A DNA stretch of 40,767 nt from Minwuia sp. GTDB taxonomy: Bacteria; Pseudomonadota; Alphaproteobacteria; Minwuiales; Minwuiaceae. Position 1 is the first letter of the stretch. The number at the start of each line of letters is the position of its first letter. Positions 1 to 40,767 of this stretch are shown in pieces. Made by a program: the position numbers and the translations under genes. The stretch is taken from assembly GCA_029213165.1 (NCBI GenBank), contig JARGNO010000036.1, positions 1-40,767 on the forward strand, read 5' to 3'. Below the pieces are notes generated by a model. It was not told the origin of the DNA. It ran no database searches and worked only from the letters and a program-made list of their open reading frames with translations.

Positions 1-711
1 CGCCCAGGCGCCGCCGGCAATGATGCCGCACTGGTGTGCCGCATAGAACATCACTTTCGCGCCGACTTCGTCCGCGATCTTCCTGATTGCCCGCACCGGG
101 TGTTCGAACAGGTTCAGGCTGCTGCCCACCGTGATCAGTTTCGGACGTTCCCGCGCGGCCAGATCGGCCAGCGCGGTGACATCAATGGTGTATCCGTCCG
201 CATCGACCGGTGCCGGAACCGTGCGCAGGCCATAGAGACCGGCGCAGCCTGCCAGATGATGCGTGACGTGCCCGCCGATACCGGGCGGCGGGGCGATGAT
301 CGTGTCACCGGGCTTGCAGGTCGCCATGAAACCGAAAAGATTGGCGATCGCGCCGGACGGCACGCGGATCTCCGCGTGGGCGGCATCGAAGACTTCGTCG
401 CAGAGTGTGGCGCAGATGACCTCGATCTCCTCGATCGCTTCAAGCCCCATCTCGTACTTGTCGCCGGGATAGCCGAGGGAGGGGCGGGAACCGATACCCG
501 AGGCGAGCAGCGCCTCCGCCTTCGGGTTCATGACATTGGTGGCCGGGTTGAGGTTGAAACATTCCCGCTCGTGAATTTCGCGATTCCTGTCTGCCAGGGC
601 CGTGATCCGGTCCAGGACAGCCGCCGAGGTGGCATTCGCGGTTTCATCGGCAATCGACTGGACAAGGTCTTCGCTGTCCTCCGGCACCCAGGCCCGCCGC
701 GCGATGGTCAT
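1..711 (-). CDS. Serine hydroxymethyltransferase-like PLP protein (partial, C-terminus outside window)
   Basis: The first 237 residues are visible; the reading frame leaves the window at base 1. The fold matches the SHMT family (fold-type I PLP enzymes): LGYPGDKYE corresponds to the family's EGYPGKRYY, GGHVTHH to GGHLTHG with its PLP-stacking histidine, and AAHQCGIIAGG to MAHVAGLVAAG. Key positions differ from real GlyA. The serine of IASEN is alanine in NPATN, the Tyr and Glu of KYAEGYPG are Pro and Leu, and the aspartate that binds the PLP pyridine nitrogen (DMAH) is Tyr223 (FYAAH). It is therefore unlikely to be ordinary GlyA; its substrate is unknown. The ATG at 711 has GGAGAG five bases upstream. 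It follows rlmH by 46 bp on the same strand and may be the tail of that operon. The PLP lysine lies outside the window. Confidence 0.75.
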   Translation of the reverse strand, partial: MTIARRAWVPEDSEDLVQSIADETANATSAAVLDRITALADRNREIHERECFNLNPATNVMNPKAEALLASGIGSRPSLGYPGDKYEMGLEAIEEIEVICATLCDEVFDAAHAEIRVPSGAIANLFGFMATCKPGDTIIAPPPGIGGHVTHHLAGCAGLYGLRTVPAPVDADGYTIDVTALADLAARERPKLITVGSSLNLFEHPVRAIRKIADEVGAKVMFYAAHQCGIIAGGAWA

Positions 712-757
712 CCGTTCTCTCCATGCTGCCGTCGTGAAACCTGAGCCAGTCAGGGTC

Positions 758-1219
758 TCAGTCGCGATGATAGGGGTGGCCCGACAGGATCGTCTGTGCC
801 CGATAGAGCTGTTCGGCCAGCATGGCGCGGACCATCAGGTGCGGCCAGGTCAGGCGTCCAAGGCTGAGGGAAAGGCTGGTGGTGGCCCGCGTCGCGGCCT
901 CCAGGCCGTCCGCCCCCCCGATCAGGATGGCAATGTCCCGGCGACCGTCATCGGCCATGTCCTGCAGCCGGCCGGCAAAGCCCCGGCTGTCGAGCAGTTC
1001 GCCGCCTTCGTCCAGTGCGATGACGGCCTGGGCACCCGCTGAGCGTTCCCGCAGCATCTGGTTCTCGCGGGCATTGCGCTCCGCATCCGACCCGCCCTTG
1101 CGGGCCTCGATCTCCTGCAGGTCCAGCGGCCACGAAAGACGCCTTGCATAGGTGTCGAACAGGTCACGTTCCGGCCCGCGCCCGAAACGCCCGACGCTCA
1201 ACACCGTGACCTTCAGCAT
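758..1219 (-). CDS. rlmH: 23S rRNA (pseudouridine1915-N3)-methyltransferase RlmH
   Basis: A SPOUT-class methyltransferase that N3-methylates pseudouridine 1915 in helix 69 of 23S rRNA using S-adenosylmethionine. The 153-residue length is normal for the family. Visible hallmarks are the N-terminal LKVTVLSVGR strand, the LDEGG segment, the SAM-loop ILIGGADG and the C-terminal LTWPHLMVRAMLAEQLYRA followed by HPYHRD. A longer open frame reaches base 1396, but the conserved protein starts at the ATG at 1219, eight bases after the rsfS stop, so translation is probably coupled. The neighbours (RsfS, NadD, ProA, ProB, Obg) give the usual alphaproteobacterial order. Confidence 0.96.
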   Translation of the reverse strand: MLKVTVLSVGRFGRGPERDLFDTYARRLSWPLDLQEIEARKGGSDAERNARENQMLRERSAGAQAVIALDEGGELLDSRGFAGRLQDMADDGRRDIAILIGGADGLEAATRATTSLSLSLGRLTWPHLMVRAMLAEQLYRAQTILSGHPYHRD

Positions 1220-1226
1220 GGTGGAA

Positions 1227-1646
1227 TCAGGACGCCGCCGGTTCTCCGGCGGCCCCCAGGTCCACCGCCCACATCTTCTCCAGATTATAGAATTCCCGCA
1301 CTTCCGGCCGGAAGACGTGAACGATGATATCGCCCGCATCGACCAGCACCCAGTCGCAGGTCGGCATGCCCTCCACTTTCGGTCGCCCGTGGCCACCCGC
1401 CTTCAGCTTCTCGACAATGTGGTCTGCGATTGCGGCGACGTGCCGTGAGGATCGACCCGATGCAACAAGCATGTAGTCGGCGATCTCGGTCTTGCCCTGC
1501 AGATCGATGCGAACGATCCGCTCGGCCTGGTCGTCATCCAGTGACGTTTCAATCAGATCCAGCAAGTTCCTGTCCGGTCCCTTTTTGCCAGTGACGATAT
1601 CCATTCTCCTGATTCGCGGGCCTTGCACCAGCCCGTTGTCTTTCAT
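1227..1646 (-). CDS. rsfS: Possible separately initiated RsfS (internal start)
   Basis: An in-frame ATG at 1646, just after the conserved NadD end (LSATAIR), would give a 139-residue RsfS of normal length. A weak purine stretch (GACGGAACG) precedes it. A second ATG at 1604 would give 125 residues, but its AGGAG is only one base away, too close to work well. The sequence does not decide between internal initiation and a fused product. The RsfS core itself is certain from VDAGDIIVHVF and EFYNLEKMW. Confidence 0.5.
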   Translation of the reverse strand: MKDNGLVQGPRIRRMDIVTGKKGPDRNLLDLIETSLDDDQAERIVRIDLQGKTEIADYMLVASGRSSRHVAAIADHIVEKLKAGGHGRPKVEGMPTCDWVLVDAGDIIVHVFRPEVREFYNLEKMWAVDLGAAGEPAAS

Positions 1647-2222
1647 CGTTCCGTCGCGAATTGCTGTGGCGGACAATGCGTTCCGGCGCATTCGGATGAA
1701 GGTGAGCGCCGGCGGTGTCCTCCGCCAGAGGTCGCGCGCCCGGTGCTGCGGCAGCATCGCGCGGCGGTATCGGGTCGCCGCCTGCCCCGACAGGGCGTTG
1801 TGAGAATAGGGCGCGCGGTCGAGCACGGCAACGGGAACGCTTTCTACCAGATCCGGCCAGCGTGCCCAGCGTGGCAATTGCGCCAGATTGTCAGCGCCCA
1901 TCAGCCAGACGAAGTGATGCGCGGGGAACCGCCGCTGCAGGGTGCGGACCGTATCACGTGTGAAACGCGTCCCGAGGTGGCTTTCGATGTCGGTCACGCG
2001 AATGCGTGGATGTGCGGACACTGCAATGGCCCCGTTCACGCGTGACGCCAGCGGTGCCATGCCGTCATCGCTCTTCAGGGGATTCTGCGGCGAGACCAGC
2101 CACCAGACCTCGTCCAGCCCCAGCCGTTTCAAGGCTGTCAGGCTGATATGTCGATGGCCGTCATGGGCCGGATTGAAGGATCCCCCCAGCAGACCGATCC
2201 GCAGACCCCGGACGCGTCTCAT
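1227..2222 (-). CDS. nadD-rsfS: Nicotinate-nucleotide adenylyltransferase (NadD) continuous with ribosomal silencing factor RsfS
   Basis: One uninterrupted 331-codon frame carries two normally separate proteins. Residues 1-192 are NadD, which adenylates nicotinate mononucleotide in NAD synthesis. It shows the nucleotidyltransferase loop GGSFNPAHDGH, VSPQNPLK, the WLMGADNLAQLPRW motif and the closing LSATAIR. The rest is RsfS, which binds L14 and blocks subunit joining: LLDLIETSLDDDQAE, KTEIADYMLVASG, CDWVLVDAGDIIVHVF and REFYNLEKMW. No stop lies between them; reading the junction base by base gives ATAIRDGTMKDNG. The ATG at 2222 lies 4 bp after the proA stop and has no clear ribosome site, so coupling to proA is likely. 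Either a true fusion is made, or RsfS is also started internally (separate entry); a sequencing error that removed a stop is the third option. Confidence 0.85.
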   Translation of the reverse strand: MRRVRGLRIGLLGGSFNPAHDGHRHISLTALKRLGLDEVWWLVSPQNPLKSDDGMAPLASRVNGAIAVSAHPRIRVTDIESHLGTRFTRDTVRTLQRRFPAHHFVWLMGADNLAQLPRWARWPDLVESVPVAVLDRAPYSHNALSGQAATRYRRAMLPQHRARDLWRRTPPALTFIRMRRNALSATAIRDGTMKDNGLVQGPRIRRMDIVTGKKGPDRNLLDLIETSLDDDQAERIVRIDLQGKTEIADYMLVASGRSSRHVAAIADHIVEKLKAGGHGRPKVEGMPTCDWVLVDAGDIIVHVFRPEVREFYNLEKMWAVDLGAAGEPAAS

Positions 2223-2226
2223 GCCA

Positions 2227-3516
2227 TCACGGACGCGCCTGTCCGGAACCATGGACCAGGTACTTGAAGCTGCAGAGCTGTTCCACGCCCACGGGGCCGC
2301 GGGCGTGCATCTTGCCGGTGGCGATGCCGATCTCCGCCCCCATGCCGAATTCCCCGCCATCGGCGAACTGGGTGGAGGCATTGTGCATCACGATGGCTGA
2401 ATTGACTTCCGCCATGAACCTGGCCGCCGCCGCCGCATCGTCTGTGATGATGCTGTCGGTGTGCTCCGACCCGTGATCGCGGATATGCGCGATGGCCTGG
2501 TCGAGACCGTCCACGATCCGCGCGGAAATGGTGGGGCCAAGCCACTCGGTGTCCCAGTCCGCGTCCGCTGCCCCCTGCACGCGGGGGTCTAGTGCCTGCG
2601 TTTCCGCATCCCCCTTCACGGCACAACCGGCGGCGAACAGGTCTTCCAGAATGGGTTTCATCAGGGTCGGTGCGGCGGCACGGTCAACCAGCAGGGTCTC
2701 CGCCGCGCCGCAGATGGAGGTCCGGCGCATCTTGGCGTTGACTGCGATCTCCCGTGCCATGGCCGGATCGGCGGCGGCATGGACATAGACCGTGCAGCGG
2801 CCCTCCAGATGGGCGAAGACCGGCATCCGCGCCTCTTCCTGCACCCGCGCGATCAGTGACTTGCCGCCCCGGGGCACGATGACGTCGATCAGCCCGGCGC
2901 TGCGCAGCATCAGGCCGACGGCTTCCCGGTCGGTGGTCGGAATCAACTGGATCGCGGCCTCCGGCAGTCCGGCGGATTTCAGGCCCTGAACCATGGCGGC
3001 GTGCAGGGCACGGTTGGTATTGATCGCCTCCCGCCCGCCGCGCAGGATCACGGCATTGCCGGCCTTCAGACACAGGCCGCCCGCATCGCAGGTGACATTG
3101 GGACGGCTCTCGTAGATCACACCGACGACGCCCAGGGGAGTGCGTACCCTCTGGATACGCAGGCCGTTGGGGCGGGTCCATTCGGCGATGGTGCTGCCGA
3201 CAGGATCTTCCAGCGCGGCGATGTCCTCCAGCCCCTTGGCCACGGCTTCCAGCCGGTCATTGTCCAGCCGGGCACGGTCGATCTGGGGGGCGGCGAGGCC
3301 TGCCGCCTCCGCCGTTGCGACATCCCGCGCGTTGGCCTGCAGAATGGCTTCGGCGTCAGTGCGGATTGCCGCAGAGGCAGCGCGCAGGGCGTTGTTCTTC
3401 TGGTCAGCGGTCGCCGTGGCCAGAGCTTGTGCGGCGGACCGCGCGGCCAGGCCCATCTGTTCGATCAATGCCGGCAGGTCCCGGGCGTCCCCAAATTCGG
3501 CTTCAACGACACTCAT
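2227..3516 (-). CDS. proA: Gamma-glutamyl phosphate reductase ProA
   Basis: Second step of proline synthesis: NADPH-dependent reduction of gamma-glutamyl phosphate to glutamate semialdehyde. The 429 residues match the usual 415-430. Hallmarks are [18 protein letters not shown], the GGREA loop, PRGGKSLI and the catalytic cysteine region [13 protein letters not shown]. The ATG at 3516 overlaps the proB stop (ATGA), showing translational coupling to the kinase that makes its unstable substrate. The stop lies 4 bp before the nadD start. Confidence 0.97.
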
Positions 3517-4679
3517 GTTGCTGCGTCCTCCTTCACGGGCGCGTGCTGCGTCTCCAGCACAAGATCATCGCGATGGATCATCTCATCACGACCACGGTAA
3601 CCGAGCAGTTTCTCGATATCACGGCTGTTGTGCCCCGCGATGCGGCGCGCGTTCTCGGCGGAATAGGCGGACAGCCCGCGCCCGAGCGTGTTTCCGGCAG
3701 CATCGGTCACCCAGACCGCATCGCCCCGGTCGAACTCTCCCTTGACTGTCCGGACACCGGCGGGCAGCAAGCTGCGTCCGGCCTTGAGCGCACGGGCGGC
3801 ACCATCGTCCACCACCAGCGATCCCGCGGGCTTCAGCGCGCTGGCGATCCATTGCTTGCGTGCGGTACGCGGTGTCGCGGCAGCGGTGAACCAGGTGCAG
3901 GCACCACCATCGGCCAGGTGCTGCAGCGGATGCTGCACGCGACCGTCACAGATCGCCATGTTGCAGCCTGCGGCCATGGCGATCTCTGCCGCCTGCAGCT
4001 TGGTGGACATGCCACCGACACCCAGGCCACTGCGGCTCTCACCCGCCAGCGCCATGATGCTGTCGTCAAGCTGCCTGACCTCCGGGATCAGGGTGGCGTC
4101 AGGGTCAACCGTGGGATCTGCGGTGAAAAGTCCGGCGACATCGGAGAACAGCACCAGACAGTCGGCGGAGATCATCTGCGCCACCCGTGCGGCCAGCCGG
4201 TCGTTGTCGCCGTAGCGGATCTCCCGCGTGGCCACCGTGTCATTCTCGTTGATCACGGGCACTGCGCCCATGTGGAACAGGGTTTCCAGCGTTGACCGGG
4301 CATTGAGATACTGCCGCCGGTTTTCCGTCGCGCCAAAGGTCACGAGGATCTGGCCACAGGTGAGACCATGCGCCTCCAGCACTTCCTGCCAGGCGCGGGC
4401 CAGCTGGATCTGGCCGATGGCGGCGGCGGCCTGGCTTTCCTCCAGCTTTGGACGCGCGCGGCGCATCCCCACCTGGTGACGGCCCAGCGCAATGGAGCCG
4501 GAGGAGACGATGGCCACATCCTGTCCCCGTTGCCGCGCCGCAGCGATATCGGTGGCGAGTGCGCGCAACCAGTCTTCACGAACCCGACCGGTGGCCGGAT
4601 TGACAAGCAGGGATGAGCCGATCTTGATCACCAGGCGACGGGCACCGAGCAGTCGATTGTCTTTCTTCAGGGCTGCCAC
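3513..4679 (-). CDS. proB: Glutamate 5-kinase ProB with C-terminal PUA domain
   Basis: First, feedback-controlled step of proline synthesis (ATP-dependent phosphorylation of glutamate). The amino-acid-kinase domain shows [42 protein letters not shown] and [11 protein letters not shown]. The last ~80 residues form a PUA domain ([15 protein letters not shown] ... [13 protein letters not shown]). At 388 residues it has the long two-domain form. The start is a GTG at 4679, inside the 3' end of obgE, with a strong GGAGG seven bases upstream; the frames overlap by 13 bp. The proA overlap follows at the other end. Confidence 0.97.
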
Positions 4680-5704
4680 GGCTGAACCTCCGACGGTTGT
4701 GGAGCCTCCGCCGCCTTGTCACGGTCGATCGCCCGGCGCAGGCCGCGCAAGGCGTCCTCGATGCCCAGCCCGGCAACGCCGGACAGCAGAAGGGGATCGC
4801 AGCCGGCAGCTTCCGCCAGTGCCGCGCGCCGCTCCGCGATCAGTTCCTCGTTCAGGGAATCGCACTTGTTCAGGGCGACGATCTCGGTCTTGTCGATCAG
4901 ACCGCCACCATAGGCTTCCAGCTCCGCGCGAACGGTATGATAGGCCTCCGCCACATCTTCCTGCGTGCCATCGATCAGATGCAGCAGCACGCGGCAGCGT
5001 TCCACGTGACCCAGGAAACGCGTGCCCAGGCCGATGCCTTCATGCGCGCCCTCGATCAGACCGGGAATGTCGGCGATGACAAAGCTGGTATCGTCGGAGA
5101 TCACCACGCCCAGATTGGGATGCAGGGTGGTGAAGGGATAGTCGGCGATCTTCGGCGTGGCCTTGCTGACGGCAGCAAGGAAGGTCGACTTTCCGGCGTT
5201 GGGCAGACCGACCAGACCGGCGTCCGCAATCAGCTTCAGACGCAGGACAACCGCCGACTCTGCGCCGGGGCGGCCCGTGTCGGCGCGGCGCGGTGCGCGA
5301 TTGGTGGAGGATTTGTAGTGCGCGTTGCCGAAGCCACCGTCGCCGCCATGCAGCAGCACGATGCGCTGGCCAACCTCTGTCAGGTCGGCGAGCAGGACAT
5401 CGCCTTCCTCGTCAAACACTTGGGTGCCGACCGGAACCTTCAGGATGGAATCCGCACCATCCGCGCCCGTGCGGTTGCTGCCCTCGCCCGGGCGTCCGTT
5501 CTGGGCCTTGAAATGTTGCTGGAAGCGGAAGTCGATGAGCGTGTTGAGGCCTTCGACCGCAATCACGATGACATCACCACCACGCCCGCCATCGCCGCCG
5601 TTCGGGCCGCCATATTCGATGAACTTCTCGCGCCGGAACGAAAGACAGCCATGGCCGCCGTTGCCGGACTTGATGAAGACCCGTGCCTGATCCTGGAATT
5701 TCAT
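4667..5704 (-). CDS. obgE: Obg/CgtA ribosome-associated GTPase
   Basis: A P-loop GTPase bound to the 50S subunit, needed for ribosome assembly and growth control. Residues 1-158 form the glycine-rich Obg fold ([12 protein letters not shown]). The G domain follows: P-loop GLPNAGKST (166-174), [11 protein letters not shown] switch [13 protein letters not shown] (212-223, G3), NKCD (279-282, G4) and SGV (G5). At 345 residues it is the short form with only a small acidic/proline-rich tail. The ATG at 5704 has a GGAG-type site. Downstream of rpmA by 72 bp, as in most bacteria. Confidence 0.97.
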
Positions 5705-5776
5705 TTGCCGCTCCGCCTGACTGGGAACGGTCTGGCGGGCGCCTGTGTCACCCGCCTGTCCATTCTGGGGCGGGCC

Positions 5777-6046
5777 TTACTCTGCAGCTTCCGCCGACGG
5801 GACCACGACATTGATCGTGTTCCGCCGTCCGCCAGCGATGAAGAGCACTTCGCCCTCCGCCTTTGCGAACAGGGTATGGTCCTTGCCCATGCCGACATTC
5901 TCGCCGGGATACCACTTTGTGCCGCGCTGGCGCAGCAGGATGTTGCCGGGGATCACGTGCTCCCCGCCGTACTTCTTCACACCAAGCCGACGACCGGCTG
6001 AGTCGCGACCGTTGCGGGATGAGCCGCCTGCCTTCTTATGTGCCAT
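5777..6046 (-). CDS. rpmA: 50S ribosomal protein L27
   Basis: L27 reaches towards the peptidyl transferase centre. The 89-residue protein begins [16 protein letters not shown], the conserved flexible arm, followed by [22 protein letters not shown] and [10 protein letters not shown]. It has no cleavable Firmicutes-type N-terminal extension. The ATG has GGAGA eight bases upstream. It lies 58 bp after rplU. Confidence 0.98.
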
Positions 6047-6104
6047 ACCGGAAGTCTCCGCTGCTGCGCTGGTTCAATGCCGGGCCGCTGGTGGCCCGGG
6101 GGCC

Positions 6105-6419
6105 TCAGCCCGCTTCGATGCCCGTCACACGGACAACCGTCAGATACTGGCGGTGGCCGTTGCGGCGGCGATAGTTGTGCCGACGCTTCTTCTTGAAGAT
6201 GATGATCTTGTCACCACGGGTCTGGTCAACGACTTCCGCCTTGACGGACGCGCCATCGACGACCGGCGCACCGATCTTCATGTCTGCGCCATCGCCAACG
6301 GCGAGGACTTCGTCGAATGAAATGGCGTCGCCCGGTGCGCCTTCGAGCTTCTCGAGCTCGAGCACATCGCCCTCGGCAACGCGATACTGTTTTCCGCCGG
6401 TCTTGATGACTGCGTGCAT
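6105..6419 (-). CDS. rplU: 50S ribosomal protein L21
   Basis: A 23S rRNA-binding large-subunit protein of 104 residues, starting [18 protein letters not shown] and containing KIGAPVVDG, the basic signature [21 protein letters not shown] and a VRVTGI end. It is the first gene of the minus-strand operon running towards base 1. The promoter should therefore lie in 6420-6550, the gap to the thioesterase gene, but no convincing -35/-10 pair can be named there and the ribosome site is weak. Confidence 0.98.
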
Positions 6420-6550
6420 GACTTTGTATCCGGTCTTCTCAAGCGTGACACCGGATCAGCCTGTCCCTGGAAGGGCGCCGGTCCGGCAAACGATAATCTG
6501 GACGCGTCAGGGCCGCCCGTGGAACTTCCCCGGGACGCGAGCGGCGCTTA

Positions 6551-7015
6551 TTAGCCCCCGCCCCCTGCCGTGTCAACCGCTGCGGCGAGATCCTGATGCA
6601 ATGCAGCGCGGAATTCCGCAGGCGGCGACATGCTCTTTCCGTCCTTTGCGTAGACCAGAACTGTACGCGCGGTTGCCACGCATGTCTCGCCGACAAAAAG
6701 TCCCGTGACCACAGTCCATGATGTATTGCCTACGGCAACCGTCCGGGTGCCGGTCACGACAGTGGACGGAAAGTGCAACTCGTGCAGGTAGTCGACCTCC
6801 AGCCGGGCGACCACCCAGTACTGGATCGCGTCTGATCCGGGTTCCAGCGTTTCGATCAGCGATACCCGTCCGACCTCGATGAACTGCGGCAGCACGGTGT
6901 TGTTCACGTGTCCAAGCTTGTCGGTATCGCTGAAGCGGACCGTGCTGGTCACGCGATGGGGGTAAGTCGCGAGGTCGCGCAGCCTGGCGCGATCCGACGT
7001 GGCATCAGTTTTCAT
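6551..7015 (-). CDS. 4HBT-family acyl-CoA thioesterase
   Basis: A 154-residue hotdog-fold protein of the 4-hydroxybenzoyl-CoA thioesterase/YbgC type. The family signature is RFSDTDKLGHVNNTVLPQFIEVGR, in which the aspartate of the DTDxxGHVNN motif is the usual catalytic residue. It probably hydrolyses acyl-CoA in the cytoplasm; the acyl chain cannot be inferred. It ends in a glycine run (AGGGG). The ATG at 7015 overlaps the stop of the upstream cyclase gene (ATGA), so the two are translated together. Third gene of the pfkB-cyclase-thioesterase unit. Confidence 0.85.
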   Translation of the reverse strand: MKTDATSDRARLRDLATYPHRVTSTVRFSDTDKLGHVNNTVLPQFIEVGRVSLIETLEPGSDAIQYWVVARLEVDYLHELHFPSTVVTGTRTVAVGNTSWTVVTGLFVGETCVATARTVLVYAKDGKSMSPPAEFRAALHQDLAAAVDTAGGGG

Positions 7016-8712
7016 TTCTTCTTTCCATCGCTGCTTGTCGGGCCAGGTATCGGCGGCAGGGCGCGGGCATCGTTGAGTACATGGGCCTGCACGGTACGTG
7101 CATTCCCCCGGATGCTGACCGGGCGGGAAGGGGAGATGCCCATGTCCAGCCCGGCAGCGGTCGCAACCGCTTCGGAGAAGATCAACTGGCTGCCATGCTC
7201 CTTGTTCGCATCCTCCAGCCGGCTCGCCACATTCACCGGGGCACCGATGGCGGTGACGGACATGACATTGCGGTAGCCCATCTCACCGACGACGACATCC
7301 CCGATCTCGATACCGATACCGATGCGCAGTGGCTGGCCCAGTTCGGCGCGCAGGGTCTCGTTCATCTCCTCCAGCGCCACGGACATGGCGCGGGCTGCGG
7401 ACAGGGCTTGCCGCGCGCCATCCTCCGGCGTGCTGCCCACGCCGAACAGGGCCATGACGCCATCGCCGATGAACTTGTCAAGGATGCCGCCGTTCTTCTC
7501 CACGGCCTCCCCCATGTAGCGGAAGTACTGGTTGATCAGGAACACCACATCATAGGGCAGCTTCTGGCGAGAGAATTCGGTGAAGCCGCGAATGTCCGCA
7601 AACAGGATGGCAATGCATTCCTCCGCCCCGCGTGCGGCGCCGCCACCACTGGTATAGGGCGCATGGGATGGGGCCGGCGCGGGCAGCAGCGGATAGACCC
7701 TGACGTCGCCGGTCGGGCGCAACTGGCAGGCCAGCCGAACACCGGGGGCAGCGGACAGGCGACGCAGCACGCGCGCCTCGATCTCCTCCGGCTCCGGGCA
7801 GTTCTCGAGCCCCTCGAGCACCTTCACCCGACAGGTGGAGCAACGCCCGCGTCCGCCGCAGATGCTGGCGTGGGAGACACCCGCACGACGGCTGGTTTCC
7901 AGCACCGTGACGCCGGGCAGCACGGTCGCCTTCTCACCCTCCGGATAGCGGATGGTGATGCGCTTGCGCTGGCGCTCCACCAGCAGATGCACGCCCCGCA
8001 CGGCACCGATCAGCACGACCGCGCCAATCATCCCGTTCCAGGCGATGTCGCGGGTCTCGTAGACCCACGCGGCGGCATCCGCGGGCAGTTGGGTGTTCAG
8101 CATGTAGGCACTGCGCCAGACGGGGTCATCCCAGAGGGTCACGACTTCCTGCCCGCCATTGACGAAACCGACCAGCGACAGGATCACGGTCAGAAGGGCG
8201 GCGGTGTAGAGGCTCGGAATGCAGGGCTGATACCATTTCTTCAGCCGCAGCCAGAGGTGAATGCCGGTGCAGCCATGCGTCCAGGCCAAGATGGCAACAA
8301 TCGCCTGCTGCAGCCCCTGCAGGGGGTCGAGATGCCACAAGGCCATCAGGACCCATGCATAGGTGTCGTCCAGACCATAGACCTCATGCAGGCCACGGTT
8401 TGCCAGCAGATGCAGGGCCAGCAGCGGGGGCAGCGCGAAACCGGTGACGATCTGCACGATCTCGCCGATGGAGATGCCTTCCCAGATGCGCCGCCGATAG
8501 ACAGCGACGACGGCAAGCAGCATGTGCGCCACCGTCGCACCGATGACGACGACCGTGCCGATGGTCGAGCGCCAGAGGAACAGGAATACCTCCCGCCCCA
8601 TTTCCATGGCGGGCAGGGAGATGATGCCCAGGGCATGGTTCAGCAGGTGCGTGGCGACGAACGCGAACAGGATCAGCCCGGAAATCAGTCTGATCCTGCC
8701 GATGGTTTCCAT
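7012..8712 (-). CDS. Redox-type class III adenylate cyclase: SdhC-like membrane anchor, 2Fe-2S ferredoxin and cyclase domains
   Basis: A 566-residue three-part protein. Residues 1-245 contain about six hydrophobic helices with many histidines in or near them (H22, H26, H63, H101, H109, H146, H152), resembling the heme-b anchor of succinate:quinone oxidoreductases. Residues 250-345 are a ferredoxin-like domain with C285-x5-C291-x2-C294 and C329, the 2Fe-2S pattern. Residues 365-545 are a class III cyclase: FADIRGFTEF (metal D373), DKFIGDGVMALFG (K413, metal D417), VTAIG (T487) and NVASRLE (N494, R498). Lysine plus threonine at the base-reading sites favours ATP. A quinone-responsive cyclase with a diheme-b anchor (CyaC) is known from Sinorhizobium meliloti; this looks like the same type. 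Inference: cAMP output follows respiratory redox state. Confidence 0.9.
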   Translation of the reverse strand: METIGRIRLISGLILFAFVATHLLNHALGIISLPAMEMGREVFLFLWRSTIGTVVVIGATVAHMLLAVVAVYRRRIWEGISIGEIVQIVTGFALPPLLALHLLANRGLHEVYGLDDTYAWVLMALWHLDPLQGLQQAIVAILAWTHGCTGIHLWLRLKKWYQPCIPSLYTAALLTVILSLVGFVNGGQEVVTLWDDPVWRSAYMLNTQLPADAAAWVYETRDIAWNGMIGAVVLIGAVRGVHLLVERQRKRITIRYPEGEKATVLPGVTVLETSRRAGVSHASICGGRGRCSTCRVKVLEGLENCPEPEEIEARVLRRLSAAPGVRLACQLRPTGDVRVYPLLPAPAPSHAPYTSGGGAARGAEECIAILFADIRGFTEFSRQKLPYDVVFLINQYFRYMGEAVEKNGGILDKFIGDGVMALFGVGSTPEDGARQALSAARAMSVALEEMNETLRAELGQPLRIGIGIEIGDVVVGEMGYRNVMSVTAIGAPVNVASRLEDANKEHGSQLIFSEAVATAAGLDMGISPSRPVSIRGNARTVQAHVLNDARALPPIPGPTSSDGKKK

Positions 8713-8742
8713 GCCTGTTCTACTGTCCGGTCAGCGCTTCTG

Positions 8743-9729
8743 TCAGATTCCGGTCACGAGCTGTTTCAGATCCGCTTCCGGTCGCGCACCATAGTGACTG
8801 ATGATCTCCGCAGCCGCCACGGCGCCGATCCGGCCCGCATCGACCAGACCGCGCCCCGATGTGACGCCGTGCAGGAAACCCGCAGCGAACAGGTCTCCCG
8901 CACCTGTCGTGTCCACAAGTGCGGTCGGGGGACTGGCCGGAACGTCGTGCACCCCGTCCGGGGCAACGATGACGCATCCCTTCTCGCTGCGGGTCAGTAC
9001 TGCCAACTGGACCTTGCCGCGGACGGCATCAAGCGCGGTTTCGAAGCTGTCGGTCTGATAGAGCGACATGATCTCCGCTTCATTCGCGAAGACAATGTCC
9101 AGCGGCCCTTCCACCAGTTCCAGGAACTCGGCCCTGTGGCGATCAACGCAGAAGGCGTCGGACAGGCTCATGGCCACCTGACGGCCCGCATCCCGGGCGA
9201 CACTGGCGGCACGGCGCATGGCCTGTTTGGCCAGGGGCTGATCCCAGAGGTATCCTTCGAGATATGTGATGCGTCCGCTGGCCACCAGGTCGGCATCCAC
9301 ATCATCGGGTCCGATCTCCGCACTCGCACCCAGGAACGTGTTCATGGTGCGCTGCGCATCGGGAGTCACCAGGATCAGGCAGCGCGCGGTCGCCGGACCG
9401 GGCTTTGCGGTCGGGGGGGCGTAGATGACGCCAGCGGCGCGGATGTCATGGGCGAAGACTTCACCGAGCTGGTCGTCCTGCACCCGGCCTATGAAGGCGG
9501 AGCGACCGCCAAGTGCTGCGACGCCCACAGCCGTATTGGCTGCGGAGCCGCCTGAATGCTCGACCCCCGGTCCCATCGCCCTGTAAAGGGTGGTTGCCTG
9601 GTCCTGGTCGATCAACTGCATGCCACCCTTGGCCAGGTCCCGCTCGGCCAGGAAGGCGTCGTCTGCATTGCTCAGGACATCGACGATAGCATTGCCCAGT
9701 GCCACCACGTCCAGGGTCGGTTCGGTCAT
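8743..9729 (-). CDS. PfkB-family carbohydrate/nucleoside kinase (adenosine kinase-like)
   Basis: A 328-residue ribokinase-fold protein. The N-terminal substrate region has GGSAANTAVGVAALGG (60-75) and the C-terminal signature is DTTGAGDLFAAGFL with catalytic base D279 and the anion hole TGAG. SLSDAFCVDRHR and FANEAEI are typical of the alphaproteobacterial adenosine kinase-like branch, but the substrate cannot be read from sequence. The ATG has GGAGA eight bases upstream. It is the first gene of a unit with the adenylate cyclase (30 bp gap) and diverges from the amidase gene; the shared promoter region is 9730-9812. Confidence 0.88.
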   Translation of the reverse strand: MTEPTLDVVALGNAIVDVLSNADDAFLAERDLAKGGMQLIDQDQATTLYRAMGPGVEHSGGSAANTAVGVAALGGRSAFIGRVQDDQLGEVFAHDIRAAGVIYAPPTAKPGPATARCLILVTPDAQRTMNTFLGASAEIGPDDVDADLVASGRITYLEGYLWDQPLAKQAMRRAASVARDAGRQVAMSLSDAFCVDRHRAEFLELVEGPLDIVFANEAEIMSLYQTDSFETALDAVRGKVQLAVLTRSEKGCVIVAPDGVHDVPASPPTALVDTTGAGDLFAAGFLHGVTSGRGLVDAGRIGAVAAAEIISHYGARPEADLKQLVTGI

Positions 9730-9812
9730 CCCGATGTTCTCCGCTCATCATTGTTCTGTCTGCTTCTGGGCCGGTTTACACGGTTCAAGGGCTGACGCAA
9801 ACTCATCGAATC

Positions 9813-11228
9813 ATGACCGAATACCATCGCTGGACTGCTGTGGAGGCGGTGAGTCGCCTGCGGAACGGCGATGTCACCCCGCTGGAACTGATCGACGCTG
9901 CAGCGGCGCGCATCGCCGCTGTGGAGCCCGCCGTCAATGCCCTGCCGACACTTTGCCTCGACCGCGCGCGGGAACGGGCGCTGAAGCTGCCGCGTCCGGT
10001 GGACGATGATCCGGGGCATCTGTTCGGGCTGCCGGTCGTCATCAAGGACCTGACGGAGGTCGCGGGTGTCCGCACCACCTTCGGTTCCTCCGTCTTCGCG
10101 GGGCACGTGCCGCAATCCAGCGATATCCTGGTTACCCGGTTGGAGGACCGGGCCGCGTCGATCATCGGCAAGTCGAACACGCCCGAGTTCGGCGCAGGGG
10201 CACAGACCTTCAACGATGTCTTCGGCATCACGCGCAATCCGTGGAACACCGCACTCACGCCCGGCGGTTCGTCAGGCGGCTCGGCTGTGGCCGTGACGAC
10301 AGGCGAGGCATGGCTGGCCCATGGTGGCGATCTGGGCGGTTCGTTGCGCATTCCCGCGAGTTTCTGTGGCTGTGTCGGGCTTCGCCCCAGCCCGGGACGG
10401 GTGCCGCGCGGGCCTGTGGCCCTGCCGTTCAACCCGAACTGGGTTGACGGACCGATCGCACGCACGGTCGGGGATATCGCGCTGTTTCTCGATGCCCTGG
10501 GGGGCATCCATGACCGTGATCCGATTTCCCTGCCGCGACCTGCGCAAGGCTTTCAGTCCGCCCTCGGTACGGTCAGGCCACCGCGCCGCGTTGCCTTCTC
10601 CATGGACCTTGGGGCATCCCCGGTGCACGGAGATGTTCGGGCAGGGGTTCAGGCCGCGCTGAGGATTTTTCAGGACATGGGCACGGAGATCGTGCCGCTG
10701 GACATGGAATTCGCCGACGCAGAGCCCATGTTCCAGACATTGCGGGCCGCGCAGTTCGCCGGCGACCACGGCGAAACGCTGGCCCGGCACCGCGAGAAGC
10801 TGAAACCGGAAGTGGTCTGGAACATCGAGAAGGGAATGGCGCTCACCGCAGACGAGATCGGCCAGGCCGAGCGGGCACGGGCCGACCTGTACCAGCGCTT
10901 CGTGCGTCAGTTCGATGACGTGGACCTGATTGTCCTGCCAACCGTGAACACGCCGCCTTTTCCTGTCGAGGTGCGGTATCTGGAGGAGCTGGATGGGCAG
11001 AAGTTCGACAGTTATGTCAGTTGGCTGCTGATGACATTTGCCATCAGTCTGACAACCTGTCCTGCGATCTCCGTTCCCTGCGGCTTCACCGGCGACGGGT
11101 TGCCACTCGGACTTCAGCTTGTGGCGGGACCACGTGATGAGGCAAGGCTGCTTGGCATGGCACGTCACTTCGAGGATGCCGCGGGGCTGCGTGACCGTCT
11201 GCCGATTGATCCGATAGTGAGGCACTGA
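9813..11228 (+). CDS. Amidase-signature family amidase
   Basis: A 471-residue amidase of the Ser-cisSer-Lys class. The triad is visible: K78 in VVIKDLTEVAG, the cis-serine in GGSSGGS (about S153) and the nucleophile S177 in GGDLGGSLRIPASFCG. The spacing is nearly the same as in GatA, but no gatB/gatC is nearby, so a free amidase acting on small amides is more likely than a transamidosome subunit. An open frame extends upstream to 9699, but homology begins at MTEYHRWTA, ATG 9813; its ribosome site is weak. The stop overlaps the next start (TGATG). Confidence 0.88.
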   Translation: MTEYHRWTAVEAVSRLRNGDVTPLELIDAAAARIAAVEPAVNALPTLCLDRARERALKLPRPVDDDPGHLFGLPVVIKDLTEVAGVRTTFGSSVFAGHVPQSSDILVTRLEDRAASIIGKSNTPEFGAGAQTFNDVFGITRNPWNTALTPGGSSGGSAVAVTTGEAWLAHGGDLGGSLRIPASFCGCVGLRPSPGRVPRGPVALPFNPNWVDGPIARTVGDIALFLDALGGIHDRDPISLPRPAQGFQSALGTVRPPRRVAFSMDLGASPVHGDVRAGVQAALRIFQDMGTEIVPLDMEFADAEPMFQTLRAAQFAGDHGETLARHREKLKPEVVWNIEKGMALTADEIGQAERARADLYQRFVRQFDDVDLIVLPTVNTPPFPVEVRYLEELDGQKFDSYVSWLLMTFAISLTTCPAISVPCGFTGDGLPLGLQLVAGPRDEARLLGMARHFEDAAGLRDRLPIDPIVRH

Positions 11229-11977
11229 TGATCGGAACCATCATTTCCGGTGGCCTGAAGGGGCTGACCCAGATCCTGGCCGACCGCGCATTGCGCCGCA
11301 TCTTCTGGCGGACGTTGCTGCTGGCCCTCGTCGCCTATGGGATCGCGGGCGGGCTTGCGTGGCTGGTCGTCGACTACTTCCTGAACTTTGACGTTTCCTG
11401 GCTTCCCGGCTTTGTCGTCAGCTGGCTGCGTGGTTTCCTGGAAGCCAGCGTGATGCTCGGCGTGATCGGCCTGATGTGGGCAATCTTTCCGGCGGTCTTC
11501 ACCGGACTGTCGTCCATCTTTCTCGATGAGGCGGCGCTGGCGGTGGAAAAGCGACACTACCCCATGGATGCGCCGGGCAAGGAACCGGCGTTCTGGCCAT
11601 CCATGCGCCGCACGCTGCAGTTCACGCTGCTGGTGGTCTTCATCAATATCCTGCTGATGCCGCTCTATCTCATTGGCATGTTCCTGCCGCCGCTGAACCT
11701 GGTGCTCTACTACGGCGTGAACGGTTACTTCCTCGGGCGGGAGTACTTCGAACTGGTGGGCTACCGGCATCTGGACGAGGGCGCGGTGTTCACGACCCGT
11801 CGTCGCAACAGCACCGTGACCTTTCTTGCAGGCGCGCTGATTGCGTTCGCGCTCACAATTCCTTTTCTCAACCTGCTCGTGCCTGTAGCGGCTGCGGCAA
11901 TGATGGTGCATGTTTACAAGGAATTGGGTCGTCGGGGGCGAATCGTCACTGCGCAGGACAGCCTGTCTGTCCGCTGA
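11228..11977 (+). CDS. EI24-domain (CysZ-like) integral membrane protein
   Basis: A 249-residue inner-membrane protein. Four to five hydrophobic segments are clear: about 28-52, 70-98, 132-160 and 198-225. The order, with the central FFLGREYFELVGYRHL-like stretch (YFLGREYFELVGYRH), fits the EI24/CysZ-like family, whose members have been linked to sulfate uptake in gammaproteobacteria but are mostly uncharacterised elsewhere. The ATG overlaps the amidase stop by one base, implying coupling. No cysteine genes are nearby, so a sulfate role is not supported here. Confidence 0.7.
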   Translation: MIGTIISGGLKGLTQILADRALRRIFWRTLLLALVAYGIAGGLAWLVVDYFLNFDVSWLPGFVVSWLRGFLEASVMLGVIGLMWAIFPAVFTGLSSIFLDEAALAVEKRHYPMDAPGKEPAFWPSMRRTLQFTLLVVFINILLMPLYLIGMFLPPLNLVLYYGVNGYFLGREYFELVGYRHLDEGAVFTTRRRNSTVTFLAGALIAFALTIPFLNLLVPVAAAAMMVHVYKELGRRGRIVTAQDSLSVR

Positions 11978-12004
11978 TGCAGGGACCGAAGTACAGGGAT
12001 CGCT

Positions 12005-12532
12005 GTGTTCAAGAACCGTAACGAGACGCCGGACGGGTCCGGCGAGGAAAAGGCCGATACCGGGTTGCCGAAGCGGGAGGATAACCGGGGCGGATTTCGC
12101 GCCGACCATCGTGCCGTCAGTACCCGCCCGGCCCCGAGTTCGTTCACAGCTGTCAGTCAGGAGCGTGACAAGGTGAATGCCGAACCCAAGACACTTGTCG
12201 TCGGCCGCGAGATCCGCATGAAGGGCGAGATCGGCAATTGCGAGCATGTACTCATTCATGGCTTCGCGGAGGCGGCGCTGAGCGACTGCAAGGCTTTCGA
12301 GGTGTCGCAGAGCGGCACCCTGAAGGGCAGTGCCGAGGTGCAGGCGGCGGAGATCAGTGGCCGTTTCGAGGGAACGCTGACGGTGCGCGGACGATTGCAT
12401 ATCCGGGCTGGCGGACGGGTCAGCGGCGAGATTTCCTATGCCGAGATCGAGATAGAGCCCGGTGGCAGGCTGGACGGCGAGATCCGCTCCATCGAGCCGC
12501 AACTGGTGCAGTCCCGTCAGGCAGCGGGGTGA
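12005..12532 (+). CDS. Bactofilin (polymer-forming cytoskeletal protein)
   Basis: A 175-residue bactofilin. A disordered, charged N-terminus (1-60) precedes a right-handed beta-helix core (about 62-162) built from short glycine-spaced repeats: VVGREIRMKGEI, GTLKGSAEVQAAEISGRFEG, GGRVSGEISYAEIEIEPGGRLDGEI. Such proteins self-assemble without nucleotides into membrane-linked filaments and help set cell shape or position enzymes. The start is a GTG at 12005 with AGGGA five bases upstream. It sits between a membrane protein and a lipoprotein gene, both possible envelope partners. Confidence 0.9.
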   Translation: MFKNRNETPDGSGEEKADTGLPKREDNRGGFRADHRAVSTRPAPSSFTAVSQERDKVNAEPKTLVVGREIRMKGEIGNCEHVLIHGFAEAALSDCKAFEVSQSGTLKGSAEVQAAEISGRFEGTLTVRGRLHIRAGGRVSGEISYAEIEIEPGGRLDGEIRSIEPQLVQSRQAAG

Positions 12533-12539
12533 CTTCTGC

Positions 12540-12953
12540 GTGCTGAAACTTCTCTCTGCCGTCCTGACCGCTGGTCTGCTTGCCGGTTGCGCCGATATCG
12601 GACTGCAATCGGACGCGACGCCCCGGTCATCCGCTGCGGTGGTGTCCACTGGCGGCACGACGGTCGGTACGGCAGGGGCAGCACGGTCTGCCGACAATGT
12701 CGGCACTCCGCGTCGCCTGGCCATGACCTTCGTCGGCGAAAGCCGCCATGATCTGGTGGCATGGTTGGGCCAGCCGGATCTGGAGTTGAGTGAAGGACAG
12801 GGCAGTCTGCTGCAGTTTCGGCGCGGTCAATGTGTTGCCCTGGCGATGGTCGACGAGGGCGACGCCGTCGCGGCGATCGAAGTCTCGGGCATCGTTTCCC
12901 GCGCCGACCGGGACTGTGCCGAGACACAGTTGACGAAGGTCACCCTGCGTTAG
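12540..12953 (+). CDS. Hypothetical lipoprotein
   Basis: A 137-residue protein with a lipoprotein signal: VLKLLSAVLTAGLLAGC, lipobox LLAGC with the acylated cysteine at 17. A Ser/Thr/Gly/Ala-rich linker follows, then a small domain (about 60-137) with FVGESRHDLVAWLGQPDLE and two cysteines (RRGQC and DRDCAE) that could pair in the periplasm. The G-x-x-x-x-D-L-x-x-x-L-G-x-P pattern recalls SmpA/BamE-like folds, but this is only a resemblance. The GTG at 12540 has GGGGTGA upstream, overlapping the bactofilin stop, so it is probably cotranscribed with it. Confidence 0.75.
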   Translation: MLKLLSAVLTAGLLAGCADIGLQSDATPRSSAAVVSTGGTTVGTAGAARSADNVGTPRRLAMTFVGESRHDLVAWLGQPDLELSEGQGSLLQFRRGQCVALAMVDEGDAVAAIEVSGIVSRADRDCAETQLTKVTLR

Positions 12954-12971
12954 ATCTTCGCGTGATCAAAA

Positions 12972-13010
12972 TATAGGCATATTTTTGAGCCTCGTTTTTG
13001 ATTGCCTATA
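12972..13010. repeat. Inverted repeat TATAGGCA...TGCCTATA in the glnK upstream region
   Basis: Two perfect 8-bp arms (12972-12979 and 13003-13010) are separated by 23 bp of T-rich sequence. The 12954-13100 stretch is strikingly AT-rich against its surroundings. With arms about three helical turns apart, the repeat could bind a dimeric regulator upstream of glnK, or it could end transcription of the lipoprotein gene. Neither is shown. Confidence 0.4.
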
Positions 13011-13104
13011 ATTTAGCCATATTTATGCCCTGTATTCATGCGGCCTCGTCGCCTGAATTCTCCAACCTATTGAAAATAAATAAACTTCATTCGATCTCCG
13101 ATTC

Positions 13105-13120
13105 CGGCACAGGGCTTGAA
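13105..13120 (+). promoter_or_regulatory. Candidate sigma-54 (-24/-12) promoter for glnK-amtB
   Basis: The sequence reads CGGCAC-N5-TTGAA. The GG (13106-13107) and the G of TTG (13118) have the exact 11-base spacing of -24/-12 promoters, but the usual C at -12 is A. A start site near 13131 would leave a 50-base leader before the glnK ATG. glnK-amtB operons are often NtrC/sigma-54 controlled in Proteobacteria. Confidence 0.45.
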
Positions 13121-13159
13121 ACCCATGGGCATCGAGGGGTGCCCGTTGGCATCCAGTAA

Positions 13160-13519
<360 letters not shown>

Positions 13520-13538
13520 GCAAGAGGGAACCACACAC

Positions 13539-14873
13539 ATGAATTCCGGAAAACGAGCCCTGCTGGCCGGACTTGGAGCGGCATTGCCGCTTGGCCTGCT
13601 GGCTTCGCCCGCTCTCGCCGAGGTTAGCGGCGAGTCGGCATTTGTCTTCAATACGCTGTCGTTCCTGATCTGCGGCTTCCTCGTCATGTTCATGGCGGCG
13701 GGCTTTGCGATGCTGGAAAGCGGCATGGTGCGTTCCAAGAACGTTGCCACCATCTGCGTGAAGAACATCGCGCTCTACTCCATCGCCGGCCTGATGTTCT
13801 GGCTGATCGGCTATGACCTGATGTACGGCATCGACGAAGGTGGCTACATCGGCAGCTTCTCGCTGTTCTGGGCCGCCGATGACAGTGCCGCGCTGGCCGA
13901 GGTTGCCGACTTCAGTGGCGGCTATTCCGCGTCATCCGATTGGTTCTTCCAGATGGTCTTCGTCGCGACTGCCGCGTCGATCGTTTCCGGTACGGTGGCG
14001 GAGCGCGTGAAGCTCTGGCCGTTCCTGATCTTCGTCGCTGTCCTGACCGCCATCATCTACCCGATCCAGGGTTCCTGGGAGTGGGGCGCGGGTTGGCTGG
14101 ATGCCGAGTATGGCTTCTCCGATTTCGCCGGTTCCACGCTGGTGCATTCGACCGGTGGCTGGGCTGCCCTGATGGGTGCGCTGATCATCGGCGCGCGCAA
14201 GGGCAAGTACACGGCTGACGGCAAGGTCAATCCGATGCCGGGTTCGTCCATGCCTCTGGCGACGCTGGGTGTGTTCATCCTGTGGCTGGGCTGGTTCGGT
14301 TTCAACGGCGGCTCGCAGCTCGCGCTGGGCTCTGCCGCTGATGCCATTGCCATCTCCAACATCTTCGTGAACACCAATGTGGCTGCTGCCGCCGGTGTGG
14401 TCGCGGCGATGATCGCAAGTCAGCTGATGTTCAAGAAGGTCGACCTGACCATGGCCCTGAACGGTGCCATCGGTGGTCTGGTGTCCATCACTGCGGAGCC
14501 TCTGGCGCCGAGCATCGGTGCAGCCGTGCTGATCGGTGCCGTCGGTGGCGTTCTGGTCGTGGTCGCCGTGCCGCTGCTCGACAAGCTGAAGATCGACGAT
14601 GTCGTGGGTGCCATTCCCGCCCATCTGGTCTGCGGCATATGGGGCACCCTGGCGGTTCCGATCACCAATTCCGACGCCAGCTTCGGCGGCCAGATCGTGG
14701 GCATCATTGCCATCGGCCTGTTCGTCTCCATCACCAGTGCCATTGTCTGGATGATCCTGAAGGTCACCGTTGGTGTCCGGGCATCCGAAGAAGACGAGGA
14801 ACTGGGTCTGGACCGTGCCGAGCTTGGCATGGAGGCCTATCCCGAGTTCGGTCGCGGTTCGCAGTTCGGTTGA
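13539..14873 (+). CDS. amtB: Ammonium transporter AmtB (signal-peptide form)
   Basis: A 444-residue Amt/Rh-family trimeric channel. A signal peptide (1-27, ending SPALA-EV) precedes about 11 membrane helices. The pore histidines are seen as H203 (LVHSTGGW) and H362 (PAHLVCGIWG), with GWFGFNGGS and MLESGMVRSKN as further signatures. An open frame extends upstream, but the ATG at 13539 with GAGGGA upstream is the right start and exposes the signal peptide. Cotranscribed with glnK, whose T-loop plugs the pore. It ends in an acidic tail (ASEEDEELGLDRAE). A strong terminator follows at 14946. Confidence 0.96.
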   Translation: MNSGKRALLAGLGAALPLGLLASPALAEVSGESAFVFNTLSFLICGFLVMFMAAGFAMLESGMVRSKNVATICVKNIALYSIAGLMFWLIGYDLMYGIDEGGYIGSFSLFWAADDSAALAEVADFSGGYSASSDWFFQMVFVATAASIVSGTVAERVKLWPFLIFVAVLTAIIYPIQGSWEWGAGWLDAEYGFSDFAGSTLVHSTGGWAALMGALIIGARKGKYTADGKVNPMPGSSMPLATLGVFILWLGWFGFNGGSQLALGSAADAIAISNIFVNTNVAAAAGVVAAMIASQLMFKKVDLTMALNGAIGGLVSITAEPLAPSIGAAVLIGAVGGVLVVVAVPLLDKLKIDDVVGAIPAHLVCGIWGTLAVPITNSDASFGGQIVGIIAIGLFVSITSAIVWMILKVTVGVRASEEDEELGLDRAELGMEAYPEFGRGSQFG

Positions 14874-14945
14874 TTGCACCACGACCTGCTCTGACCAGAG
14901 CAACCGCGCACTCTCCCCCTCTCCCTCGGAGAATGCGTTGAACTG

Positions 14946-14980
14946 AAGCCCGGCAGCCTCGGCTGTCGGGCTTATTTTTT
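14946..14980 (+). terminator. Rho-independent terminator after amtB
   Basis: A 13-bp stem (AAGCCCGGCAGCC paired with GGCTGTCGGGCTT, one G-T pair) with a two-base loop is followed by ATTTTTT. It lies 73 bases after the amtB stop and separates the glnK-amtB unit from the second amt gene. Confidence 0.9.
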
Positions 14981-15096
14981 GCGCAAATGCCTATCTGGTT
15001 CGCAAAATATTGGCGACAAAGTAGGCAGTGGATCGGTGAAGCAGCATTTCAACCGATAAGTATTTGAAATTATTGTTGCAATATGATTTGCCTAAT

Positions 15097-15112
15097 TGGC
15101 ATGCAGTTTGAT
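15097..15112 (+). promoter_or_regulatory. Candidate sigma-54 (-24/-12) promoter for the second amt gene
   Basis: TGGCAT-N5-TTGAT: the GG (15098-15099) and the G of TTG (15110) have the 11-base -24/-12 spacing and the -24 half is a good TGGCAY match. As at glnK, -12 is GA instead of GC. A start near 15122 would give a leader of about 53 bases. The 14874-15174 gap holds only the amtB terminator, this element and the leader hairpin; 14981-15096 is AT-rich with no gene. Confidence 0.45.
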
Positions 15113-15132
15113 GGTCAAGGATCAGGTTGTCA

Positions 15133-15159
15133 GGTGCCCGCAGAGGCACCGCTTTTTTT
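15133..15159 (+). terminator. Terminator-shaped hairpin in the leader of the second amt gene (possible attenuator)
   Basis: A perfect 6-bp stem GGTGCC/GGCACC (15133-15138 with 15145-15150, loop CGCAGA) is followed by GC and seven T residues, then directly by the ribosome site AGGAGGG. It lies between the likely promoter and the start codon, so it would act on every amt transcript. Its position suggests premature termination or control of ribosome access, not the end of an upstream gene. Confidence 0.6.
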
Positions 15160-15174
15160 GAGGAGGGAACCGTC

Positions 15175-16398
15175 ATGGAGTCTGTCCAGTCGGGGTTGGA
15201 TGTCTTCTTCGTGCTCATGGGCGCGATTCTGGTGTTCGCGATGCATTCGGGTTTCGCGTTCCTTGAGGTCGGCACCGTGCGGCACAAGAACCAGGTCAAT
15301 GCGCTGGTCAAGATCCTGGTGGATTTCGCGATCTCGACCGTGGCCTATTTCTTCATCGGCTATTCGGTGGCCTATGGGGTCGACTTCCTGATGAGTGCTT
15401 CGGCGCTGACGGGTGATGTGGAGAACGCCGTATTCTCGAAATCAGGCTTCGATCTGGTCAAGTTCTTCTTCCTGCTGACCTTCGCCGCCGCGATCCCGGC
15501 GATCATTTCCGGCGGCATTGCGGAGCGCGCGAAGTTCTGGCCGCAGGCCATGGCAACCGCCGCAATCGTCGGTGTGGTCTATCCGCTCTACGAGGGCATG
15601 GTCTGGGGCAATTCGTTCGGCTACCAGGACTGGATCACGGAAAGCTTTGGCGCACCGTTCAATGACTTCGCCGGCTCGATTGTGGTTCATGCGGTCGGTG
15701 GCTGGATTGCGCTGGCCGCCGTGATCCTGCTGGGTGTGCGCAAGGGGCGCTATCGCAAGGATGGCTCGCCCGCTGGTATCCCACCGTCGTCCATCCCCTT
15801 TCTGGCACTGGGATCGTGGTTGCTCTGCATCGGCTGGTTCGGCTTCAACGTGATGAGCGCGCAGTCCGTGGAGGGGGTCAACGGCCTCGTCGCCATGAAC
15901 TCCCTGCTCGCCATGGGCGGCGGTATCCTCGCGGCCCTGATCGCAGGCCGCAATGACCCGGGCTTTGTCCACAACGGTGCCCTTGCCGGACTGGTGGCGG
16001 TCTGCGCCGGGTCCAACGTGATGCATCCGATCGGGTCATTCGCTGTTGGCGGTGTTGCGGGCGCGCTGTTCGTTGTCATGTTCCAGCTCTGCCACAACCG
16101 CTGGAAGATCGATGATGTTCTGGGTGTCTGGCCGCTGCATGGCCTCTGCGGCCTCTGGGGTGGCATCGCATGCGGTATCTTCGGGACCGAGGCACTCGGT
16201 GGTCTGGGTGGCGTCACGTTCATGTCGCAGCTTGTCGGCAGTCTGATCGGCGCGGCCTATGCCCTGGTTGCGGGTTTCATCGTCTACGGTGTGCTGAAGG
16301 CGGTGACCGGTATCCGGTTGAGCGAGGAAGAAGAGTTCAACGGCGCAGATCTGACCATTCACAAGATCAGGGCGAACCCGGAGTCCGATCTCAACTGA
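15175..16398 (+). CDS. Second ammonium transporter (Amt family, no signal peptide)
   Basis: A 407-residue Amt protein, clearly different from the upstream AmtB. It has no signal peptide; the first helix begins at about residue 6 (GLDVFFVLMGAILVFAMHSGFAFLE). The pore histidines are H172 (VVHAVGGW) and H322 (WPLHGLCGLWGG); GWFGFNVMSAQ and SGGIAERAKFWP are family signatures. The C-terminus (LSEEEEFNGADLTIHK) is the usual cytosolic tail. The ATG at 15175 has a very strong AGGAGGG. It has its own promoter and no PII gene of its own, so it may answer to GlnK or act as an ammonium sensor or scavenger. Confidence 0.94.
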   Translation: MESVQSGLDVFFVLMGAILVFAMHSGFAFLEVGTVRHKNQVNALVKILVDFAISTVAYFFIGYSVAYGVDFLMSASALTGDVENAVFSKSGFDLVKFFFLLTFAAAIPAIISGGIAERAKFWPQAMATAAIVGVVYPLYEGMVWGNSFGYQDWITESFGAPFNDFAGSIVVHAVGGWIALAAVILLGVRKGRYRKDGSPAGIPPSSIPFLALGSWLLCIGWFGFNVMSAQSVEGVNGLVAMNSLLAMGGGILAALIAGRNDPGFVHNGALAGLVAVCAGSNVMHPIGSFAVGGVAGALFVVMFQLCHNRWKIDDVLGVWPLHGLCGLWGGIACGIFGTEALGGLGGVTFMSQLVGSLIGAAYALVAGFIVYGVLKAVTGIRLSEEEEFNGADLTIHKIRANPESDLN

Positions 16399-16410
16399 TC
16401 GGTCGTGATC

Positions 16411-17370
16411 TCAGCGGTCGGACGGACTTTCGTCCTCCACCAGCATCGGTCGCCAGGCGAAGGGCGGCGTGGCTGACGGGTCTATCGTCACCATGACCGC
16501 GCCTACGTCCGGTGCGCCGGGAACTTCCAGCCGCCAGACATTGTCGACGCGGTTGTCGTTCCGGTCCCGCAATGGCCGATCCGTGCGGTAGTGGTGCGTG
16601 TCACCGTGGATCAGCAGCACCGGTCCGCCATAGGCCTGTGCGCCCCTGGTCAGCGCGTCCAGTGTCCGGACGAAACCGCGATCTCCCTTGTCACCCGGCA
16701 CGAACTCCGGGTTCGCGTGAATGGCAACGACAAGGGCGGGCGCCTTTTCCCTGATGGCGCGGGCGAAGGCGTGATCCAGCCATCTGATGTTTGCGTCATC
16801 CCTGGCGTCGAACAGTTTCTTCGGACCGACCTTGCGTTTCCTGCCGTTGCTCGAACCGACAACATGCGCCGTGGCGAAGATGACATGGCCCTCGGTCCAG
16901 AGCGCATTCTCCACCATTGCGGGTTCATGGCGGGCGTCCGACTGGCTGAGGTAGCTGCGGCGGTTGCGCCCGAAACTCACCGGTTCCGAGAAGAATATCT
17001 CCCGTATCCGTTGCAGGCGTTCGTGCGGGTCATACTCGCCCGCCTTCGCGCGATGGCAGTCGGTCCATTCATTGTCACCGGGGGTATAGAAAAGCGGGGC
17101 TTCGAAGCGGGTGAAGTGATCCCGCACGTTCAGGAAGGCCGCGTCGGTGCAGGGGGTGGATCCCGCCTTGATATCCCCGACATGGATCGAGAAGGCGGGG
17201 CGCTGTTCGTTGATGCGTTCGATCAGGCGCGCGAACAGCGCATCATCGCGGGGCATCAGGTAAGGCGTGTCGCCCAGCGCGGCAAACCTGACTTCCGGTT
17301 CCGCGACAGCGGGCAGCGCCCCGGCGAGAAGGGCGCCGAACGTCAGGCAGAATGCGATCCGGCGAAACAT
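16411..17370 (-). CDS. Exported calcineurin-like metallophosphoesterase
   Basis: A 319-residue protein with a signal peptide (1-23, cut after AVA). Metallophosphoesterase motifs appear in order: ALGDTPY (D34; the usual D-x-H histidine is absent, as in this GDTPY subgroup), IHVGDIKAG, TPGDNEWTDC, VAIHANPEF and LLIHGDTHHYR. It probably hydrolyses a phosphoester in the periplasm; the substrate is unknown. The ATG has GGAGG upstream. It converges with the second amt gene (12 bp apart) and lies 60 bp after the phage portal gene on the same strand. Confidence 0.8.
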   Translation of the reverse strand: MFRRIAFCLTFGALLAGALPAVAEPEVRFAALGDTPYLMPRDDALFARLIERINEQRPAFSIHVGDIKAGSTPCTDAAFLNVRDHFTRFEAPLFYTPGDNEWTDCHRAKAGEYDPHERLQRIREIFFSEPVSFGRNRRSYLSQSDARHEPAMVENALWTEGHVIFATAHVVGSSNGRKRKVGPKKLFDARDDANIRWLDHAFARAIREKAPALVVAIHANPEFVPGDKGDRGFVRTLDALTRGAQAYGGPVLLIHGDTHHYRTDRPLRDRNDNRVDNVWRLEVPGAPDVGAVMVTIDPSATPPFAWRPMLVEDESPSDR

Positions 17371-17430
17371 GTGCAGCCTCCGGTCTGGCAGGGTCGGGTC
17401 AGATCCTGGTCACCCGACCCTGCCATCGGA

Positions 17431-19050
17431 TCATGACACGGGCATGGCTTCCGGTGCCAGCAGGGGTGCCGAATCATTCATCTGCCCGGATTCCGCCCCA
17501 GGTGCCGCTGCCGAAAGGCCGAGCGGTGCGAGGGCGGCGGCAACGGACGCAAGGTCCGGCGTTTCGGCTTGTGTCAGGAACTCGGACGGGAAGCCATTGC
17601 GCTTCAGGAAGTCGCGCAGATAGCCGGCACGGTCGATGACCTGGTCGAGAAGATCGGGAAAGGCCGTTGCCGCCTGCATGTAGGCCCCCTGTGCGGCGGT
17701 GGCATCGGCGATCTCCTGCAGCCGGACCAGGGGCGAGGTGGGTTTCGGCCTGACCCGTTCGCCATCCACTTCGAACGGCGGCACGTAATAGGGCGATCCC
17801 ACCATGGCCGGGCTGGTGAGGATGGAAAGCACACGGTTGGCCAGCGGAAAGTCGAGTTCCGTCAGCAGGCGCAGCGACATGGGCAGTTCCACAGCCTCGA
17901 ACTCCTGCTGGCGGACATCGATCTCGAATGCCGTGCGTCCACCGGCATTCGCGGGCGGCAGTCCCGGCCCCATGATTGCGTCGCGGATACTGCGCTGCAG
18001 GTTCTCCAGCACAATCTGGCTGACGTCGAAGCGCCCCGGCGCATCCAGCGGCGTCAGGCCCTGTGATCCCACCGCCTTCGGAATGATGGCACCCGGCACG
18101 AGCTGGATGTTGGCGGGGTTCAGGACGCCGTCGTCCTCCGCCTGCCAGATGCCTGTCACGGCAATGGAAGCGTTCTTCAGGATCAGTTCGACAACCTTGT
18201 TGGCTGTCTTGATATCCGCCAGTGCATTCAGCACCGGTCCCCGACCCATCCATTCGCCGGGTGCCTTGTCCGTGCGAAAGGCAATTACGGGGGATGCTGA
18301 GAATGGACGCTGCAGCAACAGGTTCTCACCTGTTGCACCGGGCTGGGCCACACACCAGACCTCATAGACCGCAGGCGCACCGGGGTCATCGGCCAGAATG
18401 GCCTCGATCACCTCGATCTCCGTATCGGGCTGCTTCTCCGCGATCCCGGCCAGTTCGACCGGCAGTTCGGCATCGGGCCAGCGGGTGCGAATGCGGCGGG
18501 CCGGCAAGGACATCTGGCGGAAGACCGTGGCCAGCATGCCATCCCGGCCTTCTTCCGGTGTCAGCTCCTGGGCGGGGACGGCCTCGAAACGCAGCGGGCG
18601 GTTCAGCGAACCGGCGTGAACCATCAGCGCCCCGGTGGAGATCAGCGCATCACCAAGGGCCGGATCAATCTCGATGTGGAAGTTGGAGGCTTCGATGGCG
18701 CCGTGAAACTTCTCGCGCACTTCCGCCGCATAGAGGTCGAAAGCCTGCCGGGCTTTGGCATCATGCATCAGCGAATCCGGGGCTTCGAAGTCCATCCAGG
18801 ACTTGAAAGGCGGAAAGAGCTGGCCGTGCAGGCGTGCCTTCCGCCAATGCAGGGCCTGCACGGCGGTATTGTCGAAGACTTCCCGGTCCTTTCGCTGGCC
18901 CACCGTGCCGCCGCGCCGGGCCGCATGGTTCGGCAGGGCAAAGGCATAGGCGTCGTCAAGCAACTGGTCCCAGCTCTGGCGTCGCGCTGCGGCACGGGAG
19001 AAGCGCTGGAGCGTCTCTGACTGGAAACGGTCGCCACCTGAATGTTTCAT
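17431..19050 (-). CDS. T7-type phage portal (head-to-tail connector) protein, orphan
   Basis: A full-length 539-residue protein resembling podovirus portal proteins (T7 gp8 type, about 535 residues). The N-terminus has the family pattern: W-x-x-L-x-x-x-AYAFALPNH, then REVFDNTAVQALHWRKARLHGQLFPP and WMDFEAP. Mid-protein features are ALISTGALMVHAG, the clip/stem region WMGRGPVLNALADIKTANKVVELIL and GRTAFEIDVRQQEF. The portal forms the dodecameric DNA gate of a phage head. No terminase, capsid, scaffold, tail or integrase gene lies within the window; both neighbours are cellular genes. Base composition looks like the surroundings and the frame is intact. It is either a prophage relic or a captured gene. 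Confidence 0.8.
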   Translation of the reverse strand: MKHSGGDRFQSETLQRFSRAAARRQSWDQLLDDAYAFALPNHAARRGGTVGQRKDREVFDNTAVQALHWRKARLHGQLFPPFKSWMDFEAPDSLMHDAKARQAFDLYAAEVREKFHGAIEASNFHIEIDPALGDALISTGALMVHAGSLNRPLRFEAVPAQELTPEEGRDGMLATVFRQMSLPARRIRTRWPDAELPVELAGIAEKQPDTEIEVIEAILADDPGAPAVYEVWCVAQPGATGENLLLQRPFSASPVIAFRTDKAPGEWMGRGPVLNALADIKTANKVVELILKNASIAVTGIWQAEDDGVLNPANIQLVPGAIIPKAVGSQGLTPLDAPGRFDVSQIVLENLQRSIRDAIMGPGLPPANAGGRTAFEIDVRQQEFEAVELPMSLRLLTELDFPLANRVLSILTSPAMVGSPYYVPPFEVDGERVRPKPTSPLVRLQEIADATAAQGAYMQAATAFPDLLDQVIDRAGYLRDFLKRNGFPSEFLTQAETPDLASVAAALAPLGLSAAAPGAESGQMNDSAPLLAPEAMPVS

Positions 19051-19205
19051 GAGTAGAAATTCCTTTCACTGTTGCAACCTGAAAAGAATAGGTGGCTGAA
19101 ACGAACTGAGTTGTGCGCGCGCGAAGAATCCGGTGTGGGTACTCGACCTGACCGGAGACAGCGCTAGACTGCCGGAACAGGGCCAACACGACAGGGGAGC
19201 GGGCG

Positions 19206-20387
19206 ATGGGACTGATCGACGATGTGCGCAGGCAGCTTCAGGCGGACATGACCGACTGGCGGCGTGACATTCACAAGCATCCGGAGACAGCGTTCGAGGA
19301 GCACAGGACAGCCGACAAGGTCGCCGGGTTGCTCGAATCCTGGGGCCTGGAAGTCCACCGCGGCCTGGCCACCACCGGTGTCGTCGGTACCCTGAAGGCG
19401 GGAACCGGAAACCGGGCCATCGGCCTGCGTGCCGACATGGACGCACTGGACCTGACCGAATTGAACGGCTTTGACTACAAGAGTGTTCACGACGGAAAAA
19501 TGCATGCCTGTGGCCATGACGGGCACACGACCATGCTGCTTGGTGCCGCGCGCTATCTCGCCGAGAATCCGAACTTTGACGGCACCGTGCAGTTCATCTT
19601 CCAACCGGCGGAGGAGAACCTGGCCGGTGGTCGGGTGATGGTGCAGGAAGGCCTGTTCGAGAAGTTCCCGGTTGAAGCGGTCTACGGGATGCACAATTGG
19701 CCGGGCCTGCCGGTTGGCAGCTTCGCGGTCTGCACCGGGCCGATGATGGCATCGGCGGACTTCTTCGAACTGAAACTGACCGGTCGGGGCGGCCATGGGG
19801 CCTTTCCGCATCTGGCGAAGGATCCGATTGTTGCGGCGGCCCACGTCATCACCGCCTGGCAGACGCTTGTCAGTCGCGATACGGATCGGATGAAGGCAGC
19901 CGTGATCAGTGCCTGCGAGATCACTGCCGGCTTCACCGGCAATGTCATTCCGGAAACGGCCGTGGTCCGTGGCACGACCCGCACCTTCAACGAAGGTGTG
20001 CAGGACATGATCGAGAAACGGATGCGCGAAGTCGCTGACGGTATCGCGCAGGCCTTCGGCATGCAGGCCGAGTTCACCTATGACCGCCGCTATGCGCCCA
20101 CCGTGAACACGCCGGAGGAGACGGGCCATGCCGTCGCCGCGGCGCATGAGGTCGTCGGCGCGGAGAACGTCAACGACAAGCTGGTTCCCGTCATGGGCGC
20201 GGAAGACTTCGGCTGGATGTTGCGGGAGCGTCCCGGATGCTACATGTTCGTCGGCAATGGTGAGGGCGAGGGCGGTGGCTGCGAGGTTCACAACCCGAAC
20301 TACGATTTCAATGACGAGACATTACCGGTCGGCGCCGCCTATTGGGTCAAGCTGGTGGAGATGCAGTTGCCTGCAGCCGATGGGTGA
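19206..20387 (+). CDS. M20-family amidohydrolase (hippurate hydrolase-like)
   Basis: A 393-residue zinc/manganese aminoacylase-type hydrolase. Metal ligands and catalytic residues are visible: RADMDALDL, HACGHDGH (H100-H107, with the metal-binding C102), QPAEEN (E136-E137), MHNWPG and GAEDFGWML. The central lid domain carries GRGGHGAFPH. It probably removes an acyl group from an N-acyl amino acid or opens a related amide. The ATG at 19206 has GGGGAG upstream. It diverges from the portal gene; the promoter should lie in 19051-19205. Confidence 0.92.
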   Translation: MGLIDDVRRQLQADMTDWRRDIHKHPETAFEEHRTADKVAGLLESWGLEVHRGLATTGVVGTLKAGTGNRAIGLRADMDALDLTELNGFDYKSVHDGKMHACGHDGHTTMLLGAARYLAENPNFDGTVQFIFQPAEENLAGGRVMVQEGLFEKFPVEAVYGMHNWPGLPVGSFAVCTGPMMASADFFELKLTGRGGHGAFPHLAKDPIVAAAHVITAWQTLVSRDTDRMKAAVISACEITAGFTGNVIPETAVVRGTTRTFNEGVQDMIEKRMREVADGIAQAFGMQAEFTYDRRYAPTVNTPEETGHAVAAAHEVVGAENVNDKLVPVMGAEDFGWMLRERPGCYMFVGNGEGEGGGCEVHNPNYDFNDETLPVGAAYWVKLVEMQLPAADG

Positions 20388-20443
20388 ATAGCCATCGCCG
20401 ACAATCACCCGCAAATGGTGCGGATCTTGCTTCCTCAAGAATG

Positions 20444-20459
20444 TGTGAGCAGGATCACG
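20444..20459. promoter_or_regulatory. Candidate CRP-type site (upstream copy)
   Basis: TGTGA-N6-TCACG, one base away from the CRP consensus TGTGA-N6-TCACA. It lies 56 bp upstream of a perfect copy and about 120 bp before the start of the MBL-fold gene. Confidence 0.45.
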
Positions 20460-20497
20460 GTCTATTTGTCACGAAATGACCACAGTTGCGATCAGGT

Positions 20498-20517
20498 CCT
20501 GTGAGCGGTGTCACAGG
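20498..20517. promoter_or_regulatory. Perfect CRP-type palindrome upstream of the MBL-fold gene
   Basis: CCTGTGA-N6-TCACAGG has perfect 7-bp arms and contains the full CRP-family consensus TGTGA-N6-TCACA. Its centre is about 70 bp before the GTG start at 20577. It overlaps an alternative GTG at 20508, which argues that translation starts at 20577. An adenylate cyclase gene is present in the same window, so a cAMP-CRP link is possible. Confidence 0.6.
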
Positions 20518-20576
20518 TGCCGGTGCAGAACGCAACTCGGTGCACGAACTGGAACCATGCAGGCGAGGACCAAAAA

Positions 20577-21404
20577 GTGAGTTTCAAGGTCAAATTCTGG
20601 GGCGTCCGGGGCAGCATTGCCACGCCCGGTCCGCGCTATGTGTCATTCGGCGGCAATACCAGCTGCATCGAGGTTTCATGCGCCGGCCAGCGCCTGATCT
20701 TCGATGCCGGTACCGGCATCCGCAATCTGGGACACTGGCTGACGAAGAAGAATGTGCACAACGCCCATCTGTTGCTGTCCCACACCCATTGGGACCACAT
20801 CAACGGCTTTCCCTTCTTCTCGCCTGCCTTCAAGAAGGAAAATCACTTCACCATCATGGCCGGGCATCTGGCGCCGGAGACAGGCGGTATCCGAGAGGTG
20901 CTGGCGTCGCAGATGAACCAGCCGACCTTCCCCGTGCCGATCGACATCATGCAGGCTCAGCTGAGCTTCGAGGATTTCACTGCTGGCGATGTCCTGAACC
21001 TCGGACCCGACGTCCGTGTCACGACGACGCCGCTGAACCACCCGGACGGTGCCACTGGATACCGCGTTGACCACAACGGCCATGCCTTCTGCTACGTCAC
21101 CGATACCGAGCATGTGCCGGGCAAGCCGGATGAGCGCATCCTGGCCCTGATCGAAGGGGCGGACATCGTCGTCTATGACTGCACCTACAACGACAAGGAA
21201 TTCGCGTCGAAGGTCGGCTGGGGCCATTCAACCTGGCAGGAGGGCATGCGCCTCTGCCAGGCCGCGAACGTCCGCCAGCACGTCATCTTCCACCACGACC
21301 CGGACCATGAGGACATCTACATGGAACGGCTTGAGGAAGAGGCGCGCTACGAATGGATCGGCAACACGGTCGCGCGCGAGAACATGCGACTGCGGGTGGG
21401 TTGA
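20577..21404 (+). CDS. MBL-fold metallo-hydrolase
   Basis: A 275-residue metallo-beta-lactamase-fold protein. It begins VSFKVKFWGVRGSIATPG and has FGGNTSCIEV, the metal site SHTHWDHINGFPFF (H69, H71, D73, H74), TTPLNHPDGATGYRV, CYVTDTEH and DCTYND. This subgroup is related to PhnP- and class II phosphodiesterase-like hydrolases; a phosphodiester substrate is likely but unproven. The GTG at 20577 (GGCGAGG upstream) is chosen over a GTG at 20508, which lies inside the CRP-type palindrome and outside the conserved domain. Confidence 0.82.
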   Translation: MSFKVKFWGVRGSIATPGPRYVSFGGNTSCIEVSCAGQRLIFDAGTGIRNLGHWLTKKNVHNAHLLLSHTHWDHINGFPFFSPAFKKENHFTIMAGHLAPETGGIREVLASQMNQPTFPVPIDIMQAQLSFEDFTAGDVLNLGPDVRVTTTPLNHPDGATGYRVDHNGHAFCYVTDTEHVPGKPDERILALIEGADIVVYDCTYNDKEFASKVGWGHSTWQEGMRLCQAANVRQHVIFHHDPDHEDIYMERLEEEARYEWIGNTVARENMRLRVG

Positions 21405-21474
21405 CCCGGATCGTTCCACCGTTTGATTGGAGGATCGGGCCGGTGCGGATCCATCATCTGATGGAACGAGCGAT

Positions 21475-22077
21475 CTAGGCTTCGATACCCAGGTTCATTC
21501 CCTGCGCCGCATCCGCCATGTAGATCGAACTCTTCGGCTTCTCGAACACGCGATGCACCATCGGCCGGAAATCATCCAGCTTCATTGACTCGTAGGCCGG
21601 GTCAAAGGCGGGTGCGTCATAGCGTTCGCAGAAGATTGCGGTCTTCTCGAAATCCGCATGGCCCCGGAACTGTTCACGCATGTCGCGATCCAGGCCGAGA
21701 TGCTGGAAGAAGTAATAGCCCTGGAAGATGCCATGCTGTGCCACCATCCAGTGATTGGACTCTGAAACGAATGGTTTCAGCACCGTCGCGGCCATGTCGG
21801 CGTGATTGTAGGAACACAGCAGGTCGCCGATGTCGTGCAGCAGCGCGGCGACGACATATTCCTCGTCTTCGCCCGCCTTGTGGGCGCGGGTTGCCGTCTG
21901 CAGGCTGTGCTCCAGCCGGTCCACCTGAAAGCCGCCGTAGTCACCGCCCAGCAGTTCCAGATGCGCCAGCAGACGATCCGGCAGCCCGGCGCTGAACGGC
22001 TTGTAGTGGCTGCCGATGATCTTCCAGTCCTCGGCGGTGCCGTCCGCCATGTCGGTAAAGCGTGCGCTGTCTGCCAT
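21475..22077 (-). CDS. HD-domain protein, PhnZ-like
   Basis: A 200-residue HD-domain protein. Likely metal ligands are H57 (RLEHSLQ), H81-D82 (LLHDIGD), H92 (YNHADM), H109 and H115 ([10 protein letters not shown]). The pattern Y47[10 protein letters not shown] resembles the di-iron oxygenase PhnZ, in which a Tyr and a Glu three residues later lie at the active site; here the tyrosine is kept and the glutamate position is Phe50. It may thus be a mixed-valence di-iron oxygenase of the MIOX/PhnZ group rather than a phosphohydrolase. No phosphonate genes are nearby. The ATG at 22077 (GGTGGGAA upstream) diverges from the acyl-CoA dehydrogenase gene. Confidence 0.7.
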
Positions 22078-22175
22078 TGGTTCGTTCCCACCCCGTTGCG
22101 TTGACCCGGTTTGCAGTGTCCAGTATCTCCGGTGCGGTGGCCTTCGGGCAAGGCGCATCGACGGGGGAGGTAAAG

Positions 22176-23312
22176 ATGACCGGGTTGACCGAGGACCAGA
22201 TCGCGTTTCAGGACGCTGCGCGCAGCTTCGCGCAGGCGGAAATGGAACCCCATGCCGCGCAGTGGGACGAGGAGAAGATCTTCCCCGAGGACACGCTGCG
22301 CCAGGCCGCCGAACTCGGCTTTGCCGGCATCTATGTCGACCCCGCGCACGGTGGATCGGGCCTGACCCGCGTCGATGCTGCGGTGATCTTCGAGGAACTG
22401 GCGGCCGGCTGCACCTCCACCGCCGCCTATATCTCCATCCACAACATGGCGAGCTGGATGATCGACCGGTTCGGCGATGACGCGGTGCGGGCGAAGTTCC
22501 TGCCAAGGCTCTGTTCGATGGAGTGGTTCGCCAGCTATTGCCTGACGGAGGCGGGGGCAGGCTCCGACGCCGCCAGCCTGAAGACGAAGGCGGTGCGCGA
22601 CGGCGACCACTATGTGCTGAACGGCGCCAAGGCCTTCATCTCCGGCGGCGGACGCTCCGACGTCTATGTGGTCATGGTGCGAACCGGCGAGGCAGGGCCG
22701 AAGGGCGTCACCTGCATCGCGGTCGAGAAGGACACGCCCGGCCTCAGCTTCGGCGCGCAGGAGCGCAAGATGGGCTGGAACTCCCAACCCACAGCGATGG
22801 TCATGTTCGACGATTGCCGCGTGCCGGTTTCGAACCGCATCGGTGACGAGGGGCAGGGCTTCAGCATTGCCATGGCCGGTCTGGACGGCGGACGCATCAA
22901 TATCGGTGCCTGTTCCATCGGTGCGGCGCGCGCGTCGCTGGAGCGGACCATCACCTACGTCAAGGACCGCAAGCAGTTCGGCCAGGCCATCGCCGGGTTC
23001 CAGAACACCCAGTTCAAGCTGGCCGACATGGCGACGGAACTGGAGGCGGCACGGATGATGATCCACGGCGCGGCGGCCAAGCTCGACGCCGGTGCGGCCG
23101 ACAAGACCGTCGCCTGCGCCATGGCCAAGCGCTTCGCCACCGACACGGGTTTCAACGTCTGCAACGATGCGCTGCAACTGCATGGCGGCTACGGCTACCT
23201 GCGCGACCACCCGATCGAACGCTACATGCGCGACTGCCGCGTCCACCAGATCCTGGAAGGCACCAACGAGATCATGCGCGTGGTGATCAGCAGGCAATTG
23301 CTGAAGGACTGA
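22176..23312 (+). CDS. Acyl-CoA dehydrogenase, isobutyryl-CoA dehydrogenase type
   Basis: A 378-residue flavoprotein that introduces the alpha-beta double bond into a short acyl-CoA and passes electrons to ETF. Motifs include [74 protein letters not shown] and the catalytic base E361 in [22 protein letters not shown] and the overall pattern fit isobutyryl-CoA dehydrogenase (ACAD8) of valine breakdown. The ATG at 22176 has a strong GGGGGAGG; an upstream extension of the frame is not conserved. Confidence 0.85.
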
Positions 23313-23429
23313 CCCTCTGCCCGGAGGCGTTTCACGGGCGTGACCCGATCCGATACGCGGGACTTTCTGTGTCCGTCACTTGGCCTATGATGCGGCGAGC
23401 AGTCAGGAAGACGCACAGGGAGATGAGAC

Positions 23430-24461
23430 ATGGCACGCGAGGATCTGTTTCCGACCACCGTCGCCGGCAGCCTGCCGAAACCGGCATGGCTGGCCGAGCC
23501 GGAAAAGCTGTGGGCGTCCTGGCGGGCTGATGGCGCGGAACGGCGGGCGGCGCAGCAGGACGCTGCCCTGATCTGGCTGAAGACCCAGGAAGACGCCGGT
23601 ATCGATATCGTCTCAGAGGGGGAGCAGTTCCGTATCCATTTCGTGCATGGATTCCTGGAGCATATCCAGGGCATCGACTGGGAAAAGAAGACCAAGATGG
23701 GCATCCGCGACAACCGCTATGTCGTTGATGTGCCGACCGTTACCGGTCCGGTGACGCGCAAGGGGCCTGTCCATAGCGAAGACGTGCGGTTTGCCCGCGC
23801 CCATACTGAGCGGAAGCTGAAATTCACCCTGCCCGGACCGATGACGATCTGCGACACGATTGCCGATGATCACTATGGCCGCCGCGCCGACATGGCGATG
23901 GCGTTTGCCGAGATCCTCAATCAGGAAGCCCGTGAGCTGGAGGCGCTGGGGGCAGACGTCATCCAGTTCGATGAACCGGCTTTCAACGTCTTCATGGAAG
24001 ATGTTCAGGAGTGGGGCGTGGCGGCGCTGGAGCGCGCTGCGGAGGGGCTGAAGTGCCAGACGGCGGTCCACATCTGTTACGGCTATGGCATCGAGGCGAA
24101 CAATACCTGGAAGGAAACGCTGGGCAGCCAGTGGCGGCAATATGAACAGACCTTCCCGGCCCTGAATGCCTCGAAGATCCAGCAGGTTTCTCTGGAGTGC
24201 GCCGGGTCGAAGGTGCCGATTTCGCTGATCGGACTGCTGTCAGACAAGCAGATCCTGGTCGGTGCCATCAATGTCGCCACCAACGAGATCGAGACACCGG
24301 AACAGGTTGCAGCAACCCTGGGCGAGGCCATGAAGTACGCCGACGCGGAACGGCTGCAATGCTGCACCAATTGTGGTCTGGCGCCCCTGTCACGCCCCGT
24401 CGCAGCCGCCAAGCTTCAGGCATTGGGACAGGGGGCCGCGCTGCTGCGCTCACGCGCCTGA
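23430..24461 (+). CDS. Core methionine synthase-like protein (MetE C-terminal domain only)
   Basis: A 343-residue TIM-barrel protein matching the catalytic half of cobalamin-independent methionine synthase, without the N-terminal folate-binding half. The zinc and homocysteine site is complete: H214 and C216 (VHICYG), E256 (VSLECAG) and C315 (TNCGLAP); DEPAF (181-185) is also typical. Such stand-alone core proteins are known as folate-independent methyltransferases that take methyl groups from other donors; the donor here is not evident. The ATG at 23430 has GGGAGATG upstream. It stands alone between an acyl-CoA dehydrogenase gene and a convergent gene. Confidence 0.82.
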   Translation: MAREDLFPTTVAGSLPKPAWLAEPEKLWASWRADGAERRAAQQDAALIWLKTQEDAGIDIVSEGEQFRIHFVHGFLEHIQGIDWEKKTKMGIRDNRYVVDVPTVTGPVTRKGPVHSEDVRFARAHTERKLKFTLPGPMTICDTIADDHYGRRADMAMAFAEILNQEARELEALGADVIQFDEPAFNVFMEDVQEWGVAALERAAEGLKCQTAVHICYGYGIEANNTWKETLGSQWRQYEQTFPALNASKIQQVSLECAGSKVPISLIGLLSDKQILVGAINVATNEIETPEQVAATLGEAMKYADAERLQCCTNCGLAPLSRPVAAAKLQALGQGAALLRSRA

Positions 24462-24483
24462 CGCTCGGGACCTGCCGTTGCGC

Positions 24484-24936
24484 TCAATCGGCTGAGAGCA
24501 GCGATTCCGGGTGCGCGGAATCGAACACCACCGGTACGTCCAGATTGGCGTGCAGCCAGACGCGGTAGTGGTCGATCAGGCCGTCTCTCAGCCGGAAGAA
24601 GCTGAAGGCGGTGCAGGAGATTGCGTCGCCGGTCGGTGTGCGGCCCAACCATGGGCCCACCAGCGTACCGGTGAAGGACCATTGCGCCATTACCTCATCC
24701 TCATCCGCCACAATCTGGTCGATGGTGACCGACACGTCCGTGATATTGCGCCGGAAGCCCTTGGCGTGGGCGACCAGCCCGTCCCGGCCGGGCGGGCCAT
24801 TGAAGGCCTGGTTGGCCTGATCGACCATGTCCGGTTGCGCCAGTTCCTCGATCAGCTCCAGGCGGCCATTGACCACGACTTCTTCCAGATAGGTTTGCAT
24901 TACCTGTCGGGGTGTACGTTTCGGTGTGCTGGTCAT
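24484..24936 (-). CDS. SnoaL-like/NTF2-fold protein
   Basis: A 150-residue protein of the SnoaL-like polyketide-cyclase/ester-cyclase group (NTF2 fold). It has the family's layout: an N-terminal helix (QVMQTYLEEVVVNGRLELIEEL), DMVDQANQAFNGPPGRDGL, then strands VTIDQIVADEDEVMAQWSFTGT and ISCTAFSFFRLRDGLIDHYRVW. Many members are small-molecule isomerases or hydrolases; the function cannot be named here. The ATG at 24936 is preferred over upstream extensions. It converges with the MetE-like gene. Confidence 0.75.
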   Translation of the reverse strand: MTSTPKRTPRQVMQTYLEEVVVNGRLELIEELAQPDMVDQANQAFNGPPGRDGLVAHAKGFRRNITDVSVTIDQIVADEDEVMAQWSFTGTLVGPWLGRTPTGDAISCTAFSFFRLRDGLIDHYRVWLHANLDVPVVFDSAHPESLLSAD

Positions 24937-25020
24937 GGTGGCATGTCCTGTCCGGGTGGATCGGCGAAGCCGACTGATGAGTGATCCGCAGCGCAATGGC
25001 CCGTGGCCTTGCCCTTCCAC

Positions 25021-25037
25021 CGACCGCTGGGCGGTCG
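25021..25037. terminator. GC hairpin downstream of gcdH
   Basis: CGACCGC-TGG-GCGGTCG is a perfect 7-bp stem 37 bases beyond the gcdH stop (minus strand). No T-run follows on either strand, so it is only a possible terminator or RNA-stabilising stem. Confidence 0.3.
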
Positions 25038-25074
25038 AAGGTGAAGAGGCAGGTGCAGTCCGAGCGGCACGGCC

Positions 25075-26265
25075 TCAGAAGAACGCCTGCAGGCCGGTCT
25101 GGGCGCGGCCCAGGATCAGGGCGTGGACGTCGTGGGTGCCTTCGTAGGTGTTCACGGTCTCCAGGTTCATCAGGTGGCGCATCACGTGATATTCCTCGTG
25201 AATGCCGTTGCCGCCGTGCATGTCGCGGGCGGTGCGGGCGATGTCGAGAGCCTTGCCGCAGGAATTGCGCTTGATGATGGAGATGGATTCCGGCGGGCAG
25301 GCCCCGGCGTCCTTCATCCGGCCCACCGCCAGGCAGCCCTGCAGGCCGATGGCGATCTCCGTCTGCATGTCGGCCAGTTTCTTCTGGATCAGCTGGTTCT
25401 GTGCCAGCGGACGGCCGAACTGCTTGCGGTCCATGGTGTAGCTGCGTGCCGCGTGCCAGCAGAACTCGGCGGCACCCAGCGCGCCCCAGGCGATGCCGAA
25501 GCGGGCATTGTTCAGGCAGCCGAAGGGGCCGCCAAGGCCGCTGATGTTGGGCAGCAGGTTCTCTGCCGGGACAAACACGTTGTCCATGACGATCTCACCG
25601 GTGATGGAGGCACGCAGCGACAGCTTGCCCTCGATCTTCGGGGCCGACAGGCCCTCCATGCCCTTCTCCAGCACGAAGCCGCGGATCTTGTCGTCGTCGG
25701 TCTTGGCCCAGACCACGAAGACATCGGCGATGGGGGCATTGGAAATCCACATCTTCGCGCCGCTGACGCGATAGCCGCCATCGACGGATTTCGCGCGGGT
25801 CTTCATGCCGCCCGGATCGGAACCGTGGTCCGGTTCGGTCAGACCGAAGCAGCCGACCCATTCACCGGAGGCCAGCTTGGGCAGATACTTCTCCCGCTGT
25901 GCCTCGTCGCCATAGGCGTAGATCGGGTGCATGACCAGCGACGACTGGACACTCATCATGGAGCGATAGCCGCTGTCGATCCGTTCGACTTCCCGGGCGA
26001 TCAGGCCATAGGTGGTGTAGTTTACACCGGCGCAGCCATAGCCGTCGATGGTCGGACCCAGCAGGCCAAGCTCTCCCATCTCGCGGAAGATGTTGCGGTC
26101 GGTCTTCTCCTCCCGGAACGCCTCGATCACGCGGGGCATCAGCTTGTCCTGGGCATAGTCGCGCGCGGTGTCGCGGACCATGCGTTCCTCCTCCGTCAAC
26201 TGGTTGTCCATGTCGAACGGATCTTCCCAGTTGAATGCGGCCTTCGTCTTCGTTGGTGCGTTCAT
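25075..26265 (-). CDS. gcdH: Glutaryl-CoA dehydrogenase
   Basis: A 396-residue acyl-CoA dehydrogenase that oxidises and decarboxylates glutaryl-CoA to crotonyl-CoA in lysine, tryptophan and aromatic breakdown. Typical of GcdH are [90 protein letters not shown] and the catalytic Glu in [16 protein letters not shown] (about residue 375). The ATG at 26265 has CAGGAG upstream. Twenty-eight bp separate it from the RidA gene, which is probably cotranscribed. Confidence 0.94.
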
Positions 26266-26293
26266 GCCATCAGGCTCCTGCTCGTTGCGGTGA

Positions 26294-26686
26294 TCAGTCC
26301 GGGATCACTGCGGTGGTCTCGATCTCGATCTTGGCGCGGTCTTCCATCAGCGCGGTGACTTCCATTACCGCCATCGCGGGGAAGTTCTTGCCGAAGCAGT
26401 CACGGAATGCCTGACCGACTTCCCTGGCCGCGTCCAGGTATTCACGCTTGCTGGTGATGTACCAGGTCATGCGGACCATGTGCTCCGGTCCCGCCCCGGC
26501 TTCCTGCAGGACACGCAAGGTATTGGCGAATGCCTGGCGTGCCTGGCCGGTGAAATCATCGGTCTCGAAGACCTCCTCACCCGTCCAGCCGATCTGGCCC
26601 GCGACGAACACCATGGAGCCGCGCGCGACAACTCCGTTGGAATATCCCTTCGGCCGTTTCCACTCCGGTGGGTTGATGAGTTTCAT
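26294..26686 (-). CDS. RidA-family protein
   Basis: A 130-residue YjgF/RidA-fold protein. [40 protein letters not shown] and [26 protein letters not shown] are characteristic. RidA proteins hydrolyse reactive imine/enamine intermediates from PLP enzymes; this subgroup, often beside catabolic operons, may lack that activity: the RidA arginine near the end is hard to place (EDRAKIEIE). The ATG at 26686 has GGGAGG upstream; the longer frame to 26746 is not conserved. Upstream of gcdH in a minus-strand unit. Confidence 0.85.
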
Positions 26687-26746
26687 CCCTGTCCTCCCGC
26701 AACCTGTTGCTGGGACAGTTCTAGTCTGTCCTGCCAGCAGCGGCAA

Positions 26747-27394
26747 TCAGCGCGGCGGCAGTCGCCGCGGGTCAAGCCGGGCAAAGGGCAGGATGGCAAA
26801 TCCCAGAACGCAGGCGTTCAGCATGTGCCACATGAAGTGTGTACCGCTGGGAAAGGCCTCGCAGACCGAAGCATCAACCGACCGGAACAGGAAAGACGGA
26901 ATGAAACAGGCGATTCCGATGGCCACATCGCGCCCGGCGGGGTGTCCGCGCGTGATCAGCATTCCCGCCATCAGCAGGCCGGTCACGAAAGGTCCGAGGT
27001 AGGCCGCCCCATCCACAGGCACGACGCTGCCCAGCACGAAGGCGCCGACAATCATCCCGATGGGCCAGAGCGCGGCCTGCCACCAACCCTGATGCAACCA
27101 GACGCGGGCGCTGAACAGGATGGCGGCCAGCAGGCAAAGGGTCAGCGCCAGTGAGTCCAGAATGACGCCGATGACGTTGGCGAAGGTATGGAAGACCAGA
27201 CTGAAGACACCCGTCGCGAACAGCAGGATGACCAGTGTGCGCAGCATCCAGGACCGGTCGCGGCCATGGCGCCGGGCAATCCGCCAGAGCCAGATCGCGG
27301 CGATCATGAAGGCCAGGTTGGTGATGGCGTTCAGCGGTTCGCCCAGCAGCCCGGGGGCGACGCGTTCACAGTAACTGTCGATATATTCATACAT
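26747..27394 (-). CDS. Ceramidase-family (CREST) integral membrane protein
   Basis: A 215-residue membrane protein with about seven hydrophobic helices. Alkaline-ceramidase/CREST signatures are present: YCERVAPGLLGEPLNAITNLAF (8-29, with the conserved Glu and Asn), SLVFHTFAN (helix histidine) and the terminal GTHFMWHMLNA with the H-x3-H-type zinc site. The family are metal-dependent membrane amide hydrolases; in bacteria without sphingolipids the substrate is unknown. It lies 4 bp after the UbiH-like gene and is probably coupled to it. Confidence 0.8.
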   Translation of the reverse strand: MYEYIDSYCERVAPGLLGEPLNAITNLAFMIAAIWLWRIARRHGRDRSWMLRTLVILLFATGVFSLVFHTFANVIGVILDSLALTLCLLAAILFSARVWLHQGWWQAALWPIGMIVGAFVLGSVVPVDGAAYLGPFVTGLLMAGMLITRGHPAGRDVAIGIACFIPSFLFRSVDASVCEAFPSGTHFMWHMLNACVLGFAILPFARLDPRRLPPR

Positions 27395-27398
27395 CGCT

Positions 27399-28601
27399 TC
27401 AGGCTCTCAACAGTGCGGGAATGTCACCGACATCACCCATGGCATGGCGCATGAAGAAGCGCCGCAGCGGGCCGGATCGGTGCACGGCCGCAAGTCCCAG
27501 GTCGCGCGCCAGCCTGACCGGCGGCAGATCGTTGGAGAACAGCCGGTTCAGGATATCCGTGACTGCGGTCAGTGCCACCGAATCCGTCCTGCGCCACCGC
27601 TCGTATTGCGCCAGCACCGTGGCATCGCCGAGGTCGAGGCCAAGCTGCGCTGCCTCCGTCAGACATTCGCCAAGCGCCGCCACGTCACGCAGTCCCAGAT
27701 TGAACCCCTGACCGGCAATCGGGTGGATGCCATGTGCCGCGTCTCCGACCAGAGCCAGGCGGTCGGCACGGAAGGCATGGGCCAGAACAAGGCTCAGCGG
27801 ATAGCGGAAGCGGTCACCGACGACGTGCACGGGACCCAGGAAACCCCCCACACGCCGCTGGATCTCCGCTGTGAACTCTGCTTCGGGAAGGTCCATGAAC
27901 GCGGGCGCCAGATCGCTCCGTTCGGTCCAGACCAGTGACGCGCGGTTCGCGGTCAGTGGCAGGATCGCGAAAGGACCGGCGGGCAGGAAACGCTCATGCG
28001 CGATGCCGTGATGGCTCTCCGCATGGGCGATCGTGCAGACGATACCGTCCTGCGGATAGCGCCATTGCAGGGTCTCGATCCCGGCGTCCTGGCGCAGGCG
28101 CGACATGCGCCCGTCCGCACCGACACAGAGTTCCGCGCGGACAATGTCACCGTCACTCAATACGGCCTCGACACCGGCGGGCGAACGCTTCATCCGACCC
28201 ACGGTGACCGGCGCCTTCAGCGTGACGCTCTCCAGTTCCGCGATGGTCTGGAACAAGGCCAGACGGGTAAAACGGTTCTCCACCATCTGGCCGAGGGGCT
28301 CATCGCCCACGTCCCGGTGGTCGTAGTGCAGGAACAGCGGTGCATTGCCGTCGGAGACCCGGATTTCGTTGATCGGTTGCACGTCGTCGATCCGGGCCGC
28401 GATGCCAAGACGATCCAGCATTCGCCAGCTTGCGGCAGCGATGGCCGAGGCCCTGCCATCGAAAGGGGGGGCCACGAGTTCCGCAGGCGATTCACGGTCG
28501 ACGATCAGCGTCGTGATCCCGGCGCGGCCCAGCGCGGCGGCAAGGCTCAGTCCCACCAGGCCGCCCCCAACGATCAGTACGCGTGCGTGAATGTCTGTCA
28601 T
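27399..28601 (-). CDS. UbiH/UbiF/VisC-family FAD-dependent hydroxylase
   Basis: A 400-residue flavoprotein monooxygenase of the ubiquinone-ring hydroxylase family. FAD sites are the N-terminal VLIVGGGLVGLSLAAALGRAG and RLALVGDAAHGIHPIAGQGFNLGLRD; GADGRMSRLR is the DG motif. It probably hydroxylates a ubiquinone precursor at one ring position; which position cannot be told from the sequence. The ATG at 28601 begins the conserved protein; it is the first gene of a minus-strand unit with the ceramidase-like gene and diverges from the MaoC gene. Confidence 0.88.
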   Translation of the reverse strand: MTDIHARVLIVGGGLVGLSLAAALGRAGITTLIVDRESPAELVAPPFDGRASAIAAASWRMLDRLGIAARIDDVQPINEIRVSDGNAPLFLHYDHRDVGDEPLGQMVENRFTRLALFQTIAELESVTLKAPVTVGRMKRSPAGVEAVLSDGDIVRAELCVGADGRMSRLRQDAGIETLQWRYPQDGIVCTIAHAESHHGIAHERFLPAGPFAILPLTANRASLVWTERSDLAPAFMDLPEAEFTAEIQRRVGGFLGPVHVVGDRFRYPLSLVLAHAFRADRLALVGDAAHGIHPIAGQGFNLGLRDVAALGECLTEAAQLGLDLGDATVLAQYERWRRTDSVALTAVTDILNRLFSNDLPPVRLARDLGLAAVHRSGPLRRFFMRHAMGDVGDIPALLRA

Positions 28602-28729
28602 GGCGCCAGTGTAGCCAAACCAGTGCAGGTGCAACATGCGACCTTCGGGCCTTGGCGGGGTGGAAGTGATTGTGCTCTATAACCGTCAGGGCCATGGCGG
28701 CAGCAGCGCATTCCGGAGGAGCGGCAAGG

Positions 28730-29185
28730 ATGAGTACGGCAACGGGGACCATCACCGAAAAGGGCAAGACCTGGTCTCTGGATGACATCGAGGTCGGGAT
28801 GGTCGGCAGCTACACCGCCGAAGTGACGGAAGACCTGATCCAGGCCTTTGCCGACGCATCCGGTGACGACAATCCGCTGCACCTGGACGAGGATTACGCG
28901 AAGACGACGATGTTCAAGGGCCGCATCGCCCACGGCATGCTGTCGGCCAGTTTCCTGTCGACCATCTTCGGCACCATCTTCCCCGGACCGGGCTGCATCT
29001 ACATGTCCCAGAACGTGAAGTTCACGGCGCCGGTCCGTATCGGCGATGTCGTGACCGCGACGGCAGAGGTCGATGAGGTCATGACCGACAAGGGACGGGT
29101 GCATTTCAATTGCGTGTGCATGGCAGGCGACAGGAAAGTCGTTGTCGGCGATGCCTGGATCATGCCGGCTCGTCGGGGCAAGTGA
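28730..29185 (+). CDS. MaoC-like (R)-specific enoyl-CoA hydratase
   Basis: A 151-residue hotdog-fold hydratase. The catalytic dyad lies in FADASGDDNPLHLDEDYA (Asp and His of the hydratase-2 motif) with IAHGMLSASFLSTI following; SQNVKFTAPVRIGDVV and TATAEV complete the fold. PhaJ-type enzymes link beta-oxidation to (R)-3-hydroxyacyl-CoA, the polyhydroxyalkanoate precursor; no PHA genes are seen here, so that role is inference. The ATG at 28730 has GGAGGAGCGGCAAGG upstream. The ribF start lies 9 bp after its stop. Confidence 0.88.
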   Translation: MSTATGTITEKGKTWSLDDIEVGMVGSYTAEVTEDLIQAFADASGDDNPLHLDEDYAKTTMFKGRIAHGMLSASFLSTIFGTIFPGPGCIYMSQNVKFTAPVRIGDVVTATAEVDEVMTDKGRVHFNCVCMAGDRKVVVGDAWIMPARRGK

Positions 29186-29193
29186 CCGGCGAC

Positions 29194-30132
29194 ATGCGTA
29201 TCGCCAGACTGAGCGGTGTTGCTCCGGCGGAGAGCCGCGGTGCTGCTGTGGCGATCGGCAATTTCGATGGCGTGCACCGTGGGCATCGCGTGCTCATTTC
29301 CCGGGCGCAGCAGATCGCCGCGACGCTGGGTTGTCCCGCCGGTGTCCTGACGTTCGAGCCGCATCCCCGGGAGTATTTCGCGGCCAGGGCCCCCGCCTTT
29401 CGCCTGACCAATTTCCGCGCCAAGGCCATGAGCCTGTGTGATGCCGGGGTCGAGGTCATGGCCGTTGCCCCCTTCGGTCGGGCGATGGCCGAAATGAGCG
29501 CCAACACGTTCATCGACGAGGTTCTGGTCCGGCGACTGGGTGTGGCGCATGTCGTTGTTGGCTATGACTTCGCGTTCGGCCACAAGCGGGCCGGGAACGT
29601 GGCGCATCTGCAGGTCATGGGACGGGAACGCGGTTTCGGTGTCACGGTTGTGGAGCCGGTACGCGAGGGGGAGGAAGTGTTTTCCTCGACCCGTATCCGC
29701 GACGCACTCTGGCAAGGCGCGCCACGCCGTGCCTCGGCACTGCTGGGGCATGACTGGGAAGTGCATGGGCGGATCATCAAGGGCGACCAGCGCGGGCGGA
29801 CCATCGGATTTCCCACAGCCAATGTGGCGCTGGGCGGCTACATCGAACCGCAGTTCGGTGTCTATGCCGTCCGCATCGGCTGGGAGGAAGACGGGAAGAC
29901 TGTCTGGCATGGCGGCGTCGCCAATCTTGGCCGACGTCCGACCTTCGACAAGTCCGATGTCCTGCTTGAAGTACACGTGCTGGATTTCGCGGGTGACCTC
30001 TATGGTCGCCATGCCCGGGTGCGGTTCCTGGACTTCATCAGGCCGGAGCAGAAGTTCGACGGCCTCGATTCACTCAAGGCGCAGATCGCGGCCGATGCGG
30101 ACAGCGCGCGGAAGATCCTCGCGTCGTCCTGA
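29194..30132 (+). CDS. ribF: Bifunctional riboflavin kinase/FMN adenylyltransferase RibF
   Basis: A 312-residue enzyme that makes FMN and then FAD from riboflavin. The N-terminal adenylyltransferase has AIGNFDGVHRGHRVLI (HxGH-type site), TFEPHPREYF, VVVGYDFAFGHKR and SSTRIRDAL. The C-terminal kinase has GRIIKGDQRGRTIGFPTANV, GVYAVRIG and VANLGRRPTF. The ATG at 29194 is chosen; a GTG at 29182 overlapping the MaoC stop is also possible. FAD supply suits the many flavoproteins nearby (acyl-CoA dehydrogenases, UbiH-like, sarcosine oxidase). Confidence 0.96.
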   Translation: MRIARLSGVAPAESRGAAVAIGNFDGVHRGHRVLISRAQQIAATLGCPAGVLTFEPHPREYFAARAPAFRLTNFRAKAMSLCDAGVEVMAVAPFGRAMAEMSANTFIDEVLVRRLGVAHVVVGYDFAFGHKRAGNVAHLQVMGRERGFGVTVVEPVREGEEVFSSTRIRDALWQGAPRRASALLGHDWEVHGRIIKGDQRGRTIGFPTANVALGGYIEPQFGVYAVRIGWEEDGKTVWHGGVANLGRRPTFDKSDVLLEVHVLDFAGDLYGRHARVRFLDFIRPEQKFDGLDSLKAQIAADADSARKILASS

Positions 30133-30145
30133 CGGTCGTCAGGGG

Positions 30146-30481
30146 TCAGTCGCCACGGATCGCCCGCTCGACCATCCACAGGGCGAGTGCTTCACCGGTC
30201 CCGATATCGGTGAACGCCAGTCCCGTGCCACTGGATCGGTGATTGACGACACGGGCCTCCAGGACTGGTTCGAAACCGTCGACGCGTACCACGCAAAGGG
30301 CGTCCTCCGGGGCTTCGACCGCCGGACTGGCGAGCAGACCACCGGCAGAGACGTTGATCGCCGTATGGGCGGAGGTCGATGCATCGCCCAGGTCAATCAT
30401 CACCGGCATCCCCACGCGGGTACGAACGAAGCGTCTGCGGTCCTTGCCCGGCGGCGGCGCGGTTTCCTGATGTTCCGACAT
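30146..30481 (-). CDS. PilZ-domain protein
   Basis: A 111-residue single-domain PilZ protein, the cyclic-di-GMP receptor family. The binding motifs are visible: the arginine-rich start KDRRRFVRTR (14-22) and the NVSAGGL (43-49) version of D/N-x-S-x-x-G. The beta-barrel continues to the C-terminus. It may act on motility, surface polysaccharide or a partner protein; the neighbours do not say which. A start at 30517 is also open. It converges with ribF and lies downstream of the gbdR-like gene. Confidence 0.8.
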   Translation of the reverse strand: MSEHQETAPPPGKDRRRFVRTRVGMPVMIDLGDASTSAHTAINVSAGGLLASPAVEAPEDALCVVRVDGFEPVLEARVVNHRSSGTGLAFTDIGTGEALALWMVERAIRGD

Positions 30482-30502
30482 TGAGGGATCATAAGGCTTG
30501 AT

Positions 30503-30540
30503 GAGGTAACATGCCACCGCTGATCACGGCGGCATTCCTC
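30503..30540. terminator. Long imperfect hairpin between the gbdR-like gene and the PilZ gene
   Basis: GAGG-N4-ATGCC-A-CCG pairs with CGG-C-GGCAT-T-CCTC around a seven-base loop centred on TGATCA. It begins 19 bases after the gbdR-like stop in the direction of transcription. It has no T-run, so it is a possible but weak terminator or RNA-processing stem. Confidence 0.35.
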
Positions 30541-30558
30541 ACGATCAATCTCGACGGT

Positions 30559-31560
30559 TCAGACGAAAGCGGCGGCCTGCAGGCGCTCCATCTGCGGGCT
30601 GCGTCCGTACATCTCGCGATAGCACTTGGAGAAATGCGAGGCGGAAACGAAACCGCAGGCAATGGCAACATCGACAATGGGCATGTTCGACTGCAACAGC
30701 AGGTGCCGGGCGCGGTCGATACGGATCTCCAGATAGTAGCGCGCGGGCGAACGGCCCAGGTGACGGCGGAACAGCCGCTCGACCTGACGGCGCGACAGGC
30801 CGACATATTCCGACAGCTCGGCCAGTGACAGCGGCTCCGCGACGTTGGCTTCCATCAGTTCGATGATCAGCAGCAGCTTGGCGTGATGCAGGCCCAGACG
30901 TGCCTGCAGCGGCAGGCGCTGCCGGTCCCGCGGATTGCGGATGCGGTCGATCATGCACATCTCGCAGACCTGCGTGACGACCTGCTGCCCGTAATGGCCT
31001 TCGATCACATGCAGCATCATGTCCAGTGCGGCGGTACCGCCAGCGCAGGTGTAGATCCCGTTGTCGATCTCGCAAAGGTCGGCATGTACCTCGGCGGTGG
31101 GGTATTTCTCGGCGAAGGCCGGCAGGGTCTCCCAGTGAATGGAACAGCGCCGCCCGTCAAGCAGTCCGGCATGGGCCAGCAGCCAGGCGCCCGTGCACAG
31201 GCCTCCGACACCGGTGCCGTGGCGATGCATCGCCCTGATCCAGCCGTCGAATTGCGGATTGCGGAAGGCTTCCACCTGCAGGCCGGAACTGACAAGGATC
31301 AGTTCCGGCTTGATGTCGTCCAGCGACCGCTGGCGCACCTGGTCGAGCGACATGTCGACACCGACGGTGAGGCCGTTTGATGCGGCGACCGGCTGCCCGT
31401 CCGTGGAGGCAACGATCCAGTCATAGGCCTTGCGACCCAGGGTGCGGTTTGCCAGGCGCAGCGGCTCGACAGCAGAAGAGAAGGCGATCATGGAGAACTG
31501 GGGCACAAGGAAGAAAAGGATGCGATGCGGCTTCAGCGCTTCGAAACCCTGGTCAGCCAT
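30559..31560 (-). CDS. gbdR: GbdR-like AraC-family activator with DJ-1/PfpI-like sensor domain
   Basis: A 333-residue GlxA-type regulator. Residues 10-190 form a DJ-1/PfpI-like domain (FFLVPQFSMIAFSSAVEPLRLANR, LCTGAWLLAHAGLLDGRRCSIHWE). Residues 225-330 form a double helix-turn-helix: AELSEYVGLSRRQVERLFRRHLG and MPIVDVAIACGFVSASHFSKCYREMYG. It diverges from soxBDAG, exactly as GbdR (the glycine betaine/dimethylglycine regulator) is placed in related pathways, so it probably activates this operon when choline-derived methylamines are present. Of two in-frame ATGs (31566, 31560), the second is preferred because GGAGG directly abuts the first but lies six bases from the second. Confidence 0.85.
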   Translation of the reverse strand: MADQGFEALKPHRILFFLVPQFSMIAFSSAVEPLRLANRTLGRKAYDWIVASTDGQPVAASNGLTVGVDMSLDQVRQRSLDDIKPELILVSSGLQVEAFRNPQFDGWIRAMHRHGTGVGGLCTGAWLLAHAGLLDGRRCSIHWETLPAFAEKYPTAEVHADLCEIDNGIYTCAGGTAALDMMLHVIEGHYGQQVVTQVCEMCMIDRIRNPRDRQRLPLQARLGLHHAKLLLIIELMEANVAEPLSLAELSEYVGLSRRQVERLFRRHLGRSPARYYLEIRIDRARHLLLQSNMPIVDVAIACGFVSASHFSKCYREMYGRSPQMERLQAAAFV

Positions 31561-31579
31561 GGTCATCCTCCGATCAAGA

Positions 31580-31602
31580 ATCCGACAGCCCCCCTGTCGG
31601 AT
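31580..31602. repeat. Perfect inverted repeat just upstream of the gbdR-like start
   Basis: ATCCGACAG-CCCCC-CTGTCGGAT: 9-bp perfect arms and a five-base loop, centred about 30 bp upstream of the gbdR-like start. It could be an operator for autoregulation or, in the mRNA, a leader stem close to the ribosome site (GGAGG). Confidence 0.5.
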
Positions 31603-31751
31603 AACGACGTGATCAATGCACGTCAGAAGTCAGAACGGTTACAGCGGCACAAACTTCCCGGATCGTCAATCCATGGCGTGCGCCAGGCGATCTGTTTGCG
31701 ACATGGAATCCGGCGCAAATGTCATTGTGCAGCATCCGCTTGACCCTCATG

Positions 31752-31782
31752 CTGTGTCGCGCTTGATACACCCTGTGTCGCG
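31752..31782 (+). promoter_or_regulatory. Direct repeats CTGTGTCGCG at 21-bp spacing: candidate activator operator for soxBDAG
   Basis: Two identical 10-bp copies (31752-31761 and 31773-31782) are spaced 21 bp start to start, two helical turns, as expected for an AraC-family protein that contacts two half-sites on one DNA face. They lie about 125-155 bp before the soxB ATG in the 345-bp region between the divergent genes. Apart from this, the two inverted repeats listed and an inverted GCGACA at 31698, 31561-31905 shows no gene. Confidence 0.5.
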
Positions 31783-31807
31783 GGGGGCTGATCCCCGTTT
31801 CGACACC

Positions 31808-31833
31808 ACTGCCATCACAGCGAAGATGGCAGT
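31808..31833 (+). repeat. Stem-loop in the soxB upstream region
   Basis: ACTGCCATC-ACAGCGAA-GATGGCAGT: perfect 9-bp arms with an eight-base loop, ending 72 bp before the soxB start. No T-run follows. It is probably within the soxB leader; a regulatory or stabilising function is inference. Confidence 0.4.
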
Positions 31834-31905
31834 CTGACCTTGACCCTTTGCCTGTGCGGGTCGGGAAGGGTCGGCGTAACCCGCCTGAAGGGGGATGCTC
31901 GGGAC

Positions 31906-33156
31906 ATGAAACGATACTCGGCACTTGAACTGATCCGGCAGGGCCTGGGTGGTCACCGGGGCTGGGATCGTGTCTGGCGCAAGCCGGAGCCGAAGCCGAG
32001 CTATGATGCAGTGATCATCGGCGGCGGTGGACATGGGCTGGCGACGGCCTACTACCTGGCCAAGCTGCACGGCATGACCAATATCGCCGTGGTCGAGAAA
32101 GGCTGGATCGGCGGCGGCAACTCCGGTCGCAATACGACCATCATCCGCTCCAACTACCTCTTCGACGAGAGTGCGGCGATCTACAACCACGCGCTGGACC
32201 TCTGGAAGGGACTGGGGCAGGAACTCAATTTCAACATCATGATGAGCCATCGCGGGGTGCTGAACCTGGCCCATGACGAGGGCGAGATGCGGCAGTTGAA
32301 GCGGCGCGTCGAGGCCAATCGGCTGAATGGTGTCGATTCCGAATGGCTCGACGCGAAGGAAGTGAAGAACTTCTGCCCGTCGATCAATATATCCGGCCAT
32401 ATCCGATACCCCGTGCTGGGCGGCACCCTGCAGCGGTCTGGCGGCGTCAATCGCCACGATGGTGTCGTCTGGGGCTATGCCCGCGCCGCCGATGCCCTGG
32501 GCGTCGATATCCTGCAGCAGACCGAGGTCACGGGGATCCTGACGGAGGCCGGGGAAGTGACAGGTATCGAGACCACGCGCGGCACGATCCGTACACCGAA
32601 GGTGGCTTCGGTCACCGCCGGGCATACCTCCGTGATGGCGAACATGCTTGATATCCGCCTGCCGGTGGAAAGCCACCCCCTGCAGGCGCTGGTGTCGGAG
32701 CCGATCAAGCCGATCCTGAACTGTGTCGTCATGTCCAATGCGGTGCATGTCTACTGCAGCCAGTCGGACAAGGGCGAACTGGTCATCGGTGCCGGTATCG
32801 ACGCGCAGCTTTCCTATACCCAGCGCGGCAACCTGGACATCATCGAGCATCAGATGGCGTCGCTGATGGAACTGTTCCCGATCTTCTCGCGGTTGCGGAT
32901 GATGCGGCAGTGGGGCGGCATCGTCGATGTCTGCCCGGACGCCAGCCCGATCATTTCGAAGACGCCGGTCAAGGGTTTCTACGTCAATGGCGGCTGGGGC
33001 ACTGGCGGCTGGAAGGCGACGCCGGGGTCGGGTCATGTCTTCGCCGACCTGATCGCGAAGGATGAGCCCAATCGCATCGCGGCACCCTTCGCGATCGACC
33101 GTTTCACGACAGGCGCGCTGGTGGCGGAGCATGGTGCCGCCGCGGTGGCGCACTGA
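31906..33156 (+). CDS. soxB: Sarcosine oxidase beta subunit SoxB
   Basis: A 416-residue flavin subunit of heterotetrameric sarcosine oxidase, which oxidises sarcosine to glycine and passes the methyl group to tetrahydrofolate. The FAD motif is [18 protein letters not shown] (37-54); [19 protein letters not shown] is typical of the subunit. RHDGVVWG (H184) matches the site of covalent FMN in characterised enzymes. The C-terminus has [37 protein letters not shown]. The ATG at 31906 begins the conserved [17 protein letters not shown]; upstream open codons are ignored. First gene of soxBDAG. Confidence 0.96.
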
Positions 33157-33178
33157 TGGCCAGGCAGGAGCAGCACTG

Positions 33179-33550
33179 ATGTTCGTCATCGATTGCCCCA
33201 ATTGCGGGTCCCGCGACCAGTCGGAGTTCACCTATGCGGGCGAGGCCCATATCGCCCGCCCGACAGAGTCGGAGAACATGACGGACGCTGAATGGGCGGA
33301 GTTCGTGTTCATGCGGACCAACACCAAGGGCCTGTTCGCGGAACGCTGGTGGCATGCCACCGGCTGCCGCAAGTTCTTCAACATGCTGCGCAATACGGCG
33401 ACGGATGAAATTCATGCCGTCTACCGTATTGGTGAGAAGCCGCCGAAGGTCACCGCCAATCTGCCCCTGACCCCGGCGGGGGAATCTTCGATCGGTTCCG
33501 GCAATGATGCGGTCAAGATCATGACCCGCGATGAGGAGAACGCATCGTGA
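33179..33550 (+). CDS. soxD: Sarcosine oxidase delta subunit SoxD
   Basis: The small zinc-binding subunit, 123 residues. The four zinc ligands known for the family are in the right positions: C6 and C9 (DCPNCGSRD), H59 and C63 (WWHATGCRKFF). A disordered tail (PLTPAGESSIGSG) follows. The ATG at 33179 (CAGGAG upstream) is 22 bp after soxB and the stop overlaps the soxA start (GTGA). Confidence 0.95.
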   Translation: MFVIDCPNCGSRDQSEFTYAGEAHIARPTESENMTDAEWAEFVFMRTNTKGLFAERWWHATGCRKFFNMLRNTATDEIHAVYRIGEKPPKVTANLPLTPAGESSIGSGNDAVKIMTRDEENAS

Positions 33551-36500
33551 GCCAGCCAAACAGGCTTCCCGGACGCGGGCTGGTCAATCGCGACCGCCCG
33601 GTCAGCTTCACCTTCGACGGGCGCGAGATCGCGGGTTACGAGGGCGATACGATCGCGTCGGCCCTGCTTGCCAACGGCGAGATCATGGTGGGCCGCAGCT
33701 TCAAGTATCACAGGCCGCGCGGCATCGTGGGCGCAGGCAGTGACGATCCGGCGGCCATGGTCCAGATCGGGTCCGACCCTGCCTCCACCGATCCGAACGT
33801 CATGGTGACGACGCGGGAGATCCATGCGGGGCTGGAGGCCCGGCCGCAGAACTGCTGGCCGAGCCTGAAGTATGATGTCGGCGTGCTGAACGACGTCTTC
33901 ATGCGCTTCTTCCCCGCCGGGTTCTACTACAAGACCTTCATGGGGTCGGACCGGTTCCGCTGGCTGAACTGGATGACCTTCGAACCCTTCATCCGTCGCG
34001 CAGCGGGGCTTGGCAAGTCGCCGACGAAGCCCGACCCGGACACCTATGAATCCGTGAACCGCCACTGCGATGTGCTGGTCATCGGTGCCGGACCGGCGGG
34101 TCTGACGGCGGCGGCGAATGCCGCCCGGTCCGGCGCGCGCGTGATCCTGGTGGAGGAGAGTGAGCGGCTGGGCGGCAGCCTGAATGCCACCGATCCGGAG
34201 GGCACGACCATTGGCGGCAAGGCACCGGCTGACTGGATTGCTGCCCAGACGGCGAAGCTGGCCGAGCACCCGGAAGTCACGGTGCTGACCCGGACCACCG
34301 CATTCGGTTACTACGCGATGAATTTCGTCGGCCTGATCGAGCGGGTGAGCGATCACCTGCCCGAACACCGGCGGGACCGGCGACAGCCGCGCCAGCGGGT
34401 CTGGCGGGTGCGTGCGAAGCAGGTCGTTCTGGCCACCGGCGCCATCGAGCGCCCGCTGGTGTTTCACGAGAATGACCGGCCCGGCATCATGCTGGCTGGT
34501 GCAGCGCGGTCGTTCCTGCACCGGTATGGTGTGCTGGCAGGCAAGCGGGTTCTGGTCTTCGCCAACAACGACAGCGCCTGGCAGACCGCCTTTGACATCC
34601 GCGCTGCCGGGGGTGAAGTGGCGGGGATCGTGGACATGCGGCGGGAACTGAACGAGGCCCTGGCGCTGCGGGCGCTGAAGGCCGGGATCGCCGTCTATCC
34701 GCGCACCGCCATTGTCGGCACCCATGGCCGACACCGGATCGACAGCGCCTTCGTCTCCAGTCTGGATGACAGTGGCAATGTGCGTGGCTCCCGCAGCCGC
34801 ATCGAATGTGACCTGATTGCGGTCTCGGGCGGCTGGAACCCCAACGTGGCCCTGTTTGCCCAGTCGCGCGGCAAGCTGAAGTGGGATGCGGAAATGGCGA
34901 GCTTTCGTCCCGGCCTTTCCTGGCAGCAGGAGCGCTCCGCCGGGGCCTGCAATGGCACATTCGAGTTGCAGGAGGTGCTGGCCGAGGGGTCGAAGGCGGG
35001 GCTGGAGGCCGCGCGCGCAGCCGACTTCACTGTCCGCGCAGTCAAGCAGCCTGAAGTCGAGACCAGCGTGGTCCAGAGTCTGAACCTGGTGCCGGTCTGG
35101 CAGGTGCCATCCGGTCAGCCGCGGGAGAAGACCAAGGCATTCGTTGATCTGCAGGACGATGTGAAGGCATCGGATCTGCAACTTGCTACGGAAGAGGGCT
35201 ATGACTCGGTCGAACATGCCAAGCGCTACACGACCCAGGGCATGGGCACCGACCAGGGCAAGATCTCCAACGTCAATGCCTTCGGGATCATGGCGGAAGC
35301 GCGAGGCATCACGGTGCCGGAGGTCGGGACCACGACATTCCGCCAACCCTGGCGGCCGGTGACCATCGGTGCGCTGGGTGGCCAGCACGTTGGCGCGCAT
35401 TTCATGCCGCGTCGGGGCACGCCGATGCACGCCTGGCACCGGGAGCAGAAGGCGATCTTCGAACCGGTCGGTGACTGGCTGCGTGCCCGCGCCTATCCGA
35501 AGCCGGGCGAGAGTTTCCACGACGCTGTTCAGCGGGAGGCGAAGGCCGCGCGCACAACGGCCGGAATTCTTGATGCCACCACGCTCGGGAAGATCGACAT
35601 CCGCGGCAAGGATGCGCGCACTTTCCTGAACCGGGTCTATACCAATGCCTGGTCGAAGCTGGCGCCGGGGCGATGCCGCTATGGGCTGATGCTGGGAGAG
35701 GACGGGATGGTCAGCGATGACGGTGTCACCGCCTGCATCGCGGACGACCATTTCCACATGACCACCACAACGGGCGGCGCGGCAAGCGTGCTGCAGAAGC
35801 TGGAAGACTATCTGCAGACCGAATGGCCCGAACTGGATGTCTGGCTGACCACGGTGACAGAGCAATGGGCCGTGGCCGCGGTCTGTGGCCCGAAAGCGGA
35901 GGAGATCGTCGCTGCCGTGGTCGATGGGATCGACCTTGATCCGGAGGAATTTCCCTTCATGACCTGGCAGGACGGCACCGCCGGGGGCATCCCCGTCAGG
36001 GTCTTCCGTGTCTCCTTCACCGGTGAGACATCCTACGAGATCAATATCCCGGCGACCTACGGGCGCTGGCTGTGGGAAGAGCTGGTTGCGGCGGGCAAGC
36101 CGCATGGCCTGACGCCCTATGGAACCGAGGCGATGCATCTGCTGCGGGCGGAGAAGGGTTTCATCATCGTGGGGCAGGAGACGGACGGCACCGTGACGCC
36201 GGGCGACCTGCGCATGGACTGGGCCGTCGCGAAGAAGAAGGGCGACTTCATCGGCAAGCGTTCCCTGTCCCGCAGTGACACGATACGCGATGACCGCAAG
36301 CAACTCGTCGGCCTGCTCACCAATGATGGTGACCATGTGCCGATGGAGGGGGCGCAGATCATCGGTACGCCGGAAGAACCTGCACCGCCGGTGCCAATGC
36401 TGGGCCATGTCACGTCGGCCTATTTCAGTCCCAACCTTGGCCGGTCCATCGCCATGGCGATGGTGAAGCGCGGCGGACAGCGGATGGGCGAGACCGTCTG

Positions 36501-36585
36501 GATTGCCCGTCGGGGTGACAAGCCCGTGCCTGCGAAGATCGTGCACTACGACTTCCTGGGTGATGCCGTGGGAGAAGGCGCATGA
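33547..36585 (+). CDS. soxA: Sarcosine oxidase alpha subunit SoxA
   Basis: The 1012-residue large subunit. Residues 1-120 are a ferredoxin-like fold without cluster cysteines ([31 protein letters not shown]). A dinucleotide (NAD) domain begins at about 173: [23 protein letters not shown], with later [14 protein letters not shown]. From about 630 a glycine-cleavage T-like domain binds tetrahydrofolate, so the methyl group leaves as methylene-THF: [68 protein letters not shown]. The start is a GTG at 33547 overlapping the soxD stop by 4 bp; the stop overlaps soxG (ATGA). All four subunits are probably translated in concert. Confidence 0.96.
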   Translation: [1012 protein letters not shown]

Positions 36586-37217
36586 ATGCGGTCAAGAACA
36601 CGCCCGTCCGCCGGTCCCCGCTGGCGCACCGCACGGCCATGTCGGCACCTGATGACGTGCTGCACCTCAGCGAACGGGCCTTTGATGCCAAGATCGTGCT
36701 GCGTGGCCTGCCGGAAGCGCTCGGTCCCGCGGTGGCGAAGGTCACCGGACTGGAACTGCCGTCGGCGACACGCAGTACAGCGAGCGAAACCCATCGCCTG
36801 CTCTGGCAGTCACCGGACGAGTTCCTGCTGCTGGGGCCGATGGACAGCGAGTCGGCGCTGATGTCGGCACTTGCGGTCGAACTTGAGGGACAGCACGTGC
36901 AGACCGTCAATGTCACGGACTATCACACGACGCTGGTTCTCTCCGGCCCCAGGGCACGCGAGACCCTGATGACCCTGTCCACGCTGGACCTGCACCCGCG
37001 CGGTTTCACGCCCGACCAGGTGGCGGGCACCACCTTCGGTCACGCATCGGGCTGGCTGGTTCAGACGGTGGACGACGGGGCGGAGGGCGGGCCATCGTTC
37101 GATATCCTGGTGCGCTGGTCCCACGCCGACTATCTGTTCTGCGAACTGACGCACGGTGCCCGTGCCTTCGGTATGCCTGAGGCGAAGCCGGTCAGCGGCG
37201 AACTGATGGAGATCTGA
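36582..37217 (+). CDS. soxG: Sarcosine oxidase gamma subunit SoxG
   Basis: The 211-residue gamma subunit, distantly related to the GCV_T fold. Visible features are SPLAHRTAM, WQSPDEFLLLGP, VNVTDYHTTLVLSGPRARETLMTLSTLDLHPRGFTP and the end RWSHADYLFCELTHGARAFG, matching known SoxG proteins. The ATG overlaps the soxA stop by 4 bp. Last gene of the operon; no purU, folD or standard glyA follows, unlike many soxBDAG clusters. Confidence 0.94.
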   Translation: MNAVKNTPVRRSPLAHRTAMSAPDDVLHLSERAFDAKIVLRGLPEALGPAVAKVTGLELPSATRSTASETHRLLWQSPDEFLLLGPMDSESALMSALAVELEGQHVQTVNVTDYHTTLVLSGPRARETLMTLSTLDLHPRGFTPDQVAGTTFGHASGWLVQTVDDGAEGGPSFDILVRWSHADYLFCELTHGARAFGMPEAKPVSGELMEI

Positions 37218-37290
37218 TACCCGGTTTGAACGACCCTGCAATTCCGTTTCAGGGATTGCCTGACCCGGTTCGGTCCGGCATCGTTCTGAC

Positions 37291-37480
37291 TGATGGTTCT
37301 GCCAAGCAAACGCGCGGCGGATTGAATGGGAACATGGTGAGGACGACCCCAGAGGGACCGAAACCATGGCTGCCCCCGCAACTGTGAGCGGCAAGCGACA
37401 CCCGATGAACCACTGGCCCCGGGCGGGGCTGGGAAGGGGGGTGAAGCGCATTGACCCGCAAGCCAGGAAACCTGCCATCA
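37291..37480 (+). promoter_or_regulatory. Cobalamin (B12) riboswitch aptamer
   Basis: The class hallmarks appear in order: closing stem P1 TGATGG (37291-37296) with CCATCA (37475-37480), GGGAACATGGTG (37328-37339), AACCATGG, the core GCAACTGTGAGCGG (37378-37391), CCACTGGCCCCGGGC and the B12 box AGCCAGGAAACCTGCC (37461-37476). It lies 61 bp before the CbiM-like start in the 324-bp gap after soxG and should switch that gene off when adenosylcobalamin is abundant. The rest of the gap (37218-37290) has no gene. Confidence 0.95.
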
Positions 37481-37495
37481 CCGTCCGTGCGCACA

Positions 37496-37529
37496 GCGCA
37501 CGATTTCAGAAGCCGCACGGTGGGTGCGC
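37496..37529 (+). promoter_or_regulatory. Candidate expression platform between riboswitch and CbiM-like gene
   Basis: GCGCAC (37496-37501) can pair with GTGCGC (37487-37492, a near loop) or with GTGCGC (37524-37529), which directly precedes the ribosome site AAGGAGG (37531-37537). The two choices are mutually exclusive, suggesting translation control by access to the ribosome site. There is no terminator T-run. Confidence 0.45.
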
Positions 37530-37541
37530 GAAGGAGGCTAC

Positions 37542-38225
37542 ATGCATATCGAACCCGGTGTCGTTGATGGCGCCAGGATAATCCTCAGCTATGGCACGGC
37601 GGCTGCGTCCGTTGGCCTGCTCGGCAAGATGGCGCTGGATACCATTCGTCACGATGGTGGGGTTACCGCTCTGGCCACACGCAGTCTGGCAACGACAGCC
37701 CTGGTCTTCTGCTTCTTCGAACTGCTGCCGCATTATCCGGTCGGGGTGTCGGAGGTTCACCTGATCCTTGGCTCCACCCTGTTCCTGATCTTCGGCGCGG
37801 GTCCGGCAGCGATTGGCCTGTCGCTCGGATTGCTGTTGCAGGGCTTGCTGCTGGCACCTTTCGACCTGCCGCAGTACGGCATGAACATCACCACGCTGGT
37901 GGTGCCGCTCTGGGGCCTGAGCCTGCTGGCGCGGAAGATCATTCCGGCGCGGACGCCCTACGTCGAGGTGAAGTACTGGCAGGCACTGGCGCTCTCCACT
38001 GCCTATCAGGGCGGAATTGTCGCCTGGGTTGCCTTCTGGGCCTTCTACGGCAACGGTTTCGGTGCGGAGAGCCTGGCATCCGTTGGTACCTTCGGCGCCG
38101 CTTACATGACCGTCATTCTGGTGGAGCCGCTGGTGGACCTGGCCGTTCTTGCGCTGGCCAAGGGGCTGACCCCGCGCGCGAATGGTCCTCTGTTTCAGAA
38201 CCGGCTGCATCACGCCGCAGCCTGA
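37542..38225 (+). CDS. CbiM-like cobalt/metal transport membrane protein
   Basis: A 227-residue membrane protein with about six hydrophobic helices. It resembles the CbiM/NikM energy-coupling-factor substrate-capture family: it begins MHIEPG, where the free Met-His N-terminus binds the metal ion, and has HYPVGVSEVHLILGSTLF, GLLLQGLLLAPFDLPQYGMNITTL. The start at 37542 is decided by this MHI sequence and by AAGGAGG four bases upstream; an ATG-less start at 37524 would bury the histidine. The B12 riboswitch upstream supports a cobalt role. CbiN, CbiQ and CbiO are not adjacent; the next gene is on the opposite strand. Confidence 0.85.
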   Translation: MHIEPGVVDGARIILSYGTAAASVGLLGKMALDTIRHDGGVTALATRSLATTALVFCFFELLPHYPVGVSEVHLILGSTLFLIFGAGPAAIGLSLGLLLQGLLLAPFDLPQYGMNITTLVVPLWGLSLLARKIIPARTPYVEVKYWQALALSTAYQGGIVAWVAFWAFYGNGFGAESLASVGTFGAAYMTVILVEPLVDLAVLALAKGLTPRANGPLFQNRLHHAAA

Positions 38226-38234
38226 TGTGCCCCG

Positions 38235-38264
38235 CCTTCCCGGTGCATTGCTGTGCCGGGAAGG
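38235..38264. terminator. Convergent-gene hairpin after the CbiM-like gene
   Basis: CCTTCCCGG (38235-38243) pairs perfectly with CCGGGAAGG (38256-38264) and can extend inward by four weaker pairs to a TTGC loop. It is placed between convergent stops at 38225 and 38268. No long T-run follows on either strand, so it is likely but not certain as a terminator for both. Confidence 0.5.
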
Positions 38265-38267
38265 TGA

Positions 38268-38570
38268 TCAGGTCTTGTCGAAGGTGCCCGTCAGCTTGCT
38301 GATGGGGTCATCCATGAACAGCAGTTCGCACCGTTCCCCGGCAACCTTGCGGGCCTGCGCCTCTGTCAGGTCGGTCCTGGTTCCAACTGCGTTGGTCAGC
38401 GCATCGACGCAATGTGTTCTGGCCTGTGCCAGGGCAAGGGACTGGTTCTGTTCCGCTGTCGGCGCGACTGGCGTCACGGCGAACGGAGTCATTGCAGACA
38501 TCGCCACGCCACAAAATGTGACACAGAAAGTGACTGCGATCAGAATCCGTCGTGTGCGTCGGGTCGACAT
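38268..38570 (-). CDS. Small hypothetical exported/membrane-anchored protein
   Basis: A 100-residue protein with a basic N-terminus (MSTRRTRRIL) and one hydrophobic segment (about 9-32) that may be a signal anchor. A short polar domain follows, rich in Ala/Thr/Gln (EQNQSLALAQARTHC) with two cysteines (C about 54 and 78) that could pair outside the cell. The family is not recognised. The ATG at 38570 is chosen because it gives a normal signal-type start; a longer frame to 38693 exists. 38571-38844 holds no gene; it contains a 14-bp palindrome TCCCCGCGCGGGGA (38798-38811). Confidence 0.55.
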   Translation of the reverse strand: MSTRRTRRILIAVTFCVTFCGVAMSAMTPFAVTPVAPTAEQNQSLALAQARTHCVDALTNAVGTRTDLTEAQARKVAGERCELLFMDDPISKLTGTFDKT

Positions 38571-38844
38571 GCCTTGGCAAGCTTCCTCAAAGGGGGCGTT
38601 GGTGCCTCTTGAGACAGGACACCGCAAATGCCAGGCCAGAATTCCAAGCACATCATGGCGACATGTTGAAGTTAACGGAATGACCGGGGTCACAACACGT
38701 CAACGAATTATCAACCATTCGGGTTTCGTGGCGCGAGGTGCGGCAGATCGCCTGAAAATTGTGGAATTGCCCTGGTGGCGATGCTACGCCCGACTGGTCC
38801 CCGCGCGGGGAGCCTGACCTGAAAGCAGTTATCCAGAGGATGAT

Positions 38845-39813
38845 ATGCCCGACACCCTGAGCCGCCGCAATCTCTACCCCCGGATCGACCCCTACGATCA
38901 GGGGTTCCTGGCGGTTTCCGACCGGCACACGATCCACTACGAGCAATGCGGCAACCCTGTGGGCAAGCCTGTCGTGGTTGTTCATGGTGGACCCGGCGGC
39001 GGCAAGAAGCCCGACGACCGCCGCTTCTTCGACCCGGAAGCCTACAGGGTCATCCTGTTCGACCAGCGTGGTTGCGGCATGAGCCGCCCGCACGCGGCGT
39101 TGCAGGAGAACACGACCTGGGACCTGGTGGCGGACATGGAAAAGCTGCGGCAGCACCTGAGTATCGATAGCTGGCAGGTCTTCGGCGGTTCCTGGGGCAG
39201 TGCGCTGGGCCTTGCCTATGCCGAGACCCATCCTGACCGGGTGAGCGAACTTGTGCTGCGGGGCATATTCACCCTGCGGAAGTCTGAGTTGCGCTGGTTC
39301 TACCAGGAAGGCGCCGGTGCCATTTATCCCGACAGCTGGGAAGGTTATGTCGCGACGATACCGGAAGATGAACGCGATGACATGATCGCGGCCTACTACC
39401 GGCGCCTGACCTCCGATGACCGGGAAGTGCAGCTTGCAGCGGCGCGGGCCTGGAGCATGTGGGAAGGCGGCACACTGAGTCTCTATGCCGATCCCGGTCG
39501 CGTCAGCGACTTTGCGGATGCGGACTTCGCCCTCGCCTTCGCCCGTATCGAATGCCACTACTTCGTCAACCAGGGGTTCTTCGAACATGATGGCTGGCTG
39601 ATCGACAATGTGGACCGGATCCGTCACCTGCCCTGCACGATCGCGCAGGGCCGGTATGACGTTGTCACGCCGATGATGACCGCCTGGGCATTGCACAAGG
39701 CCTGGCCGGAGGCTGATTTCCGTGTCGTTCCCGATGCGGGCCATGCGGGATCCGAGCCTGGAATCGTCGATGAACTGATCCGGGCGACTGACGCCTATCG
39801 GATGAAGGTCTGA
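38845..39813 (+). CDS. pip: Proline iminopeptidase (alpha/beta hydrolase)
   Basis: A 322-residue serine peptidase of family S33 that removes N-terminal proline from peptides. The fold shows VVHGGPGGG (oxyanion loop), LFDQRGCGMSRPHA, the nucleophile elbow GGSWGS (S116), then the acid Asp in QGRYDVVTP and the histidine in PDAGHAGSEPG. The length is normal. The ATG has AGAGGAT upstream. The chpT start is 8 bp after its stop. Confidence 0.94.
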   Translation: MPDTLSRRNLYPRIDPYDQGFLAVSDRHTIHYEQCGNPVGKPVVVVHGGPGGGKKPDDRRFFDPEAYRVILFDQRGCGMSRPHAALQENTTWDLVADMEKLRQHLSIDSWQVFGGSWGSALGLAYAETHPDRVSELVLRGIFTLRKSELRWFYQEGAGAIYPDSWEGYVATIPEDERDDMIAAYYRRLTSDDREVQLAAARAWSMWEGGTLSLYADPGRVSDFADADFALAFARIECHYFVNQGFFEHDGWLIDNVDRIRHLPCTIAQGRYDVVTPMMTAWALHKAWPEADFRVVPDAGHAGSEPGIVDELIRATDAYRMKV

Positions 39814-39821
39814 CTGCCGAC

Positions 39822-40436
39822 ATGACTGATCTCAATTTCTCCGCGCTGCTCTGTTCACGTCTCTGCCACGATCTGGTCGGTCCGATTGGTGCTCTGTCCA
39901 ATGGTATCGAACTCATCGAACTGGAAGATGACCCGACCATGGCGGTGGACGCGCTGGACCTGCTGAAGATGTCTGCGGGCAATGCGGCCACCCGGCTGAA
40001 GTTTCTCCGCCTCGTGTTCGGGGCTTCTGGTGGTGACGCCATGCCGCTGGCGGTGTCGGAGGCGCGGGCGACCACGCTCGAGTTCTACGCCGATCACCGG
40101 CTGAAGATCGACTGGCCAGCCAGCGATGGTCCGGACCCGGAAAAGAACCGTGTGCGCTTGCTGCTGAACATGATCATGACGGCGGCATTCGGCATGGTGC
40201 GGGGCGGAGTGCTTTCCGTGGTGCTGGCCGACGACGAGCTGCGTGTCGTCGCGGAGCACGAGCGTGCCGAACTGCCGGAAGAAGTCCTGACAGCCCTGTC
40301 GGGCGCGCGTTCCGCCACGACGGTCGAGGATGCCCGGATCATCGAGGCGTTTCATGCCGGCCTGCTGGCCCGGGCGTCCGGAATGACCTTGCACACGGAG
40401 AAGGGCGAGGGCCGGTTTGTCATTTCCGCATCCTGA
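39822..40436 (+). CDS. chpT: ChpT-type histidine phosphotransferase
   Basis: A 204-residue protein of the ChpT family. In alphaproteobacteria ChpT carries phosphate from the hybrid kinase CckA to the cell-cycle regulators CtrA and CpdR. The helical hairpin starts with ALLCSRLCHDLVGPIGALSNGIELIE, in which H16 is the phosphorylated histidine. The C-terminal half is a degenerate ATPase-like fold (NRVRLLLNMIMTAAFGMVRGG, EKGEGRFVIS) without ATP motifs. It supports the alphaproteobacterial assignment of the window. Confidence 0.9.
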   Translation: MTDLNFSALLCSRLCHDLVGPIGALSNGIELIELEDDPTMAVDALDLLKMSAGNAATRLKFLRLVFGASGGDAMPLAVSEARATTLEFYADHRLKIDWPASDGPDPEKNRVRLLLNMIMTAAFGMVRGGVLSVVLADDELRVVAEHERAELPEEVLTALSGARSATTVEDARIIEAFHAGLLARASGMTLHTEKGEGRFVISAS

Positions 40437-40471
40437 TCTACGTCTCAGGTGTGAGTTGCAGGAGCTGAACC

Positions 40472-40767
40472 ATGGATGCGCTTGATCTGATCACCAACCG
40501 GGCTTCCGTGCCGCCGCGTCTGCATGAGGAGACGCCGCTGGATGATGCGGTGCTGGAGCAGATCTTCGCGACCACCGTCACTGCCCCTGACCACGGATTG
40601 CTGCGGCCCTATCGCTTCGTCACGATTCAGGGGAAGGCGCGGGAGGCACTTGGTGAGGTCTTCGCCGAGGCCGTGAAGCAACGGATGCCGGACGCGGAGC
40701 CGGGGGTGGTCGAGAAGGACCGCCAGAAACCGCTGCGGTCCCAGACGCTGGTCGCGGTCATCGCCTG
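40472..40767 (+). CDS. Nitroreductase-family protein (partial, runs off the right edge)
   Basis: The first 98 residues are visible. The YdjA-type FMN-dependent nitroreductase pattern is seen: DLITNRASVPPRL (FMN-phosphate arginine region), DDAVLEQIFATTVTAPDHGLLRPYRFVTI, and the start of the next FMN strand (SQTLVAVIA). It probably reduces a nitro or quinone compound. The ATG at 40472 has AGGAGCTGAACC upstream. It lies 35 bp after chpT on the same strand. Confidence 0.85.
   Translation, partial: MDALDLITNRASVPPRLHEETPLDDAVLEQIFATTVTAPDHGLLRPYRFVTIQGKAREALGEVFAEAVKQRMPDAEPGVVEKDRQKPLRSQTLVAVIA

Follow-up and report, generated by a model that had tools for sequence, protein, structure and literature searches.

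A T7-type portal gene among cellular genes of Minwuia is probably part of a scattered, domesticated phage particle

Introduction

Why should a bacterium keep a full-length phage portal gene among its metabolic genes? The question is raised by a contig of Minwuia sp. (JARGNO010000036.1), of which the whole stretch of 40,767 nucleotides, here called the window, was analyzed. The initial annotation had offered three explanations for the gene, i.e. capture, a dispersed system resembling a gene transfer agent (GTA), or a role unrelated to phage. Among these, the dispersed GTA-like system is the one backed by the evidence presented here.

According to a review, GTAs seem to have arisen repeatedly in evolution, and they are mistaken for prophages (PMC11841831). 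Three types, named after RcGTA, Bartonella, and Brachyspira, have been proposed as viriform families (PMC9662315). Among Alphaproteobacteria, GTAs of the RcGTA type are the best known; Table 3 of one survey records none of that type in several orders in which we found a T7-type set (PMC6821227). If the reading given below is right, a T7-type counterpart would mean that DNA-transfer particles arose from phages more than once in this class, with another type of phage as the source. The scattering of the genes in Minwuia makes the question why cells keep GTAs directly testable through single genes.

Results

An intact T7-type portal gene and its flanks

The locus comprises the following features:

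17431..19050, minus strand: T7-type portal (head-to-tail connector) gene, 539 aa, the sole PF12236 match in the genome
17386..17425, minus strand: inverted repeat with 14-bp perfect arms and a 12-nt loop, candidate terminator (hairpin without T run)
16411..17370, minus strand: neighbor protein gene, probably outside the system; its homologue in genome G003 weakly matches Metallophos (PF00149)
19051..19205, no strand: divergent intergenic region between the portal and M20 peptidase genes, putative portal promoter region
19206..20387, plus strand: M20 peptidase gene, cellular neighbor, conserved portal flank across the genus

The gene is intact, as the initial annotation had read it; the portal frame runs from the ATG at 19050 to the stop at 17431 without internal stop. 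In a Pfam scan, PF12236 matched residues 12-492 (E = 3.7e-74) with 250.4 bits against a curated cut-off of 27, which places the protein in this family; a PHROG scan gave phrog_332 (E = 2.9e-58). None of 14 control genomes had a PF12236 match. When a profile of the portal and its relatives was compared with solved structures, the best match was 9efk of phage LME-1 (E = 1.1e-58), and the T7 portal 6r21 was matched over nearly the full length of the Minwuia protein (residues 14-515, E = 2e-17). An AlphaFold model aligned with T7-type portals at VIA-align Z values of 18-22; since this model is weak (mean pLDDT 57.4), the identification is carried by the sequence. In sequence and fold, the portal is like those of T7-type phages (T7, LME-1, MEP301, and Pelagibacter phage EXVC031P).

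The gene had also been called compositionally like its surroundings. This was so for GC (0.646, inside the range of seven neighbor genes, 0.609-0.654) but not quite for GC3 (0.759, slightly under their range of 0.765-0.859). The claimed lack of phage genes around it was borne out: a Pfam scan of 27 other ORFs of the window yielded no phage family. These 27 were taken from 153 listed ORFs, many of them small, and leave out the antisense ORF at 21777-23297, itself without a Pfam match. Four of the 27 had no Pfam family (16411-17370, 34-744, 28999-30012, and 38182-38817). All neighbors with Pfam matches were cellular, i.e. ammonium transporters, the M20 peptidase, Lactamase_B_2, acyl-CoA dehydrogenase, methionine synthase-type, Obg, an amino acid kinase with PUA domain, amidase, sarcosine oxidase-type, and other genes. 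PHROG matches of the portal neighbors were to unnamed or metabolic-type families, none of them structural. About 21 kb from the portal, at 39822-40436, lies a histidine phosphotransferase gene (PF10090), which we take to be ChpT-like. The CtrA phosphorelay controls RcGTA; the closeness of this gene to the portal is probably due to chance.

The inverted repeat begins 5 bases beyond the portal stop codon. Its fold has a z value of -5.1, and none of 200 shuffled sequences was equally stable. A consensus scan for terminators downstream of the portal reported no site because no T run follows the hairpin. The hairpin suggests that the portal may be transcribed on its own. Its promoter is presumed to lie in 19051..19205, where a consensus scan found no sigma-70-like match.

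The portal was present in all seven Minwuia genomes, the other six copies being 72-94% identical to that of the window, and in neither of two genomes from other genera of the same family. Synteny was kept as well, the portal being flanked by the M20 peptidase gene across the genus. Neither of the two findings that had been named as arguments against the initial annotation, a prophage close by and a decaying copy in a single strain, was encountered: beside the portal no prophage was seen in the seven genomes (about 3 to 10 kb per side, less at contig ends), and the portal frames of all seven are open.

A homologue of the gene at 16411..17370 adjoins the portal in six of the seven genomes. In the seventh, G006, about 1,040 bases that are present in G003 have been deleted, and with them this metallophosphoesterase-like gene, which was therefore rejected as a partner of the portal. 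The deleted segment corresponds to L020:10463-11505 and is missing from L021 (junction 9046-9066), with flanks 96% identical. The deletion reaches about 44 bases upstream of the portal stop codon in G003, and some 14 codons at the end of the gene are thereby replaced in G006; these lie in the poorly conserved tail of the protein, and the frame is still open.

Other particle genes in the same genomes

The supposition that just this one phage gene had been retained proved wrong. Capsid, scaffold, tail tube, nozzle, fiber, and terminase genes were detected on other contigs of the same genome, and the genome search proposed earlier for terminase and capsid genes found both in all seven Minwuia genomes (the terminase of G005 being a contig-edge fragment).

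The major capsid gene (PF19821) occurs as a single copy in each of the seven genomes. Its locus contains, in all of them, homologues of a 102-aa gene, the tail tube, the nozzle, and an approximately 163-aa gene; capsid, tail tube, nozzle, and the two small protein genes form an operon. The tail tube was identified through its homologue in G010 (phrog_394), and the nozzle is phrog_376. In the five genomes with contigs long enough to include it, a T7-type fiber gene begins about 4 kb away from the capsid gene; the copy scanned, from the window genome, matched PF03906. After the tail operon and on the same strand, a response regulator and a histidine kinase gene were noted in 5/7 genomes (L128:3395-5616).

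The scaffold profile had one match per genome (7/7; PF05396, E = 5.8e-9 for the copy of the window genome). Before the scaffold gene stands a small gene of 66-81 aa, presumably Bbp19-like, in all six genomes read (G005 left out), and in four of these six a 37-44 aa peptide with one hydrophobic stretch was also listed near the scaffold. In loci L054 and L121, portal and scaffold have a similar small gene between them; none was found in L087 and L108. The small protein s2, with conserved His and Cys residues, again had one profile match in each of the seven genomes. These residues had suggested a peptidoglycan hydrolase of permuted NlpC/P60 fold, a reading not backed by the s2 model, which matched no PDB entry at E 0.001 (best 0.27) and two nameless phage proteins in BFVD.

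The large terminase (phrog_2, with a weak Terminase_6C match) has kept its Walker A (GHGVGKS) and Walker B (FDEAS) motifs and its nuclease aspartates in the five sequences aligned, as judged by motif reading. Further terminase-type matches were present in only two genomes (G003 and G006), which would fit the pattern expected of accessory prophages. The terminase is flanked by radical-SAM, enoyl-CoA hydratase, and pterin-binding enzyme genes, and all flanks scanned at the loci of the set were cellular (M20 peptidase, RPE65, DctP, ArsC, acyl-CoA ligase, HgmA, ZnuA, and others). Among these scanned neighbors there was no phage replication or integration gene, and neither a lysis gene nor a small terminase nor a common regulator was identified for the Minwuia set. 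The gene s1, known from clusters in other genera, had no match in the seven genomes in a profile search that had no positive control.

When the regions upstream of the portal, capsid, scaffold, terminase, and fiber genes were aligned, no promoter element common to them emerged, a result that is not firm because some start codons are uncertain. Before the capsid gene, the element CGGTAWAWWTACA is conserved in six of the seven genomes (L128:10657-10669 and other capsid loci) and is perhaps the promoter of this gene. It occurred in 13 of 261 loci, i.e. in 12 capsid loci (two overlapping loci in each of the six genomes) and once elsewhere; it was absent before the other genes of the set.

Scattering over the chromosome

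In Minwuia genomes, the set occupies five or more separate loci among metabolic genes. On the single-contig 4.29-Mb chromosome of G002, these are the terminase (1.326 Mb), capsid (1.345 Mb), s2 (2.312 Mb), scaffold (2.822 Mb), and portal (2.951 Mb), which together span 1.6 Mb. In G006, the order is s2 (0.404 Mb), capsid (0.912 Mb), scaffold (0.957 Mb), portal (0.969 Mb), and terminase (0.977 Mb). Capsid, scaffold, portal, and terminase thus lie within about 68 kb in G006, as they do in G003, with metabolic genes between them; the terminase of the set is 7-8 kb from the portal in both. It is likely that a single cluster fell apart and that the break-up has gone farther in one of the two branches of the genus.

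Separate loci, including those in two single-contig assemblies, are not the one contiguous excisable unit of an intact prophage. The set can therefore not be a hidden prophage, and selection at the level of the host must keep it. Given distances of up to 1.6 Mb between its genes, it is implausible that one particle takes up the whole set in the manner of a phage genome, so that any cargo would have to be host DNA. Programs that search for gene clusters will miss systems scattered in this way.

Purifying selection and a proposed mechanism

Nei-Gojobori dN and dS were calculated between the window genome and G001, and median dN/dS values were taken over the less saturated pairs. The test covered five of the seven terminases (G003 and G005 left out) and five fibers; scaffold and s2, whose frames are open, were left out. 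The results were as follows:

portal: dN 0.032, dS 0.554, median dN/dS 0.18
capsid: dN 0.029, dS 0.388, median dN/dS 0.15
tail tube: dN 0.033, dS 0.615, median dN/dS 0.24
nozzle: dN 0.061, dS 0.852, median dN/dS 0.26
terminase: dN 0.030, dS 0.304, median dN/dS 0.23
fiber: dN 0.172, dS 0.940, median dN/dS 0.63
cellular control M20 peptidase: dN 0.015, dS 0.591, median dN/dS 0.12
cellular control RPE65: dN 0.052, dS 0.808, median dN/dS 0.23
portal neighbor 16411-17370: dN 0.051, dS 0.326

No internal stops were present in the copies analyzed (seven each of portal, capsid, tube, and nozzle; five each of terminase and fiber). The dN/dS check suggested for the portal thus showed purifying selection, and the same holds for capsid, tube, nozzle, terminase, and fiber.

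Phage-derived particle genes that are inherited with the host under purifying selection, as expected of a GTA, were hence found throughout the genus (7/7), and the major parts (terminase, portal, scaffold, capsid, and tail) are present. These findings point to the portal as a component of a domesticated T7-type particle built on the plan of a GTA, whose genes were probably scattered by rearrangement and are each kept by selection. In such a system, the scattered genes would be jointly expressed under a host signal. The capsid would assemble around the scaffold, one of its vertices being taken by the portal, and the terminase, its ATPase and nuclease residues intact, would pump DNA into the head. 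The cargo, judging from the scatter, would be host DNA, and tube, nozzle, and fiber would close the head and bind the recipient. We infer joint expression, particle assembly, packaging, release, and transfer of DNA from the list of parts, their conservation, and their scattering.

A domesticated particle with another task, e.g. phage interference or delivery of proteins, would be consistent with the same facts, and sequence does not disclose function. Tail-only devices, however, need no capsid, scaffold, portal, or terminase, and the retention of a portal together with a terminase that still has its Walker A, Walker B, and nuclease residues speaks for the packaging of DNA. We consider such another task unlikely.

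Relatives in other Alphaproteobacteria

Of 385 genomes sampled from the class, 101 had a match to the portal profile and 96 to the capsid family; the underlying alignment A1 contains rows from G010, G023, G029, G036, G039, and Minwuia, so that these genomes match inevitably. Forty-nine portals stood out by score (E = 3.4e-175 or better), and 47 of these 49 genomes also had the capsid family. Portal and capsid were on one contig in 34 genomes, within 10 kb in 27, at 11.8 kb in one, and at 57 kb to 1.6 Mb in six. As only two of these six are Minwuia, break-up of the cluster is not confined to this genus. In 13 genomes the two genes were on different contigs, which draft assemblies can also give. 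The portal match of G059 (G059:C2:1262473-1280802) consists of two pieces about 17 kb apart that jointly cover the profile, from either a split gene or an insertion.

For the compact form, 80 named loci among at least 533 confirmed ones were examined together with three more (83 in total). Their common order is a repressor-like gene on the opposite strand, s1, s2, portal, scaffold, capsid, an 89-aa gene, tail tube, nozzle, and fiber. Among the matches listed, a terminase was also present in 14 compact loci (phrog_38 in the one scanned), and the hosts included Thalassospira, Azospirillum, Rhodospira, Roseospira, Caenispirillum, Elioraea, and Micavibrio-type bacteria. In many loci, e.g. most of those from Azospirillum, the capsid gene lies beyond the 10 kb fetched.

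The clusters could be real temperate phages that repeatedly entered the same sites, with Minwuia holding an offshoot. The neighbors of the portal bear on this explanation. In the upstream 10 kb of the 83 loci, many of which are cut short, genes were found for (i) class I lysyl-tRNA synthetase (14 loci); (ii) class IV aminotransferase (19 loci); (iii) NAD kinase (16 loci); and (iv) SAICAR synthetase (13 loci). Genes (i), (iii), and (iv) never change their orientation with respect to the portal, which argues against repeated entry. The aminotransferase genes vary in distance and direction, which would suit temperate phages; because their direction is not constant, some of these matches may be due to chance. 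Portal divergence tracked each of the four flanking genes (Spearman 0.35, 0.70, 0.57, and 0.78; permutation p ≤ 0.023 in all four), again contrary to what repeated entry would give, and divergence of capsid and scaffold did so for three of four each (SAICAR synthetase p = 0.20 and p = 0.07, respectively). About 8 kb of upstream genes are common to L051-L054, four loci of Oleispirillum type that have some of the closest portals to those of Minwuia.

In favor of temperate phages, IMG/VR holds at least 468 confirmed portal relatives, of which 80 were kept (L154-L233), many of them compact clusters and often in records of about 16-20 kb. Related elements with large genes of internal-core type also exist: L056, L163, and L154 have two large genes behind the nozzle (535-778 aa) at the position of internal core proteins, one of which matches a PHROG family named 'head protein'. 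In the compact loci looked at, the following fiber match begins about 0.4 to 2.5 kb from the nozzle, which leaves no room for both large core-type genes. Some of the compact clusters in IMG/VR may be GTA-like loci rather than proviruses; in that case, compact T7-type systems would be sitting in virus collections as proviruses.

Conserved neighbors and parallel divergence are what vertical descent predicts, and descent of the clusters between orders is supported by them, not proven. Repeated entry of temperate phages therewith appears a rather improbable account. Alphaproteobacterial lineages beyond the classic RcGTA range may instead have their own ancient GTA family with fixed neighbors, of T7-type short-tailed phage origin and unrelated to RcGTA, of which Minwuia would carry a scattered and functional form with another terminase; on the comparisons made here, we give this wider proposal an even chance.

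Descent of the set in Minwuia

Whether the scattered genes of Minwuia are leftovers of one old T7-type prophage, rearranged and not yet lost, can be judged from their state. The scattering, the lack of an integrase or replication gene among the scanned neighbors, and the unmatched s1 (0/7, in the search that had no positive control) would agree with slow decay. Against it stand the retention of the particle genes in all seven genomes, the portals of which are only 72-94% identical to that of the window, and dN values far below dS in copies that lack internal stops. Slow decay is thus a very improbable explanation.

In the portal tree (96 rows; pieces of 380 residues or fewer, the Minwuia duplicates L048-L050, and 76 of the 80 viral loci left out), Minwuia groups with L051-L054 and L154, beside a large group of 76 rows. 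The capsid tree (66 rows; L027 and pieces of 200 residues or fewer left out) puts L051-L054 inside another supported group and has no supported position for Minwuia. This disagreement on the nearest relatives counts against a simple shared history; because long branches meet in both trees, deep placements are unsure. Within the genus, both trees contain the same three groups. At about 12.8-15.4 kb of L051-L054, between scaffold and capsid, there are conserved stretches of about 410-454 aa and of 319-439 aa (strand of the latter unsure), for which no named family was found.

The terminase of Minwuia (phrog_2 type) was also considered as an orthologue of that of the compact clusters (phrog_38 type). 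This was rejected, since BLAST found no match in the 80 loci; comparison of the two profiles gave one 72-column match with a probability of 34%. Outside Minwuia, the Minwuia terminase profile matched two of 45 genomes with close portals, both weakly, and one of the six genomes behind L051-L055 and L057, again weakly. Relatives of the Minwuia terminase adjoin portal genes in the viral contig L156, and in G256 such a relative, a portal, and a capsid lie within 6 kb. The terminase is thus tied to the set by its conservation, its cellular surroundings, its short distance from the portal in G003 and G006, and its relatives in L156 and G256, not by orthology. It is possible that the terminase was replaced, and also possible that the set came from a sister lineage of the phage.

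Separate capture of portal, capsid, scaffold, and terminase from different phages would account for the deviating terminase family and for the disagreement of the trees, but it is likewise a very improbable explanation, given the phage order kept for capsid, 102-aa gene, tail tube, and nozzle, that of the Bbp19-like gene and the scaffold, and the position of capsid, scaffold, portal, and terminase within about 68 kb in G003 and G006, as expected from a broken cluster.

Comparison with phages and known gene transfer agents

The Methylophilales phage MEP301 has its particle genes in the order known from the T7-type set, with portal, small genes, scaffold, and capsid followed by a further small gene, the tail tube, and the nozzle. 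MEP301 differs in having, in one genome, also genes for a small terminase, a single-strand binding protein, an internal virion protein, a holin, and a peptidase, whereas Minwuia has, as far as seen, scattered particle genes only.

RcGTA is siphovirus-like and has an HK97-type gene set. Like the Minwuia set, RcGTA (Rhodogtaviriformidae; also in Caulobacter) comprises phage-derived head, portal, terminase, and tail genes under purifying selection, and it occurs in many alphaproteobacteria. Unlike it, the Minwuia set has portal, scaffold, nozzle, and fiber genes of T7 type; its families are PF12236, PF05396, PF03906, and PF19821, the first three of which are named for T7-type proteins. BaGTA (Bartogtaviriformidae) and the Brachyspira GTA (Brachygtaviriformidae), compared by description only, are likewise domesticated elements (PMC9662315). 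For FpGTA of Faecalibacterium prausnitzii, particles, proteomics, and packaged bacterial DNA have been reported (PMC12946183). As described there, it is GTA-like and probably short-tailed, with structural genes in two separate operons, but it belongs to another phylum and its operons are compact and about 126 kb apart in one strain (PMC12946183). The Minwuia set lies at five or more places, some of them occupied by single genes. In the literature searched, mostly open-access papers outside bioRxiv, we found no description of a T7-type or podovirus-type GTA in Alphaproteobacteria. The T7-type set would hence represent a GTA variant for which we found no earlier description, with DNA transfer as its putative function.

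RcGTA-like clusters were recorded in 0/12 Azospirillales, 0/15 Rhodospirillales, and 0/34 Acetobacterales OTUs in Table 3 of the survey (PMC6821227). Many T7-type clusters, in contrast, occur in genera such as Azospirillum, Thalassospira, and Rhodospira. This separation is not sharp, as two MAGs with a T7-type cluster are labeled Methylocystaceae (L075 and L079); if this label is right, they belong to an order in which 52% of the OTUs have RcGTA-like clusters according to the same survey data (PMC6821227).

Genes of c-di-GMP signaling were observed inside some of the compact clusters. A GGDEF-EAL protein is encoded behind the scaffold in L122 (12812-15181) and seven other loci, mostly from Azospirillum, and a PilZ protein gene lies inside Micavibrio-type clusters (L074:14051-14437 and 15 other loci). 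These genes are possible regulators of the clusters.
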